Assembly: GCA_030606335.1 (NCBI GenBank)
Contig: JAUWGP010000010.1
Coordinates: forward strand, 1-64,000
Origin: Caldifarciminota bacterium
Lineage (GTDB): Bacteria > Hydrothermota > UBA3073
Direction of reading: 5' to 3'
DNA: 64,000 nucleotides
Part shown: one piece after another, positions 1-64,000 of the stretch
Layout: the number at the start of each line of letters is the position of its first letter
Position numbering within the stretch: the first letter of the stretch is position 1
The notes under the pieces: model-generated
Told to the model about the DNA's origin: nothing
Databases searched by the model: none
The model's input: the letters and a program-made list of their open reading frames with translations, nothing else
Position numbers and translations under genes: made by a program

Positions 1-54
1 TCATATCCTCCCTGATAATTTTTTCGTATTGTCAAAAATCTAACCACAGATTCA

Positions 55-116
55 CCCTGTTAAATAGTTCTAATATTAAGTACAAGTAATCATCTCTGGT
101 ATTTTATTTAACAGGG
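55..116. repeat. 62-bp MITE-like repeat CCCTGTTAAATA...TATTTAACAGGG (copy 1)
   Basis: Terminal inverted repeats; flanked by direct AACCACAGA at 42-50 and 118-126. Confidence 0.8.
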
Positions 117-207
117 GAACCACAGAGAATTAAATTTACTCACTGCCCCGCACCTTTGTCCCACACCTATTCTTTTTAATACTCCAATTAAGAGCGGTTA
201 TCCCATT

Positions 208-3200
208 CTATTTGATTTTTACTATCTTTCGGGTGACTTGAGACTTATCAGTAGAGAGTAAGCAGAAATATATTCCAGCTGGAACCGTTCGTTTGTATTT
301 ATCCCTTCCGTGCCAGGTGATTGGTGAATGTTCATTAGTTATGTTTTCGAATGTTCTTATTAGTCTACCTGATATATCATATATTTTGAGATTGGCTTTT
401 ATATTATCAGGCAAGGAGTATGCAATATTGACCTTGGACCTCATAGGACTGGGATATGCTGGAAAAACCTCAAACCTTTTCGGTATTTCTTCAATACCGG
501 TCTCAAGAATAACAAGGATACAGGGCTCATTATATACAGGTTCATCAGGGTCATTGGACATTATTTGTAGGGTATCATAGTAGACACCACCAGTAAGACC
601 TTCATTTGAAGCAATTACAGTGACCTGAACAGAATCTCCCTGAGGGACATTAAAGGACTCGGGAGTCACTTCCTTTATCCATGATTCATTCCATGTTATG
701 TCTGTAACTGACAATATCCCGCTCTCAATATTTTTTACCCACATAAAGGAGGTATCATGAATTATTCCGACTCCACCAATAACAGCCCTTACTCCAAATG
801 CATATCCATATCCATAGTCAGACATCGAGGTCCAGTCCCCTGGTTCACCACTAAGATTCCCAAATGTATGAGTATCTACAGTATTCTCGTCATAACCTAT
901 TCGCCAATCAGGGGAACCAGTTGAACCGATAATATTATATATTACTCCAATCCAGAATGGGTTTGGCACAGGGATTGTGTCCAGAGAAAGAGAAAACCAT
1001 TCGTTTGGTGTTGGAGCCACCACTTCCATATCAACCCATATTGGTGTCCCGCCAGAATTGGGTACTCCTCCATTATCATCCCAGACATACAACCTGAAGG
1101 AAGAACCTGCGAACTCAGGAAAATAGAGCATCGTACTATAAAGATTTGTAGGAGTATGGGAAAACTTAGTTGCAAAACCATAGGTCTCACTATCATCTGG
1201 GGTAAACCCACCTGAGCTTGTCAGCCCTATACTATTTTCAAAGCTGCCATCATCATAATATAAAGTCTCCGGCTCAGAGGTTGGTGGGATTGGATGATAG
1301 GTATCCTGTACTGGAATTTGTATACATTTTACAGGACTTACCTCTATTTTCATATCCACAACTCTCTTTGCTTCTTTTACGTATTGTGGAGAGGACCCAA
1401 TATGCTTTATGTTTTTATCTTTACCCCCTTGAATCTCAAAATATAGCGAATCAGGATATACAAAGATGTCTGGTTCTGCACCTGTTGGAATAACAAGGGC
1501 TCGTATCATCCAGTCAGCATAGTCCACGTTTGTCCAGCCATCTTTCTCGTTGAATTTTTGCTTCTTGCTCACGAGAAGTTCGTCGTTTTTTTCGTATCCA
1601 ACCTGGCAGAGTGTGGTCTTTGCAGATGAATACCACCAGGATCTCTCATCACAAGGGTAATCATAATCTGCACCTACCCAGGGATGGTCTGGTGAATTCG
1701 AAAGCCAGTGGAAGACAACCCAAAAATCTTCTGTTGTATAAAGTGGATGTGAGTATACCTTTTCTACCCAAGCTGGAGCAGCATGAGAGGCAATAGTATC
1801 TGGACCGAGTTCAATACGACCTGGAAGTCCACTCGAATCACTGTTTACGGATATAGCAAATAGATTACTGTGAGAAACATAAACCCTTGCACTGGCAAGT
1901 GTCATGGGTGTATCTATAACTGGAGTAAATCTCACTGCAAACTTATTGTCATTATATTCAGAGCTAACATAATACCACATATCTCGAAAGCCATCATCAT
2001 ATATTATCTCATATGTAGATGAAATAGATTTTGAACAGATACTATTCAGGGAGTCATAATCTTCACCGGTATAAGCATTTACATAAATTGAATATTCCCA
2101 GACATCCTCTGGAGTCCAATCAGAGAAATGTAACTGAATGGATTCATCAGGCGAAAGTAGGGTTTCAAGGGTGTCTGAATATACCAAAACTTCATTATAA
2201 TCGAAGATAGTGGCGATTGCTATTATTGAATCCTCATAGGTCCCATTGTTTTTTATCGTTGCCACGACAGGAGTGGTTTGGTGGACTGTTACCTCATAAA
2301 ATGGGTTATTTATACAATCACAGGCAGCATCATGCCTGCACCAGGCAGCAATCGAAAGTGTGTCATCGCCAGCATAGCCATCATCGTCAAGGGCTGTCCA
2401 GGTTGTCAATCTATACCAGCCATATGAGTGTGGTGTAAAATCTACAAAATAGGCTGTGTGAGGAGTGCCAGGAGACAGGTCTATTACCTCTGAGGAATCG
2501 TAATAGATACATACCCCAAGAGAATCATCTATATTGAAGTATGTCCAGAATGTTGCAGAGTTCTCTCCATAATTAAAACAGGTCATCTCTACTGTATAGG
2601 TACTGTCTTTTATCAATTTATCAGGTGGTGAGTTCATGCTCGTAACTCCTACATCACTTGATATTGTCTCTCCTATATGAATGCAATACACCTCACCTCC
2701 ATTACCAAATTCATATGACCTTACTGCTTTGCCTGATGCACATGCCCAGTCACCAGAGTCTGATATAGCAACAGATAGTATCGAACCCCTTTCACCTCCT
2801 GCAGCCTGACAGTCTGATATAGAGAGTATTGGGATGGAATCTGACATATCGAATACAGAAACAGCGTCACCATATCCATTCACAACATCCACATCTCCCT
2901 CGCATCCAGCAATCCCCATTCTACCGTCTGCAGATAGGGCAACTGACTTTATGCCATAGCCGTACCTATGACATGTCCATCGTGGAACATTTGAAGATGT
3001 GTCATAACAGGCAACACAGTTATTACGATAATTAAAATCCATTGTGCCCGCAAGGATAGTTGAACCATCTCTTGATATGGCAACAGCAGTAACCCAGTCA
3101 TAATAGCCAGATGTACCAAGTTGGGCTGTCCATTTCAGGTCATAGTTTGTACCACCCCATTCATAAAGTCTAAGATTTTGGTGATAGTCTCCAAAGACAA

Positions 3201-4017
3201 GAAGATTTCCATCGCCAGATAGAGCAACCTGAGATGGCCATTGAGCTCCCCGAACCCAGAGTGCATGACCTCGCTGTCCAAATTCATCGAATACATGACA
3301 GGAGTCATATGTCAGTACTGCTGCTACAGAACCATCCTCTGAAAGGGCAAGACTTTGTGATGGTCTATCAGGCCAGTCATAGGTCCAGAGAACCTCACCT
3401 GTCTCTGCAGAAAGCGTATAGATATGTCCTCCGGATGCAGCAAGAGTAAGAAATACAACCTTTGAACCATCATGAGATACAGATGCTGCCCTCATTTCTT
3501 CTCCGAAATCATACTCCCACACAGGTGAAGATGAGAGACGTGACCATCTGTATCCAATATTGCCATCACCGGCTGCGAGAACAGATGCATTCCATGATTC
3601 ACCGATCTCAAGAACGAACTCTTCAGGAGCATTATATGTCCATATGGGGACATTAGTTCCAGCTGAGAAATAGAAACTTAGTCTTTCGTTATTTAACTGC
3701 CAGTTGGTGAAGATATGCATACCTTCACCAGAGATTGCTGAATATTCTGCAATGGCATTCAGGTGAGCTCTATCCACCCAGACCACTGTGGTCTCAGGGT
3801 CGTCCTTATAGAGATAATGTGTGGGTGTTAGTGGTATGGATGAAATGGATTCTAATTCATCTGATATTTCTGGAATATAGATAGTTCGTTCCTCAAAAAT
3901 ACCTAATTTAGTTTCCCTTACCTCTTTACTTATTCCTGGAGTTATTTCATCAAAGGCATCTACCTTTACAATGCCTACAATAAGGAGCAGTGATAATAAG
4001 AGTGCTAATTTATTCAT
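208..4017 (-). CDS. Exported beta-propeller (PQQ/WD40-like) protein with T9SS-type C-terminal sorting domain
   Basis: 1269 aa, signal peptide MNKLALLLSLLLIVGIVKVDA; repeated 'VALSADG/ISRDGS' blades; C-terminus YPSPMRSKVNIAYSL...IYDISGRLIRTF...GIYFCLL...RKIVKIK; SD AAGGAGGG upstream of ATG; TAG stop. Confidence 0.85.
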   Translation of the reverse strand: MNKLALLLSLLLIVGIVKVDAFDEITPGISKEVRETKLGIFEERTIYIPEISDELESISSIPLTPTHYLYKDDPETTVVWVDRAHLNAIAEYSAISGEGMHIFTNWQLNNERLSFYFSAGTNVPIWTYNAPEEFVLEIGESWNASVLAAGDGNIGYRWSRLSSSPVWEYDFGEEMRAASVSHDGSKVVFLTLAASGGHIYTLSAETGEVLWTYDWPDRPSQSLALSEDGSVAAVLTYDSCHVFDEFGQRGHALWVRGAQWPSQVALSGDGNLLVFGDYHQNLRLYEWGGTNYDLKWTAQLGTSGYYDWVTAVAISRDGSTILAGTMDFNYRNNCVACYDTSSNVPRWTCHRYGYGIKSVALSADGRMGIAGCEGDVDVVNGYGDAVSVFDMSDSIPILSISDCQAAGGERGSILSVAISDSGDWACASGKAVRSYEFGNGGEVYCIHIGETISSDVGVTSMNSPPDKLIKDSTYTVEMTCFNYGENSATFWTYFNIDDSLGVCIYYDSSEVIDLSPGTPHTAYFVDFTPHSYGWYRLTTWTALDDDGYAGDDTLSIAAWCRHDAACDCINNPFYEVTVHQTTPVVATIKNNGTYEDSIIAIATIFDYNEVLVYSDTLETLLSPDESIQLHFSDWTPEDVWEYSIYVNAYTGEDYDSLNSICSKSISSTYEIIYDDGFRDMWYYVSSEYNDNKFAVRFTPVIDTPMTLASARVYVSHSNLFAISVNSDSSGLPGRIELGPDTIASHAAPAWVEKVYSHPLYTTEDFWVVFHWLSNSPDHPWVGADYDYPCDERSWWYSSAKTTLCQVGYEKNDELLVSKKQKFNEKDGWTNVDYADWMIRALVIPTGAEPDIFVYPDSLYFEIQGGKDKNIKHIGSSPQYVKEAKRVVDMKIEVSPVKCIQIPVQDTYHPIPPTSEPETLYYDDGSFENSIGLTSSGGFTPDDSETYGFATKFSHTPTNLYSTMLYFPEFAGSSFRLYVWDDNGGVPNSGGTPIWVDMEVVAPTPNEWFSLSLDTIPVPNPFWIGVIYNIIGSTGSPDWRIGYDENTVDTHTFGNLSGEPGDWTSMSDYGYGYAFGVRAVIGGVGIIHDTSFMWVKNIESGILSVTDITWNESWIKEVTPESFNVPQGDSVQVTVIASNEGLTGGVYYDTLQIMSNDPDEPVYNEPCILVILETGIEEIPKRFEVFPAYPSPMRSKVNIAYSLPDNIKANLKIYDISGRLIRTFENITNEHSPITWHGRDKYKRTVPAGIYFCLLSTDKSQVTRKIVKIK

Positions 4018-4057
4018 TGTGTCCCTCCTTGTTTGGTTTTATTATTGTCAAAAATTT

Positions 4058-4130
4058 AACCACACCCCGCCTTTGGCGGGGCAGGGAGAGCACTTTTCGC
4101 AAAGCGAAGGGTGAGAAAGCCTTTGTGGTT
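4058..4130. repeat. 73-bp inverted-repeat element AACCACA...TGTGGTT with internal CCCCGCCTTTGGCGGGG hairpin
   Basis: Ends AACCACA/TGTGGTT are inverted; internal palindromes ccccgcctttggcgggg and cttttcgcaaagcgaag; first 30 nt identical to 21371-21400. Confidence 0.75.
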
Positions 4131-4139
4131 TCTCTCATA

Positions 4140-6536
4140 TCAATTTTCAACTTCAATCTTCCATGGTTTAGAAATAGGTCTGCTTTTTACCTTTATCTCG
4201 AGGTGTTTCAATTCTTCAAAGTATTTATAACCTGATATAGATGTTGTTAAATTATCAACCTCCTTGATATCCTGATTGTTTAGCCTTATATTTATTGGTT
4301 TCTCTATAAAGTTTAGCCAGATTTCAAAAGAACGATAAGCAGGCATATTTCGGTATGTACCTTTGATGGATTTAACAGATAAGGTGATTTTGTTGTCTTT
4401 ATTTTTTAAGATTATTGGCAGACGAGAAAACTTTCCCGAGCAATACTCAAGACTCTCACCATCATCCTCATACAGGTCTATCTGGTCGTTTGCACCCGGA
4501 TAGATATCAAGAACAAGAGGATCTGGAACTGAAAAACCAACCCTTTCTATAAATTTTTGGCGTGGGATAATAGACCCAGTCTTAATGAATATAGGAATCT
4601 TATCAAGTGGAACGTACATATCTAAATTTTTTGGACCATCATAAATTTTATAGTCAGCAAGAGAGAAAAACTGACCTTTGGGTAGATAGATAGACCTTAT
4701 ATTTCCAGGTCTGCAGACTGGTGCCACTAAAATTTTTCCTCCAATAAAATACTCTAAAGGGTAATTATATGCCTTTTCATCATCAGGATAATATAGGTAA
4801 AGTGGTCCAATGATCGGAATGCCTTCATCGTAAGTAGTCTTTGAGAGATGATAAAAATATGGAACCAAACTAATATGCAACTGATATGACTTACGAACGA
4901 TTTCTAATACCTTTTTACCATAGTTCCATGGTTCTCTAATCCCATGATGACTGTGTATACGCATTATAGGGTTTAAAGCACCAAACTGCATCCAGCGAAT
5001 ATATAACTCAGGATCGATTAAGGCAAAATCTTCCTCAACAGCGCCTTTAAAACCTCCAAGGTCATGGGATAGATAGCTTATACCTACATTTCCACACCTA
5101 ACACTTGTGTCGATTTCATGCTCGAGAACCTCCCATTGAGATGCAGTATCACCTGAAAAAAGCGCAGGATAGCGGTGAGAACCTATTCCACCATAACGGC
5201 TTAAAATGAGACCTCTCTTCTTCAAATCTCTTTCCATATGGGTATGAAAGAGATGGTTTGTCCATAGAACTTCGTTAACTTTTACTGTTTCTGTTCTATT
5301 TTGCCAGATATCAAGCCACCAGAAATCAACTCCCATTTTTTCATCAGGCTCAGGCATAGTTTTAAAAAATGCATCAGCTATCTTTCTCTTTGTAAAATCA
5401 AATATGTAAGAAGATTTTTTACATTTATTGGGGTCAATTCCAATTTCTTTACAGAAAGGAGTAAAATGGCTGTCATTATTTGGTATACTTTCACAATGAA
5501 GGTTAAGTGTGATCTTTAGATTCTGATTATGAAGCCAGCTTATGAATTCCTCGGGTTCTGGAAAATTTTTTTTATTCCAATCCCAGCCATCCCAACCATT
5601 GATGTGCCAATCCATGTCAACAACAAGGACATCAAGAGGTAGTTTATTTTTGTGGTACTGTTCAATCAACTCTTTATAGTCAGAATCTCGTAAGTTCTTC
5701 CAAATTGAATACCAACTGCCAAATGCCCATCGTGGTATAAGAGGAATTCTGCCGCAAAGAGAAACAAAGTTTTTAATACCAAGGAAATAATTCTTACCAT
5801 AGGCAAAAAAATACCAGTTCTGGTAATTTCCTGAAGGAGGTGAGTCAATCCACTGAGTATCGGGATCGTAAATTGCTGATTGAGATTCATTTAAGATAAA
5901 ATAACCTGCCTTGCTTAGAAACCCGGGAGGAAAGCTTAGACGATTTTTTATATCTTTTTTTATCTTCTTAGGGAGTTCTTTAAAATTATATTTTATGATA
6001 TACTCAAGTGAAAATTGTGTTTCTGAAAAATCTATTCCCTGCTTTTTGGCGATAGATAGTTTAGAATTTTTCCACGTGGGCCAGAGATTAAATTCACCCA
6101 ATCTATCTTCATTATTCAAGCCTGCAGGATGAACCCCATTAGCAATTATACCTCTATCAACATGATCCAGACTTGTAAACATGCCACCAAGGTTATTGAA
6201 ATCATCATCTCCGGGTTTCCACTCATCCTGCATACTCCCTACATTCCATGAGACGATTAGGTTTTCTGCTGAAAATTGGGCATCACCTGGGAGGTATTTT
6301 ATTTTAACATATTCTCCTTCTAATATAACCCAGTTGTTTTCATACCCTAATGTCCTTATTTTTATAGGCTTAGAAAGATTAATTGCACGGATTGTTGGTC
6401 TATCTTCAAATTTCTTATCTTCACTGTATTCCAGTCGAACAAGATATGGAGTTATGAGACTAAACCTTGCATGACCGATTATTATCTTATTTCCGTCTTC
6501 ACGGATATTATATTTTTTGAACAGTTTATCTTTCAT
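4140..6536 (-). CDS. Glycoside hydrolase family 31 (alpha-glucosidase/alpha-xylosidase-like)
   Basis: 798 aa; VDMDWHINGWDGWDWNKKNFP, WWLDIWQNRTE (nucleophile region), FSGDTASQWE (acid/base region), LSHDLGGFKG, MRIHSHHGIREPW, C-terminal EDDGESLEY DUF5110-like region; no signal peptide. Confidence 0.9.
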   Translation of the reverse strand: MKDKLFKKYNIREDGNKIIIGHARFSLITPYLVRLEYSEDKKFEDRPTIRAINLSKPIKIRTLGYENNWVILEGEYVKIKYLPGDAQFSAENLIVSWNVGSMQDEWKPGDDDFNNLGGMFTSLDHVDRGIIANGVHPAGLNNEDRLGEFNLWPTWKNSKLSIAKKQGIDFSETQFSLEYIIKYNFKELPKKIKKDIKNRLSFPPGFLSKAGYFILNESQSAIYDPDTQWIDSPPSGNYQNWYFFAYGKNYFLGIKNFVSLCGRIPLIPRWAFGSWYSIWKNLRDSDYKELIEQYHKNKLPLDVLVVDMDWHINGWDGWDWNKKNFPEPEEFISWLHNQNLKITLNLHCESIPNNDSHFTPFCKEIGIDPNKCKKSSYIFDFTKRKIADAFFKTMPEPDEKMGVDFWWLDIWQNRTETVKVNEVLWTNHLFHTHMERDLKKRGLILSRYGGIGSHRYPALFSGDTASQWEVLEHEIDTSVRCGNVGISYLSHDLGGFKGAVEEDFALIDPELYIRWMQFGALNPIMRIHSHHGIREPWNYGKKVLEIVRKSYQLHISLVPYFYHLSKTTYDEGIPIIGPLYLYYPDDEKAYNYPLEYFIGGKILVAPVCRPGNIRSIYLPKGQFFSLADYKIYDGPKNLDMYVPLDKIPIFIKTGSIIPRQKFIERVGFSVPDPLVLDIYPGANDQIDLYEDDGESLEYCSGKFSRLPIILKNKDNKITLSVKSIKGTYRNMPAYRSFEIWLNFIEKPINIRLNNQDIKEVDNLTTSISGYKYFEELKHLEIKVKSRPISKPWKIEVEN

Positions 6537-6600
6537 ATAAGTAATTCATACCTTGCACGCCATAATCTTACTAACTTTTACAGTTTCTTGGAGATTTGAA

Positions 6601-9600
6601 CTATCTAATGATGACTAACTTTTTTGTGTTGGTAAATCCCTCAGAATATAATTTTACAAAATAGATTCCAGGAACAAGTTTATTTCCTTTGTCATCCCTT
6701 CCATCCCATAACACAGATTGCACAGATTTACCTGACTGCCTGCTGGTAATGCAAGGATTACACAGATTAAAGGTACGTATGAGACGACCAACAAGGTCGT
6801 AGATTTTTAAAGTAATCGGTTTGTGGTTTTTACCGATAACGGATAACTGATAACTGATAACCGTCTTTTCTTTGAATGGGTTTGGATAGTTCTGGTATAG
6901 AGCGAATATTTCAGGTGATGAACATGTCTCCTCTATTCCAAATTCCAGATCACTTAATACCTTCTGGGCAAGCAGTGCAGCATCATCTTCTTTCATAAAG
7001 TATAATGGAAAACCAAAGAATACAATATTGTATGAACCACTTAGGTTTCTTATGGCACAGGGTTTATCCTGAAAGGATGTATCACCTGAGGCAGAGTTAA
7101 AGGAATAAATAGGTTCTGAATTATAGGGTGTAAATATATCTATGTATTTCATCTTACCATCCCAGGAAGAAGGGATTTTTGAAAAATCAACGGATATATT
7201 GGGGTAACCAAGAAATCCATCTGCAGAAGAGAAGTCGTTCGATGTAGATTCGTTTGCATTCGAAAGTTTTAAATAATCGTATGGGAAATCGCCTTCACTG
7301 AATGTGAACGGATAGAACCCATACCCCATAATCGACATAATTGGCTTCCACCCACAAAGCCATAACCTACCTCCTACGCTAAGATAATCCTTAATATCAG
7401 GAATTACCGAGGAAATTTGTATGGATGCATAATCATCTCCATGCCATATTATAGGAGAATAGAGACCAAGATCATATATGGATGGCTTACCAAGTGAATC
7501 TACATCCCATTCCGTAAAATCATACCCCGATAGTATAGTCCTATAAAAGTTATCAACTTGTGCATCATTGGGACTCCCTGGTGCGCCTGTTCCATTTCTC
7601 GTTTCATCGACCACAAGTATTCCCTGGTCAAGAGATATGGGACATGCAGATATCTCAAGGGAGTAATTACTTTCTAAGTCCTGTGTATCAACTGCGGTTA
7701 CAACATAATAATACCAGGCACCTTCAAGAGATGTATCACTATAAGTTGTACTCAAAATGAGAGATGTATTCAATCTCTCGTATGGTCCTCCAGATACATC
7801 TCCACGATAGATATTATATCCTGCAATATCAGCTTCATAATTTACCGTCCAAAAGAGGTCTATTTCCATATATCCAGGAGATGCTGTAAGGTCTTTTGGT
7901 GGAGAGGGGGGACCTTCGAGGCTACCCGGGAAAGTTACAAAGGGATTACCTATAAAGCAGAAGTCCCATACAAAGAAGTTAGGCGCAATATCATCGCCGA
8001 ACCATATCCTCACCCAGGTCGTATCATAGTTGTAGCACATATAGTCAAAGTATGCCTCTCCAAGGGATTTTCCATATGTAAGGGAGTTAAAGAAAGTCTC
8101 CTGTGCATTTCCTGTTCCTATACTCCTCACTACACCAAGTGAGGCAAGTCCCGAGGATTCACCCATACAGTAATTGATAGCAAGATTATGAGATGGATGG
8201 TCTTCAAAGTTTGCACCATGACACGCCCACAGGAGATAAAACCAGGAGCCTGGTTGAATATCCTTAATGTTGTGCCAGTAAACCCATGGAGATATGTCGA
8301 AACAGTGAACGTCACTTCCTGAATGGCACCAGATATGGGTAATCTCTGAACCATATGTAGAGAGATAGTCGAGATACTCATCTCCACTTACCCTCCATTC
8401 ATCACCGCCTATTGTATCAACTGCATCACCATACATATGGGATAGATTTATGTATAATGGCTTTGCTGCACCTCTCCAATCATAATTGATACACTCAAAC
8501 GCTTGCATGGGTACATGGAGGTTGAGTTCGTAATATGAGTGGCATTTTTGAAGAAAATCAGAAAGGGCAATGGGATTGTCCTGAGGTGGTCTCATCCAGA
8601 AAACCCAGATCTCTGGTTCTAAATTTTCTCCCCATTCATGGTAATCATAATATCCATTACCTTCACTATCTATAAACTCACCATCCAGGTCTTCGTAGAA
8701 GTAGGGAATAGGGAATGGTGGTTCACTCCATACAGGTTCCCACATTGCGTAAGGTATAAGTCCAGTAAGTATTGCCCCTGTAATGCTGTCGTTATTATAT
8801 AGGTTCTGCAGGTATATTCGAATGGATTCAGGTGTGACATCAGGAGATATGATATATGTATGAATTTCAGCATCGAAATTTGATTCAACATCAGTTTTAT
8901 ACTGCATAAGATCTGATTCAATATTATCATAAACATCCTCGTCAACTAACATTGCTACCTTCTGATGGACCTGCTCAGGTGGCATATTTATATAATAAGA
9001 AAACCATGTCCAGTAATCACCGTAACCCACTCCAATCCAGTATTCATAGACATAGAAAAATGAATCAGGAAGAGAGTAAGAGAAACTCACACTCGTATCT
9101 ATAATAGGACATGAAATTTCTATATCCTGTGAGGTTATAAATTCGAAATTCCAGTTGCCTTCTGTAGTCCTTCGGTAGATTATTATCCCAATTTCATCTT
9201 CTCCAGGTGGAACTTGTGCTGTAAAATGAATGGATACTGTTATATTTTCTCCGATAGAACTATAGGATGGGTAATCGAACCAGACTATATTGGGATAATC
9301 CTGTCTCTTTCCTGTATGGAGAATTCTCCAGGCATCGTTTCTTGTGATTAGTTGATATGAAAGTCCAGATTCTATAAGAAGAGAAATTTTTTCTCCTCTT
9401 AAAAAGGCAAGTCCACTTTGCTTATCCATCCATTCCAATCCTATTTCAAGGTTATCAAGGAGATTAACATCCTTTTCTTCAAAAAAGACCATTACAGGTT
9501 GCCCTTCCCCCCATTTCCATTGAGGGGGTGGTTCTTTTTGTCCACTAAAGGCTATAGATGAGATAAAGAGGAATGATATGATGGGCATAAACCTTTGCAG

Positions 9601-9603
9601 CAT
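6601..9603 (-). CDS. C25 (gingipain/PorU-like) peptidase with FnIII, alpha/beta domain and T9SS-type C-terminal domain (module 1)
   Basis: 1000 aa; ITHIWCHSGSDVH (catalytic His region) and LLWACHGANF (Cys-His-Gly); FnIII 'PPSPPKDLTASPGYMEIDLFW'; CTD 'YQNYPNPFKEKTVISY...GIYFVKL'; paralogue at 49932-52814. Confidence 0.82.
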   Translation of the reverse strand: MLQRFMPIISFLFISSIAFSGQKEPPPQWKWGEGQPVMVFFEEKDVNLLDNLEIGLEWMDKQSGLAFLRGEKISLLIESGLSYQLITRNDAWRILHTGKRQDYPNIVWFDYPSYSSIGENITVSIHFTAQVPPGEDEIGIIIYRRTTEGNWNFEFITSQDIEISCPIIDTSVSFSYSLPDSFFYVYEYWIGVGYGDYWTWFSYYINMPPEQVHQKVAMLVDEDVYDNIESDLMQYKTDVESNFDAEIHTYIISPDVTPESIRIYLQNLYNNDSITGAILTGLIPYAMWEPVWSEPPFPIPYFYEDLDGEFIDSEGNGYYDYHEWGENLEPEIWVFWMRPPQDNPIALSDFLQKCHSYYELNLHVPMQAFECINYDWRGAAKPLYINLSHMYGDAVDTIGGDEWRVSGDEYLDYLSTYGSEITHIWCHSGSDVHCFDISPWVYWHNIKDIQPGSWFYLLWACHGANFEDHPSHNLAINYCMGESSGLASLGVVRSIGTGNAQETFFNSLTYGKSLGEAYFDYMCYNYDTTWVRIWFGDDIAPNFFVWDFCFIGNPFVTFPGSLEGPPSPPKDLTASPGYMEIDLFWTVNYEADIAGYNIYRGDVSGGPYERLNTSLILSTTYSDTSLEGAWYYYVVTAVDTQDLESNYSLEISACPISLDQGILVVDETRNGTGAPGSPNDAQVDNFYRTILSGYDFTEWDVDSLGKPSIYDLGLYSPIIWHGDDYASIQISSVIPDIKDYLSVGGRLWLCGWKPIMSIMGYGFYPFTFSEGDFPYDYLKLSNANESTSNDFSSADGFLGYPNISVDFSKIPSSWDGKMKYIDIFTPYNSEPIYSFNSASGDTSFQDKPCAIRNLSGSYNIVFFGFPLYFMKEDDAALLAQKVLSDLEFGIEETCSSPEIFALYQNYPNPFKEKTVISYQLSVIGKNHKPITLKIYDLVGRLIRTFNLCNPCITSRQSGKSVQSVLWDGRDDKGNKLVPGIYFVKLYSEGFTNTKKLVIIR

Positions 9604-9687
9604 ATTTTAGCCTTGTTTTGATTGTTAATTATAGTTTTTAAATTGGGGACGAAGAAATACCGTTCCTTTATACCAATCCCTGATATA

Positions 9688-9795
9688 AGATTGCTTCGTC
9701 GTCCGTTAAGAAGAGCTACGGACTCCTCGCAATGACCGAAATGAGTGTGTCATTGCGAGTCCCACAGAAATGGGGGACGTGGCAATCTCATCTTT
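9688..9795. repeat. Dispersed palindromic 'CATTGCGAG' repeat
   Basis: agattgcttcgtcgtccgttaagaagagctacggactcctcgcaatgac...gtcattgcgagtccc...ggcaatctca; same family at 58551-58694 and 63312-63540. Confidence 0.8.
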
Positions 9796-9981
9796 TAGTT
9801 TTGTGTAAAGTCCAATAATTATACCATATTTTTACAGTTATGTCAAATGTTTTATAACCACAAAAGGATTTAAGTGTAACTGTCTGCTGATGTGCAGATT
9901 AGACAGTGATAAAAGTAGATTATATAGATATTATTAATCAAGGGAAATAAGTTATATGACGCGTTTTCAATTATAACCAAA

Positions 9982-10005
9982 GGGGGGTGGATTTCGCCAC
10001 CCCCC
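9982..10005 (-). terminator. Probable transcription terminator hairpin downstream of the BNR-repeat gene
   Basis: ggggggtgg-atttcg-ccacccccc stem just 3' of the stop at 10020 (minus strand), followed on the transcript by UUUGGUUAU. Confidence 0.55.
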
Positions 10006-10019
10006 CTCTGACCCAGTCT

Positions 10020-12407
10020 CTATCTCAGGAGGACAAGTTTTCGTGTAGAAATATAGTTTCCTGTTTCTATCCTGTAGAAGTAAACACCCGCTGACAAACG
10101 TCTCCCATTCTCATCTCTGCCATTCCAGTTTGCTGTGTATGACCCTGGTGAAATCTCATTATCAATAAGTGTCTTAACCCTCTGACCTGCTACGTTATAT
10201 ACTGTAAGGTTTACATACTCTTTCTTTGGAATTGCAAACTCGATCGTAGTGGCTTTTAGCATGGGATTAGGACGGTTCTGTGATAGTCTGTATACTATTG
10301 TTCTACCTTCCTCTACACCAATACCATATCCTGGCATTATTGCACGGATAAGAATGTCACCAACTCCCCAATCTGAGGGATGAGCCCACCACCATCCATC
10401 ATAGTTCAACCAACTGCGGTCGCAATCACACATTTTATCAGCACCTATATAAGGGCTAACATGTAGTGGGAATTCTATACGAACATGAAAGTCTTCAACA
10501 GGTACAAATACATCCTTTGCAACTATATCTACATCAAACCATTCACCACTATCAGGAGCTACAGCCTCGATAGGAGTAATCAGGTCTGTTTCATAGTCTG
10601 GTTTTCCGGTCCCATCATCGGGATTTAAATGAAGTATGAATGTATCAGGATTTGACCAGATGAAGAGTTTTACCGTAGTTAGTGTTTCGACGGCAGCCTC
10701 AGTTGGAGAAAACATAACAGAGATAAAACCATTTTCCCATGGCTCATTTAATCCATCTATAGCTATTCCATCATCATATGCAACAACTCCTCCAGGTAAA
10801 ACGAGTATGGAATAACCAGCATCGAATGAACCTGGCACCATAACCTCATTTGCATCTGTATCTTCAATCTTAACCCAGTATTCTATTTTTGAATCTATGG
10901 GTTGCCCGGGAATTCCAGCCTCGTATACATCGCCGCCAACATTGACCATGGGTATAACAGTTGAATCTTTTCCAAGAGAATATATGAGGTCAACTGAAAA
11001 ACCTGCTTCATTATCCTTGACACTTACCTGTATTACATATGGCCCAACTTCATCGTATGTATTTCCATATGCAGTGACATTCCAGACCATTGGAAGGGTA
11101 CGATGTACTGCAAATACCGAGTCAGAACAGAATTTTATAAGTCTCAGAGAATCCTCAAAACCTTCCCACCAACCCAGGGGTTCATACATTACAAGACCTG
11201 AATCTCCAACTATTGGAGCCATTTCTGGTGCCATTGTACGTTTAAGACCTGAACCAATACGGAGGGGATACGTCCAGTAGTGACCTTCATCTGAAGAACC
11301 TATAACAAAGATATTATAACCTGGGTTCTTATCGAATCCCAGTGAATCCTTATCCTGATATGCTGCATAGATGTTTCCTGCAGCATCACAAGCAAATGTA
11401 GCACATGCTGCCTCACCGAACATATCTCCAGAAGGAGCAGCAGCGATTGGTCCATATTCTTCAAATTCATCGGTAGAAAAGCGGTACCTGTATCCCACAA
11501 GTCTGTTTTCACCTGCCTTTGCGAGACCTACTCCTGTATATACCATACCGTCTCTGGCAACACCATAGAAAAGTCTTGCCCACCAGTTTTCAGCATAAGT
11601 TCTACCCTCTATTCCAGGCAGAACTGCTGCATCGGTCCATGAAGCACCTAAGTTTGTGGATGCAGTATAAATCTTCTGCCATTCCTGACCTGGATAAAGT
11701 ACAATATCCTTTGCAAGTGCCTCAACAAATATGTTGCCATTCTCTCCTAAGTGTATACCAGGACACTCAGCAACATTACCATCGTCTGATTCAGTGGGGA
11801 AATCATCACCATTAATTATCACAACCATAGGATCGAAGAAAGTTCCACCATCTGTGGATTTGGTGAAGAGGATATCATGTATTGTCGTGTCATTCCTCGT
11901 GTAGTTACCCTGTGCTACTATGACAATTGTATCACCAGAAGGATCTACATCTATTGAACCGAATCTCATCGAGTAGAAAATTGTGTCGCTTATTATCAAA
12001 GGTGTAGTCCATAGACCAGTTGCGTATGAGTCATCCCTTATAAAGCATAGAGCCCTGTTCTCACCCGGTCCATGGTCAATTCTGTCATTGAAGATGATAT
12101 ACGGTGTGTGAGTCCCATCCATAGCCATGGCAGGATAACCGGCTCCATATCCCCAGTCAAGGGGACCCATCTCAAGCCAGGTGTTCCCGTCATCATTTGA
12201 ATACGCCCAGTATAACGTATGTGCATCATAAGGTGACGGAATGTAGGCAACCTCTGCTATGTTTGATACCGGGTCATAGACTATATTCTTGCCGGTCAGG
12301 GGAATGGTTGAATACCACGAATTTATAGGAAGTATGGGGAATTCCCTCACCTGTCCAAACGCCAGTCCAACAACAGCGACCAGAGCAAGTAACGCAACCT
12401 TTTTCAT
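10020..12407 (-). CDS. Exported BNR/Asp-box (sialidase-like) protein with T9SS-type C-terminal domain
   Basis: 795 aa; signal peptide; Asp boxes SNDDGNTW, STDGGTFF, STNLGASW, SSDEGHYW; CTD 'QNRPNPMLKATTIEFAIP...VKTLIDNEISPGSYTANWNGRDENGRRLSAGVYFYRI'. Confidence 0.82.
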   Translation of the reverse strand: MKKVALLALVAVVGLAFGQVREFPILPINSWYSTIPLTGKNIVYDPVSNIAEVAYIPSPYDAHTLYWAYSNDDGNTWLEMGPLDWGYGAGYPAMAMDGTHTPYIIFNDRIDHGPGENRALCFIRDDSYATGLWTTPLIISDTIFYSMRFGSIDVDPSGDTIVIVAQGNYTRNDTTIHDILFTKSTDGGTFFDPMVVIINGDDFPTESDDGNVAECPGIHLGENGNIFVEALAKDIVLYPGQEWQKIYTASTNLGASWTDAAVLPGIEGRTYAENWWARLFYGVARDGMVYTGVGLAKAGENRLVGYRYRFSTDEFEEYGPIAAAPSGDMFGEAACATFACDAAGNIYAAYQDKDSLGFDKNPGYNIFVIGSSDEGHYWTYPLRIGSGLKRTMAPEMAPIVGDSGLVMYEPLGWWEGFEDSLRLIKFCSDSVFAVHRTLPMVWNVTAYGNTYDEVGPYVIQVSVKDNEAGFSVDLIYSLGKDSTVIPMVNVGGDVYEAGIPGQPIDSKIEYWVKIEDTDANEVMVPGSFDAGYSILVLPGGVVAYDDGIAIDGLNEPWENGFISVMFSPTEAAVETLTTVKLFIWSNPDTFILHLNPDDGTGKPDYETDLITPIEAVAPDSGEWFDVDIVAKDVFVPVEDFHVRIEFPLHVSPYIGADKMCDCDRSWLNYDGWWWAHPSDWGVGDILIRAIMPGYGIGVEEGRTIVYRLSQNRPNPMLKATTIEFAIPKKEYVNLTVYNVAGQRVKTLIDNEISPGSYTANWNGRDENGRRLSAGVYFYRIETGNYISTRKLVLLR

Positions 12408-12574
12408 AACTACCTCCTTTTATGGCTCCCTTTCTACCTGTAACCTATCCGTCAGTGGACGGAATAGACAGGATAGGGATAACCTGTTTGCATAACTTTA
12501 AAATAACAACTGTCTATTATTTTGATGCATCACCCCCTTTCATTTAAACGCAGATTTCACGCTACTAATTGCAA

Positions 12575-13072
12575 GCCACTGATTTCACGGATTATACAGA
12601 TTCGCATTCATTAATCAGTGTAATTTGAGGCTCAATACACAATACGTTTCCATTCCAGACTACTTTTACCAAAATTAAGTAAAAGGCCTACCTGTAACTT
12701 AGTAGCTTTAAGATAGTTAATCATTTGAGCATCATCATTCTCGGTTAATCCATGTGTTTCTTTTAATTCGACAAGAACTTTGTCATCCATGATAAAATCA
12801 GGTTTATATTTTTTATTGAGTTTTTTCCCTTGATAGTAAATATCGAGTTCAACCTGGTTTTTAAATATAATACCAGCTTTTTGTAGTTCTATAATCATAG
12901 CCTCTTCATATGCGGCTTCAAAAAATCCTGGACCCAATTCTTTATGTATTGTCATTGCAATACCAATGATTTTATAAGTTAGTTCCTCATAAAGAAACTC
13001 TTCTTTTATTCGTTTCATTAATTTTTGATTGTATTAATTTAATAAGTCAATTCAATCTGTGTAATCTGTGGC
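12575..13072. mobile_element. Putative inverted-repeat element carrying a GxxExxY gene
   Basis: Outer ends GCCACtGATTtcACggATTatACAGATT (12575) and ...CAATCTGTGTAATCTGTGGC (13072) are imperfect inverted repeats flanking the 12632-13018 ORF; absent from the paralogous module 2. Confidence 0.5.
12632..13018 (-). CDS. GxxExxY protein (PD-(D/E)XK nuclease superfamily-like)
   Basis: 128 aa; 'GPGFFEAAYEEA' matches GxxExxY; 'KPDFIMDDKVLVELK' matches PD-x-ExK; 'QMINYLKATKLQVGLLLNFG' typical C-terminus. Confidence 0.9.
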   Translation of the reverse strand: MKRIKEEFLYEELTYKIIGIAMTIHKELGPGFFEAAYEEAMIIELQKAGIIFKNQVELDIYYQGKKLNKKYKPDFIMDDKVLVELKETHGLTENDDAQMINYLKATKLQVGLLLNFGKSSLEWKRIVY

Positions 13073-13073
13073 T

Positions 13074-13979
13074 TTAAAAAGCGACTCCCAGAGACAATCT
13101 CTCTGCCTTGTTAAGATATCCAAACTCCGAATATGAATAATCCAGTTTTAGGTGAATTGTACCTATCTCCTTTTCAAATCCTACTCCAGTGGACCAGGAT
13201 TCTTCGTCATAGCCGAATTTATATCCCCCTCTTATTGCGAACATATCCAAAATTATGTATTCTACCCCAAGGGATGCCTTCTCCTTTGAATCGGTTGGTT
13301 TATCGAATACCAAACCAAGTGTTAGATTCTCTACAGGTTCTGTTGAGACACCAAAGGTAAAAGTTGTTGGAAGGGGAGAGGATTCCGTTATGAATTCAAG
13401 GTTTGGTCCAAAATTTGATATCTTCATTCCAAATCGTGTATTCATCAAGTTAGTTCGGAAGAGGGTTCCGATGTCACCACATAAAGCCTGAACACTATAT
13501 GTCCACCAATCCATTTTTATGAATCTTATGGTTAATCCAAGGGATGCCATATCAGTGAGGGAACGGCTAAAACTTAAACCCATAGTATAGTCAGTGCAAT
13601 AAAACTTCTCTCCTGTTCCCTCGGGTAGAAGAGGTGTTGTCACATCCATTGCATCAGTATGGAGGATGGTAAAGGAGAAACCTAAAGTTCCCCATCCTTG
13701 AAGTCTCTGGGCAACACCTAAAAATTCATAATTAATTCCAGCAAACCAGGATATATGAGTAACGATTATATCTATTCCTTCTATCAATGAAAGACCAGCT
13801 GGGTTATAATACAAAGCACTGGCATCATCTGCAATGGAGAGATATGCCTCTGCCATACCACATGCACCTGCATGAGGGCCGATCCTTAATGATTGACCGA
13901 GAGTAGTGCCAGGTCTCTCATACTGAGAGAAGAGAATGCCAGGAATCATAAGAATTGCAAAAAGGAGATACCTTTTCAT
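13074..13979 (-). CDS. PorV/PorQ-family outer-membrane protein (module 1)
   Basis: 301 aa; signal peptide; 'GACGMAEAYLSIADDASALYYNPAGLSLI' family motif; beta-barrel-like remainder; paralogue 52823-53719. Confidence 0.85.
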   Translation of the reverse strand: MKRYLLFAILMIPGILFSQYERPGTTLGQSLRIGPHAGACGMAEAYLSIADDASALYYNPAGLSLIEGIDIIVTHISWFAGINYEFLGVAQRLQGWGTLGFSFTILHTDAMDVTTPLLPEGTGEKFYCTDYTMGLSFSRSLTDMASLGLTIRFIKMDWWTYSVQALCGDIGTLFRTNLMNTRFGMKISNFGPNLEFITESSPLPTTFTFGVSTEPVENLTLGLVFDKPTDSKEKASLGVEYIILDMFAIRGGYKFGYDEESWSTGVGFEKEIGTIHLKLDYSYSEFGYLNKAERLSLGVAF

Positions 13980-14033
13980 ATTACCCCCATAGTAATATTA
14001 AAAATTAAATATCAAATATCAAAAATGTTCTTT

Positions 14034-14190
14034 AGGACGCAGATGAACGCAGATTATCAAGATTATTTAATACTTTTTTTCTTTGATTATTAAAATTCTT
14101 TCTTTTAATTTTCAGCTGAGATTCAAAATTAAGCAGAAGACCTACATCAATGTCTGTTGCTCTTAAAATTTTTAAATATAAATTCTCTAT
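14034..14190 (-). pseudogene. C-terminal remnant of a GxxExxY gene
   Basis: Minus-strand frame reads ...RIENLYLKILRATDIDVGLLLNFESQLKIKRKNFNNQRKKVLNNLDNLRSSAS*, matching MINYLKATKLQVGLLLNFGKSSLEWKR of the intact gene at 12632-13018; no N-terminal half present. Confidence 0.72.
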
Positions 14191-14217
14191 CCTGCTTTTC
14201 TGCGTGAATCTGCGTCC
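14035..14217. repeat. GGACGCAGAT...ATCTGCGTCC inverted-repeat element containing a degenerate GxxExxY 3' end
   Basis: Ends ggacgcagatgaacgcagattatcaagatt and ctgcgtgaatctgcgtcc; related shorter copies at 53774-53940 and about 19010-19137. Confidence 0.75.
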
Positions 14218-14223
14218 AAAAGT

Positions 14224-16071
14224 TTATTTTATCACCACAAATTTACCAAGTTGTATATCTCCCGAGTTATGATTCTCAACAGAGAATATATAAATCCCTG
14301 ATGAGATTGCCTGATTTGCTCTGGAGATTAGATTCCAGTCCTCCCATCCTTCCAATTCATTGTCATGTTCAATGGTCTGAACAAGATCACCACTCAGTGT
14401 ATAAACCCTTATGGTGCAGTGGACGGGGAGATTTATAAACTGAACTCTTCTATCTCTCTCTGTCCAGCCCGCTGTTGGGGCATATGTTGGAACCTCCCAT
14501 CCATCTTCTGTATAATCAATGTCACCACAATATGGATTAGGCACAACCGCAACCTTCTCCCTTCTCCCCGCAGCAAACCCCGGCATAGCCTCTATCAGAC
14601 AAGCAAGTATGCCACACTCCTTGGGTCCAGTGAGTTGTACGGTGTCCGGCAGGTCATAGGATGTTACTGCATAATAGTAATAGATACAATTTACAAGTCC
14701 GCTGTCAACATATTCGTGCTGTAATCCTGTATTGCGTCCGTACCAATCTATCTTATCAAAATCTGCAATCAATGTAAAGGGACCGTCCTTGTTTCTGGAT
14801 TTGTAAACCCTGTATCCTTCAAAATCCATTAATATATCATCGACCCTCAGGGTATCTTCAAAGTATTCTGGACTGTCATCCCATGAAAGCGTAATTTTGT
14901 GGTTGTCAGGTATTATAGTAACATCTGGTGGTGGTGGAGGAGGAGAAAATTTCAAATGCCTCTCATTATAATAATAATGCGCATATTCTACATTTTCGTA
15001 TAGGTCGATTTCATGCTCACCCCCTACCATTGCACATGCCACAATAATCATAGAATCTGGCTCAAGAGTATATGGACCAAAGGCAAGAGCCCACTGTACA
15101 TCTCCTACCTTGCTCTGAGTCTCATCTGGTGGGTCTATCTCTCCCACAGTCATAACCTTGTATGCATATTCATCTGGTCTTTCCTCTTCCTCGGCTACCC
15201 CATAGTCCCAGTCCCTGGCTGCCTTAAATGTAATCACTTTATTATCTATATCTGGTGCATTTAAGATAGTCCAACCTATAATACTCTCTGCTGTTCCATC
15301 CTCACCACCTGGTGCATCTGCTAATACTGCTACTCTTCTTTCCTCATTATACCAACAATGGTCGTCCAGTGAAATTTTATCTCTTTTTTCCCATATTGAA
15401 CCTGTTACATTATCTAAATCACCGGTCTGGAGGTTGCATTGATAACCTATATAGAAGTTCTCAATTGTGTTACTGAAGGTATTCTTTATGTAGAATTCAA
15501 AGAATATTATATCATCGATATCCGGATAGCCCCACGCATAATTTAACTGCCAAATATCTATTCCCATTGCACGGTGTACATGCATATATGGAAAGGTATC
15601 TCTATCAGAGTAATGTGCCAAAAAATCCATTTCTGATAATGGCTGATATCTTTCACCAATTATTACTCCACCCGTTCCACAAATTGCTGGTGCATAGTGT
15701 TCCTGGATTAATGGGTCTACCTCTTCACCCATCTTATATTCCCATAGGCTATCGTAAAGGGCGCTATCTGGCCACAGTTCGTGCCAGGGGTCTGCACCAA
15801 ATCCCCCTCCACCGTTTGATACACAGGTATCATTATTCACGACACCTCCGTATACAAAGTGAAAGCTATCAAGAAAATCAATGTTTGAACCTGCTGGATA
15901 CTCACAGCGATTTTCCGCCACAAAACCCCAGAATGAACCTATCATTCCCATATTGGTAACCCATACTTTAATCTTAGCAGCTTGTTGAAGTTTCTTCTGG
16001 ATGTTTTCTCTTTCCTGAGCAAGACTTGTAGTAAATGATACTATTATAAGTAATAGGATAAATTTACGCAT
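14224..16071 (-). CDS. Exported protein of unknown function with T9SS-type C-terminus (module 1)
   Basis: 615 aa; signal peptide; 'VAVVPNPYCGDIDY...DRRVQFINLPVHCTIRVYTLSGDLVQTIEHDNELEGWEDWNL...GIYIFSVE...GKFVVIK'; paralogue 53948-55714. Confidence 0.8.
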   Translation of the reverse strand: MRKFILLLIIVSFTTSLAQERENIQKKLQQAAKIKVWVTNMGMIGSFWGFVAENRCEYPAGSNIDFLDSFHFVYGGVVNNDTCVSNGGGGFGADPWHELWPDSALYDSLWEYKMGEEVDPLIQEHYAPAICGTGGVIIGERYQPLSEMDFLAHYSDRDTFPYMHVHRAMGIDIWQLNYAWGYPDIDDIIFFEFYIKNTFSNTIENFYIGYQCNLQTGDLDNVTGSIWEKRDKISLDDHCWYNEERRVAVLADAPGGEDGTAESIIGWTILNAPDIDNKVITFKAARDWDYGVAEEEERPDEYAYKVMTVGEIDPPDETQSKVGDVQWALAFGPYTLEPDSMIIVACAMVGGEHEIDLYENVEYAHYYYNERHLKFSPPPPPPDVTIIPDNHKITLSWDDSPEYFEDTLRVDDILMDFEGYRVYKSRNKDGPFTLIADFDKIDWYGRNTGLQHEYVDSGLVNCIYYYYAVTSYDLPDTVQLTGPKECGILACLIEAMPGFAAGRREKVAVVPNPYCGDIDYTEDGWEVPTYAPTAGWTERDRRVQFINLPVHCTIRVYTLSGDLVQTIEHDNELEGWEDWNLISRANQAISSGIYIFSVENHNSGDIQLGKFVVIK

Positions 16072-16243
16072 AATACCCCCATAGTCATATCAAATATTAA
16101 AAATCAAATATAAAATATTATAATTATTAACCTTGGAGTGCAGTAGCCCCGCCAAAGACGGGGTAAACTTGCTACTGCCTGCATTACCAAGGTAATGTCT
16201 ACCTCGCCTTGGCGAGGCACTCCAATGATATAAATTTTCCAAA

Positions 16244-18925
16244 TTAAAAAATAAACTTAATTCCCAGCTTAATTTGCCTTGGAGCTTTTAACCTTCCTGG
16301 ATCCATCAAATATTGCATTCTTGACCAGGAGTATATCTTATGAGAACTGCCATCTGCATCACCATATTTATAGGGTTCACCTGTAAATGGGTTAACCGAA
16401 TTTACATTTTTGTTATTCCACAGATTTAATATATCAACAAACAACTGGAGATTACTCTTTCCTATAGAGAATTCTTTCTGAAGATGAACATCGACTGTGG
16501 ATGTAAATGGTCGGCTGCCCTGGTTTTTGAGTGTGGGGTCATCTTTTGGAGTATAGGGTAGACCTGAACCTAAATTCCATAGGATATCTAATCTCCATCT
16601 ATCTGGTAACCTATCAAACATGTGCTCACCTTTTGATGCCTCAATGCTTATATTAGCAACAATTTTATGGTGTCGGTCCCAGTCGAGTCTGGTTCCACGA
16701 ACTGGTATCCATTCCCAGCCTTCGTAATATTCCATAAATTCCCATGAGGAATAGCCAACACCATTCTGGTAGGTATATGAGACACTTCCTGATGTATATT
16801 GTGAGTAACGTTTCTTTAATTCGAGTTCTATACCACGGGCTCGACCATATCCACGATTAACCCATACCCATATTGGTGGCATACCCACATTCATCAATCC
16901 TACATAATCATACATATCTTTATTAAATAATTTTATATAAGCTGCAAGGTCAGGAGCAAATTGGTGTGAGAAACCAAACTCATACTGGATTGTTTTTTGC
17001 GGTTTCAAGCTCGGATTACCACACCATGTTCCTGTCCATGGGTCCCTAAAAAGAAACTGCAAATTAGGAATCTGCTGGAACCTTCCATAATTGAAATAGA
17101 GAGTGGTCCTCTCAGTAATAGGATGTGATATTCCAAGCCTGGGAGAGAAGAAGAATGTTGGTTCTAATTCCCATTCCAGTCCAGTTGCCTTCTCCCACTG
17201 CTTTTGGTAGAGCGTATCACCAAGAATTGCCTCACCTGGAGTAAAGTAATCAATTCTTCCCCCGATGTTTACAACAAGACCAGGAAGTTCAATTTTGTCC
17301 TGTAGATAGACAGCACCTAACCATGGATGACCATGCTCAAAGACCCATCTATATAGTCCATATTCCGAGTATGGTCCTGGTCTCTCTGAACCTGGAGAAC
17401 GGAATGAACCGTAGTATTGAATGTTTGTGTATAGGATATCCTCATAATCTATATTGAATCCAAATTTTATGAGATTGCGGGGATGAATCTGTGATGTAAA
17501 GTCAAATTTTGCAGTCCATACCCAGGACGAATCATCGGACCAATACTGGTATACACCCTCGTCAATGAATCCATCACCATTTATATCATTGCCCCACCCT
17601 GTGTTTGATACATATTCACTATCAGCAATTACAGAGTCGATAGCTATACTATCAATAACAAAACTATCAATAACAGTACTGTCCGGTAAAAGCCACACAT
17701 TTCCCCATTCATATTCCCATAGAGTGTCTTGCCAGTAATATTCCCAGTGCCAGAATTCAGGTGGTGTCCTGCCCCATAAGTCGTCATGAGAATGGGTGAA
17801 AAGATGACCAAGGTGGATGCTATAAAATGTATTCTCTGAAAGGCTATGAGTAAAGGATAACACACCCTGAGAGGTCATTTTGTATGTGTTGTTTGTTGAG
17901 TCAGGCAGGTTTTTCCATGACCAGTTAAATGGTGAATACCATTGATATCCTCTGCGGTAACCCAGGCTGAGTTTATAATTGGGAGAGATATTATATGTTA
18001 GCTTGAGATTGAAATTAGTGGAGTTACTCTGACGGTCATGGTATTTTATCCCCATAAATTCCCGTTCCTCTCGTGTTCTGTGATTGTCAAGATAGCCATC
18101 AGTAAAGCTCCCACTACCGGAGAAGAAAAACCTTACATCAACAGGCAGAAAAGGAAGAGTTCCCCCAAATGCGAATGCAGCATAATCAGTATTAAAAGAG
18201 CAATCCTTCGGAGATAGATTATCTGTTTTATAGAGTAACTCACCTGATAACTTTTTACCACCTTCCCTTGTTATTATATTCACAACACCAGATTGTGCCT
18301 GACCATATTCTGCATTGAATCCACCTGTAAGCATCTCCATCTCCTTAATCGCCATAACATCTAAATCTAAGGCTGCAGTTGATCCGTATATTGGATGTCT
18401 GACTGCAACTCCGTCTATATAGTAGACAGTCTCTGATGTTCTACCACTCCTTATATGACTACCAGTTACACCTGGTTGGAGTCTTACAAGCTCTGTTGAC
18501 TTCTCAATATTGGGTGTTCTCTCTATCTCATCCCTTGATGCATATCTTACAGATGCTGTTACATCGTGCTCAATCAATGCCCTCTCGGCAATAACTGTAA
18601 TACCAGGTACCTCAATCATTGTTGGCTTCAGCTCAAAGTTTACTATAGTTGTTCTATCAAGCTTTATTCTCACTTCCTCAAAAGTTACAGACCTATATCC
18701 CATCATCTCTGCTCTAACTGCATACTCACCGGGTGGAAGTTGAATGACATAGTACTCACCATAGTCACTGGTAGCAGCTCCAAATCTTGTATCAAGAATG
18801 AAAACATTAGCGCTTGGTAGTGCCTTTTTAGTTTCTGAATCAATAACCTTTCCAGCAAGCTTACCAGTCACCCCGGCATAGACTCCTGTTGTAAAAAGGA
18901 TGAAGAAAAATATTGCCTTTTTCAT
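16244..18925 (-). CDS. TonB-dependent receptor (Oar-like) with N-terminal carboxypeptidase-regulatory-like domain (module 1)
   Basis: 893 aa; GKLAGKVIDSETKKALPSANVFILDT...GEYYVIQLPPGEYAVRAEMMGY; plug 'VYYIDGVAVRHPIYG...EMEMLTGGFNAEYGQAQSGVVNIITREG'; C-terminal strand 'LKAPRQIKLGIKFIF'. Confidence 0.9.
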   Translation of the reverse strand: MKKAIFFFILFTTGVYAGVTGKLAGKVIDSETKKALPSANVFILDTRFGAATSDYGEYYVIQLPPGEYAVRAEMMGYRSVTFEEVRIKLDRTTIVNFELKPTMIEVPGITVIAERALIEHDVTASVRYASRDEIERTPNIEKSTELVRLQPGVTGSHIRSGRTSETVYYIDGVAVRHPIYGSTAALDLDVMAIKEMEMLTGGFNAEYGQAQSGVVNIITREGGKKLSGELLYKTDNLSPKDCSFNTDYAAFAFGGTLPFLPVDVRFFFSGSGSFTDGYLDNHRTREEREFMGIKYHDRQSNSTNFNLKLTYNISPNYKLSLGYRRGYQWYSPFNWSWKNLPDSTNNTYKMTSQGVLSFTHSLSENTFYSIHLGHLFTHSHDDLWGRTPPEFWHWEYYWQDTLWEYEWGNVWLLPDSTVIDSFVIDSIAIDSVIADSEYVSNTGWGNDINGDGFIDEGVYQYWSDDSSWVWTAKFDFTSQIHPRNLIKFGFNIDYEDILYTNIQYYGSFRSPGSERPGPYSEYGLYRWVFEHGHPWLGAVYLQDKIELPGLVVNIGGRIDYFTPGEAILGDTLYQKQWEKATGLEWELEPTFFFSPRLGISHPITERTTLYFNYGRFQQIPNLQFLFRDPWTGTWCGNPSLKPQKTIQYEFGFSHQFAPDLAAYIKLFNKDMYDYVGLMNVGMPPIWVWVNRGYGRARGIELELKKRYSQYTSGSVSYTYQNGVGYSSWEFMEYYEGWEWIPVRGTRLDWDRHHKIVANISIEASKGEHMFDRLPDRWRLDILWNLGSGLPYTPKDDPTLKNQGSRPFTSTVDVHLQKEFSIGKSNLQLFVDILNLWNNKNVNSVNPFTGEPYKYGDADGSSHKIYSWSRMQYLMDPGRLKAPRQIKLGIKFIF

Positions 18926-19009
18926 AACACCCCCATAATAATATTAAATATTAAAATTCAAATATCAAAAATGCTTTTCAGGATGTCCCGCCGATGGCGG
19001 GATCCCGCC

Positions 19010-19137
19010 AGAGACGGCGACAGATTTTCGCAGATTATTAAGATTTTATATATTTTTTTCTTTAAATTTGTTAAATACATAAATCTTTTATCCTGTGTTT
19101 CTGCGTTTATCTGCGTTCTGACTTAGAGTGAATCTGC
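19010..19137. repeat. Degenerate copy of the GACGCAGAT inverted-repeat element
   Basis: gacggcgacagattttcgcagattattaagatttt ... cctgtgtttctgcgtttatctgcgttctgacttagagtgaatctgcgtcc. Confidence 0.6.
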
Positions 19138-19150
19138 GTCCAAATATAGT

Positions 19151-20572
19151 TTATTCACCTAAATAATCCAGAATATAATCACAAAGTCCTCTTGCCCCCT
19201 CTTCCTTTGTATAATAGAGAGGAAAGTCGAGAAGAACTGCATTATAGGTTGTGCCCTCGTATCTTGTGCCGCAGGGTTTCCCCTGGAAGTCTGGATTGGA
19301 AGAGGAGGAAATAAAAGAAACAAGAGAATGAGTCCAGCCGGTTCTCCCCTCAACCACTCTTATATTGGGTAATCCCTGAATATAATGAAATGCATATAAT
19401 TTTAAAGAATCTAATACAACTGTATCTCCTTGTCCCCATATACCTCCCTTAAAATCATTATTACTATTGAGTTCACTTGATTTTATATGAAGATGATCAT
19501 ATGCAAAATCCCCTGAACTGTATTCCACGTGAACACTGGAGTTAAATGAGTGCAGGATTCCCCAACCTGAAAGGCAAAGATTTCCACCAACCACCAGATA
19601 ATCCCCTATTATGTTTGTATGGTTGGGAAAATTGTGGTTGCGATCATCTGAATGCCATATAACAAGTCTATATTCTCCAATCTGTGTTTTATCAGGACAT
19701 CCTGAAGTAGTGTAATCCCACTCATCATATGTATGTCCTACAAGGATATTTCTGTAGAATGCATCAACATCCTCGTCAGTTGGACTCTCGGGAGCACCAG
19801 TTCCGTCCTGTGTTTCATCTATAATAAGTATTGAAGAGTTAAAGGATGGAACAAGTAGGAAGATTTGAATCTGTGCTGGCGTATCATCCTCTACATTTGT
19901 GTTATCTTTTGATTTAACCTCAAGTGTATGAAATCCTTCATATGGTTGTTCAAAGAGATTGGGATTGACATATATTGAGGTATCCATCCTCCAGGAAGAC
20001 CATTCACCTCCATCTACTCGGTAAGAGAAACCTATTATCTCACCCCCTGAATCAGGGTCCCATCCAGTAAATATAAGGGGTACACCGTGATATGTATCTG
20101 TTGTATATGAGAGGAAGAGAAGGGTGTCTCCATCATTGGGTGATTGAATCTCTGTCTCAGGTCTCTCAACCTGTTTGGTGTAATAGAGTCTTGTATCAGT
20201 AGGTGACCAATCACCCCTATTATCCTTTGCCATTACCTCGAACTTCTGTAAATTCAGCGTATCAGAGGATTCAAATGCAACCAGAGCCTCGCTCTCCTCT
20301 GTTTCTATCCAGTCTTGAACAATGGAATCTCCGAGGTAGAGATGATATGTAGTATACCTGTATTTATAGAGAACAGGATATCCGTCATTGTCACCTGCAT
20401 TCCAGGTAATCGTCAGAAGTGCAAAGTATGAAGTTGTTGAGTCATTAGCTGGTGGTAGTTTAATCTCAATCCATGGAGGTTGATTGGGTCCAACTGCACC
20501 TTGTTTGCGTTGACATCCGATAAATATAATAAAAATTGTAATTACGACAATAAGAATCTTCTTTCCCATCAT
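19151..20572 (-). CDS. Lipoprotein with C-terminal alpha/beta domain shared with the C25 peptidase (module 1)
   Basis: 473 aa; lipobox IIFIGC; Ig-like region; C-terminal 'SSILIIDETQDGTGAPESPTDEDVDAFYRNIL...DFPLYYTKEEGARGLCDYILDYL'; paralogue 58756-60174. Confidence 0.75.
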   Translation of the reverse strand: MMGKKILIVVITIFIIFIGCQRKQGAVGPNQPPWIEIKLPPANDSTTSYFALLTITWNAGDNDGYPVLYKYRYTTYHLYLGDSIVQDWIETEESEALVAFESSDTLNLQKFEVMAKDNRGDWSPTDTRLYYTKQVERPETEIQSPNDGDTLLFLSYTTDTYHGVPLIFTGWDPDSGGEIIGFSYRVDGGEWSSWRMDTSIYVNPNLFEQPYEGFHTLEVKSKDNTNVEDDTPAQIQIFLLVPSFNSSILIIDETQDGTGAPESPTDEDVDAFYRNILVGHTYDEWDYTTSGCPDKTQIGEYRLVIWHSDDRNHNFPNHTNIIGDYLVVGGNLCLSGWGILHSFNSSVHVEYSSGDFAYDHLHIKSSELNSNNDFKGGIWGQGDTVVLDSLKLYAFHYIQGLPNIRVVEGRTGWTHSLVSFISSSSNPDFQGKPCGTRYEGTTYNAVLLDFPLYYTKEEGARGLCDYILDYLGE

Positions 20573-20631
20573 TACCCCCCATTAAAATTAATAAATATCA
20601 AAATTAGTCTTGTTATTCTTTTAGGTATTTA

Positions 20632-21333
20632 CTATTCTGCCCTGAATGTAGGAATAAGTTCGTAGGTATCGAGTTTCCTCTTTAGAGATGATGCTGCATC
20701 AAATATAAGTATTACATTGGTAGTATCATGTTCTGTAATATTGAACACATCCGGAACTGTGATAATGGGGCTTACTGTATCAGACAGCTCTACTGGAAAC
20801 TCCATACCACCAAGAATCAGAATATTTGATGTTGTTGTAGTTGTGTCAGGTTTATAAGTTGTATCACACACAGCAGTGGTATCCCATGGAGTTTGTGTCG
20901 TATCAATCCAGATTTCAGTAGTCTCTATTTCAGCAATAACAGTATCTACAGTCGTATCTATGACAGGTGAAGTAAAAACTGTTAGACTGATTTCTATAAA
21001 CTCTTCAGGTGGTAGCCAGGTTCTGCCTATCTCATAGATAATAAAGGAGTCACCTGAAGACTCGAATGTATTGATGATACGGTTTTCGTCTCTATAAGCA
21101 CCGAGTGTATCATATATGACTGCATAGTCATCATTTGCCCTGTAAGCCCTAACATCATTAATCTTTATAAAAAGGGCATCTCCATCAATAATACCAAGAG
21201 AATCACGTGCAGAAGGTTCGGTAGTGACCTTTAGGGCGATAACCCCTGGATCAGGTGATGGAGAAACAGGGGTTGTACAATCGAGCAGAAATGGCAGGAG
21301 AAAAAACGGAATAATTTTAAGAAACCTATTCAT
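20632..21333 (-). CDS. Small lipoprotein of unknown function (DUF4382-like topology possible) (module 1)
   Basis: 233 aa; lipobox PFLLDC; 'PDPGVIALKVTTEPSARDSLGIIDGDALFIKINDV'; paralogue 60499-61050 shares DSLGIIxGDxL. Confidence 0.65.
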   Translation of the reverse strand: MNRFLKIIPFFLLPFLLDCTTPVSPSPDPGVIALKVTTEPSARDSLGIIDGDALFIKINDVRAYRANDDYAVIYDTLGAYRDENRIINTFESSGDSFIIYEIGRTWLPPEEFIEISLTVFTSPVIDTTVDTVIAEIETTEIWIDTTQTPWDTTAVCDTTYKPDTTTTTSNILILGGMEFPVELSDTVSPIITVPDVFNITEHDTTNVILIFDAASSLKRKLDTYELIPTFRAE

Positions 21334-21370
21334 TCTATACCTCCTAATTATAGATATTTTCTAGAATATC

Positions 21371-21462
21371 AACCACACCCCGCCTTTGGCGGGGCAGGGA
21401 TGTAACAGATTTTTTTTGTATTCTCTATACTTTCTCTGTCCCGCCAAAGGCGGGATGTGGTT
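21371..21462. repeat. 92-bp inverted-repeat element, 23-bp ends with one mismatch
   Basis: AACCACACCCCGCCTTTGGCGGG (21371) versus reverse complement of CCCGCCAAAGGCGGGATGTGGTT (ends 21462) differ at one position. Confidence 0.82.
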
Positions 21463-21475
21463 TATTAATCTAATC

Positions 21476-21592
21476 TTTCTTTTTAAGGAGTTGGTTTACT
21501 TCAAGAGTTATATCTTTTACTGTTTCAGAAGGATTTTTTTTATCAAGAAAGAGTTCTTCAAGGTGTTGATTAACAATATTACCCATTTCCTC
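21476..21592 (-). pseudogene. Orphan 3' end of a sugar-binding-protein gene
   Basis: Frame reads EEMGNIVNQHLEELFLDKKNPSETVKDITLEVNQLLKKKD*, near-identical to the C-terminus of the 22730-23968 product (EEMGNIVNQHLEELFLDKKTPSETAKDITLEVNQLLKGEL*). Confidence 0.85.
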
Positions 21593-22570
21593 CTATTTAC
21601 AGGACTCCCTTATTATTAATTTTGTTGACAAGGATACATTTCGAGGCTTTTCCCTGTTAAGAATTGAATTTATTAGAGTTTCTGTGGCAAGAGAACCCAT
21701 CTCCTGTTTGGGTAGGGCTACTGTTGAGAGAGGGGGAGAGGTGAATGAGACTGTATCAATATCATCAAATCCTACTATAGCTAAATCTTGAGGAATAATA
21801 ATTCCCATTTCGCTGCATGCCTTGAGAGCACCCATTGCCATAACATCATTATACGAAAAAACTGCATCAGGGAGATTACCCTCAAAGGATTTCATAGTCT
21901 TATATCCACCTTCAAAATCAGGGGATGCCTCTTTGATAAGAGAGGCATCAAAAATAATCTGGTAATCCTTTAATGCCAGTTTATAACCCTCAAATCTTCT
22001 ATAAACCGTATCCTTCTCCATTATACAGGTAATATAAGCAATTCTACGATACCCTATTCCGATTAGATGATTTATTGCTTTATATGCCCCGCCCATGAGG
22101 TCTGCCATTATGGTGCTTACCCATGGTATATGGTACTCTTTTTCAATCACCACAATTGGCAGTTTCTTGGATGATAAAATCACATCTCTTTTGACCACGC
22201 CGCCAATTAAAATTATACCATCAACCTGTTTTTCTATGAGAAGGTGAAAATCTGATAATCCGATTTCAGGGTCATCATCTGTATCGCACAGAATCGTATT
22301 ATAATTATACTCCTTCGCCTTGTGCTCAATTGCCCGAACAACCTCAGGGAAGAAGGGGTTTGTTAATTCTGGTATGATAACACCGATAGTATCGGAACGT
22401 TTCGTTTTTAAACCCCTTGCCAGTCTGTTTGGCCTGTAGCCTATTGCCTTACATACCTCAAGAATCTTCTTGTAGGTACTCTCTTTCACAGGAGCTGTTC
22501 CGTTTAATGCTGCTGATACCGTGGATACAGAGACTCCTGCAGCTTTTGCAACATCTTTTAAGGTAGCCAT
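21593..22570 (-). CDS. LacI/GalR-family transcriptional regulator
   Basis: 325 aa; MATLKDVAKAAGVSVSTVSAALNGTAPVKESTYKKILEVCKAIGYRPNRLARGLKTKRSDTIGVIIPELTNPFF; C-term LIIRESCK. Confidence 0.95.
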   Translation of the reverse strand: MATLKDVAKAAGVSVSTVSAALNGTAPVKESTYKKILEVCKAIGYRPNRLARGLKTKRSDTIGVIIPELTNPFFPEVVRAIEHKAKEYNYNTILCDTDDDPEIGLSDFHLLIEKQVDGIILIGGVVKRDVILSSKKLPIVVIEKEYHIPWVSTIMADLMGGAYKAINHLIGIGYRRIAYITCIMEKDTVYRRFEGYKLALKDYQIIFDASLIKEASPDFEGGYKTMKSFEGNLPDAVFSYNDVMAMGALKACSEMGIIIPQDLAIVGFDDIDTVSFTSPPLSTVALPKQEMGSLATETLINSILNREKPRNVSLSTKLIIRESCK

Positions 22571-22573
22571 GAT

Positions 22574-22591
22574 AATCGAAACGTTACGATT
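22574..22591. promoter_or_regulatory. Probable LacI-family operator (autoregulatory)
   Basis: AATCGAAACGTTACGATT, palindromic apart from one symmetric A/A pair, central CG, 3 bp upstream of the lacI-type start codon. Confidence 0.72.
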
Positions 22592-22729
22592 TTCTTTTAT
22601 ATATTATAATATAAAAATAGAGGTTTGTCAAGAAAAAAATAAATTTTTTAAATTGGAAATATCTGGAGAGTAATCACGGAAATTACACAAGTTACTGTGT
22701 AAAATGATACTACAGTGATTTCACCTGTT

Positions 22730-23968
22730 TTAAAGTTCCCCTTTCAGCAACTGGTTTACCTCAAGTGTTATATCCTTCGCAGTCTCAGAGGGGGTCTTCT
22801 TGTCTAAAAAAAGTTCTTCAAGGTGTTGATTAACAATATTACCCATTTCCTCCCACTGTGGTGTAACGGGTTGTAATTTCGCATAGTTCATAGTTTCTAA
22901 GAATACCTCACTATTTTCAGGTAGTTCTTCAGGTGAGAGAAAAACGGATGAATTCGCTATATCAACCATAGAGGGAACTGCTAAACCAAGTTTTCCAATA
23001 ACGTTATTTCCACCTTTACCTGATAGAAATCTTACAAGTTTGTAAACCTCTTTTGGGTGTTTACACTGAGAGGAGACAACAAATGCTACTGTAAAAAGAG
23101 GGGATACCCTCTCTTTCTTTTTAGGTAATGGGGCAACACCCCAGTTAAAATCTGTTATAGTTCTATATCTTGGAACCATCCATCTTCCATAAATAACCAT
23201 ACCAACCTTTCCTGTGGTAAATAGATCCCTCTGAGCGGTCTGTGCAGATGTAGGTGCAACTTTGTATTTATAGGTTAAATCATATAAAAACTGTAACGTT
23301 TCTATCACCTCTGGTGAATCCATAAGACATGTCTTTCGGTCTTTTGATAGAATACTTCCTCCATTTGACCATATCCAGGGAAAGGTCCAGACCCAGTTTG
23401 AAAAATTCCAGAAACCAAATATATCAGGTTTACCATCTCCATCTTCATCAGTTGTAATCTTTATTGCGGCATTAAGGAAATTATCCCAGGTCCAGTTCTC
23501 ATTCGGATATGAAACTTTAACCTCATCGAATAACTTCTTGTTGTAATATAAAACAAGAGGACTCCAGTCTTTCGGTATTCCATATAAGTTATTGTTGTAT
23601 CGGAAGCCATTTAAAAGCTCTGGAAAATATTCACCAGGATTCCAAGTTGCATCTTCTTGTAAAAATGGTTCAAGATTCATAAGTGAACCCCCGGAGACAT
23701 ATGCTGGAAAGTTCTCTATACCCATATAGAATACATCAGGTGGTGTGCCGCCACCAATCATAATCTGAAGTTTGTCAAGATATCGATTAGAGTGAATGAG
23801 CTTCAGACAAATGTCAGGATTCTTAATCTCGAACTCTTTCTTCATCGCTTCAACAATCCTTATCTCTTCAGGACTTCCCCAAAAGAGAAGAGATAACTCT
23901 ACCCTTTCCTCCTTTTTGCCGCAACTGATGAGTAACAAAAAGGACAGTAGGAACAATAATTTCTTCAT
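22730..23968 (-). CDS. Extracellular sugar-binding lipoprotein of ABC transporter (family 1 SBP)
   Basis: 412 aa; lipobox LLLISCGKKEE; 'LDKLQIMIGGGTPPDVFYMG', 'GKVGMVIYGRWMVPRYR'; SD AGGAGG; paralogue 39501-40742. Confidence 0.92.
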   Translation of the reverse strand: MKKLLFLLSFLLLISCGKKEERVELSLLFWGSPEEIRIVEAMKKEFEIKNPDICLKLIHSNRYLDKLQIMIGGGTPPDVFYMGIENFPAYVSGGSLMNLEPFLQEDATWNPGEYFPELLNGFRYNNNLYGIPKDWSPLVLYYNKKLFDEVKVSYPNENWTWDNFLNAAIKITTDEDGDGKPDIFGFWNFSNWVWTFPWIWSNGGSILSKDRKTCLMDSPEVIETLQFLYDLTYKYKVAPTSAQTAQRDLFTTGKVGMVIYGRWMVPRYRTITDFNWGVAPLPKKKERVSPLFTVAFVVSSQCKHPKEVYKLVRFLSGKGGNNVIGKLGLAVPSMVDIANSSVFLSPEELPENSEVFLETMNYAKLQPVTPQWEEMGNIVNQHLEELFLDKKTPSETAKDITLEVNQLLKGEL

Positions 23969-23988
23969 ATATCCTCCTATTTAAGCTA

Positions 23989-26145
23989 TTAGTTTATTAT
24001 AAAGCAGTCAACTCCAATGAAATAACTGCGTGATTCGGAGTTCTTACCTATAACTTCGAGTATCACTTCGTGCTTACCCGCATCGAGGAATATCCTTCCA
24101 AACTTTATTTCTTTACTCCTTATGACCTCCGGGTTGTAACCATCAAAGGCTTCACCAAGTGATTTTCCATTTATGTATAACTGAAATATTCCATAATCAT
24201 TTGCCTTTGTAAAATAACCTGATATTTCATAATTTTTAGAGTCCTTTATATCAAGTCCATACGCAACATAATCACCAATAGAGTCTGAGGTATAAAATAG
24301 CTGTTTATCTCCGCTCCAGATACCATGCCACTCCTTACCCCAGCTTCCAATATACTGTACAGATACCCTGTCTCCAGAGGACATAAATGGAGGTATGTTG
24401 TCCTCACCCTCTATTGTTCCCTTTGGTTTTACCTCAAGTGGAATTATTTTGGTAATTGAATAAGGTCTATCAGTGCGTAATGCCTTTACCTTTAAATCAT
24501 ATCTTTTTGGATGTAATGATTCAAAACTACCCTCAAATGTTCCATCCTCATCAGGGTCTAAAAGTATTATACTGTCTTTTTCTGTATTTGCACTAACTTT
24601 AACCTTTGTAACAGGTTTTCCACTCTCATTAAAGACATCCGCAGTTATTTCTATATTCTTATCTTCTATGCCTGTATAGTAATCTTGTGTTGCAAGGTCC
24701 CATCTATACTTACAAAGGAGATCGATATATATATTTGGAATTTTAAAATCCTTTGAGTATGCTATTAACTCAACTGTATGCATACCAAGGCATAGTTCAC
24801 TGAAACTACCCCAGTGTGTTCCTAAATTATCGGTATTGCTAAGCAATATTGTATCTGTATCAAGAACAGCTTTTACATTGGCCTCCTTTATGATATTCCC
24901 TTTACTATTCAATGCCTCTTCTACTACCCTGCAGGTTATAGTAGGACTATCTCTCATATCCTTCTGGACTATAATAAGTGGTGGTACATCTATCATTCCA
25001 AGTTTTGTAGGAAGTATAGAAACCTTTATAGATGCCTTTAGATTACCCTTTTTTGCTGTTATGAGAATCACTTCCTTTTCATTGAAATCTATAGGAATGG
25101 AACAAGAGTAAAGAGGGAAAGACCATAGAGGGTTATCATTTCCTTTCCTTGTATCCTCACCCCTCTCAATCATTTGGCAGACGAGAGGAATATTTTTTCC
25201 ACGGAAATGAGCCATTACAATTCCATCTCCTACAGGAGTTCCAGCGGAGTCATAGAAAAAGACTGCAAGATAAGCTAAGTTACCTTTTGCTGTAGTAATA
25301 TCTCTATATAGTGGGATAAGCAACTTTTTCTCCTTTGGTGTAATTTTTCCATAACGTGGAGCGAGTTTGAACCATGTCTCTTCTGGTCGATTGAGAATCC
25401 ACTTGTAGTATATTTCCTGATGTTTCCATTCAAAACCATATTCACCCCTTTTTTCAAGTTCTGCATTCTCAATCATCTCCTTATCTGTAAAATCTGGCAG
25501 GAAGGCTCCTGGTAATTCTTTTAGAAGCAATGGCATATTGTTTGCCATATGGTCTCCATGCAGCATTTCAGTATCCATTTCGCACATATAGAACATTGCA
25601 TCAAGGTTATGTGTGAACTCATGTACTGAAAATCCACTCATATCAGGTCCCCATGTAAGGGCAGAAACAGAGAAGAACCCAGTATTTCCCGGGTCTCCTA
25701 TGAGTGAAATAGAGGTATCTGGTCCCATAGCTCCACCACCATGAAGCTGGAAGGCATTCCATGGTGGAACAAAGTTTCTCCATGAATAGTAGAGAATCAG
25801 TGAACTGTATTTATTGTCAGGTATTCCTTTACTCTTAAGGTCCTCTTTTAGAGTTTCATTGGGAGCAAAGTATGTCCCCCCACCAGGCCTTACCCCAATC
25901 TCTTCGGGAGAGAGTGTACGGTCGATTTGAACAAAATCGATATTCAAATTCAGCCAATCTCCGAGATTATGATCGTACCAGTATTTGAACTTGGCTATCT
26001 CCTGATGGTATATTTCAATTTCAGCAGGTGTAAGAGACCTTGTAAACGTGCTTGTGTAAAGTACACCAAGGACATCCATATCAAGTATATTTTGTTGAGG
26101 GCTGAGAAAGATGCTTAAAGTAAGGATAGTACAGATAACACTCAT
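23989..26145 (-). CDS. Exported putative zinc metallopeptidase-like protein with C-terminal carbohydrate-binding-like domain
   Basis: ORF track begins at 26178, but SD GGAGGT lies just before ATG at 26145 (MSVICTILTLSIFLSP signal peptide); HExxH 'VHEFTHNLDAMFY' plus 'HGDHM'; C-terminal 'GDYVAYGLDI...LYINGKSLGEAFDGY...FIGVDCFII'. Confidence 0.68.
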   Translation of the reverse strand: MSVICTILTLSIFLSPQQNILDMDVLGVLYTSTFTRSLTPAEIEIYHQEIAKFKYWYDHNLGDWLNLNIDFVQIDRTLSPEEIGVRPGGGTYFAPNETLKEDLKSKGIPDNKYSSLILYYSWRNFVPPWNAFQLHGGGAMGPDTSISLIGDPGNTGFFSVSALTWGPDMSGFSVHEFTHNLDAMFYMCEMDTEMLHGDHMANNMPLLLKELPGAFLPDFTDKEMIENAELEKRGEYGFEWKHQEIYYKWILNRPEETWFKLAPRYGKITPKEKKLLIPLYRDITTAKGNLAYLAVFFYDSAGTPVGDGIVMAHFRGKNIPLVCQMIERGEDTRKGNDNPLWSFPLYSCSIPIDFNEKEVILITAKKGNLKASIKVSILPTKLGMIDVPPLIIVQKDMRDSPTITCRVVEEALNSKGNIIKEANVKAVLDTDTILLSNTDNLGTHWGSFSELCLGMHTVELIAYSKDFKIPNIYIDLLCKYRWDLATQDYYTGIEDKNIEITADVFNESGKPVTKVKVSANTEKDSIILLDPDEDGTFEGSFESLHPKRYDLKVKALRTDRPYSITKIIPLEVKPKGTIEGEDNIPPFMSSGDRVSVQYIGSWGKEWHGIWSGDKQLFYTSDSIGDYVAYGLDIKDSKNYEISGYFTKANDYGIFQLYINGKSLGEAFDGYNPEVIRSKEIKFGRIFLDAGKHEVILEVIGKNSESRSYFIGVDCFIIN

Positions 26146-26393
26146 TATACACCTCCGATTTTCAAATATATCAACCACAGAGTTGCCTTACGGCGACCTT
26201 CGGTTCGCAGAGAACACATAGATATTATAACATTAAGAATTTAGTAAAGACTCATCTCATTCCCTTCCCCGCCCAACAGTAGGCAGGTATGAACTCTCAC
26301 AAAACCAATCCTTTTATCCCATCTTTTAAACAACAGAGAGTAAAGAGTTTTTTTTCTTCGTGCTCTCCGTGTCCTGAGCAATTCCCTTTCTTT

Positions 26394-28661
26394 TCAATTT
26401 AAAGTGATAATTTCGATCTTTATGGGGAAGGTTTCCTGAATCCAGTTTACTTTTTTACCTCTTCCTATCTCCTTCCCATCCGCCACAACCTTTATATCTT
26501 TCCCAAGATAATCTCCATAGAAAGTAACAGCTAAGTCTCTATTTTTTGCTGTTAAGAGGAACCCATCCTCTAATACATCGCATCTTATGCCTTTTCCAAG
26601 TGTGGCTACCCTCATTTTATTAAATCCAAAGGTGTACTCTTTCAATTTTGTATGACAGAATACTCCCATTTTTTCTGTTGTCATCTCCTCAGAGGAGATA
26701 GGACAGATAGTGAGGCACTCCTGTGTGTCAAGAAAGTCTATTCCTCCAAGAAGGGATGTTATCATATCCGTCACAAGCCCGTTCCATCCAAAAAGATAGG
26801 CATATCCATCCTTTGATTTCTTCCCGGTCTCAGGGTCATAGTTCTCAGCAAATCTCTCTCGACCATATTCTTCCTGTGCAGAATTTAATACAAGTTCTAT
26901 TGTCTTATTTATTAAAACCTCTGCCTGGTTGTAATACTGGTGTCTTACAAGTCCTCTTGCAAGCCACCAGTTGACACACATCCATACGGGTTTACGCCAG
27001 CATACCGCTCCCCATCTTGTTCCATATGCTGGGTCGTCTTTTGCAACTGTTGGTATAGGATATGGTGTCCAGAATTCATCCGAATTTAATAGATGTTTTA
27101 CAAGATTCTCTTTTTTTTCATCAGATAGATTGTCTAAAAGGAGGGGTAGTAGGCATTCAAATGTCTTTATCTTTATAAGCTTATGTGAGTCACTTCTCCT
27201 CGGGAAGAAAAGACCCGTTTCTGGATCGTAAAACTCTTTAATTATTTTTTCTTCGATCTCAAGTGCTTCTCTCTCGATTGGCTCATACTCCTCGCCGATT
27301 AGTTTTGCCATCCTAATAAGATATCTCTTATCGAGTACAAGAAATATATTGAGTGCAAGGTCCTCGACAGCCTCTCCTCCCGCCTCATCCCAGTACGGTG
27401 AATCATCTACACCACTCTCATATGAGTAGTTGAATCCATATAGATTCCTGGAGGTATATTCACACAATCCATCTTTATCTCTATCCCTTTTTTTGTACCA
27501 GAAGTTATTGAAATTTTTAAGTCTTTGATATACCAATTTAAGAAAATTTATTGCCTTCTCTTTATCTTCGAAGTATTCCTTTGCCTTATAGATGATAAAG
27601 GCATCCATAGAGAGAAGCGGGGGCTGGGATATCTTCGGAAATAGTGGTTGTTCTCCATTGGATAATATACAGATTGGGATAGAAGCATCCTCCCGTTGAT
27701 TATCAAGATGAGTGAGGAGTGCACCTTCACATATTTTATAATCAGTGGTTGGGATAAGTGGAACTGATAGATAGGTGGTATCCCATATCCACACTCCTCT
27801 ATAACATGGTTTAGATGGAAATATTGCAGGATGGTTTATTCCTGGTGGGTTTTCTACGGTTGGTTCAACCTCGTTTACCTTTGCTATGTACATTCCATAG
27901 TAGTGTGTCTTCTTTAGATTTACATTATCCGTATTAAGCAATTGAAAAGCAAAAAAGTCGTTCCATTTTTTCTTTATTATACTCAGGATTTCATATCTCG
28001 ACAGGTCTTTCCAACTTTTTATATGTTTTATTACCCTTTCCTTTTCTCTATCAATGGATATAAGCATGGGAGTATCTATTATCCTACCTTTCTGGCAGAG
28101 AAGACGATATGGTTCTTTTTTTTCTCCAATGAGAGCAGAGTGAATATCTGAAAATATATCACAGGTATCAAAAATCGTTTTAATACCTATCCAGATACCA
28201 GTTTCCTTATCTAAAAAGAGATATATTCCATCCTTTATCTCTTGCTTTAGTGTTTCATTTAAAAAGGTAAAGATGGCTATCTCCCTATCGCTCTTTATAC
28301 CGTTATCTGTATAACTCACAAAAAAGGTGTTCGCATCTATCATCGCTCCTGTGGCAGTTATTTTCGTTTCTTTAAAGGAATGGGTCTTTGAGCATCCAAA
28401 CGGCATCCAGGTTATTTTATCATACTTTCCATAATTTACTTCTTCTCCATTTACAGTTGCTAATTTTGCTGCACAGTGGAGAATAACCTCATTACCGTAT
28501 TCCTTTACCTTATATATGGTTGTTAACCCCAGTCCTGCCTGCTCATGACGATTCATATCACCGAGATAGTGTGATGGTTCAAAAGATACAAGAAGCCAGG
28601 GGTCCCTTCCTGAAGATGAGTTCTTTACAGTAAATGAAAGAAGGTCACAGATATCCTCCAT
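26394..28661 (-). CDS. (alpha/alpha)6-barrel glycoside hydrolase (GH63/MGH1-like), cytoplasmic
   Basis: 755 aa; 'RGVWIWDTTYLSVPL', 'RDRDKDGLCEY', 'GVDDSPYWDEAGGEAVEDLALN', 'WRKPVWMCVNWWLARGL', 'ENYDPETGKKSKDGYAYLFGWNGLV'. Confidence 0.8.
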   Translation of the reverse strand: MEDICDLLSFTVKNSSSGRDPWLLVSFEPSHYLGDMNRHEQAGLGLTTIYKVKEYGNEVILHCAAKLATVNGEEVNYGKYDKITWMPFGCSKTHSFKETKITATGAMIDANTFFVSYTDNGIKSDREIAIFTFLNETLKQEIKDGIYLFLDKETGIWIGIKTIFDTCDIFSDIHSALIGEKKEPYRLLCQKGRIIDTPMLISIDREKERVIKHIKSWKDLSRYEILSIIKKKWNDFFAFQLLNTDNVNLKKTHYYGMYIAKVNEVEPTVENPPGINHPAIFPSKPCYRGVWIWDTTYLSVPLIPTTDYKICEGALLTHLDNQREDASIPICILSNGEQPLFPKISQPPLLSMDAFIIYKAKEYFEDKEKAINFLKLVYQRLKNFNNFWYKKRDRDKDGLCEYTSRNLYGFNYSYESGVDDSPYWDEAGGEAVEDLALNIFLVLDKRYLIRMAKLIGEEYEPIEREALEIEEKIIKEFYDPETGLFFPRRSDSHKLIKIKTFECLLPLLLDNLSDEKKENLVKHLLNSDEFWTPYPIPTVAKDDPAYGTRWGAVCWRKPVWMCVNWWLARGLVRHQYYNQAEVLINKTIELVLNSAQEEYGRERFAENYDPETGKKSKDGYAYLFGWNGLVTDMITSLLGGIDFLDTQECLTICPISSEEMTTEKMGVFCHTKLKEYTFGFNKMRVATLGKGIRCDVLEDGFLLTAKNRDLAVTFYGDYLGKDIKVVADGKEIGRGKKVNWIQETFPIKIEIITLN

Positions 28662-28668
28662 ATTTACC

Positions 28669-31164
28669 TCACTTATTTAATACAAAGACTAACTCTTTCC
28701 TTTCGTATTTTTCTTTGGTGAAGACCATACGAACTCTTATTATTCTGTTTTTCTCACCAATAATTTTACCGCCCTTTATTGATGTTATTTTAAATGGTAG
28801 AGATATGCTAAATTCCTGATCTCCCTTACCATCAACTATTATGTGGAATCTATCGTTTTTAATAAAATAATCTACCATTTTAAGACTTAGAGTTTCGTCA
28901 CCGATGTGGGGATTGGTAGATGGTATGATGATATTAATCCCTGGTTTATACTCTATTATAATCTCAGTCTCTTCTTCAAGTAGTATGTCCATCAGGCAGT
29001 GTACATCGTGTGGTGTTCTCTCAACATTGAATTCGATACCCTTTCCATTAGCGAGAACCCGTAGTATCTCTGCGCCAATTCCAAAGGAAGGAGAAAATTT
29101 AAGCCTGTATATTTTATCCCCTTTATTCTTCGCATTTAAACAGAGTATACCATTATCTCTCTTAATGGAGAAGTCAAAGAGAGTTTTTCCGATCTTGACA
29201 TTTTTTATATCTGCATATTCCCATTGTGGAGGTAGATGGGGAGTGAAATAGATAATTTTCTCAATTTCATCTCCCTCAAGACCAAATAATCCCCTTATGA
29301 TTGGAAGTGTAATACCAACAGAGGAGAATATCTGATGGGGGACGGATTCATCAAGTGGTATATAGGTGTTACCGGATAGAAGTTCAGGTGCAAAACCAGG
29401 TGCATCAATAAAATTAAGTCTCGAGTTTGCTATCAGATGTTCAAATCCCGCATAAGGTCTATGATACTTGTATTCAGCAAGTGCTGCATATCCTGTAAGA
29501 AACGGCCATACAGTGCCGTTGTTATAGCTGAGTGGATCATAGAATCTGCTCTCATTTGAGATAGACCTTATTCCCCAGTCTGTACTCATCTTAGAAGAGG
29601 AAAAATTGCATAGCATTTTTTCTGCCTTAGTTTGCTCTAAGAGTCCAAAAACCATAGGAATAGATGCCCAAACAGATACCTCATCAATGAATCCTTTTTC
29701 AAGTATAGCAAAATTGAAAATTTTCTTACTTTTATTCCAGAATTTATTATTTAAGTTTTGTATTGCTTTTTCGTACAATTCGTTTGCATCTTCTAATAAC
29801 TCCTCATCTCCAATAATCTTAGATAGACCTCGTATGGTCTCGAGTGCCTTTGTCCATATTCCAGCAAGGTATATATCAACCTTCATCTTCTGTCTTAACG
29901 GACCTGTTTCGATCGCAGCAAGACCTGCAATAGTATTTTCCATAAGTCCATCTTCGTCGGTATCTGCATTCTTACAGTAATCATATGCCTTCCTGACTGA
30001 TTCCCAGATTTCTTTTAAAAAAGTTGTATCTCCTGAACATCTAACATAGTCACCAATCGATACTATGTAATAAGGAGTAGTTTCACCATGATAAAAACCA
30101 TATCCATACTCCTCAAACCATGGAATTATTCCACCACTCTGCGATAGCTCATGCATGATCTTACCATCTTCTCTTTGATATTTTTTGAGAAAGAGAAGTG
30201 CATTTTTGCTGGTCTCAAAGTCACCATATGAATTCAATGCAAGAGAGGCAAGAAGTGCATCACCACCAAAGAACCATGCAAAACCGGGTCTTTCACTCCT
30301 TCCAGATGTGTTATAACCCGCTACAAGCCCTGAACCAAGATGAGGATTTGTAACAAAACCCTTATCAATTGCAACCTTTGACCATTCAAAGGATAGATTG
30401 AGTAGAGAATCAGGTGTGTTGATAGACATAAGTTCGTTCTTTAAATTCTCATAATGTACTTTTGTTGTAGAAAAGAGGTCATCAATATGAGGTAGTATAT
30501 CCTCGTAGATCTTCCTCGCCTCTTCTCTCCCGTTCACACTGGATGTTACTATAATAGGTATCCTGTACCTCTTTTTGGGTTCTATTTGAAAGGCAATCCT
30601 GCTTGGCAAGTCTGGAAGGTTATGAGCAGGACCAGATGATAGATTTTTTGCATATGGAGAACCTATAATTGCTCCATATCTCCCTCGTGCTTCACCTATA
30701 ACAAAACCGGGTATTCCCTCATCCCAGTATGAATATTGACCCCCCAGACCTGCAGGCCACATAGGTAAAAGGTCGAGATAAAATCCAGCAATCACTGTAA
30801 GGGGTTTTTCTGATATAATATCAAGAAGTACAATACATGCCTCTTCATCGAGTGGAACTAAAAAGGTCTCTTTCATCGTAAATGACTGGTGTGCATATGT
30901 TATGGTTGTAGCCTCAGGTGAGCAGGTTATTTCTCTTGCAAGTTTTAAACCAGGAATCTCATATCCAAATTGGGGCATATCAAATGAAAGTGTAAAGTCA
31001 TGTAGAATCTTGAATGGATATATCCACATCTCACACCTTCCATCCTGGTAACCAAGAATTGAAGCCTTCTTACCTGTGGCATCAAAGAATGTGCTGGGAT
31101 TTACCACACTTGAGAGGGATATATCTTCAATACCCATTATTAGGAGGGGTAAAAAAAACATCAT
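28669..31164 (-). CDS. Exported amylo-alpha-1,6-glucosidase-like (glycogen-debranching-type) glycosidase
   Basis: 831 aa; signal peptide; 'AWFFGGDALLASLALNSYGDF', 'YQREDGKIMHELSQSGGIIPWFEE', 'NADTDEDGLMEN', 'YNNGTVWPFLTGYAALAEYKYHRP'. Confidence 0.78.
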   Translation of the reverse strand: MMFFLPLLIMGIEDISLSSVVNPSTFFDATGKKASILGYQDGRCEMWIYPFKILHDFTLSFDMPQFGYEIPGLKLAREITCSPEATTITYAHQSFTMKETFLVPLDEEACIVLLDIISEKPLTVIAGFYLDLLPMWPAGLGGQYSYWDEGIPGFVIGEARGRYGAIIGSPYAKNLSSGPAHNLPDLPSRIAFQIEPKKRYRIPIIVTSSVNGREEARKIYEDILPHIDDLFSTTKVHYENLKNELMSINTPDSLLNLSFEWSKVAIDKGFVTNPHLGSGLVAGYNTSGRSERPGFAWFFGGDALLASLALNSYGDFETSKNALLFLKKYQREDGKIMHELSQSGGIIPWFEEYGYGFYHGETTPYYIVSIGDYVRCSGDTTFLKEIWESVRKAYDYCKNADTDEDGLMENTIAGLAAIETGPLRQKMKVDIYLAGIWTKALETIRGLSKIIGDEELLEDANELYEKAIQNLNNKFWNKSKKIFNFAILEKGFIDEVSVWASIPMVFGLLEQTKAEKMLCNFSSSKMSTDWGIRSISNESRFYDPLSYNNGTVWPFLTGYAALAEYKYHRPYAGFEHLIANSRLNFIDAPGFAPELLSGNTYIPLDESVPHQIFSSVGITLPIIRGLFGLEGDEIEKIIYFTPHLPPQWEYADIKNVKIGKTLFDFSIKRDNGILCLNAKNKGDKIYRLKFSPSFGIGAEILRVLANGKGIEFNVERTPHDVHCLMDILLEEETEIIIEYKPGINIIIPSTNPHIGDETLSLKMVDYFIKNDRFHIIVDGKGDQEFSISLPFKITSIKGGKIIGEKNRIIRVRMVFTKEKYERKELVFVLNK

Positions 31165-31504
31165 AACTACCTCCTGCCGTTATTAAAAGTTCATTTAAAA
31201 AACCCTTAATTATTTATATTTCTCGTTTAGCGTTATCGAGACCCATTTTAAAGTTCAGATAGTAAGTAAGTGTATCAGCCAATCAGTGTATCAGTTGGAA
31301 GGTTATCAGCAGACCAGAGCATCAGATTCTGATATACTGATAATCTGATATTCTGCCCACTGATTTGCTGGTACCCTGATCCGCTTTGGGATTTGCCATT
31401 TAACATTTTAATTGTTTATTGCAACCAGGAGGTTGCTCCTACATTAAACATGTAACATTCAACATTTCATCTATTACCCCCACCTTCTACTCGCTACTTT
31501 CTTA

Positions 31505-34108
31505 TCATTCGACAATCATCAATTGAACAAACGAGTATTGCTCAAAAAGTGTCGCCCAATTCTCTTTATCATTGTCGATATTTTCAAAATATATCCTGAA
31601 TGCAGGGGTTTTGCCAATCTCTGTTACAAGACCTATCATATCATTTCCTGGTATGGCAATCTCAATGGAATATATTCCATTATCCTCTTTACCTGAGAAG
31701 AGTATGTCGGATTCCTTTATAAGCCTTTCCCATTTTTTTAGATAAAGTGGGTCATTATCCCAGAGCTCAAAGTCGTGTTTCTCGCCAGGATGCATATTCT
31801 GGTTATATCTCCGAACTTCATCTGTGCAATCGAGTATCTTTACAGAAGAAAGTGAGTCCGGGGAGAAACAGATTTTATAATTATCTCTTGAATGCCACCA
31901 ACCGTCTCTTTTTGCATCTATATACAGCTCAATATCCGAATATCTATCAAGTTTAAACCCTATATATAGACAATCCTCATTCCAGTTCATATAGACCTTT
32001 GCAGACATTTCTGTATTCTTAAAATTAAGTACATCTGTGACCAATCCCCACTCATCTTCAATCTCTCCATCTATAACCCTTGTCCCTTTATGTATTACCT
32101 CATTTACTGCATAAAGAGGTAGGTTATCTACATTATCAGATACTCCATCTCCATCAGTATCCGAATATAATGGATCTGCTCCTGCATAGATACCTGCTGT
32201 AAACTCATGGAGGTCATTCAGTCCATCTGCATCCGTGTCCTTTTCAAGTAGAGAACTGCCAAATCGTTTCTCATCCATTGGAATCCTTTCGTCCATATCC
32301 GGGAACCCATCACCATCTTCATCCTCTGTCTCTATTATCTTACCCCATGGGGACTTAATGCAATCCCAATCCTTGAAGTCTCTCAACATATATGCTTGAT
32401 AATCAAAATGCTCTCCATGGGGTGTTTTAAGGTCAAGGGGACGGTCTCCATGGGCCATCTGTGGACATCCACTCATAGCATAAATAAGGTCAAGATTATG
32501 CTGAAATTCATGGGTAAATATCCATGTTATAGGTGTATACACTGTGTCTGATTTATCAGGATAACGTACACCTGTTCTTACAGGGTAGGGTCCAAGGCAG
32601 TATGTAGACTTTCCAAGTATTTTCATGCCACCATAACTGGTTCCTCCACCTTCTGGAGGATACACATATGAACAAAAGAAACCCCCGTACTCATTTTCCA
32701 ATATACCATATTTCTTAAGGTCAGGTTCGATTATATCTGGCCATGGATAACCCTCACCTTTGAAGAAGTGTTTGTCCCTGTACTCAGAAATCACCATATA
32801 TTCTACATCATAGTTTATTCTGCAGGATGAATTTCTCCAGGTAAAGAGTCGACCCAACTCAATACCCCTCTTTATTTTTTTAATTTCTTCTTCACTCAAC
32901 CTTCCTCCAGACGTATTTGTGTATATTACTGCAAGGACCTTTATATTTGTATACTCTGTATATCCAGTAGATGGTTGTAGTATCTCAACCTCTATCTCCT
33001 TAGATGGTATACCCTCATATCCATTTATATCCCTGCATCTAACAGTATATGAATATTTACCGGTGATAAGACGGTCATCAAAGGCAAATGTGTCCCTTAC
33101 TATAGCGATGGGCTCTGCCAAATCTGTCCTGTATACGCTATATCCAGATATATTCTTATATATAGAAGGTTGCCAGTAGAGCATACAGTTTCTATTGAGA
33201 GGTTTTGCACTGAGGTTTGTAGGACCTGGAATCATAATAGCTCCAGCTTCTGGAGAGGGTTCACTTATATCATTTTCCTCTATCTTCAATACTGAATATA
33301 AGTAAGAATTTCCATATTTGACATCTTTATCTATGTAGAATGTATCATTCACGGTTGTCAAATATTTTCCATTTCTCAACAACTCGAATCTGTTGCCAAC
33401 CTTATTCCAACTTATGTGTATATAAGAGTCGCTTACATTAACATCTGGTCCGGGTGGGGGAAGCGGATGATCAAATACAAGTTTGCTATGTGCACTCATA
33501 TTTCCGTTTTCATCCATACATACAATAGTATATATATATCTTCCAGAAGGTGGATTATCAGTAAATATATTTTCCGTACAAATACCCACTTTTATAAAAA
33601 GACCCTCATCACAGGACATATCTCTTCTATATATAATGTATCTTTTTCCAAGAGACCCATCCCATTTGAGAATTCTTTCTTTACCTGTCTTTAAGATTGT
33701 GACGTTATTAGGTCTCCCGGGGTCGGAAAATGGGAAAAGTGAGAGAGGGTTGTGAATATTCCCATTGTCTATGTCTTTCTCGCTTACAATGAATGATAGT
33801 ACACCCTGTTCATTGGTTGCGTTACAGGTAAAGATAACCGTGAAGGAATCCTGGATAAGGTCAGTACCAAAATTCCCGAGTTCAAATCCATAATAACCAT
33901 TTCCTGGTATTGGAGGGTCTTCACGTGGGCTCCACTTGGGGGAGGTTTCAGTTACTATGGTATCAATATCCCTGAATGCTATAAAACCACACTGGGGTGG
34001 AAGGTGCGTGCAAGAACTGCCATCTGAATGATTAACCTCTCCCCAGTTCACAAAGAAGTTTGCAACACCTATCTGGGAGATGAGAAAAAATAAAAGGTAC
34101 AGTATCAT
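31505..34108 (-). CDS. Exported FnIII / thrombospondin-3-like protein with HExxH metallopeptidase-like domain
   Basis: 867 aa; signal peptide; FnIII-like repeats; 'FTHEFQHNLDLIYAMSGCPQMAHGD'; 'EDEDGDGFPDMDERIPMDEKRFGSSLLEKDTDADGLNDLHEF..ADPLYSDTDGDGVSDNVDNLP'; C-terminal CBM9-like region 'DGEIEDEWGLVTDVLNF'. Confidence 0.75.
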   Translation of the reverse strand: MILYLLFFLISQIGVANFFVNWGEVNHSDGSSCTHLPPQCGFIAFRDIDTIVTETSPKWSPREDPPIPGNGYYGFELGNFGTDLIQDSFTVIFTCNATNEQGVLSFIVSEKDIDNGNIHNPLSLFPFSDPGRPNNVTILKTGKERILKWDGSLGKRYIIYRRDMSCDEGLFIKVGICTENIFTDNPPSGRYIYTIVCMDENGNMSAHSKLVFDHPLPPPGPDVNVSDSYIHISWNKVGNRFELLRNGKYLTTVNDTFYIDKDVKYGNSYLYSVLKIEENDISEPSPEAGAIMIPGPTNLSAKPLNRNCMLYWQPSIYKNISGYSVYRTDLAEPIAIVRDTFAFDDRLITGKYSYTVRCRDINGYEGIPSKEIEVEILQPSTGYTEYTNIKVLAVIYTNTSGGRLSEEEIKKIKRGIELGRLFTWRNSSCRINYDVEYMVISEYRDKHFFKGEGYPWPDIIEPDLKKYGILENEYGGFFCSYVYPPEGGGTSYGGMKILGKSTYCLGPYPVRTGVRYPDKSDTVYTPITWIFTHEFQHNLDLIYAMSGCPQMAHGDRPLDLKTPHGEHFDYQAYMLRDFKDWDCIKSPWGKIIETEDEDGDGFPDMDERIPMDEKRFGSSLLEKDTDADGLNDLHEFTAGIYAGADPLYSDTDGDGVSDNVDNLPLYAVNEVIHKGTRVIDGEIEDEWGLVTDVLNFKNTEMSAKVYMNWNEDCLYIGFKLDRYSDIELYIDAKRDGWWHSRDNYKICFSPDSLSSVKILDCTDEVRRYNQNMHPGEKHDFELWDNDPLYLKKWERLIKESDILFSGKEDNGIYSIEIAIPGNDMIGLVTEIGKTPAFRIYFENIDNDKENWATLFEQYSFVQLMIVE

Positions 34109-34162
34109 TCCCCCTTCCCCGCTAAATAAATATCAAAAATACACACTAATAAGAAAATTGTA

Positions 34163-34227
34163 GCCACAGATTGCACAGATTTCCACAGATTAAAGTATTT
34201 TTTAAAAAAATCAGTGAAATCCGTGGC
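34163..34227. repeat. 65-bp miniature inverted-repeat element GCCACAGATT...AATCCGTGGC
   Basis: gccacagattgcacagatttccacagattaaag...aatcagtgaaatccgtggc; ends inverted; resembles the ends of the GxxExxY element at 12575-13072; overlaps the 3' end of the 34211-36436 CDS. Confidence 0.7.
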
Positions 34228-36436
34228 TCACTTTTGATTTTTGCATTATAGATATGGTAGCCGATTTTCCCATCACTCCCTCACTTTTACGTCTTCCATC
34301 TACAAAGACTACAAATCTATTATTCTCAAGTTCGACCTTTATTTTATGACCTTTATAAGGGACATTGTCTATCTTGAAGTACTGCAGACCAAGAGGAAGT
34401 GGGTCTATTATCAGGGAATTATCATCCTGTGGAAGAATACCACAAACATATTTTATTATGAGGTCTACAACCCAGGAGTGCTGATAGTCATTAACCCCTC
34501 TGTAGAGACAGGTCTTACCAGTATAAGGATTATAGTGTTCATAGGTATTAGGATATCTGATGTCACAATCAAGAAACATCATTTTTATAAACCTCTCTAT
34601 AAACCATCCTGCTGTTTCTCTCAGTGTTTCATCAAAGCTGTAGGCAACATTTGCGAGAGCCTCTGCTATGTGAGAATTGGTCATAGGCCATACCCTACCA
34701 TTCCATGGGCAGTTCATCCTTTTTTGCTTCCATTCGCCAAATGGGTTTGCCTGAGATTCGTCTATTGATGTTGATGGAACCGGGAAAGGTGTCCAGAACT
34801 CCTTTTTATTAAGTAGATGCCTCCTGATGCCCTTTAGGTATCTTTTATTGATGATGTCACTCATGTATGGATAGAAGCACACAGCTGCTTTGACTCCTGT
34901 TCGTTTACCTGTTTTGGGATTAATATCAAAGAACATTTCTTCTTTTGGATCCCACATTTCCTTAAGGATAGCATCCTTTATTTTTTCTGCTTCTTCTTTC
35001 CATATTTTAGCCTCTTTTGCTTTTCCAGTTTTTTCAGCAATAAAGGATAAAGCCTTACGAATACCATATTGGTAATATGTTGCATCAATACCCTTTAATC
35101 TAATACCCTTGTTTTCTTTATATATATCTGCCTTTTCATCCACACTTGTGTATCTTGGCATAAACTCCTGTCCTGTTTCCCACTGGTCAATCACATCGTA
35201 TAGATGACTATGTTCTCTATCTCTTTCTCTATCGAAGTATTCGGCATACCTAACAAGAGATGGGTATACTCTTTCAAGAAATGAGACATCAGGATGTATC
35301 CTGAAAATTTCTATAATCGTTGTTCCAAAATCGGCATGGTAAAATCCCCTCTCCTTTATATCAATCGGGTATAGGTGACCTGGATAGTTACCGTTATTCT
35401 CCTGTTCTTTTATGAAGTTAAGAAAACTTCCCTCTGCAACACGAGGGTTATCCATCCACCTTGTTTCAAGCATATGGCACTGTGCTGAGTAGGTTATTGG
35501 TACACGAAAGTATGCAGGCCCTTCACAAATACAGGGGTGCGAATATGAATTTTGCATCATAAGTAATTTAAGACCGTACCATCTATACCAGTAAAATTTC
35601 TCGATATATTTATTTGAACATTCAAAAGAGGGAACAGATTTGAAGAAATTACGCCAGTTTGTATCACTCTCATTTATAGGGTCATGGATTTTGAGAATAT
35701 CTCTAACCTGACTTTTTATACTGCTTGAGTCTTTTGCTACTGACATAAAGATTTTAAGCTCGGTATCTTTCTTTATTTTAAGATGTTTGTGTAATCCAAG
35801 ATAGAGTAAACCATCTAAATCTATTCCCCCATTATGAATCTCACAGGGAAGTTTACCATTAAATTTTTCATAGAAGGGCGTATATTCGAAAAATGGTTGA
35901 TTTGCTGTAGTTTCGGATAGATTTGCAGAGTATGTTGAGTGAGTCATACCAAGGAATACGGACATGGTTACTGGATATTTACCCCATAGTCGTCTATCTT
36001 TTTTAAAGAGAAATCCCTTATCATTGTGGGATATTAATACTGTTTTATCATCCACTATATTGACCTGGGCTGTCCAGAGTATTATATCAATATCTCTTCC
36101 TGTATCATCTCCCTTAAATCTCAGAATAGAGGTAAGGGTATCTCCAGAAAGCATTGAATCTGTCTCCAATAGGTAAAGTCCATCTATCAGTGAAAATTTT
36201 CTTTGAAGTTGAGAGGGTCTCCAAACCTTATCCACAAGAGATGGTTTTATCACCTTCCCATTACCCGATAGAATAGTAATGGTATAAAGTGGTTTTATAG
36301 GTATATTATAGAAATGTGCTTCATCCCATAATCCAGGAAGATGAAGCCATTCAGGGAAGAGTGGGGCAAAAATGAGAGAATCGCCACCCCCAAGATACCA
36401 CTTATCATCTCTGTCGAGTAGTTTTAAAACATCCAT
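34211..36436 (-). CDS. (alpha/alpha)6-barrel glycoside hydrolase (MGH1-like)
   Basis: 741 aa; 'YRWYGLKLLMMQNSYSHPCICEGPAYFRVPITYSAQCHMLETRWM', 'WNGRVWPMTNSHIAEALANVA', 'EHYNPYTGKTCLYRGVNDYQHSWVVDLIIKYVCGI'. Confidence 0.78.
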   Translation of the reverse strand: MDVLKLLDRDDKWYLGGGDSLIFAPLFPEWLHLPGLWDEAHFYNIPIKPLYTITILSGNGKVIKPSLVDKVWRPSQLQRKFSLIDGLYLLETDSMLSGDTLTSILRFKGDDTGRDIDIILWTAQVNIVDDKTVLISHNDKGFLFKKDRRLWGKYPVTMSVFLGMTHSTYSANLSETTANQPFFEYTPFYEKFNGKLPCEIHNGGIDLDGLLYLGLHKHLKIKKDTELKIFMSVAKDSSSIKSQVRDILKIHDPINESDTNWRNFFKSVPSFECSNKYIEKFYWYRWYGLKLLMMQNSYSHPCICEGPAYFRVPITYSAQCHMLETRWMDNPRVAEGSFLNFIKEQENNGNYPGHLYPIDIKERGFYHADFGTTIIEIFRIHPDVSFLERVYPSLVRYAEYFDRERDREHSHLYDVIDQWETGQEFMPRYTSVDEKADIYKENKGIRLKGIDATYYQYGIRKALSFIAEKTGKAKEAKIWKEEAEKIKDAILKEMWDPKEEMFFDINPKTGKRTGVKAAVCFYPYMSDIINKRYLKGIRRHLLNKKEFWTPFPVPSTSIDESQANPFGEWKQKRMNCPWNGRVWPMTNSHIAEALANVAYSFDETLRETAGWFIERFIKMMFLDCDIRYPNTYEHYNPYTGKTCLYRGVNDYQHSWVVDLIIKYVCGILPQDDNSLIIDPLPLGLQYFKIDNVPYKGHKIKVELENNRFVVFVDGRRKSEGVMGKSATISIMQKSKVSHGFH

Positions 36437-36445
36437 AAATCCTCC

Positions 36446-37285
36446 TTATCCCTTTACCCCGGTAATTACCATTCCTTTTATAAAGTATCTCTGAGCAAAG
36501 AAGAATATAGCAAGGCAAGGAAGCATAATAACGAGTGATGCTGCCATCATGAGATGTGGTTGAACTGCATAGAGCGAATTAAAATCCTGAAGAGCAAGTG
36601 CAAGTGTCTTTTTCTCTGGTGAATTCAGATAGATGAGCGGTCCCATAAAGTCGTTCCAGTTACCCATGAAAGAGAAGAGGGCAACTGTTAGAAGTGCAGG
36701 TTTAGAAAGTGGGAGGATTATTTTAAAAAATATACCAAAGTGGCTGCATCCATCTATCCTTGCAGCATCATCCAGTTCAGTGGGTATTGTCATAAAAAAC
36801 TGGCGAAGAAGAAATATGAAGAATGCACTACCACCTAAAAATGCAGGAACTGTCAATGGGTAAAATGTATCCACCCATCCAAGTGCCCTGAACTCAATAA
36901 ATATAGGAATCATAGTCACCTGTGCGGGTATCATCATTGTTGCGAGTAAGATAACAAACAATGGGTCTCTAAAAGGAAATCGCAATCTTGCAAATCCATA
37001 GGCAACAAGAGCGCAGGAAAATACATGACCAGTCATTGCAAGAAATGTGATAAGGAGGGTATTCCCGAGGGCTCTCCAAAAGTTTATTGCCCTTAAGGCG
37101 GTAAAATAGTTGTTCCATTGCGGTTTTCTCGGAAGCCATGCCATACTCTCTGCCTCTGCATAAGTCTTCAGGGATGTTGTAAGCATCCAGAAGAGAGGGA
37201 TGAGTATAATAAACACACCTACCAGTATTATGATGGTTGCAGCTATAGTCCATATTCTCCTCCGTGTTATTTTACTGTGTGTCAT
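36446..37285 (-). CDS. Carbohydrate ABC transporter permease (MalG/UgpE-like)
   Basis: ORF track starts at 37390, but ATG at 37285 (MTHSKITRRR) has SD AAGGAGGGG and forms an ATGA overlap with the upstream stop; EAA loop 'ELDDAARIDGCSHFGIFFKIILPLSKPAL'. Confidence 0.93.
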   Translation of the reverse strand: MTHSKITRRRIWTIAATIIILVGVFIILIPLFWMLTTSLKTYAEAESMAWLPRKPQWNNYFTALRAINFWRALGNTLLITFLAMTGHVFSCALVAYGFARLRFPFRDPLFVILLATMMIPAQVTMIPIFIEFRALGWVDTFYPLTVPAFLGGSAFFIFLLRQFFMTIPTELDDAARIDGCSHFGIFFKIILPLSKPALLTVALFSFMGNWNDFMGPLIYLNSPEKKTLALALQDFNSLYAVQPHLMMAASLVIMLPCLAIFFFAQRYFIKGMVITGVKG

Positions 37286-38202
37286 TTTCCCCTCCTTGCA
37301 CCTGCATAATATACCCACGCTGATGATGATTTGAGGATCAGAAGTGTAAATACAATTATAATAATAAAGAGGACCCATGCAAGTGCGCAACCATATCCCA
37401 TTCTGTGATATTGAAATGCCTGTCTGTAAAGGTTTAGAACATAAAAAAGCGTAGCATTGTTGGGTCCTCCACCCGTCATAATATAGGAACTCGTGAATAC
37501 CTGAAAGGACCCAATAACCCCCATAATCAGGTTAAAGAGAATAACTGGAGATAGCATGGGTAATGTAATGTGTCTGAACTTGCTCCACACACTTGCTCCA
37601 TCAATATCTGCAGATTCAAATAGATGTGTTGGTATACCCTGAAGGGCAGCAAGGTATATTATCATAGCTCCACCAACTGCCCATAGATTCATTATTATAA
37701 ATGATGGCAGTGCCCAGAATTCTGAGTATAACCAGGTCACAGGAGAACTTACGAGTTCTAAGACTGGCATGATATGCAGCAATTTTAGAATTGGATTGAG
37801 GACGCCGAAGTGTGGATTGAATATTTTCTGCCACAGAATCGCGACTGCAACGCCTGAGAGGATGGCTGGCATATAGAATATCGTGCGAAAGATGTTGATA
37901 CCCTTTACTCCCTGATTCATAAGAATTGCAACGAGGAGTCCGAATCCTAAGTTTAGTGGAATGGCGAAGACAGTATATATAAAGGTTACCTTGAGGCACT
38001 GATAGAGGAGAGGGTCTTCAATTAACCTCTTGTAATTACCTCCTCCCACAAATGCCGGTGGGGTTATAATATCCCACTTCATAAAACTCAGGAATAGAGA
38101 GGCTAAAATAGGTCCTATAATAAAGGCTAAAAATCCTATAAGCCATGGACTTATTGCAAAATATCCTGAAAGTGCCTCTCTTTTCCTTGCACCAAGGTTC
38201 AT
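37282..38202 (-). CDS. Sugar ABC transporter permease (MalF/UgpA-like)
   Basis: ORF track starts at 38247, but ATG at 38202 (MNLGARKREA) is preceded by SD GGAGG; EAA loop 'LFESADIDGASVWSKFRHITLPMLSPVI'. Confidence 0.93.
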   Translation of the reverse strand: MNLGARKREALSGYFAISPWLIGFLAFIIGPILASLFLSFMKWDIITPPAFVGGGNYKRLIEDPLLYQCLKVTFIYTVFAIPLNLGFGLLVAILMNQGVKGINIFRTIFYMPAILSGVAVAILWQKIFNPHFGVLNPILKLLHIMPVLELVSSPVTWLYSEFWALPSFIIMNLWAVGGAMIIYLAALQGIPTHLFESADIDGASVWSKFRHITLPMLSPVILFNLIMGVIGSFQVFTSSYIMTGGGPNNATLFYVLNLYRQAFQYHRMGYGCALAWVLFIIIIVFTLLILKSSSAWVYYAGARRGK

Positions 38203-38241
38203 TTTCCCTCCTAAAGCATTTGTTGGTATTGTGCAAAATCT

Positions 38242-38521
38242 AACCACAGATTCACCCTGTTAAATAGATACAAAATTGAGTACGAGTAATTATCTCTGGT
38301 ACTTTATTTAACAGGGAAGCCACAGAGAGATAAAATTTATTTTTCTCTGTGTACTCAAATTCTCTATCAGCGTTTTTCTTGCTTGTAGCTCACCTCTGGT
38401 AAACTTTAGGTTCAATAGAAGAGAGCACAGAGGTTTTCTATTTTTTTCTTAATTTTCTACCTCAAAGATACTCCCTGCCCCGCACCTATTCATAGGTGCG
38501 GGGTGAATGTCCTCTGTGGTT
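38242..38521. repeat. 280-bp AACCACAGA...TCTGTGGTT bounded composite repeat element
   Basis: aaccacaga at 38242 and tctgtggtt ending 38521; contains the 62-bp MITE-like repeat and hairpin CCCCGCACCTATtcATAGGTGCGGGG at 38479-38504. Confidence 0.65.
38255..38316. repeat. 62-bp MITE-like repeat CCCTGTTAAATA...TATTTAACAGGG (copy 2)
   Basis: Terminal inverted repeats; related copies at 55-116 and 53868-53928. Confidence 0.8.
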
Positions 38522-38538
38522 TGTCATATTCTTTCATA

Positions 38539-39504
38539 TTATTTTTTAACACTACCCATTTGTCTGGGCTTATCAACCAGTACACTCTGTTCAGTGGGAA
38601 TGTTTGCGACTGGGAATTTATAAAGAATTTTTTCTATCTCCTGGCTGACAGGAATTTTAAATCTTTTAAAGAAAGGAAGTAGGTTTTCTCCTGCAGTTTC
38701 TGAAAGGAATCGTACTAATACGGAATTAGAGTGAAGTGTATCTTCTTTTGAGAAGGTTAGCTTTCCCTCCTGAATGGCTTTGTATGTTGCCTGAAATAAA
38801 GACCAACCATACTCTGCCCAGAGACTCTGTAGTATAACATGGCAGACAGAACCTGGATCATACTTTTCTCCTTTAAGATAGTTATCAACCTGTTTTAAGG
38901 CTTCATTGTATTCCCTTATCTGCTCAACAGGCCAGCCACAGTCTACCATGGCATGCTGACGCAGGAATCCTGCATGACCCTCGGCTGCAAACCACCATGG
39001 AGCGTAAGTATCGTATCCAAGATAATCTACATAAACATTAGCCCAGCCATTGCCCAGTTCGTGCCAGATAATTGAAAGTGCTGGGTTTCCCTTCTCAATT
39101 TCTTCAAGTTTGAGTCCGGGTAATAGTGTAGCTGCAGCCTGGGATTGGTTCCAGGCAGTAAGTCCACCCCTCCAACCCTTCCACCACATGTCATCAGGTA
39201 AATAGAACATATAATGGTAACGTGGATGGTGAACATCTGGATTGTTTTGAATCTGATTCATCAGGTCGTTCAAACTATACCCCGTGTATGTTTGAAAGAG
39301 TAAGTATCCCTTTTCTAAATATTCTTCAATTAAGGATCGGTAGGAAACATACTGTTTTGCCAGTTCTATGTCAAAGTGTTCAGTACTAAAAATAACCAGC
39401 GTATCCTCCCTGAATTTTATATAGCTGCAGTGAAAAACGCACATGTTCAACAACAGCATTAAAATACCCAAAACAATCTTTATTCTAACACTCCCAGGTC
39501 TCAT
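38539..39504 (-). CDS. Exported/lipoprotein-like protein with degenerate gluzincin (HELGN) motif
   Basis: 321 aa; N-terminal hydrophobic stretch with Cys; 'SIIWHELGNGWANVYVDYLGYDTYAPWWFAAEGHAGF' resembles HExxH...E peptidase-MA-like domains with the second His replaced; ATGA overlap with the upstream SBP gene. Confidence 0.6.
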   Translation of the reverse strand: MRPGSVRIKIVLGILMLLLNMCVFHCSYIKFREDTLVIFSTEHFDIELAKQYVSYRSLIEEYLEKGYLLFQTYTGYSLNDLMNQIQNNPDVHHPRYHYMFYLPDDMWWKGWRGGLTAWNQSQAAATLLPGLKLEEIEKGNPALSIIWHELGNGWANVYVDYLGYDTYAPWWFAAEGHAGFLRQHAMVDCGWPVEQIREYNEALKQVDNYLKGEKYDPGSVCHVILQSLWAEYGWSLFQATYKAIQEGKLTFSKEDTLHSNSVLVRFLSETAGENLLPFFKRFKIPVSQEIEKILYKFPVANIPTEQSVLVDKPRQMGSVKK

Positions 39505-40742
39505 TTTTCCTCCGCCAGTAACTTATTTACCCCTTTAGTAATTAGACCAGCAATTTCTTTTGCATTCTTCTTACCAAACCATAATTCATCGAGATATGTC
39601 TCCATTATGTTACCTATCTCCTGCCAGTGTATTGTTCTCGGACCAAGCCTTGCGTACGAAATTGCATCAAGGTATATCTCGCTATTTTCTGGGGATTGTT
39701 CTGGATCAAGGAAATGAGGTGAAAATGCAACTGATTTGACCGAGGGAACACCAAGCCCAAGCTCTGCTATAAATCTACTTCCTTCATTGCCTGAGAGGAA
39801 CTTAGCAAGTTCCCATATATCCTTTATGTTTTTACTTTTATTAGACATCACATATGCAGTTGTAAATATAGGTGTTGCCCTTATTTTACCCTTTGGAAGA
39901 TGTGATATACCCCACCTGAAATCAGTTATTGTTCTATATCTTGGTACAACCCATCTTCCCGATATAATCATCGCTATTCTACCTGTTGTAAAAAGGTCTC
40001 TCTGTGCAATCTGTTCGGGTGTTGGTGATACATTGTGTTTCCACCTGAGGTCTGCAAGAAATTGAAGGGCATCTATTGCCTCAGGGCTATCTATAACACA
40101 TCTCTTGCCATCAGTTGAAAGGATACCACCCCCATTCTGCCATATCCAGTTGAAGGTGAATGTCCATCCAGTTGAAAGAAGGTAGCCAAACTGGTCAGCT
40201 ACACCATCACCATCTGTATCCTTTGTGCATCTCTTACAAGCAGCAAGAAAGTCATCCCAATCCCAGGTTGTATCTGGATACGATACTCCTGCCTCATCGA
40301 ATATATCCTTATTATAATAGAGAACGAGGGGAGTCCAGGAGATAGGAAGTCCATATAGGTTTCCTTCGTAATTAAAGGCGTTAAATGGGAGTTCAAAGTA
40401 GTCTTGCTCGTCAAAAAGTGTATCGGTTCTTTTAATTTCTTCAAACGATGAGAGTGCTCCTGCCTCTACATATGCAACAAAATTGTCATTACCAAGGTAG
40501 AATAAATCAGGTGGTGTTCCCCCACCAATCATTATCTGGAGCTTATCCATATAATTTGCAGAGTGAATTGGATACACATCTATTTCAGGATGTTTCTGCT
40601 CAAATGCACTTACTATATTGTTCATTATATCTATCTCTTCGTATGACCCCCAGTACATTAATTTTATACCCTCCTCCTTCTTACCGCCACACCCACTGAT
40701 AAGAAAAGTGATGCAAAGGGTTACTGCTATTAGCTCTTTCAT
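39501..40742 (-). CDS. Extracellular sugar-binding lipoprotein of ABC transporter (family 1 SBP), second copy
   Basis: 413 aa; lipobox LISGCGGKKEEG; 'MDKLQIMIGGGTPPDLFYLGNDNF'; high similarity to the 22730-23968 product. Confidence 0.92.
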   Translation of the reverse strand: MKELIAVTLCITFLISGCGGKKEEGIKLMYWGSYEEIDIMNNIVSAFEQKHPEIDVYPIHSANYMDKLQIMIGGGTPPDLFYLGNDNFVAYVEAGALSSFEEIKRTDTLFDEQDYFELPFNAFNYEGNLYGLPISWTPLVLYYNKDIFDEAGVSYPDTTWDWDDFLAACKRCTKDTDGDGVADQFGYLLSTGWTFTFNWIWQNGGGILSTDGKRCVIDSPEAIDALQFLADLRWKHNVSPTPEQIAQRDLFTTGRIAMIISGRWVVPRYRTITDFRWGISHLPKGKIRATPIFTTAYVMSNKSKNIKDIWELAKFLSGNEGSRFIAELGLGVPSVKSVAFSPHFLDPEQSPENSEIYLDAISYARLGPRTIHWQEIGNIMETYLDELWFGKKNAKEIAGLITKGVNKLLAEEK

Positions 40743-40886
40743 TGTAATATCCTCTCCAATTTATATCAGTAATAATATTTAACCATAGATTACACGGATT
40801 AATTTTATGATTTTAGCCATATGCCAATCTCTTCAGATGGTCTGTTGCAATAAAATAAACTACATTGATAAACATAATAATAGTTT

Positions 40887-40934
40887 GTAGGCACAAATTC
40901 AATTTGTGCCAGCACGATTCGAAATCGTGCCTAC
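40887..40934. repeat. 48-bp double palindrome GTAGGCACAAATTcAATTTGTGCC-aGCACGATTcgAAATCGTGC-CTAC
   Basis: Two adjacent hairpins nested in an outer GTAGGCAC/GTGCCTAC palindrome. Confidence 0.8.
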
Positions 40935-40991
40935 AATATATCTTGCAAAAAACGCTTTACCGGAAAATCGAACCTACAAAGGAGAAAATTT

Positions 40992-43900
40992 TTATCTTAG
41001 TAAAATTATTTTCTTTGTAAATGTTTTCTCCCCATTTACTAATCTGCATAGATAAATACCGCACGGCAGTTTCATACCTTCTTCATCCCTGCCATCCCAG
41101 GTCACAGATTTCACAGATTTATCCAACTGCATATCGATAATAGAGGGATTACACAGATTAAAGGTGCGGGAAAGGCGACCGGCAAGGTCGTAGATAGACA
41201 AGGTAATCGGTAATTGGTAACCGGTAATCGGTTTGTGGTTCTTACTGATAACCGATAACTGATAACTGATAACCGTTTTCTCTCTGAAAGGATTTGGATA
41301 TATCCTGAATATATCTCTCGTATCCTCTACATATTCCTCTACTTTAGTATATTCTTCAAGGTCTATGAGCATTCTTGCAACCAGTCCCGACCATATATAC
41401 TGGTGGTGATGTCCTGCAGAGTAGTAATCAGGACAATAAAGTTCCCAGAAATAGTGATTATTCTTAAGTTGATATATAACATTATCAAAGACCTTTTGGG
41501 CGAGGTTCTCTGCTTCTTCAAGATATCCATAGTCGAGAAGCCCTCTGAATATGAGATAATTCCACTCTACCCATATAGGACCATTCCAGTATCCCATTGG
41601 ATTATAATAAGGATCTAAGGCTGATAAAGATGGGATACCGTAATTACGCCAGAATTTATCAGGGTCTATAAGGTGTCCAAGTAAGTAATCTGCCTGCTCT
41701 TGAGTGGCTATACCAGCCCAGAGGGGTAGAAACCCAATTATCTCCTGGTGCTTCAGGTCATTTGAACTAAAATAAGTAAAATCGTGGTCATCCTTATCAA
41801 CATGATAATAAAATTTGGTCTCAGCATCCCACATATATTGATTAATAAAGTTAATCCTATCATTTGCTTCTATAGTCCAGTATTGATAATTAGCACTATC
41901 ACCTAACTCCAGTGCCATATTGGCTAATGATTTTGCTTCTTTAACCAATAGACAATTCAAGTCAAGACATTCAAAGTTACTGGGCCATCCTACCTGGTCC
42001 CAGATAACCACTGCTCCGTCTCTTACACACTCAAGTACTGCATGTCCACCCCATTCACAAAGTCCGTCGTTATCATCATCTCTTTCTATTATCCAGAAAT
42101 TATAGAACTCAACACCTGAATTATATGCCTCCCTTAAGAATGTCGTATCTTGACTCACAATATATGTCTCCCAATTCTCCCAGGAAAACCATGGAGCTGA
42201 AGAGGTATAACTATTATTATACCAAATTGTTTCATTAAGGTATGGCCCCACTCTATAGGGTATATAACCATCTGGCCATACAGGATTACTGTTCTGCCTT
42301 TCCATATATACCCTTTGTGAGTTCATAGCACCCAGGGGGTTCATAAATACATAGGCTAACATTGAAAGACTTTCATGGAATACCTGACCTCCATGACCCC
42401 ATCCCCAGGTAGGTTCCCTTGAGAAAAGATAGTAATTATATGAACAGTATCCTTCAGGAGGTAATATCAACTGATGTATAAGGGAAAAGGCACTCCAGTA
42501 AATAAGTTCCAAATCAAGAGAGGAGAACTCATAACAAGGAATAGGGGAATATCTCTCCTCATTCTCAACAATATATGGTTCAAGAGGTATATTACATAAG
42601 GAACGGACCAAGGAGAGAAGACCTGATACCCCTTCATCATAGGCTGTAACACCTCGTATTAATCTGAAAGAGACTGAATCAACAGAGTGTATTTCATACT
42701 CCTTCTCGAGTGCAAGAACCCTTATATCACCAGAGGAAATGTGATTTGATAAAGTACCCTCCATAATATTACCAAAAAACTCTGTAGAATCTACAGATAT
42801 AGCACCCACTTGAGTAGAGTGCCCACCCCTCAGGTCTCCATTACAGGCTATAAGTGTATAAACCCAATCTGTTGAACCCTGCAGGAGTGTATCCAGATAA
42901 TAAAATGTCTGTATATCGGAAGCAAGGATGTCAAACCTTCCATCCTCTTCCTCCTGTCTTCTGTATATATCATAGGATAATCCATCGATGTAATCCCAGG
43001 ATAACAACCAGCTTGTGGTGTCATTCAGGGGTACTGCCCTGACTCCTGTAGGTGGAGCAAGGTAAATATCTGGTGATAGTACCATATCCACCCTTACACC
43101 ATCAGGGTCAGGAAGTTCGGTTATCATACCTTTCCCAATTCCTTCCTCCTCTGTTTCCAGACAACTGAAATATACGATAAATGAATCACCAACCATAGGG
43201 GGAGGATTGTCAAAATTACCAAGCTCACAACCCTGATATCCATTTCCAGGTATATTCGGGTAAGGGTCTCCCCATTTTGGAGCATCTTCTGTAAGTATCT
43301 GTCCGATGTTATCATTTAGATACACAACCTGGTTTGCTAAAGGTGGAAGGTGTTGGCAGGGAGTGCTATCCGAATGCTCAACAGTACCCCACTCAACACA
43401 ATAATTTGCCATCTTTAGCCCGGGACTACCCAGATAATTATACCCCCCGAAAGAGGTTGGTTCAGTATCCATAATATACACGTCAATGAGACGGTCCTCA
43501 TAGGGAATGTTGTGAGACAGTGTCCATCCATCAGGGTGTTCATAGTGAGTAAAACTGAACCCATCATCAACAAATGCTGCCTCTAAAACACCCTCTCCAC
43601 CATATTCAAAGAATGGATATAGCTCGATAACAATAGTGCTATCTCTATCATTTATTATACATATGTCATTCAAGACTATCTTCGAACTATAACAGAGAAA
43701 GGTCTCTCGTATCCTTATGTCATCGTATGGTTCGAATTCAAATATAACCATGTTTGCATAGGACTTCCTCACTCTCACATCCTGTGTCATATCACTCAGC
43801 GTAAAGCGAATATCACCTCCAAGCCTGAATGCAATATAAAGATCTCCTCCTGTATCAGTTTGAAAGCCAATCCCCTTATCATCGTCATGCCATATAAGAG

Positions 43901-44069
43901 AATACCCCTCATCTATGATAAACTCAGATGAGGACAGGTCAGCTGTATAGGTGGTATAAAGCGCATCCTCCCTTGTGGCGTTTAAATCAGAAAGAGGGGT
44001 GGAGAGTATGATGATGAAAATAAGAAAATTCATAACAAAGAGAGGTTTTTTGTAACTTATTTGATTCAA
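40992..44069 (-). CDS. Exported (alpha/alpha)6-barrel glycoside hydrolase (GH63/MGH1-like) with T9SS-type C-terminal domain
   Basis: 1025 aa; start uncertain (TTG 44069 or ATG 44033); 'ERDDDNDGLCEWGGHAVLECVRDGAVVIWDQVGWPSNFECLDLNCLLVKEAKSLANMA', 'GYWNGPIWVEWNYLIFRGLLDYG'; CTD 'YPNPFREKTVISY...GIYLCRL'. Confidence 0.8.
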   Translation of the reverse strand: MNQISYKKPLFVMNFLIFIIILSTPLSDLNATREDALYTTYTADLSSSEFIIDEGYSLIWHDDDKGIGFQTDTGGDLYIAFRLGGDIRFTLSDMTQDVRVRKSYANMVIFEFEPYDDIRIRETFLCYSSKIVLNDICIINDRDSTIVIELYPFFEYGGEGVLEAAFVDDGFSFTHYEHPDGWTLSHNIPYEDRLIDVYIMDTEPTSFGGYNYLGSPGLKMANYCVEWGTVEHSDSTPCQHLPPLANQVVYLNDNIGQILTEDAPKWGDPYPNIPGNGYQGCELGNFDNPPPMVGDSFIVYFSCLETEEEGIGKGMITELPDPDGVRVDMVLSPDIYLAPPTGVRAVPLNDTTSWLLSWDYIDGLSYDIYRRQEEEDGRFDILASDIQTFYYLDTLLQGSTDWVYTLIACNGDLRGGHSTQVGAISVDSTEFFGNIMEGTLSNHISSGDIRVLALEKEYEIHSVDSVSFRLIRGVTAYDEGVSGLLSLVRSLCNIPLEPYIVENEERYSPIPCYEFSSLDLELIYWSAFSLIHQLILPPEGYCSYNYYLFSREPTWGWGHGGQVFHESLSMLAYVFMNPLGAMNSQRVYMERQNSNPVWPDGYIPYRVGPYLNETIWYNNSYTSSAPWFSWENWETYIVSQDTTFLREAYNSGVEFYNFWIIERDDDNDGLCEWGGHAVLECVRDGAVVIWDQVGWPSNFECLDLNCLLVKEAKSLANMALELGDSANYQYWTIEANDRINFINQYMWDAETKFYYHVDKDDHDFTYFSSNDLKHQEIIGFLPLWAGIATQEQADYLLGHLIDPDKFWRNYGIPSLSALDPYYNPMGYWNGPIWVEWNYLIFRGLLDYGYLEEAENLAQKVFDNVIYQLKNNHYFWELYCPDYYSAGHHHQYIWSGLVARMLIDLEEYTKVEEYVEDTRDIFRIYPNPFREKTVISYQLSVISKNHKPITGYQLPITLSIYDLAGRLSRTFNLCNPSIIDMQLDKSVKSVTWDGRDEEGMKLPCGIYLCRLVNGEKTFTKKIILLR

Positions 44070-44186
44070 AATTTATTTAGTTGGGCGTAAAGCCCCCCAC
44101 AACCCCACTGAATATCGGAGCTGGAAAGACATACCAGTAGGAACAGATGTCCGGGTCTGGTCCTTTTCCATCGTATATCCTTTATC

Positions 44187-45602
44187 TCAAAAAGAACCAA
44201 GAAATGTCACCTTTCTGGTAAATGCCTTTTCTCCAACCTGTAGTTTGCATAAGTAGACCCCACTTCTTACCCTTATGCCTTTTCTATCCCGACCATTCCA
44301 GTATCTTATATGATGACCTGCGTTGGTATGGCAATTTATGACCGTGCTGACCAACCTTCCTGCTATGTCATAGATCTTCAGGGATACAAAACTATCTGAG
44401 GCAAGCCGGAGGTTGATACTCGTCTCAATAGTAAATGGATTAGGACTTACCCAGAACTTGATATCTGATTCCTTCTCAGGCTTATGTAATTCTTCCACTC
44501 CCACAAGGGTATTACAATAGTTGGCGTAAATACCTTCTTCAGTCTCGGTCCATCCACGCCATGCACTCCAGATATTCCCGGAATTATCCTTTGTAATTAC
44601 AGGACATACTCCTCTGATAACAGGCTCAATACTCACTAACGCAGGTGATGACCAGTTATCTCCATCAAAGTAACTCGAAAAGACAAAATAATCAAGGGTA
44701 TCATGATAATCATAGACTACCCATATTTTTCCTGAATCGTCCACTGATATATCTGGCCAGCCATAACGGACTGAATCGGATGAGCATACTGTAAGAGGGT
44801 TGTCCATCCATCTATCTCCCTCTGCGCGATTTACACATATTCGAGAAAGAGGGGTATGGATTGATGCATGGTCATAGCAACCCCATATCCTTCCATCTAA
44901 ATCTGTGGTAAACTTTATATGCCAGCAATCATCCTCACTAATGTCAATGTCTGTGCTGATCAGGACAGGCTCTCCCCATTCTCCGTCATCATAGTAACTC
45001 CCCATTATTCCATAAATGCCCATCCACGCTGCCCACATACCGCCTTCTCCATCAGAACATATAGCCGTGTTGTAAGGTATCAAGACCAAACCTTCGACCC
45101 CACTGACTATAGTGGGACTTGACCACCCATCTTCTTCTCTATGGGATACAACTGCCCGAAACACACTTCCATATGGCATTGGTCCATGCATATATGCAGC
45201 CCATATCTCACCAGAAGGAGTCACGATAATTGAAGGAGAATTTGACCAGCCTGTATCAGGGCACACCTGTTCCCTTGGAGACCATTCTACCCCATCGTAA
45301 TGACTGCAATGAACCCTATAAGCCGTAGACCATATAACCCAGATATTATTAGAAGAGTCAACTGCAATCTGGGGCTCAATGCCCCCGCCTGGCACGCTCA
45401 TTGTTTCTGACCAACTGTTCCCATTGTAATACCGGGCATAAAGATTTTCAGAAGTCCAAGTAACCCAGATATCGCCATCTTTGTCCGCCTCTATATCAGG
45501 GGGACCATAAGGAGAAATGAGACTATCGCCTATCAAAACAGGTTGAGACCAGGTCACAGCAAAACTACTGAGGGGAATAAGACCGATTGCAACAACCATC
45601 AA
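44187..45602 (-). CDS. Exported beta-propeller-like protein with T9SS-type C-terminal domain
   Basis: 471 aa; repeats 'DIEADKDGDIWVTWTSENLYARYYNGNSWSE'; CTD 'VSPNPFTIETSINLRLA...IYDIAGRLVSTV...GVYLCKL'; 5' end anomalous (see findings). Confidence 0.78.
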   Translation of the reverse strand: MMVVAIGLIPLSSFAVTWSQPVLIGDSLISPYGPPDIEADKDGDIWVTWTSENLYARYYNGNSWSETMSVPGGGIEPQIAVDSSNNIWVIWSTAYRVHCSHYDGVEWSPREQVCPDTGWSNSPSIIVTPSGEIWAAYMHGPMPYGSVFRAVVSHREEDGWSSPTIVSGVEGLVLIPYNTAICSDGEGGMWAAWMGIYGIMGSYYDDGEWGEPVLISTDIDISEDDCWHIKFTTDLDGRIWGCYDHASIHTPLSRICVNRAEGDRWMDNPLTVCSSDSVRYGWPDISVDDSGKIWVVYDYHDTLDYFVFSSYFDGDNWSSPALVSIEPVIRGVCPVITKDNSGNIWSAWRGWTETEEGIYANYCNTLVGVEELHKPEKESDIKFWVSPNPFTIETSINLRLASDSFVSLKIYDIAGRLVSTVINCHTNAGHHIRYWNGRDRKGIRVRSGVYLCKLQVGEKAFTRKVTFLGSF

Positions 45603-45960
45603 AGGGAGTCTGAAAATACGCCTGAACGTTTTTCACCTCCAGTGTAGAAACATCAATTGTACCCTGTGCATCACAATGAGATGTGGGGGAAAACTAAAAT
45701 AAGATTATAAAACCTCTGTTAGATAATAACCTTTGTAATATCTTCGGTACAAACATCTAACTTTTTAAAAAAACAGCTATAATGAATAAAAATACTCCTA
45801 AGCCTATGTAAAAACCTGAAACAGCCAAGTAAATTAGATTTGTAGCTCAGAATCCCTACTTTTGGGCAAGGAATAGATTGTATATGTCAGGGTAATCCAC
45901 TTGCCGAATCCATGTTTAAAGTACGATACCATTAACTAAAATGGAGAAAAATCCAAAATG

Positions 45961-45992
45961 AAGGGGCGGTAAGCATATGCTATACCGCCCCT
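45961..45992 (-). terminator. Probable transcription terminator downstream of the LamG gene
   Basis: AGGGGCGGTAtAGCATATGCTTACCGCCCCT hairpin 11 bp beyond the stop at 46004, followed by UCAUUUUGGAUUUUU on the transcript. Confidence 0.65.
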
Positions 45993-46003
45993 CAAGCTTC
46001 ATC

Positions 46004-47848
46004 TTACCTTACCAGAACGACCTTCCTTGTTGATACTGCCTTGGGACCTGTAAGCTGACAGAAATAGATCCCCTGGGGTACAACTTCATAGTCGTTATCC
46101 ATACCATTCCATGTTGCAGTGTGGGTTCCAGCAAATTTCGGTCCCTCCCATAGTGTTTTTACAAGTCTGCCCGTAATATCAAATATCCTTAAGGATACCA
46201 TTGATTCTCTTGGAATCTCATATGATATATTTATTATCTCACCTGGATTGGGTGTGATATTTGATATATGATAGTAGGAAGGCAGGTTGATTTCGTCCTC
46301 AACACCCACCTGACCTTTAACAACAGCACGGATAAAGAAGTCAGTACAATATCCAGTGCCCCACCATCCACCACCTGTCCAGCGTATGAAACTCCTCTCA
46401 TATGTTCTATTAACATCCTGTCCAAAGTGTGGCTGTCCATCTGTAATGAACTCGTATGTTACGTAGAATGGCTCATCTGTTACAAATAACTCTGGTACAA
46501 TGGTCTCGAGCCACCCAGTTCCCATAACTGGAATAAGAATTGGTGTAATAATATCGTTTTCCTCATCCGGGTAACCTGTAGCAGTGTCTACAAGATTTAT
46601 ATGCAATTTAAGTGTGTCTATACCTGGCGGATTTACAAGAGAATCTATATAGACAAGACAGGTAGCAAGTGTGCATTCAGATGCAGGCACAAGCATTGCA
46701 GCGAGTTTCTCGCCTATTGCCCCAAATGCACCTCTACTGCTCATCATCATACCATCGTCAGAGGCGAGGAGAGTGTCTGGAAGTACCTGGATTCCATAAT
46801 AGGTGGAGTCACCTGCTTGTGAAGGATCTGTAACAACCTCTCCGGAGTCATCCACTGCTTCTATATAGTATTTTATGGATGTTCCCACAGGTTGGTTGGG
46901 AATGAGACCCTCGTAGTAATCATCACCAGTGGGAACCATATCATCCGTCAACCAACCCGCTCCGAGATCATAATATAATGTAGCTGATGCTACTACAGAC
47001 TCGTCTGTAATTTTTGCACTTATTGTGCAGGGTTCGATGGTATTATAAGTATTACCATGAGGTGCGTGAGAAATAATGGGGGGAAGGGGGAAGACTATTG
47101 GAATATCTGAGATTCTCAACTCATCTATGAATCCATCAAACCAGGAGTCGTTTCCACCACCACCAAAACCTATATTCACAGGCTGGTCAGAAACATATGG
47201 GGGTTCATCATCGACTGGGTCAAGTTCCTTTGTGCCAAGGTACAGGAGGGAATCAAACTCGTCGTGAATGAACATAATTGCACGGTGTGGCGTTGTCATG
47301 GTATCATATTCAAAGGCTACATGATACCATTTTCCAAGTTCGAATATATCATTTGGAGATATTATCTCAAACCAGTGCCACGGACGTATGAAATAACCCA
47401 GGACGAATGCATTATCATTGCGAATAAGAATATAATAATTTGGACAATACCAGGCATACATGGTATCAGGTTTTGCAATTATCCTCGGGTCTGTTTGCCA
47501 GCTCTCACCCTTTGTTTGAATGTTGAACCAAGCCTCTATGGTAAATGGACTGTATAAATCAAGGGCACCCGTATCCGGGTCATCAGCTATAAGTATCCTG
47601 CTTGAATCTGTTGGAGCATCATTATCAAGATATAGGCACATATTAAGCCAGTCAAGTCCCGGAATGAAAGCAGCATTCCCATGCAGTTCTCCGTCCGGGT
47701 TTAGTCCAGATGCATCCTCAAGGTTGCTATCAAAGTGCATAAGTAGCCTTGTATGTTCATCTGATTCATATGGTCCTCCAATTCTTGCCAGAACAAGTAG
47801 TGGAGCAATAAGAAGACCTATTGTTAGTATGATATATCCCCTTTTCAT
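46004..47848 (-). CDS. Exported LamG/concanavalin-like domain protein with T9SS-type C-terminal domain (tandem copy A)
   Basis: 614 aa; signal peptide; 'LLMHFDSNLEDASG...FTIEAWFNI...FDGFIDELRIS'; CTD 'ITPNPGEIINISYEIP...GIYFCQLTGPKAVSTRKVVLVR'. Confidence 0.87.
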   Translation of the reverse strand: MKRGYIILTIGLLIAPLLVLARIGGPYESDEHTRLLMHFDSNLEDASGLNPDGELHGNAAFIPGLDWLNMCLYLDNDAPTDSSRILIADDPDTGALDLYSPFTIEAWFNIQTKGESWQTDPRIIAKPDTMYAWYCPNYYILIRNDNAFVLGYFIRPWHWFEIISPNDIFELGKWYHVAFEYDTMTTPHRAIMFIHDEFDSLLYLGTKELDPVDDEPPYVSDQPVNIGFGGGGNDSWFDGFIDELRISDIPIVFPLPPIISHAPHGNTYNTIEPCTISAKITDESVVASATLYYDLGAGWLTDDMVPTGDDYYEGLIPNQPVGTSIKYYIEAVDDSGEVVTDPSQAGDSTYYGIQVLPDTLLASDDGMMMSSRGAFGAIGEKLAAMLVPASECTLATCLVYIDSLVNPPGIDTLKLHINLVDTATGYPDEENDIITPILIPVMGTGWLETIVPELFVTDEPFYVTYEFITDGQPHFGQDVNRTYERSFIRWTGGGWWGTGYCTDFFIRAVVKGQVGVEDEINLPSYYHISNITPNPGEIINISYEIPRESMVSLRIFDITGRLVKTLWEGPKFAGTHTATWNGMDNDYEVVPQGIYFCQLTGPKAVSTRKVVLVR

Positions 47849-47917
47849 ATTTACCTCCCTTTTTTTAAAAGAAGATTATGTCAAAAACTTAACCACAGAT
47901 TCACCCCAAACCCCATT

Positions 47918-49762
47918 TTATCTCACAAGGACGACCTTCCTTGTGGAGACTGCTTTAGGACCTGTAAGCTGACAGAAGTAGATACCCTGGGGAGCTATCT
48001 TACCAGTTTTGTCCATCCCATTCCATGTTGTAATGTAGTTTCCTGCAAACTTAGGACCATCCCACAATGTCTTCACGAGTCTGCCCGTAATATCAAATAT
48101 CCTCAAGGCTACCATTGACTCTCTTGGAATATCATAGGATATGGTTACTATCTTACCTGGATTAGGAGAGATATTTGATATATGGTAATAGGAAGGAAGG
48201 TTGATTTCGTCCTCAATACCCACCTGACCCTTAACAACAGCACGGATAAAGAAGTCAGTACAATATCTTGGTCCCCACCATCCACCACCAGTCCAGCGTA
48301 TGAAACTTCTCTCATATGTTCTATTAACATCCTGTCCGAAGTGTGGCTGTCCATCTGTAATGAACTCGTATGTTACGTAGAATGGCTCATCTGTTACAAA
48401 TAACTCTGGTACAATTGTCTCAAGCCAACCAGTAGACATAACTGGAATAAGAATTGGGGTAATGATATCGTTCTCCTCATCCGGGTAACCAGTAGTAGTG
48501 TCTACAGGATTTATATGCAATTTAAGTGTGTCTATACCTGGCGGATTGACAAGAGAATCTATATAGGCAAGACAGGTAACAAGTGTGCATTCGGATTCAG
48601 GTACAAGCATCGTTGCAAGTTTCTCATTTATTGTCCCAAATGCACCTCTACTACTCATCATCATACCATCGTCAGAGGCGAGGAGGGATTCTGGAAGCAC
48701 CTGAATTCCGCAGTAGCTGGAGTCTCCGGCTCCTCCAGGATATGTTACAACCTCTCCAGAATCATCTACTGCCTCGATGTAGTATTTTATACTTGTTCCT
48801 GTAGCCTGATTGGGTATAAGACCATCATAGTAATCATCACCAGTGGGAACCATATCATCCGTTACCCAGCTTGCTCCAATGTCATAATATAATGTGGTTG
48901 ATGTCACTACAGATTCGTCCGTGATTTTTGCACTTATTGTACAAGGGTCTGTGGTGTTATAGGTATTACCATATGGAGTATGAGCTATTACAGGTGGAAG
49001 GGGAAATGTCCTCGCAATATTAGAGATTCTCAGCTCGTCTATGAATCCGTCAAGCCAGGAGTCATTTCCACCACCACCAAAACCAATATTCACTGGTTGA
49101 TCAGAAACATATGGGGGTTCATCATCGACTGGGTCAAGTTCCCATACACCCATATAGAGGAGAGAATCGAACTCATTATGGACGAACATAATTGCAGTGT
49201 GTGGTGTTGTTACAGTATCATATACAAAGCCGAAGTGATACCAGTTTCCAAGTTCAAATATTTCAGAAGGAGACCTCATGTCAACCCAATGCCATGGACG
49301 AACAAAATACCCTATGCTAAATTCATTTCCTCCAGTGACCTGTATCCAGTAGTTTGGGCAGTACCAGGCATACAGAGTATCAGGTTTTGCTATTACCCTT
49401 GGGTCTGTTTGCCAGCTCTCACCCTTTGTAAGTATATTGAACCACGCCTCTATGGTGAATGTGCTATACAAATCCAAAGCACCAGTATCCGGGTCATCCG
49501 CTATGAGCACTCTGCTTGAATCTGTTGGAGCATCATTATCAAGATATAGGCACATATTAAGCCAGTCAAGTCCCGGAATGAAAGCAGCATTCCCATGCAG
49601 CTCCCCGTCCGGGTTTAGTCCAGATGCATCCTCAAGGTTGCTATCAAAGTGTAGAAGCAGCCTTGTATGCTCATCTGATTCATATGGTCCTCCAATCCTT
49701 CCCAGAACAAGCAGTGGAACGATGAGAAGACCTACTATCAGCATGATATATTCCCTCTTCAT
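47918..49762 (-). CDS. Exported LamG/concanavalin-like domain protein with T9SS-type C-terminal domain (tandem copy B)
   Basis: 614 aa, same length and highly similar to copy A. Confidence 0.87.
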   Translation of the reverse strand: MKREYIMLIVGLLIVPLLVLGRIGGPYESDEHTRLLLHFDSNLEDASGLNPDGELHGNAAFIPGLDWLNMCLYLDNDAPTDSSRVLIADDPDTGALDLYSTFTIEAWFNILTKGESWQTDPRVIAKPDTLYAWYCPNYWIQVTGGNEFSIGYFVRPWHWVDMRSPSEIFELGNWYHFGFVYDTVTTPHTAIMFVHNEFDSLLYMGVWELDPVDDEPPYVSDQPVNIGFGGGGNDSWLDGFIDELRISNIARTFPLPPVIAHTPYGNTYNTTDPCTISAKITDESVVTSTTLYYDIGASWVTDDMVPTGDDYYDGLIPNQATGTSIKYYIEAVDDSGEVVTYPGGAGDSSYCGIQVLPESLLASDDGMMMSSRGAFGTINEKLATMLVPESECTLVTCLAYIDSLVNPPGIDTLKLHINPVDTTTGYPDEENDIITPILIPVMSTGWLETIVPELFVTDEPFYVTYEFITDGQPHFGQDVNRTYERSFIRWTGGGWWGPRYCTDFFIRAVVKGQVGIEDEINLPSYYHISNISPNPGKIVTISYDIPRESMVALRIFDITGRLVKTLWDGPKFAGNYITTWNGMDKTGKIAPQGIYFCQLTGPKAVSTRKVVLVR

Positions 49763-49824
49763 ATTTACCTCCCTTTTTGGGTTGTCTTGCTGTCAAATTT
49801 CTAACAACCAATGAAACATGTTTT

Positions 49825-49903
49825 ACGAATTGCACCAGTATTTCGATAATTTCTTTATACCTTTAAGGTGATTTGTGAAATTAGCTTAGTTCGTGCAATT
49901 CGT
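49825..49903. repeat. 79-bp inverted-repeat element ACGAATTGCAC...GTGCAATTCGT
   Basis: acgaattgcac at 49825 and gtgcaattcgt at 49893 are perfect inverted repeats. Confidence 0.7.
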
Positions 49904-49931
49904 GTTTTCCTTCTCTACTTTACCATAGACA

Positions 49932-52814
49932 TCATCTCCCTAATTTAACTATCTTTTCTTTAAACCTCTCACCACCAATTTTTAGATGGATGAAATATAC
50001 ACCCTGCGGGAGTGCTTGTCCATTAAAGGATAGTGTATGACTCCCCTTTTTTAATCTATCCTCTAAGATGGTCTCCACCCTTCTACCCATAACATCATAC
50101 ACACTAAGGGAGACATCTGATTCTCGAGCAATAGAGAACGATATATTTGTTGCTACAATAAATGGATTTGGAATACATCTGTAAAGTTGGTTTGATATGC
50201 GAACAGTCTCCTCCTCAATACCTAATTCACCAAGGTCCTCTAAAACCTTTGAGACCAATATCTGTGTAGCATTTGTGAAGTATAGGGGAAAGCCGAAGAA
50301 GATTGCCTTATAGTCATCATTTATGCACCTGAGAGCACAGGGTCTTCCCTGATATTCACTCTCTTGATTCAATGATTGGAATGAGTATACAGCATCTTCT
50401 CCAGAAAAAACATCTATATACATCATTCCATCCCATGAAGAAGGTATCTTAGATGTATCTATATCTATATCAGGATAACCAGAAAGACCACTGGCACCTA
50501 TAAACTCATATGAAAATGATTCATATGCTGTATCGCATCCGAGATAATCGAAGAGAAAATCTCCATCTCCAAATGTGAATGGATATGTTCCACTACCCAC
50601 AATATCAAGCACTGGTCTCCATCCGATAAACCATAATTTACCTCCTGCATCAAGGTATCGTGTGAGGGATGGAACAAAATTTGATGCGAGTGGTTGTACA
50701 TAATGGTCAGCATACCAAACAATCAGGGAATATCTCCCTATGGTTGAAATTTCTGGAGTACCCTGTGAGTCAACATCCCACTCATCAAAATCCAAATTTA
50801 TCTCTGAAAATAGGTCTCTATAGAACTCATCAACCATATTATCTGTCGGATTCCCAGGATTCCCAGGTCCGTCCCAGGTCTCGTCTACAAGAAGGATACC
50901 CTCATCAAACGACATAGGTAAGGCGGAATCAGGATTAGAATATTCACTCTCAAGTCCACCCGAATCCACAGCAGTTACAACATAGTAATACCATACTCCT
51001 GAATCAATGAGTGTATCGATTAATCCCGCTTCTGGAATAATAGAATCGTTTATCATTTCATAGGTGCCTGAAGCTCCCTCTTTCCTGTATACATTATATC
51101 CTATAAGATCGGTCTCCCAGTTATCTCTCCATCCAAGTTTAATACTCATATGGGATGGAAAAGCATCAACATCCTGTGGGGGTAGTGGGGGAGAGGCGTA
51201 AGGAGATGGGAATGTGACAAATGGGTTTCCTATGAATGCGAAATCCCACATAAAGCACTCGAGTGTATCTGATGGAAACCAGTATGATATTCTCTGTGGA
51301 TCACAGTGGTAGTTGAGGTAATCGAGATATGCCCTCCCGAGGTCCTTACCATATGCAAGAGAGTTGAATAAAATATCCTGCGTGCCGGTTCCCATACTCC
51401 TTGTTACACCAAAAGATGCCAGACCAGTAGCGTGTCCAAAGCAGTAGTTTATTGCAAGATTGTTTGAGGGAGACTCGTGGAAGTCTGCTCCATGACAGGC
51501 GAAGAGTGAGGTAAACCTTGAACCAGGGTAGGTATCCCTCAGCTCATTATAAAAAACCCAGTTTGGAGGTCTATCAAAATTATGGAAATAACTCGAGGAG
51601 TGAGCCCATATATTAGTGATCTCATACCCCCTTGTAAGATGGTCAAGGTATTCATAACCAGCAACATACCAGTTATTCCCTCCTACGGTATCTACCTCTT
51701 CTCCATAGATCTGAGCAATACTCTTCTTAATATATTTCATCGCCCCGAACCAATCATGATTTATACACGCAAATCCCCTCTGGGGGATAGATATTCCACC
51801 ATCATAATATTCATTACACTTTTGAAGGAACTCTAAAAGGGATGAAGGATTGTTCTGGGGTGGTCTCATCCAGCAGACCCATATATCTATTAACGGTTCA
51901 TCTCCAAACTCATGCCAGTCGTAAAATCCATCTCCATCTCTGTCTAAGAATATACCATCAAGGTCTTCATAAAAAAACGGTATTGGGCAGGTTTCTCCCC
52001 AAGGAAATTCCCACATTGCATAGGGGAAAAGCCCAACAAGAACTATACCAGCAATACCTGAATCAGAGGCAAGACTGTAAATATATGGTCTCATCTCTTC
52101 CGCAGTATCCCATGAGCCTTCGTAGATATGGAGGGTCACATCATAGTCTGTCTCCACATATGCCCTGTACTGTGTGATTTCATTCATTATTAAGGGTGCA
52201 ATAGAAGATTCTAATACAAGTGCTATGTCTTGGTGTGTTATTGGAGTTGGAACATTTATAAAATATTGTCGGCTATCTGTTCTTACCCATCCTCCAGGGC
52301 TCATATAGAGAACTCGTGCCTCATATACATATGCACCGTATTCAGAGGGAAGTTGATAATCAATATTGAATGTGAAAAAAGATGCACCAGAGACTGTGTC
52401 GTCTACATGTGTGACCCATTGCCATCCAGATGTTGTCTCTTTGTATATTGATACTCTTACCCTTGTTGAGTCATCGAACATATATGCCGTTGTAACGGAA
52501 ATCTCTGCAATACTTGACGGAGAACCATATGGAGGATATTCAATATCCCAGATGTAAAATGTATCTTTTTCCCTTTTATCTATCATCCTGTAGACAGTGG
52601 GGGATAGAATCTGAAACTGCAGTCCGCTCTCATAGAGCGTTTTCATATTATCAGGGACGAGCTGGCATATTGCACTACTTTTTGAAGAGCTCAGCACCTT
52701 TATACCCATACTCCTCAATACAGAGGCATCATATTCCTCAGAGAGAAAGACCAAGCCATAATTTCCATAAAGAAATAATGGAAGAAGAAGGATGTAAAGA
52801 AATGCTCTTTTCAT
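49932..52814 (-). CDS. C25 (gingipain/PorU-like) peptidase with FnIII, alpha/beta domain and T9SS-type C-terminal domain (module 2)
   Basis: 960 aa; 'TNIWAHSSSYFHNF', 'SLFACHGADFHESPSNNLAINYCFGHATGLASFGVTRSMGTG'; 'DLDGIFLDRDGDGFYDWHEFG'; CTD 'CIPNPFIVATNISFSIA...GVYFIHL'. Confidence 0.82.
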   Translation of the reverse strand: MKRAFLYILLLPLFLYGNYGLVFLSEEYDASVLRSMGIKVLSSSKSSAICQLVPDNMKTLYESGLQFQILSPTVYRMIDKREKDTFYIWDIEYPPYGSPSSIAEISVTTAYMFDDSTRVRVSIYKETTSGWQWVTHVDDTVSGASFFTFNIDYQLPSEYGAYVYEARVLYMSPGGWVRTDSRQYFINVPTPITHQDIALVLESSIAPLIMNEITQYRAYVETDYDVTLHIYEGSWDTAEEMRPYIYSLASDSGIAGIVLVGLFPYAMWEFPWGETCPIPFFYEDLDGIFLDRDGDGFYDWHEFGDEPLIDIWVCWMRPPQNNPSSLLEFLQKCNEYYDGGISIPQRGFACINHDWFGAMKYIKKSIAQIYGEEVDTVGGNNWYVAGYEYLDHLTRGYEITNIWAHSSSYFHNFDRPPNWVFYNELRDTYPGSRFTSLFACHGADFHESPSNNLAINYCFGHATGLASFGVTRSMGTGTQDILFNSLAYGKDLGRAYLDYLNYHCDPQRISYWFPSDTLECFMWDFAFIGNPFVTFPSPYASPPLPPQDVDAFPSHMSIKLGWRDNWETDLIGYNVYRKEGASGTYEMINDSIIPEAGLIDTLIDSGVWYYYVVTAVDSGGLESEYSNPDSALPMSFDEGILLVDETWDGPGNPGNPTDNMVDEFYRDLFSEINLDFDEWDVDSQGTPEISTIGRYSLIVWYADHYVQPLASNFVPSLTRYLDAGGKLWFIGWRPVLDIVGSGTYPFTFGDGDFLFDYLGCDTAYESFSYEFIGASGLSGYPDIDIDTSKIPSSWDGMMYIDVFSGEDAVYSFQSLNQESEYQGRPCALRCINDDYKAIFFGFPLYFTNATQILVSKVLEDLGELGIEEETVRISNQLYRCIPNPFIVATNISFSIARESDVSLSVYDVMGRRVETILEDRLKKGSHTLSFNGQALPQGVYFIHLKIGGERFKEKIVKLGR

Positions 52815-52822
52815 ATAACCTC

Positions 52823-53719
52823 CTAAAATGAAAAACCCATGGTCATCCTGTGGGAACCAGAGAGAACACCAAGGTTAGAGTATGCATAGTCGAGCTTAAC
52901 TATTGCCTCTCCAACTGGAATTGAAAATCCTGCACCGGATGACCAGGTCTCTACATCATATCCAAACTTATATCCTCCTCTTAGAGTAAAATATCTGTTA
53001 AGTTTGTATTCTAATCCCGTATTTATGACATCCTCATCATCAGTGGGCTTAATCATAACAGCAGCAAGTGTCAGAGAGGGTATTGGCTCAAATGCAGCAC
53101 CAAGAGAAAAATTCATTGGAAGTGAATAGAATTCATTTATAAATCTAAGATTGGGTCCAAAATTTGAGATTTTCATGCCAAATCTAAATCCTCTAATATC
53201 CGTTCTAAAGAGTGTTCCAAGGTCAAATGAAAAAGCACTTACATTATTTTGATAGAGTGAAAGTCCAATATACCTTGCAGTCAGCCCAATAGATGTATGG
53301 TCGGTTAAGAACCTACCATAACTTAACCCGAGTGCATAGTTGGAAGCATAGAATGTTTCACCAGTTCCATCGGGTTGTAGTGGTGTAGTAACCTCTATTG
53401 CATCCGTATACAGGCAGACAAAGGAAATAGCAAATGTGCCAATCCTTCGAAAAGGGGAAGCAATACTTGCAAACTCGTGATTTATACCAGCAAACCATCT
53501 TGTATGTGTTGCTGAAATGTCAATAGAACCTATTAAGGGAAGACAAGCTGGATTATAATAAACAGATGATGCGTCATCCACAACTGCAAGATATGCCTCT
53601 CCCATACCCACTGCCCTCGCACTTACACCTATCTTCAAAAATTGACCGGATGTGCTTCCAGGTCTTTCATACCCACCAAAAAGGAGAGCTGGAATTAGAA
53701 GTAAGATTAACTTTTTCAT
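52823..53719 (-). CDS. PorV/PorQ-family outer-membrane protein (module 2)
   Basis: 298 aa; 'ARAVGMGEAYLAVVDDASSVYYNPACLPLI'; paralogue of 13074-13979. Confidence 0.85.
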   Translation of the reverse strand: MKKLILLLIPALLFGGYERPGSTSGQFLKIGVSARAVGMGEAYLAVVDDASSVYYNPACLPLIGSIDISATHTRWFAGINHEFASIASPFRRIGTFAISFVCLYTDAIEVTTPLQPDGTGETFYASNYALGLSYGRFLTDHTSIGLTARYIGLSLYQNNVSAFSFDLGTLFRTDIRGFRFGMKISNFGPNLRFINEFYSLPMNFSLGAAFEPIPSLTLAAVMIKPTDDEDVINTGLEYKLNRYFTLRGGYKFGYDVETWSSGAGFSIPVGEAIVKLDYAYSNLGVLSGSHRMTMGFSF

Positions 53720-53773
53720 AAACCCCCCGGATACATATTAAAAATCAAATATCAAATGTCAAAAATGTTCTTT

Positions 53774-53940
53774 AGGACGCAGATTAACGCAGATTATCAA
53801 GATTTTTTATTTATTTTTTTCAATTTAACAAAATACATGAATTTTTTATCCTGTGTTTCTGCGTTTACCCCGTTAAATACAATGTTTTAAGAACCATCAG
53901 ACATCTATTACTGTATTATTTAACAGGGTAAATTTACGTC
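53774..53940. repeat. GGACGCAGAT inverted-repeat element, second module, interrupted by a MITE-like repeat
   Basis: ggacgcagattaacgcagattatcaagatt ... cctgtgtttctgcgttta[MITE]aatttacgtcc. Confidence 0.65.
53868..53928. repeat. 61-bp MITE-like repeat CCCCGTTAAATA...TATTTAACAGGG (copy 3)
   Basis: Terminal inverted repeats; inserted near the end of the GACGCAG element. Confidence 0.75.
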
Positions 53941-53947
53941 CTAAATT

Positions 53948-55714
53948 TTATTTTATCACCACGAATTTCCCCCTCTGTATGTTTCCGGTTTCGTGGTCCT
54001 CTACAGTAAAAAGATATATATCACTACCAATAGCCTGACCAACTCTTGATACAAGGTTCCAGTCCTCAAAACCATTGATAGGGTCGTTATGTTCTATTGT
54101 AAATACAAGGTCTCCTGCAAGGGTGAAAATATTTATAGTACATCTGTTAGGAAGATTAACAAACTGTATTCTCCTGTCCTGCTCCATCCATGGCCTACCA
54201 GGTGGATGAGTCTCCCAGGGAGGGTTATATGCTGTGTAATCTACATTCCCCAGGTATGGGTTAGGAACAACACTGACATTCCCAACATCCTCGGCAGGAG
54301 GAGGTCCTGGAAATATCTCAGACGAATTTACAGCCTTACTGCTCTCAAGGTTTATAAATCCTGAAACCGTATCAGGAAGGGCAAAAGATGTTACTGTATA
54401 GTAGTATGCAAGATTGTTTAAAATTCCATCATCTATATATTCATATTCTATTCCCATGTCAAAACCGAAACCGTCTCCTATGACATCATACTCACCAAGA
54501 AGTGTCCATGGTCCATCAGGGCCAAGAGTGCTCCTGTATACTCGGTATCCTGCGAAAGGTTTGAGTATTTCATCCAACCTGTTCTCATCTTCATAATCCT
54601 CAGGATTTATACCCGGGTCTCCATCATCCCACTTCCAGGATAGTTTAGCACCATGGTTTCTTGGTTCTACACTGAGAGGAGGAGAGGGTGGCGGAGACGG
54701 GAAATTCCATTCAGGATAATATACCTCGATAAGGGATAGGTTATTATTAAAAGAATCAAGTGTATCCTTTGCAGTAAAAAGTGCTACAGTAAACATAAGT
54801 GTATCTCCATAATTCATCTCATAGGGTCCAAGACTTACAATGAGTGCTGAGCCCGTAGTAACTGCCTGCGGAGGCTTTATATATCCATCAGACATCTCAA
54901 TATATCTATCAGGATCCATTGCTTCTGGTGTATGTGTACCACCCCACCATCTAAATGTTGTATCAATAGGTTCGCCAGGTGGGAATATTCTTGCTGCGAG
55001 TATAGGATATTCTGTAGTTCCATCCACTCCCCTTGGTTCCTCGAAAGCAACAGCAGTGAGATGTTCACCTTTAAACCAAGATCTATCATCTTGCCCAAAT
55101 GCCCAGCTTGTCCCTCTTAACCCAATATTTGCATCTAACCAGTAACATAAATACGTATTGTGTATTGTTTTGGGATTTTTGGAGATAATAAAGTAGTCAA
55201 ACATTATAAACTCATCCACAGGTTCAAATCCCCAGCAATAACTCCTATCTATTACCTGAATATAGAGGGGATTATGTTCCACTATATTCGTCCAGAAGAA
55301 ATCAGAGTACCTACAAATAAAATCCTGCTCGGATATTGCAATATATTCTGACCAGTATGGTATATCTATAGTATCTCCTTTTCCAGCAACCCATATTGTG
55401 TCCCAGGATGTATCTGTAGGATAGGTTTCGTAATGTGAAGGAGAAGCCCATCCAGTTGTGACAGTGACAAGGGTATCATTATCGACTATACCACCTACCC
55501 ATAATCCACCCTCACCCATATGTTCTACCCCAGAACCTGGTGGTGACTCATAGTATATCCACTGCCACTCATAGTCTGTCTGGGCTGCCCACTGCGCTCC
55601 CTGGTTTGTAACCACTCCTGTAAGTGTTCCTATATCATGCTTTTTCCATTGAAGGTTTGGCTGAGCATAAACGATTCCTATAATAAATGGCAGGATAATA
55701 ACAATTTTTCTCAT
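53948..55714 (-). CDS. Exported protein of unknown function with T9SS-type C-terminus (module 2)
   Basis: 588 aa; 'VSVVPNPYLGNVDY...EQDRRIQFVNLPNRCTINIFTLAGDLVFTIEHNDPINGFEDWNLVSRVGQAIGSDIYLFTVED...GKFVVIK'; paralogue of 14224-16071. Confidence 0.8.
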   Translation of the reverse strand: MRKIVIILPFIIGIVYAQPNLQWKKHDIGTLTGVVTNQGAQWAAQTDYEWQWIYYESPPGSGVEHMGEGGLWVGGIVDNDTLVTVTTGWASPSHYETYPTDTSWDTIWVAGKGDTIDIPYWSEYIAISEQDFICRYSDFFWTNIVEHNPLYIQVIDRSYCWGFEPVDEFIMFDYFIISKNPKTIHNTYLCYWLDANIGLRGTSWAFGQDDRSWFKGEHLTAVAFEEPRGVDGTTEYPILAARIFPPGEPIDTTFRWWGGTHTPEAMDPDRYIEMSDGYIKPPQAVTTGSALIVSLGPYEMNYGDTLMFTVALFTAKDTLDSFNNNLSLIEVYYPEWNFPSPPPSPPLSVEPRNHGAKLSWKWDDGDPGINPEDYEDENRLDEILKPFAGYRVYRSTLGPDGPWTLLGEYDVIGDGFGFDMGIEYEYIDDGILNNLAYYYTVTSFALPDTVSGFINLESSKAVNSSEIFPGPPPAEDVGNVSVVPNPYLGNVDYTAYNPPWETHPPGRPWMEQDRRIQFVNLPNRCTINIFTLAGDLVFTIEHNDPINGFEDWNLVSRVGQAIGSDIYLFTVEDHETGNIQRGKFVVIK

Positions 55715-55722
55715 ATACCCTC

Positions 55723-58455
55723 CTAAAAATTTAAACTTAATCCTAATTTTATTTGTCTCCCAGGACTGGACACAGCAGGATTTCTTAAATACAGGATATC
55801 ACGATATGTGTATATCTTGTTTGTTCCCCAGTTAACATCACCGTATCTGTATGGTTCTCCTGTCCAGCTATTAAAACCAGCTCCTCTATTTACATTCTTA
55901 TAATTAAAGAAATTTAAAAACTCGCATATGAATGAATAGTTTAGACTCCCAAGACTAAACCCCTTCTGAATTTTTAGATCAAGATTGTAAGTGGCAGGAC
56001 AGGTCTCGGAGTTCTCTGTAATTACAATATCTGTACCAGCAGGGGTGTAAGGCTTACCTGAGCCATAACTGAAGAGCATACTCGTAGAAAAGCGGTCAGG
56101 AATCTTCAGACCAAAGAGTCTGAAACATTCACCCTCTGGAATAGAAAATTCAATATCAGCTACAATCATATTTCTTTGGTCCCAGTTAAGTCTATTTTCT
56201 CTTATCGGTATTGGCAGTCCCTGTCTTGAACGGTCGTATTCCATGAATGCCTATGATGCATATCCTGTAGCCCACTGATATGTGTATGATATAGTGCCAG
56301 AAATAAAATGTGAATACCTTTTTATAAGTTGCATTTCTATTCCTCTGCATCTTCCATATCCCCTGTTTACCCATACCCAGACTTCTGGAGAACCTGTTTT
56401 TATCATTCCAACATAACCCGATACATCCTTTGAGTAATTCTTCACATCAAATGCCATATCATTTGTTATTTGATGAGTGATACCAAATTCATAGGCAGTC
56501 GTAAGCTCTGGTTCGAGGTTTGGATTTCCAACCCATGTACCTGTCCAGGGGTCTCTATAATAATATTGAAGTTCGGGGAGTTGATTGAACCTGCCATAGG
56601 CAAAGTACATAGCTGTCCGTTCGGTTATGGGATGGGATATACCCAGTCTTGGGGATATCCAGTATCTTATTCCTTCGACATCAAGTTCCATTCCAGTTGC
56701 ACGTTCCCAGAGTGCTATATACTCGGATTCTCTTACGGTTCGACCAGGGTCAAAGAAGTCAACCCTTACTCCCGCATTTACGATAAGTCCTCCAAGTTCT
56801 ATCTTGTCCTGCAGGTATGCAGCACCAATATACGGATAAGCATCGAATATCCACCTGTAGAGGCCATATTCTGGCCAGGGACCAGGGATAGTATCCCTGC
56901 TATCATAGAAGTAGGAGCCAGCATATTGTATATCTGTATACCTTATTTTATGATAGTTAAGTTCAAAACCAGACTTTATGAGATGACGGGGGTGAACCTG
57001 TGAGGTGATATCTCCCCTGAATGTGTATGAATAGGTATTATCCTCTCTGTAATTTCCCTGTACCCCAATATCTATGAATCTATCTTCGTTGGTGTCATGT
57101 CCGTAATCAGAACCAACATAAATTTTATCCCAGGTTGTATCTCCATCTTCAACAACCATTACACTGTCCCAGTGCCAGAATTGAGGAGGTATTCTACCAT
57201 TTAATGTAGATTTATAGTCTGTTACCAGTCTTCCTAACTTCACGGTATAGAATGTCTTTGGAGAGAGAGTGTGAGTAAAGTTTACGGTAAACTGTTCCGT
57301 TGTGCGGGAACCAGAGTGTGTAGAGTCAGGAAGGTTTTTCCATCCCCAATCAAACCAGCTCCATCTCGACCATCCGCTTCTATACCCAAGTATTAGTTTA
57401 TGGTTGGTTGTAATCCTGTATGCCAATTTCAGGTCTTCAGTGTAGTTATTACTTTGTCTGTCGTTATATTCAAATCCGAGAAATTCGTTGGTTTGCCTTG
57501 TTCTGTGATTCGAAAGGTATGTATCGGTCAGATTCGCGCTTCCTGAGGCAAAGAATGTAATATCTCCAGGGATATTTATTCCAAGAGGTCGTAAAACAAA
57601 ATTAGTAATGGGTTCTGGCCCTCCAATAGAGAATGAAATATAGTCTGTGTTGAAGGTATAAACCTCAGGAGAAAGTCTATCGGTTTTATACTGAACACTG
57701 CCCGAGGGTCTTCTTCCACCCTCACGGGTTACTATATTTATTACACCTGATTGTGCCTGTCCGTATTCGGCATTAAAGCCCCCTGTGAGGATTTCCATCT
57801 CCTCCACAGAAACAATATCAAGCTCAAGAATTTGACGTCCACCATATAGAGGATGGGTAATGGGAAGTCCGTCTACACAGTAAAGTATCTCTCCACCTCT
57901 ACCACCTCTAATATGTATATCAGTTGCCCTTTCTCCTCTTATCTGAATACCTCTTCCTTCTTCATCTTGAATATCAAGAACAGGAGCAGCAGTAACCACT
58001 CCTGGTTGAATGCTTATTACATCCCCTACATTTTCAACACCGGCTATTCTATTCATTTCCTCTTTTGTTTTATAGCGTGCACTGGATGTTATATCAGGTA
58101 AGACAAGGGGTCTTTCTGCTCTTACAGTTATACCCTCCATCTCAAGGACTGTCTCCCCGAGGTTAAAATCAAGTCTCGTCGTGAGGTCCACAGATACCCT
58201 TACCTCACTCTTAGTAACTGTTGTATATCCTAACATCCTTGCCTCAACAGAGTATACTCCCGGATGTATCTGAATAATGAAGTATTCTCCATTCTCATCA
58301 GTCGCAGCGCCAAGAGAAGTTTCTGTGATTACTACATTTGCACCAGGTAGTGCCTTTCCTGTTTTTGCGTCTGTAACCTTGCCTGCTATCTTACCTGTAA
58401 CCCCTGCGAAAACTCCTGTTGAAAGGAGAATAAAAAGCCAGATGAATTTTTTCAT
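55723..58455 (-). pseudogene. TonB-dependent receptor (Oar-like), interrupted by one in-frame TAG (module 2)
   Basis: ORFs 56251-58455 (734 aa) and 55723-56244 (173 aa) are collinear and in the same frame; together they match the 893-aa paralogue; ...ATGYAS-TAG-AFMEYDR aligns with GVGYSSWEFMEYYE. Confidence 0.85.
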
Positions 58456-58550
58456 AAAACCCCCGTATAATCATATTAAATATCAAAAATCAAATATTAA
58501 ATTTTCAAGAACATCACAAACACCTGCTATAATATACAAGAAAACACCTG

Positions 58551-58694
58551 TCATTGCGAGTGTAATCTAAGCAATCCTTCACCGATAGTACGTCATTGCG
58601 AGCGACTAACAGGAGCGCGGCAATCTCATATTTTAATATCCCCTTAAATGCGATTGCTTCGTTGTCCGTCAACCGACGGACTCCTCGCAATGAC
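58551..58694. repeat. Dispersed palindromic 'CATTGCGAG' repeat
   Basis: tcattgcgagtgtaatctaagcaatcc...gtcattgcgagcgactaacaggagcgcggcaatctc...gattgcttcgttgtccgtcaaccgacggactcctcgcaatgac. Confidence 0.8.
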
Positions 58695-58755
58695 AAGGAA
58701 GAGTATGTTATGAGGTTGCTCCTACCTTGTCTTTTCTGTGAGCTCTGCGGTTTAT

Positions 58756-60174
58756 TTACATTCCTAAAAGTTCGTCGAGAATTATATTAACAAAATTCCT
58801 TACGTCATTCTCTTTTATATAATATAAAGGAAAACCAAGAAATACTACCTCATAAACTGTTCCTCTATAGAAGATACCACAGGGTATACCATCAAATCCG
58901 GGGTCCTCTGCAAGAGATTCATAATATAACATAGGTTCGGTAAATGCACCCTCAAGAACCACAAAGGCGTTAGGAAATGCAGGTCTAAATGGATTAAGTT
59001 TAAGTGTATCTACTACAAGTGAACATATCCCGGTTGTCCCGAGAAAATCACCCATAAAGTCATCATTTTCATTTGCCCATCTTATATGTAGATAGTCGAA
59101 TACAAAACTTCCAGAACTATATTCAATAGGAAAACTCTCTCCTTCCTCTCGCAGGTTAAAAAGAACCCGCCATCCTCCTAAGAAGAATTTACCACCAACG
59201 CTAAGATACTCTTGTAGGAGTTCAATATAATTGGGAAGGTGGTGGTCTTGTTTATGGTCAGCATGCCAGAAGATAGTCTGGTATTTTGATAAAGCAATCT
59301 TAGTGAGGGTAGAATCTGAAAGGTCCCATTCATCGTATTCATAACCATTCAAAATTGTTCTGTAAAAACTATCAACCTCTGCATCTGTAGGATTCTCTGG
59401 GCTTCCAGAACCATCTCTTGTATCATCAACGAGGAGCATTGTTCTCTCCATACTTGGTAGTATAAGTAATATTTCAATCTCTGCAGGGGTTGGGTCCTCA
59501 ATTCCTGTATTGTCCCTTGATTTGACCATTATAGTATGAGTACCATTGAGGGAATCAAAATCCGATGGGACGAGTATTACAGAGGTATCTGTTTGCCAAT
59601 CGCACCAGGGTTTGCTGTCAACCTTATAGGAGTAGTCGACAACTTTACCCCCTGGGTCAGGGTCGTTTCCTGTAAACATTAGTGGAATACCTTCCCACCA
59701 ATCTGATGTGGATTGCAGAACAAAGAATGTGTCACCATCATTTGGAGAGGTTATTTCTGTTTCAGGTGCAACAACAAGTGGAGTATAAAAGTATCTCTCA
59801 GCAGGTGTAGGGTCGTACTCGTCATCGTTATCAACAGCCCTCACCACAAACTTCTGTAAATTTAATGTATCGGAAGACTCAAATATTATTGTATCGTGAC
59901 TCTCCTCAATGAATGTCCACGATGTATAAAATGAGTCTCCTCTATATAGATGCCAGGTTATATACCTGTACTCGTATCCCTTTATATAACCATCGGTATC
60001 CTCACCCTTCCAGTGGATCTCAAGAATAGGAAAATAAGGATTTGTTGAGTCGTTCTCAGGTGGTATGTTTGTGAGGATAGTATTAGGAGGAAGATTTGGA
60101 TTGGCTGGATTTTTTTTACAGGAAAATAGTATAAAAGAGAGGAGGACAACAGAGATATACAGTATATTCTTCAT
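58756..60174 (-). CDS. Lipoprotein with C-terminal alpha/beta domain shared with the C25 peptidase (module 2)
   Basis: 472 aa; lipobox ILFSCKKNP; 'RTMLLVDDTRDGSGSPENPTDAEVDSFYRTILNGYEYDEWDL...GFPLYYIKENDVRNFVNIILDEL'. Confidence 0.75.
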   Translation of the reverse strand: MKNILYISVVLLSFILFSCKKNPANPNLPPNTILTNIPPENDSTNPYFPILEIHWKGEDTDGYIKGYEYRYITWHLYRGDSFYTSWTFIEESHDTIIFESSDTLNLQKFVVRAVDNDDEYDPTPAERYFYTPLVVAPETEITSPNDGDTFFVLQSTSDWWEGIPLMFTGNDPDPGGKVVDYSYKVDSKPWCDWQTDTSVILVPSDFDSLNGTHTIMVKSRDNTGIEDPTPAEIEILLILPSMERTMLLVDDTRDGSGSPENPTDAEVDSFYRTILNGYEYDEWDLSDSTLTKIALSKYQTIFWHADHKQDHHLPNYIELLQEYLSVGGKFFLGGWRVLFNLREEGESFPIEYSSGSFVFDYLHIRWANENDDFMGDFLGTTGICSLVVDTLKLNPFRPAFPNAFVVLEGAFTEPMLYYESLAEDPGFDGIPCGIFYRGTVYEVVFLGFPLYYIKENDVRNFVNIILDELLGM

Positions 60175-60211
60175 ATTACCTCCAGTAAATCAAAATGTTG
60201 TGTTAAATATC

Positions 60212-60481
60212 AACCACAGAGGTCACAGAGATTATATATTTTTTTCTCTGTATTCTCTTAAGCACTATGTTTTTCTAATTCATATAATAGAACAAAAGAT
60301 AATAATCCCTTTAATCTAATAGTGTCGCTACTTTTTAAGAGAATAACAAATTTATTAGAAGAATCCTGTTGAGAAGTTCTTAAATCTTTCACTCTCTTAT
60401 TTTGGAATAGCAGAGCACACAGAGAAACCAAAGAGTTCATATTTCTTTTTTACCTCCACGATCTCTGTGACCTCTGTGGTT
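60212..60481. repeat. 270-bp element with perfect 21-bp terminal inverted repeats
   Basis: AACCACAGAGGTCACAGAGAT at 60212-60232 and ATCTCTGTGACCTCTGTGGTT at 60461-60481. Confidence 0.88.
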
Positions 60482-60498
60482 ACAGTTCTGTGGTTTAT

Positions 60499-61050
60499 TC
60501 ATTGTATCATCAATGTAAATGTAGGAGTGCATCTGTACTCATCCCTCCATCTATATATGGATTGTGATGCCTCAAACTGCAGGATTACCCTCGTGGTATC
60601 ACTCTCGTTAATTATTATCTCACAGGGAAGATTAATATTTGGACTACCATAGAGGACTATTGGTATCCAACCGCCCCTGATAATTGCAGCATCTTCAGGT
60701 TCAGCAGTAAAGTATATCTCAGTGTATCTTCCAGGAGGAAAATAGGTCTGTCCTGCAAGAATGGGAATAAATGAAGAATCCTCTAACTCAAATACATTCA
60801 CAAGTCGTGTGGTATCTTCGTAATAGTCAACAGAGGGATATACATATGAAAATGCACTGTCCTCTCGATAGACTACTATTTCTCTGATACCTAATAATAA
60901 TATATCGCCCTCAATAATACCAAGGCTGTCAATATCATCTGGATTAGAGCAGAAATATACCTCAAGTACACCTGGTTCAGGTGTCTCTTCAAAGTTTACA
61001 CAGCCTCCCAGTATAAGGGATGCAAGAAATAACATAGTAATTGTTCTCAT
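60499..61050 (-). CDS. Small lipoprotein of unknown function (module 2)
   Basis: 183 aa; lipobox LILGGC; 'PEPGVLEVYFCSNPDDIDSLGIIEGDILLLGIREIVVYRE'; paralogue of 20632-21333. Confidence 0.65.
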   Translation of the reverse strand: MRTITMLFLASLILGGCVNFEETPEPGVLEVYFCSNPDDIDSLGIIEGDILLLGIREIVVYREDSAFSYVYPSVDYYEDTTRLVNVFELEDSSFIPILAGQTYFPPGRYTEIYFTAEPEDAAIIRGGWIPIVLYGSPNINLPCEIIINESDTTRVILQFEASQSIYRWRDEYRCTPTFTLMIQ

Positions 61051-61065
61051 ATCTCCTCCGTTGGT

Positions 61066-62187
61066 TTATTGTTTTTCTATTCTTTTCTCTGTTATACAAT
61101 CAAACCAGTGAAGTTTAGCAAGGTCAAGATGTACATTTATACTTTTACCCCTGTTGCAGCGTAAATCAGCAGGTGCTCGTATCACAAGAGAGATATCGTC
61201 AATTTTTCCATATACAAGGGATTCGTTACCCATAAGTTCAATAAACTCAACTATGAGTTTTAATGTTTCCTTTGAGAAAGTTTGAGTTTTTAATAAGCCT
61301 TTGCTTGTTACCTCTTCATAAATATCATCGGGTCTCAATCCGAGAACTACCTCTTTTTCTTCATATCCTGTTAGTTGTTTTTTTGAATCTGAAGATAGAG
61401 AAATTCTTATATTGCCTGAGACGAATATATAACCATTGCTGGATGTTATGGTGCCCCTTATAAAATTCATTGGAGGGTTACCTATAAATCCAGCCACAAA
61501 AACATTTGCAGGTTTGTTGTATAAATTTAAGGGGGTATCAATCTGTTGTACCTCCCCTTTATTTAATATGACAATCCTCTGACCCATAGTCATAGCCTCT
61601 ATCTGGTCATGTGTAACATATATCATCGTGGTACCTAATTCCCTATGTAATTTCTTAATCTCTGCCCTCATTTGTACTCGAAGTTTTGCATCTAAATTCG
61701 AAAGGGGTTCATCAAATAGAAAAACCTTAGGAGCTCGAACAATAGCCCTTCCAACTGCTACCCGTTGGCTCTCACCACCAGAGAGCTCACTTGGTTTTCT
61801 TGGCAAAAGGCTATCTATACCGAGTATACCGGCTGCATCTTTAACCTTATCCTCAATCACGGACTTTGAATATTTTCTCAGTCTTAATGCGAATGAAAGA
61901 TTATCATAAACCTTCATATGAGGATATAGGGCATAATTCTGGAAAACCATTGCCACATCCCTATCTTTGGGTGATAAGTCGTTAACAAGGTTGTTGTCTA
62001 TATATATATCTCCTTCCGTTGGTTCATCAAGACCTGCTATGAGACGAAGGATTGTTGATTTTCCACATCCTGATGGACCCACAAGAACAAAAAATTCTCT
62101 ATCCTTAATGTCCAGATTGATGTGGTTGACAGCGATAACTTTATTATCAAAAACTTTTGATACACTCTTCAAGGATACTTTTGCCAT
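61066..62187 (-). CDS. Carbohydrate ABC transporter ATP-binding protein (UgpC/MalK/MsmX-like)
   Basis: 373 aa; Walker A GPSGCGKST, signature LSGGESQRVAVGRAIVR, Walker B VFLFDEPLSNLDA, H-loop THD, C-terminal TOBE-like region with GLRPDDI. Confidence 0.95.
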   Translation of the reverse strand: MAKVSLKSVSKVFDNKVIAVNHINLDIKDREFFVLVGPSGCGKSTILRLIAGLDEPTEGDIYIDNNLVNDLSPKDRDVAMVFQNYALYPHMKVYDNLSFALRLRKYSKSVIEDKVKDAAGILGIDSLLPRKPSELSGGESQRVAVGRAIVRAPKVFLFDEPLSNLDAKLRVQMRAEIKKLHRELGTTMIYVTHDQIEAMTMGQRIVILNKGEVQQIDTPLNLYNKPANVFVAGFIGNPPMNFIRGTITSSNGYIFVSGNIRISLSSDSKKQLTGYEEKEVVLGLRPDDIYEEVTSKGLLKTQTFSKETLKLIVEFIELMGNESLVYGKIDDISLVIRAPADLRCNRGKSINVHLDLAKLHWFDCITEKRIEKQ

Positions 62188-63117
62188 TTATTTACTCCCT
62201 CTCAATTCATATTCTATCTTGAGTAATATATCCTGACCATAATTTCCAAACTTTCTTCCAAATAGGTTTATACCACCCACATTCTTTGCTTCCTTCTTTA
62301 TCTCAAATCTAACGATAATGGGTCCATTATTCCCCATACAAATATCAGCTATTTTCTTATCTGATAGACGCATACCATCTATGAAGGCTCCTTTTTTATC
62401 TATACTCCAGTGCTTCAAAACACCAAATTGGGTGTATCTCTCAGGCCACCAGGATGGAGTTATCTCTCCTTTCTTACCGCCAAAATCTCCTGGACATGTC
62501 CATGTACCTATCTCAACTTCGTTTACAAAAAGGGTTATATCAGAGGGATAATCGTTATTATAATCTGGAGCCTCTGAACACATTTCAAGGACAATCTCTA
62601 TTCCTGTAGCCTCGCATCCAGGTGGAATATTGTTAGGGAAAGCATATTCAACAAAACCTCTGGAGAACCACAGGAGTTGGGCAAACACATGCTCTGGTTC
62701 GAAGAAGGAGTTGGGTGAGTCAAGGAGTCCAATTATCTGACGGTCACTTACAATGCCACAGGTTGGGTAAACCTCACAATTTTTATAAAGACCAACAGGC
62801 ATATATACCTCTACTGTATTGGATGGTGGTACCTCTTTGGATACAGTAAATTCAACAAGAATATTATCATAGTTCCTTGCACAAACCTTCTGTAACCCCT
62901 GAGACGCTACTTTATACTCTGATGTTACAAGCCCAACCTTTTCAAGTTTCTGTATATGCATGGTTATACCTGGTTGGGGTATATTTAGCCTGTTTGCAAT
63001 CTCATTTACGTTGAGTGGACCATTACCAAGTAGTTCGATAATATTTAACCTTGTCTCTGATGCAAGAGCTTTTAATATTGAAAGATTATCTTTACCTTTA
63101 ATCTTTTTAGGACGCAT
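62188..63117 (-). CDS. ArsR-like winged-helix regulator with large C-terminal sensor-like domain
   Basis: 309 aa; 'LSILKALASETRLNIIELLGNGPLNVNEIANRLNIPQPGITMHIQKLEKVGLV'; C-terminus 'SDITLFVNEVEIGTWTCPGDFGGKKGEITPSWWPERYTQFGVLKHWSIDKKG...GGINLFGRKFGNYGQDILLKIEY'. Confidence 0.85.
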   Translation of the reverse strand: MRPKKIKGKDNLSILKALASETRLNIIELLGNGPLNVNEIANRLNIPQPGITMHIQKLEKVGLVTSEYKVASQGLQKVCARNYDNILVEFTVSKEVPPSNTVEVYMPVGLYKNCEVYPTCGIVSDRQIIGLLDSPNSFFEPEHVFAQLLWFSRGFVEYAFPNNIPPGCEATGIEIVLEMCSEAPDYNNDYPSDITLFVNEVEIGTWTCPGDFGGKKGEITPSWWPERYTQFGVLKHWSIDKKGAFIDGMRLSDKKIADICMGNNGPIIVRFEIKKEAKNVGGINLFGRKFGNYGQDILLKIEYELRGSK

Positions 63118-63311
63118 AATAAAAAGTGTAAATGTATAAATTAATGTTTATATATATAAAATAAAATATCCAGTATTTATATAATATATTCGTTATATAT
63201 ATAATAGCATAAATTTTTCATTTTGTCAAGAAAAAAATAATTTTTTTAAAAAAAGTCAACGGATCAATCTTACATGTCTGATGTATATTTTGCTTTAAAG
63301 TAATAGAGAAA

Positions 63312-63540
63312 TGAGATTGCCACGCTCCCGTTGGTCACTCGCAATGACAGAAAATAGTATTGTCATTGCAATCCGCAGGCGAAGCAATCGCATTAAAGGA
63401 GGGATAGTTATAAAAAAATGAGATTGCTGCACTCACTTCGTTCGTTCGCAATGACAGGAGAATAAGGTTGTCATTGCGAGGAGTCCGTCGTTCGTCAAGA
63501 AGTACGACGGATATACGGACGACGAAGCAATCGCATTAAA
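63312..63540. repeat. Two tandem copies of the 'CATTGCGAG' repeat
   Basis: Both units run from 'aaatgagattgc' to 'gaagcaatcgcattaaa(g/a)gagggatagttat'. Confidence 0.8.
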
Positions 63541-63804
63541 AGAGGGATAGTTATCAGCAAGGATATTGGTGTCATCATAGACATCCACTCCAATTTTACA
63601 CAATTTTAGTAATTGTGTCAAGGAAAAATTGGATGTCCCGCCTTTGGCGGGATCTCCCGCATTTTGCGGGACCTCTGCAAAAGGCGACGGTCGTCTTAAA
63701 GCGGGAAAGATTTACCCATGATTATTTTATTACGGGGGATACTCGAGATTAGGACTTGTTGTATGCTTTCCTTTGTAATCAAGAAAACTCATGGTCATAT
63801 GATA

Positions 63805-64000
63805 CTATTTTAGAAATATGAGCTTCCTCAACTCTTTGAGACCATTTACAGAAAGAACATAGAAATAAACTCCAGAGGGCAACCCTACCGGCTTCCAGAT
63901 TACCCTATGAGTTCCAGATTCCATTTGCCTATCTACCAGAGTGGTCACTTCTCTCCCTACGAGATCGAGAACTTTGAGACTTACCTTTCCACAATCTTTA
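63805..64000 (-). CDS. 3' end of an exported protein gene with T9SS-type C-terminal domain (truncated by window edge)
   Basis: Not in ORF track; minus frame reads KDCGKVSLKVLDLVGREVTTLVDRQMESGTHRVIWKPVGLPSGVYFYVLSVNGLKELRKLIFLK* with TAG at 63805-63807. Confidence 0.82.
   Translation of the reverse strand, partial: KDCGKVSLKVLDLVGREVTTLVDRQMESGTHRVIWKPVGLPSGVYFYVLSVNGLKELRKLIFLK

Follow-up and report, generated by a model that had tools for sequence, protein, structure and literature searches.

The GxxExxY gene of the stretch of DNA analyzed here (the window, 64,000 nucleotides from a Caldifarciminota bacterium) is the sole ORF (PDDEXK_3) of a small element with inverted array ends, and the conclusion that such elements form a mobile family is well supported. 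We consider it somewhat better than an even bet (probability, ∼0.57) that they are mobile elements of ∼450 to 650 bp in which a RecB/Cas4-like PD-(D/E)XK nuclease gene lies between inward-facing arrays of short units and which spread by cutting and copying at array sites. That GxxExxY itself performs the cut is an inference, as is the manner of copying.

The GxxExxY element of the window

The left end of the element (12575 to 12602, plus strand) is an inward array of three ∼9-bp units, GCCACTGATTTCACGGATTATACAGATT, which pairs with the right end (locus L002), the inward array AATCTGTGTAATCTGTGGC at 13054 to 13072 on the minus strand, an exact repeat genome-wide. Both arrays were read directly and confirm that the gene lies between imperfect inverted ends, as an earlier note on this DNA had described. 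The ORF (12632 to 13018, minus strand) encodes a PD-(D/E)XK nuclease of 128 aa with D74, E84, K86, and a QxxxY-type motif (Q98...Y102). Its stop codon is directly abutted by a degenerate inner array of the right-end type, AATCAGTGTAATTTGAGGC (12613 to 12631, minus strand, also read directly), which is absent from the earlier list of copies; together with the left end it forms a 57-bp hairpin resembling the gene-less copy at 34163 to 34227. With up to 2 mismatches allowed, the end word AATCTGTGNNATCTGTGG had 61 matches in the 2.43-Mb genome, versus 2 for a reversed control. The paralogous junction of module 2, which had been described as lacking the gene, is as tight as claimed, with one ORF ending at 52814 and the next starting at 52823.

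Several further repeats were seen. Arrays of the CACAGATT type and GATAACTGATAACTGATAACC lie within the C-terminal part of two long minus-strand ORFs of the window (6677 to 6899 and 41068 to 41311), so array DNA can occupy coding sequence. Two adjacent 614-aa ORFs (46004 to 47848 and 47918 to 49762) are tandem duplicates with stretches 87 to 90% identical. Inverted repeats of the GTCATTGCGAG...GCAATC type make up a separate dispersed family (58592 to 58629, 63311 to 63348, 9697 to 9736, and 63470 to 63509), and a second small inverted repeat, CCCTGTTAAATA...TATTTAACAGGG, occurs at 38242 to 38521 and appears to be nested within end units of several elements (L004 and L006). Copies of ACTCTGTGTCCTCTGTGG were located ∼150 bp from contig ends in G000 (about base 150 of C42, C50, and C59, and near the ends of C1 and C5), which suggests that they are part of a longer repeat that broke the assembly.

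The GxxExxY protein

The window ORF matched the GxxExxY profile TIGR04256 with 144 bits against a curated cutoff of 35 (E = 1.8e-42) and Pfam PDDEXK_3 (PF13366) at E = 4.9e-40. Profile score, the G..E..Y motif, and the PD-(D/E)XK residues all identify it as a GxxExxY protein with nuclease motifs, in agreement with its first annotation. D74, E84, K86, and Q98 were conserved across 59 GxxExxY sequences. The folds nearest to the predicted structure (pLDDT, 91.9) were Cas4 SSO0001 and lambda-type exonucleases, and there was weak profile similarity to Phage_endo_I/T7 endonuclease I, a junction-cutting enzyme. Within GxxExxY families, dN/dS was 0.04 to 0.29 (mostly 0.04 to 0.2), with one poorly estimated exception; these ratios indicate that the nuclease is kept under purifying selection. 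In several families the start of the protein is encoded by the array itself (e.g., MNADKQD from ATGAACGCAGATAAACAGGAT).

Proteins of ∼270 aa with a weaker GxxExxY match, several of them with two matching stretches, were found in genomes without arrays (L077 to L081 and G023:C32:21617-22351) and are possibly an ancestral nonmobile form. Carriage as phage or plasmid cargo was rejected, as there was one confirmed IMG/VR match, none in phages, and 8 distant plasmid records.

Inverted array ends across GxxExxY loci

There are 13 GxxExxY loci in the genome of the window and 19 in a same-genus genome. Reading the sequences of the 13 showed that nearly all lie between inverted runs of short units from at least six unrelated end families; the units are CACAGATTA for the window element, GACGCAGAT for L004, L006, L007, and L008, CACGAAGGA for L001, and AACAGGGATTTG for L010 and L011, among others. 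Ends were compared statistically in 83 loci from relatives and in 75 loci from GTDB, the latter including Planctomycetota, Acidobacteriota, Chloroflexota, Nitrospirota, Bacteroidota, Proteobacteria, Spirochaetes, Firmicutes, and Methanosarcinales. In the relatives, complementarity between 5′ and 3′ flanks had a median score of 21, versus 13 for flanks of different loci, and 60% of the 83 loci scored at least 20, versus 5.6% of mismatched flanks. The median in the GTDB set was 25, compared to 12 both for mismatched flanks and for flanks 640 to 900 bp away. The scores of the relatives apply to flanks measured from the profile core; flanks measured from the ORF ends gave a weak signal because the ORFs read into the arrays.

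The common plan of the ends consists of inward-facing runs of 2 to 4 units of the form CRCNRAK, 7 to 11 bp apart. With this pattern, which was picked after inspection of the loci (the complementarity test is independent of such inspection), both ends bore inward-pointing chains in 49% of the loci of one set and 57% of those of the other, versus 0% of outer flanks, and upstream chains were on the plus strand in 59 to 70% versus the minus strand in 7 to 18%. By the strict pattern, about one-quarter of GxxExxY loci have no array. The crowding of intergenic regions with several kinds of repeats would suit a chromosomal gene with a host or defense role next to which unrelated repeats have gathered. 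We regard that explanation as very improbable, however, since the arrays face inward and are absent from the distant flanks (640 to 860 bp), copies occupy different loci in sister species, and a PADLOC search for defense systems gave no match for GxxExxY.

Opposite ends of different loci were shared in 62 to 93% of pairs above 60% protein identity, some of the closest pairs being orthologous copies, and in 0 to 2% of pairs below 40%. By this comparison the end type follows the GxxExxY protein clade. Because end sequences differ between clades, the window gene is not the partner of RCCAC repeats alone. The earlier proposal of a candidate autonomous partner for an RCCAC...GTGGY family thus stands as regards inverted-end mobile elements with gene-less derivatives and falls as regards specificity to such ends. 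Alignment of ends likewise showed that inverted ends are general, with strong ones in 60 to 73% of GxxExxY loci, and that the unit sequence varies by protein clade; GxxExxY loci elsewhere do not, as a rule, lack such ends.

Arrays and the gene occur together

Across 60 relatives, genomes with more GxxExxY genes also had more triple-unit arrays (Spearman, 0.85). At least 3 such arrays were present in 24 of the 25 genomes with GxxExxY versus 2 of the 35 without, so that repeat number and gene presence are associated as the earlier note had anticipated. Exceptions were G020 (∼50 triple arrays and no GxxExxY), G013 (20 arrays and a partial gene only), and G012 (a good GxxExxY gene and no arrays by the CRCNRAK-type pattern); G020 was the sole genome without any match that had many arrays.

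Alternatively, a host HUH (Y1) transposase could mobilize the arrays in trans, as repeats of the REPIN/IS200 kind, with GxxExxY as a passenger. Y1_Tnp genes are common in these genomes, and the subfamily of L009, L131, and L133 resembles IS200/IS605 in that it has hairpins at both ends, a fixed target, and no target duplication, although hairpin ends without target duplication were found in the L131 subfamily only. Y1_Tnp was nevertheless a poor predictor of arrays: the array-rich genomes G007 (98 arrays) and G015 (91 arrays) lacked it, whereas 14 of 34 array-poor genomes had it, compared to 1 of 34 for GxxExxY. Moreover, the ends follow the GxxExxY clade, and the supposed passenger is under purifying selection. 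An HUH transposase as the driver is disfavored by the distribution of Y1_Tnp, and we judge this explanation unlikely.

Filled and empty sites

Comparison of filled and empty sites, proposed in the earlier note, gave clean cases for L131 and L133, and the target duplication hoped for was found at neither of these two sites. Both belong to a subfamily in which each end carries an extra hairpin (L009, L012, L013, L128, L131, and L133) and whose copies share the element alone and occupy different loci in two congeneric genomes. The empty site of L131 in the sister genome reads CCCCAAAAGGAGGTAAAAATGG without interruption, while the filled site reads CCCCAAA, the element, and AGGAGGTAAAAATGG; L133 provides a second clean empty site in a sister species. 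Neither site held an array before insertion, and both insertions are directly 5′ of a Shine-Dalgarno sequence. Most genomes compared are draft assemblies, and the clean empty sites come from this one subfamily with extra hairpin ends; among the orthologous sites of four gene-less copies of the window's CACAGATT family, none was fully clean.

The GxxExxY ORF of L012, L131, and L133 is broken at one common point by the palindrome ATCCGTTAGCTAACGGAT. Since these copies share the break yet differ in locus, an already broken copy has moved, presumably in trans. L013 shows a deletion between short direct repeats beside the same palindrome. The right end of all six subfamily members and of L113, GGTATAATGAACATTATACC, carries a TATAAT box, which could make it a mobile promoter; the AGGAGG of a codirectional gene follows this end directly.

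Gene-less copies

At the L012 site in the sister genome, the same element (L148) lacks 284 bp internally and keeps both ends, which we take as the birth of a miniature element by internal deletion. In the window, a gene-less element of the GGACGCAGAT type (14035 to 14217) contains a C-terminal GxxExxY relic (14035 to 14175, minus strand; 68% tblastn identity to aa 102 to 148 of L008) and is reduced at the orthologous site in the sister genome G001. A 65-bp gene-less element with window-type ends, GCCACAGATTGCACAGATT ... AATCCGTGGC (34163 to 34227), is identical in the sister genome. Another, at 60212 to 60481, has perfect 21-nt ends, AACCACAGAGGTCACAGAGAT, of the type that bounds L089, a GxxExxY element found intact in the sister genome.

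Five gene-less copies had been assigned ends of the same type as the window element. Of these, 34163 to 34227 is a true mini-element, whereas 60212 to 60481 has another unit type. The copy at 21371 to 21462 is a GC-rich palindrome that shares just the AACCACA start, and the arm at 4058 to 4090 points likewise for 4058 to 4130, neither being a unit array; when orthologous sites were compared, 38242 to 38521 was present only in the window's own genome. Derivation of gene-less copies from gene-bearing ones by internal deletion is supported by these sequences. The suggested resemblance to an autonomous/miniature family was upheld by the L148 deletion, the ORF relics, and the empty sites of L131 and L133.

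Sister species carry different elements at shared sites

The window junction in G001, from the same genus, holds a gene-less GACGCAGAT element and no GxxExxY ORF. At the window site, AACGCAGATTTCACG (12547 to 12562, plus strand) probably remains from the left end of an earlier element of this type and is common to the sister genome by alignment with G001:C74, and G002 has a further version with a GxxExxY relic. The L008 site holds a GACGCAGAT-GxxExxY element in the window's own genome, and in G001 it is occupied by an element of the window type that has decayed. The gene at the L007 site in G001 is decayed and in opposite orientation, element types are swapped between species at L029, and at L022 the left arm and right flank are retained around a different interior.

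Such same-site replacement suggests conversion between array-bearing sites by a homing-like break-and-copy process. The main alternative is that the elements spread by direct insertion only and that different elements meet at one site because tolerated intergenic sites are in short supply, which could produce the same picture. The array-free state of the L131 and L133 sites before insertion argues for it, as does a strong codirectional bias (see below) implying positional constraint. Against it, a left end of the sister type survives as a relic at the window site, and at L022 only the interior differs between outer parts that were retained. On balance, direct insertion alone appears doubtful.

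Orientation and level of action

Of 52 intact-gene elements of relatives, 36 have a codirectional gene starting downstream and 1 has a divergent gene starting upstream. A stricter version based on Shine-Dalgarno sequences gave 17 versus 0 in relatives and 9 versus 1 in GTDB loci. Selection for expression, rather than targeting, may account for this bias.

Codirectionality with neighboring genes would also fit an element acting at the RNA level, like the intervening sequences (IVS) of 23S rRNA, with ends forming an RNA stem that is removed or protected after transcription and with copying via RNA. IVS ends do form an RNase III stem (PMC4990558), and inverted-array ends of this kind are shared by the four-helix-bundle ORF family of the IVS type. 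Mismatches between arms, however, were as often of the wobble type as of the opposite type (157 versus 153 and 150 versus 151). With no G-U-compatible excess, what is maintained at the ends is probably a DNA site and not an RNA stem, and the RNA-stem reading was rejected on these counts. In addition, the elements had no match in Rfam, and the nuclease resembles DNA enzymes. We hold an RNA-level element to be decidedly unlikely.

Proposed mechanism and significance

In the mechanism that we favor, the nuclease would bind the array unit of its own clade at both ends and would cut or nick its own ends or another array-bearing site, whereupon host break repair would copy the element across. The main outcome would be homing-like conversion of one array site to another. 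More rarely, the element would insert at a new site, frequently one immediately 5′ of a ribosome-binding site, in the same orientation as the gene that follows. Gene-less copies would depend on mobilization in trans.

GxxExxY is widespread, reaches 19 copies per genome here, and is of unassigned function; a nuclease-only mobile element with array ends offers a concrete hypothesis. A related architecture surrounds four-helix-bundle ORFs (TIGR02436) outside rRNA in the window's own genome and its relatives (L044 to L048 and L245 to L273), e.g., with arrays GTAAATCGTGAATC, CAGACTACAGACCG, and AGTAACGAGTGACG. In 29 such loci the median inverted-end score was 21 versus 12, and the end units are ∼7 nt long with a sequence pattern unlike that of GxxExxY units. 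We tentatively propose, at slightly less than even odds, a transposase-free mobile class with inward arrays in many bacterial phyla and archaea, driven by GxxExxY or a four-helix-bundle protein (IVS/S23) and cut and copied in. If true, this would assign a role to two large families that lack a known one (GxxExxY and IVS/S23) and account for much of the dispersed repeat DNA of environmental genomes, as well as for the gene-less CACAGAG/CGCAGAT-type repeats of many uncultured genomes; the array-end architecture would link gene-less repeats to the IVS/S23 proteins, another long-standing puzzle.

Comparison with known systems

No description of an array-ended GxxExxY element was found in the literature searched, a scope outside which most subscription papers lie. 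The fold and motifs of GxxExxY are those of the RecB/Cas4/lambda-exonuclease clade, with weak profile matches to T7 endonuclease I; it differs from these enzymes as a stand-alone domain of 128 aa with a GxxExxY N-terminal motif.

The IVS of 23S rRNA, e.g., in Coxiella burnetii, carry an S23/four-helix-bundle ORF (TIGR02436) (PMC4990558). They likewise consist of a short ORF without known function between inverted ends and are regarded as selfish, and their TIGR02436 relatives in the genomes studied here have inverted short-unit arrays like those of GxxExxY. In contrast, IVS reside in 23S rRNA and are excised as RNA, whereas GxxExxY elements are intergenic among protein genes, have no RNA-stem signal, and encode a nuclease.

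With REPIN/RAYT and IS200/IS605 (PMC3116915, PMC8266576), the elements share the autonomous/nonautonomous relation, many intergenic gene-less copies, and the lack of target duplication (at the clean GxxExxY sites); they differ in having no HUH transposase and tandem-unit arrays instead of REP hairpins, and Y1_Tnp does not track with the arrays. Insertion sequences with MITEs (DDE transposase) are similar in their one ORF, inverted ends, and internally deleted miniatures, while GxxExxY elements have no transposase, their imperfect arrays vary between families, and target duplications were not observed. Homing endonuclease elements, including free-standing PD-(D/E)XK enzymes, resemble them in having the nuclease as the sole gene, targets related to their own ends, and same-site replacement. 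GxxExxY elements are set apart from these by many dispersed sites per genome, gene-less copies that outnumber the genes, and inverted ends.
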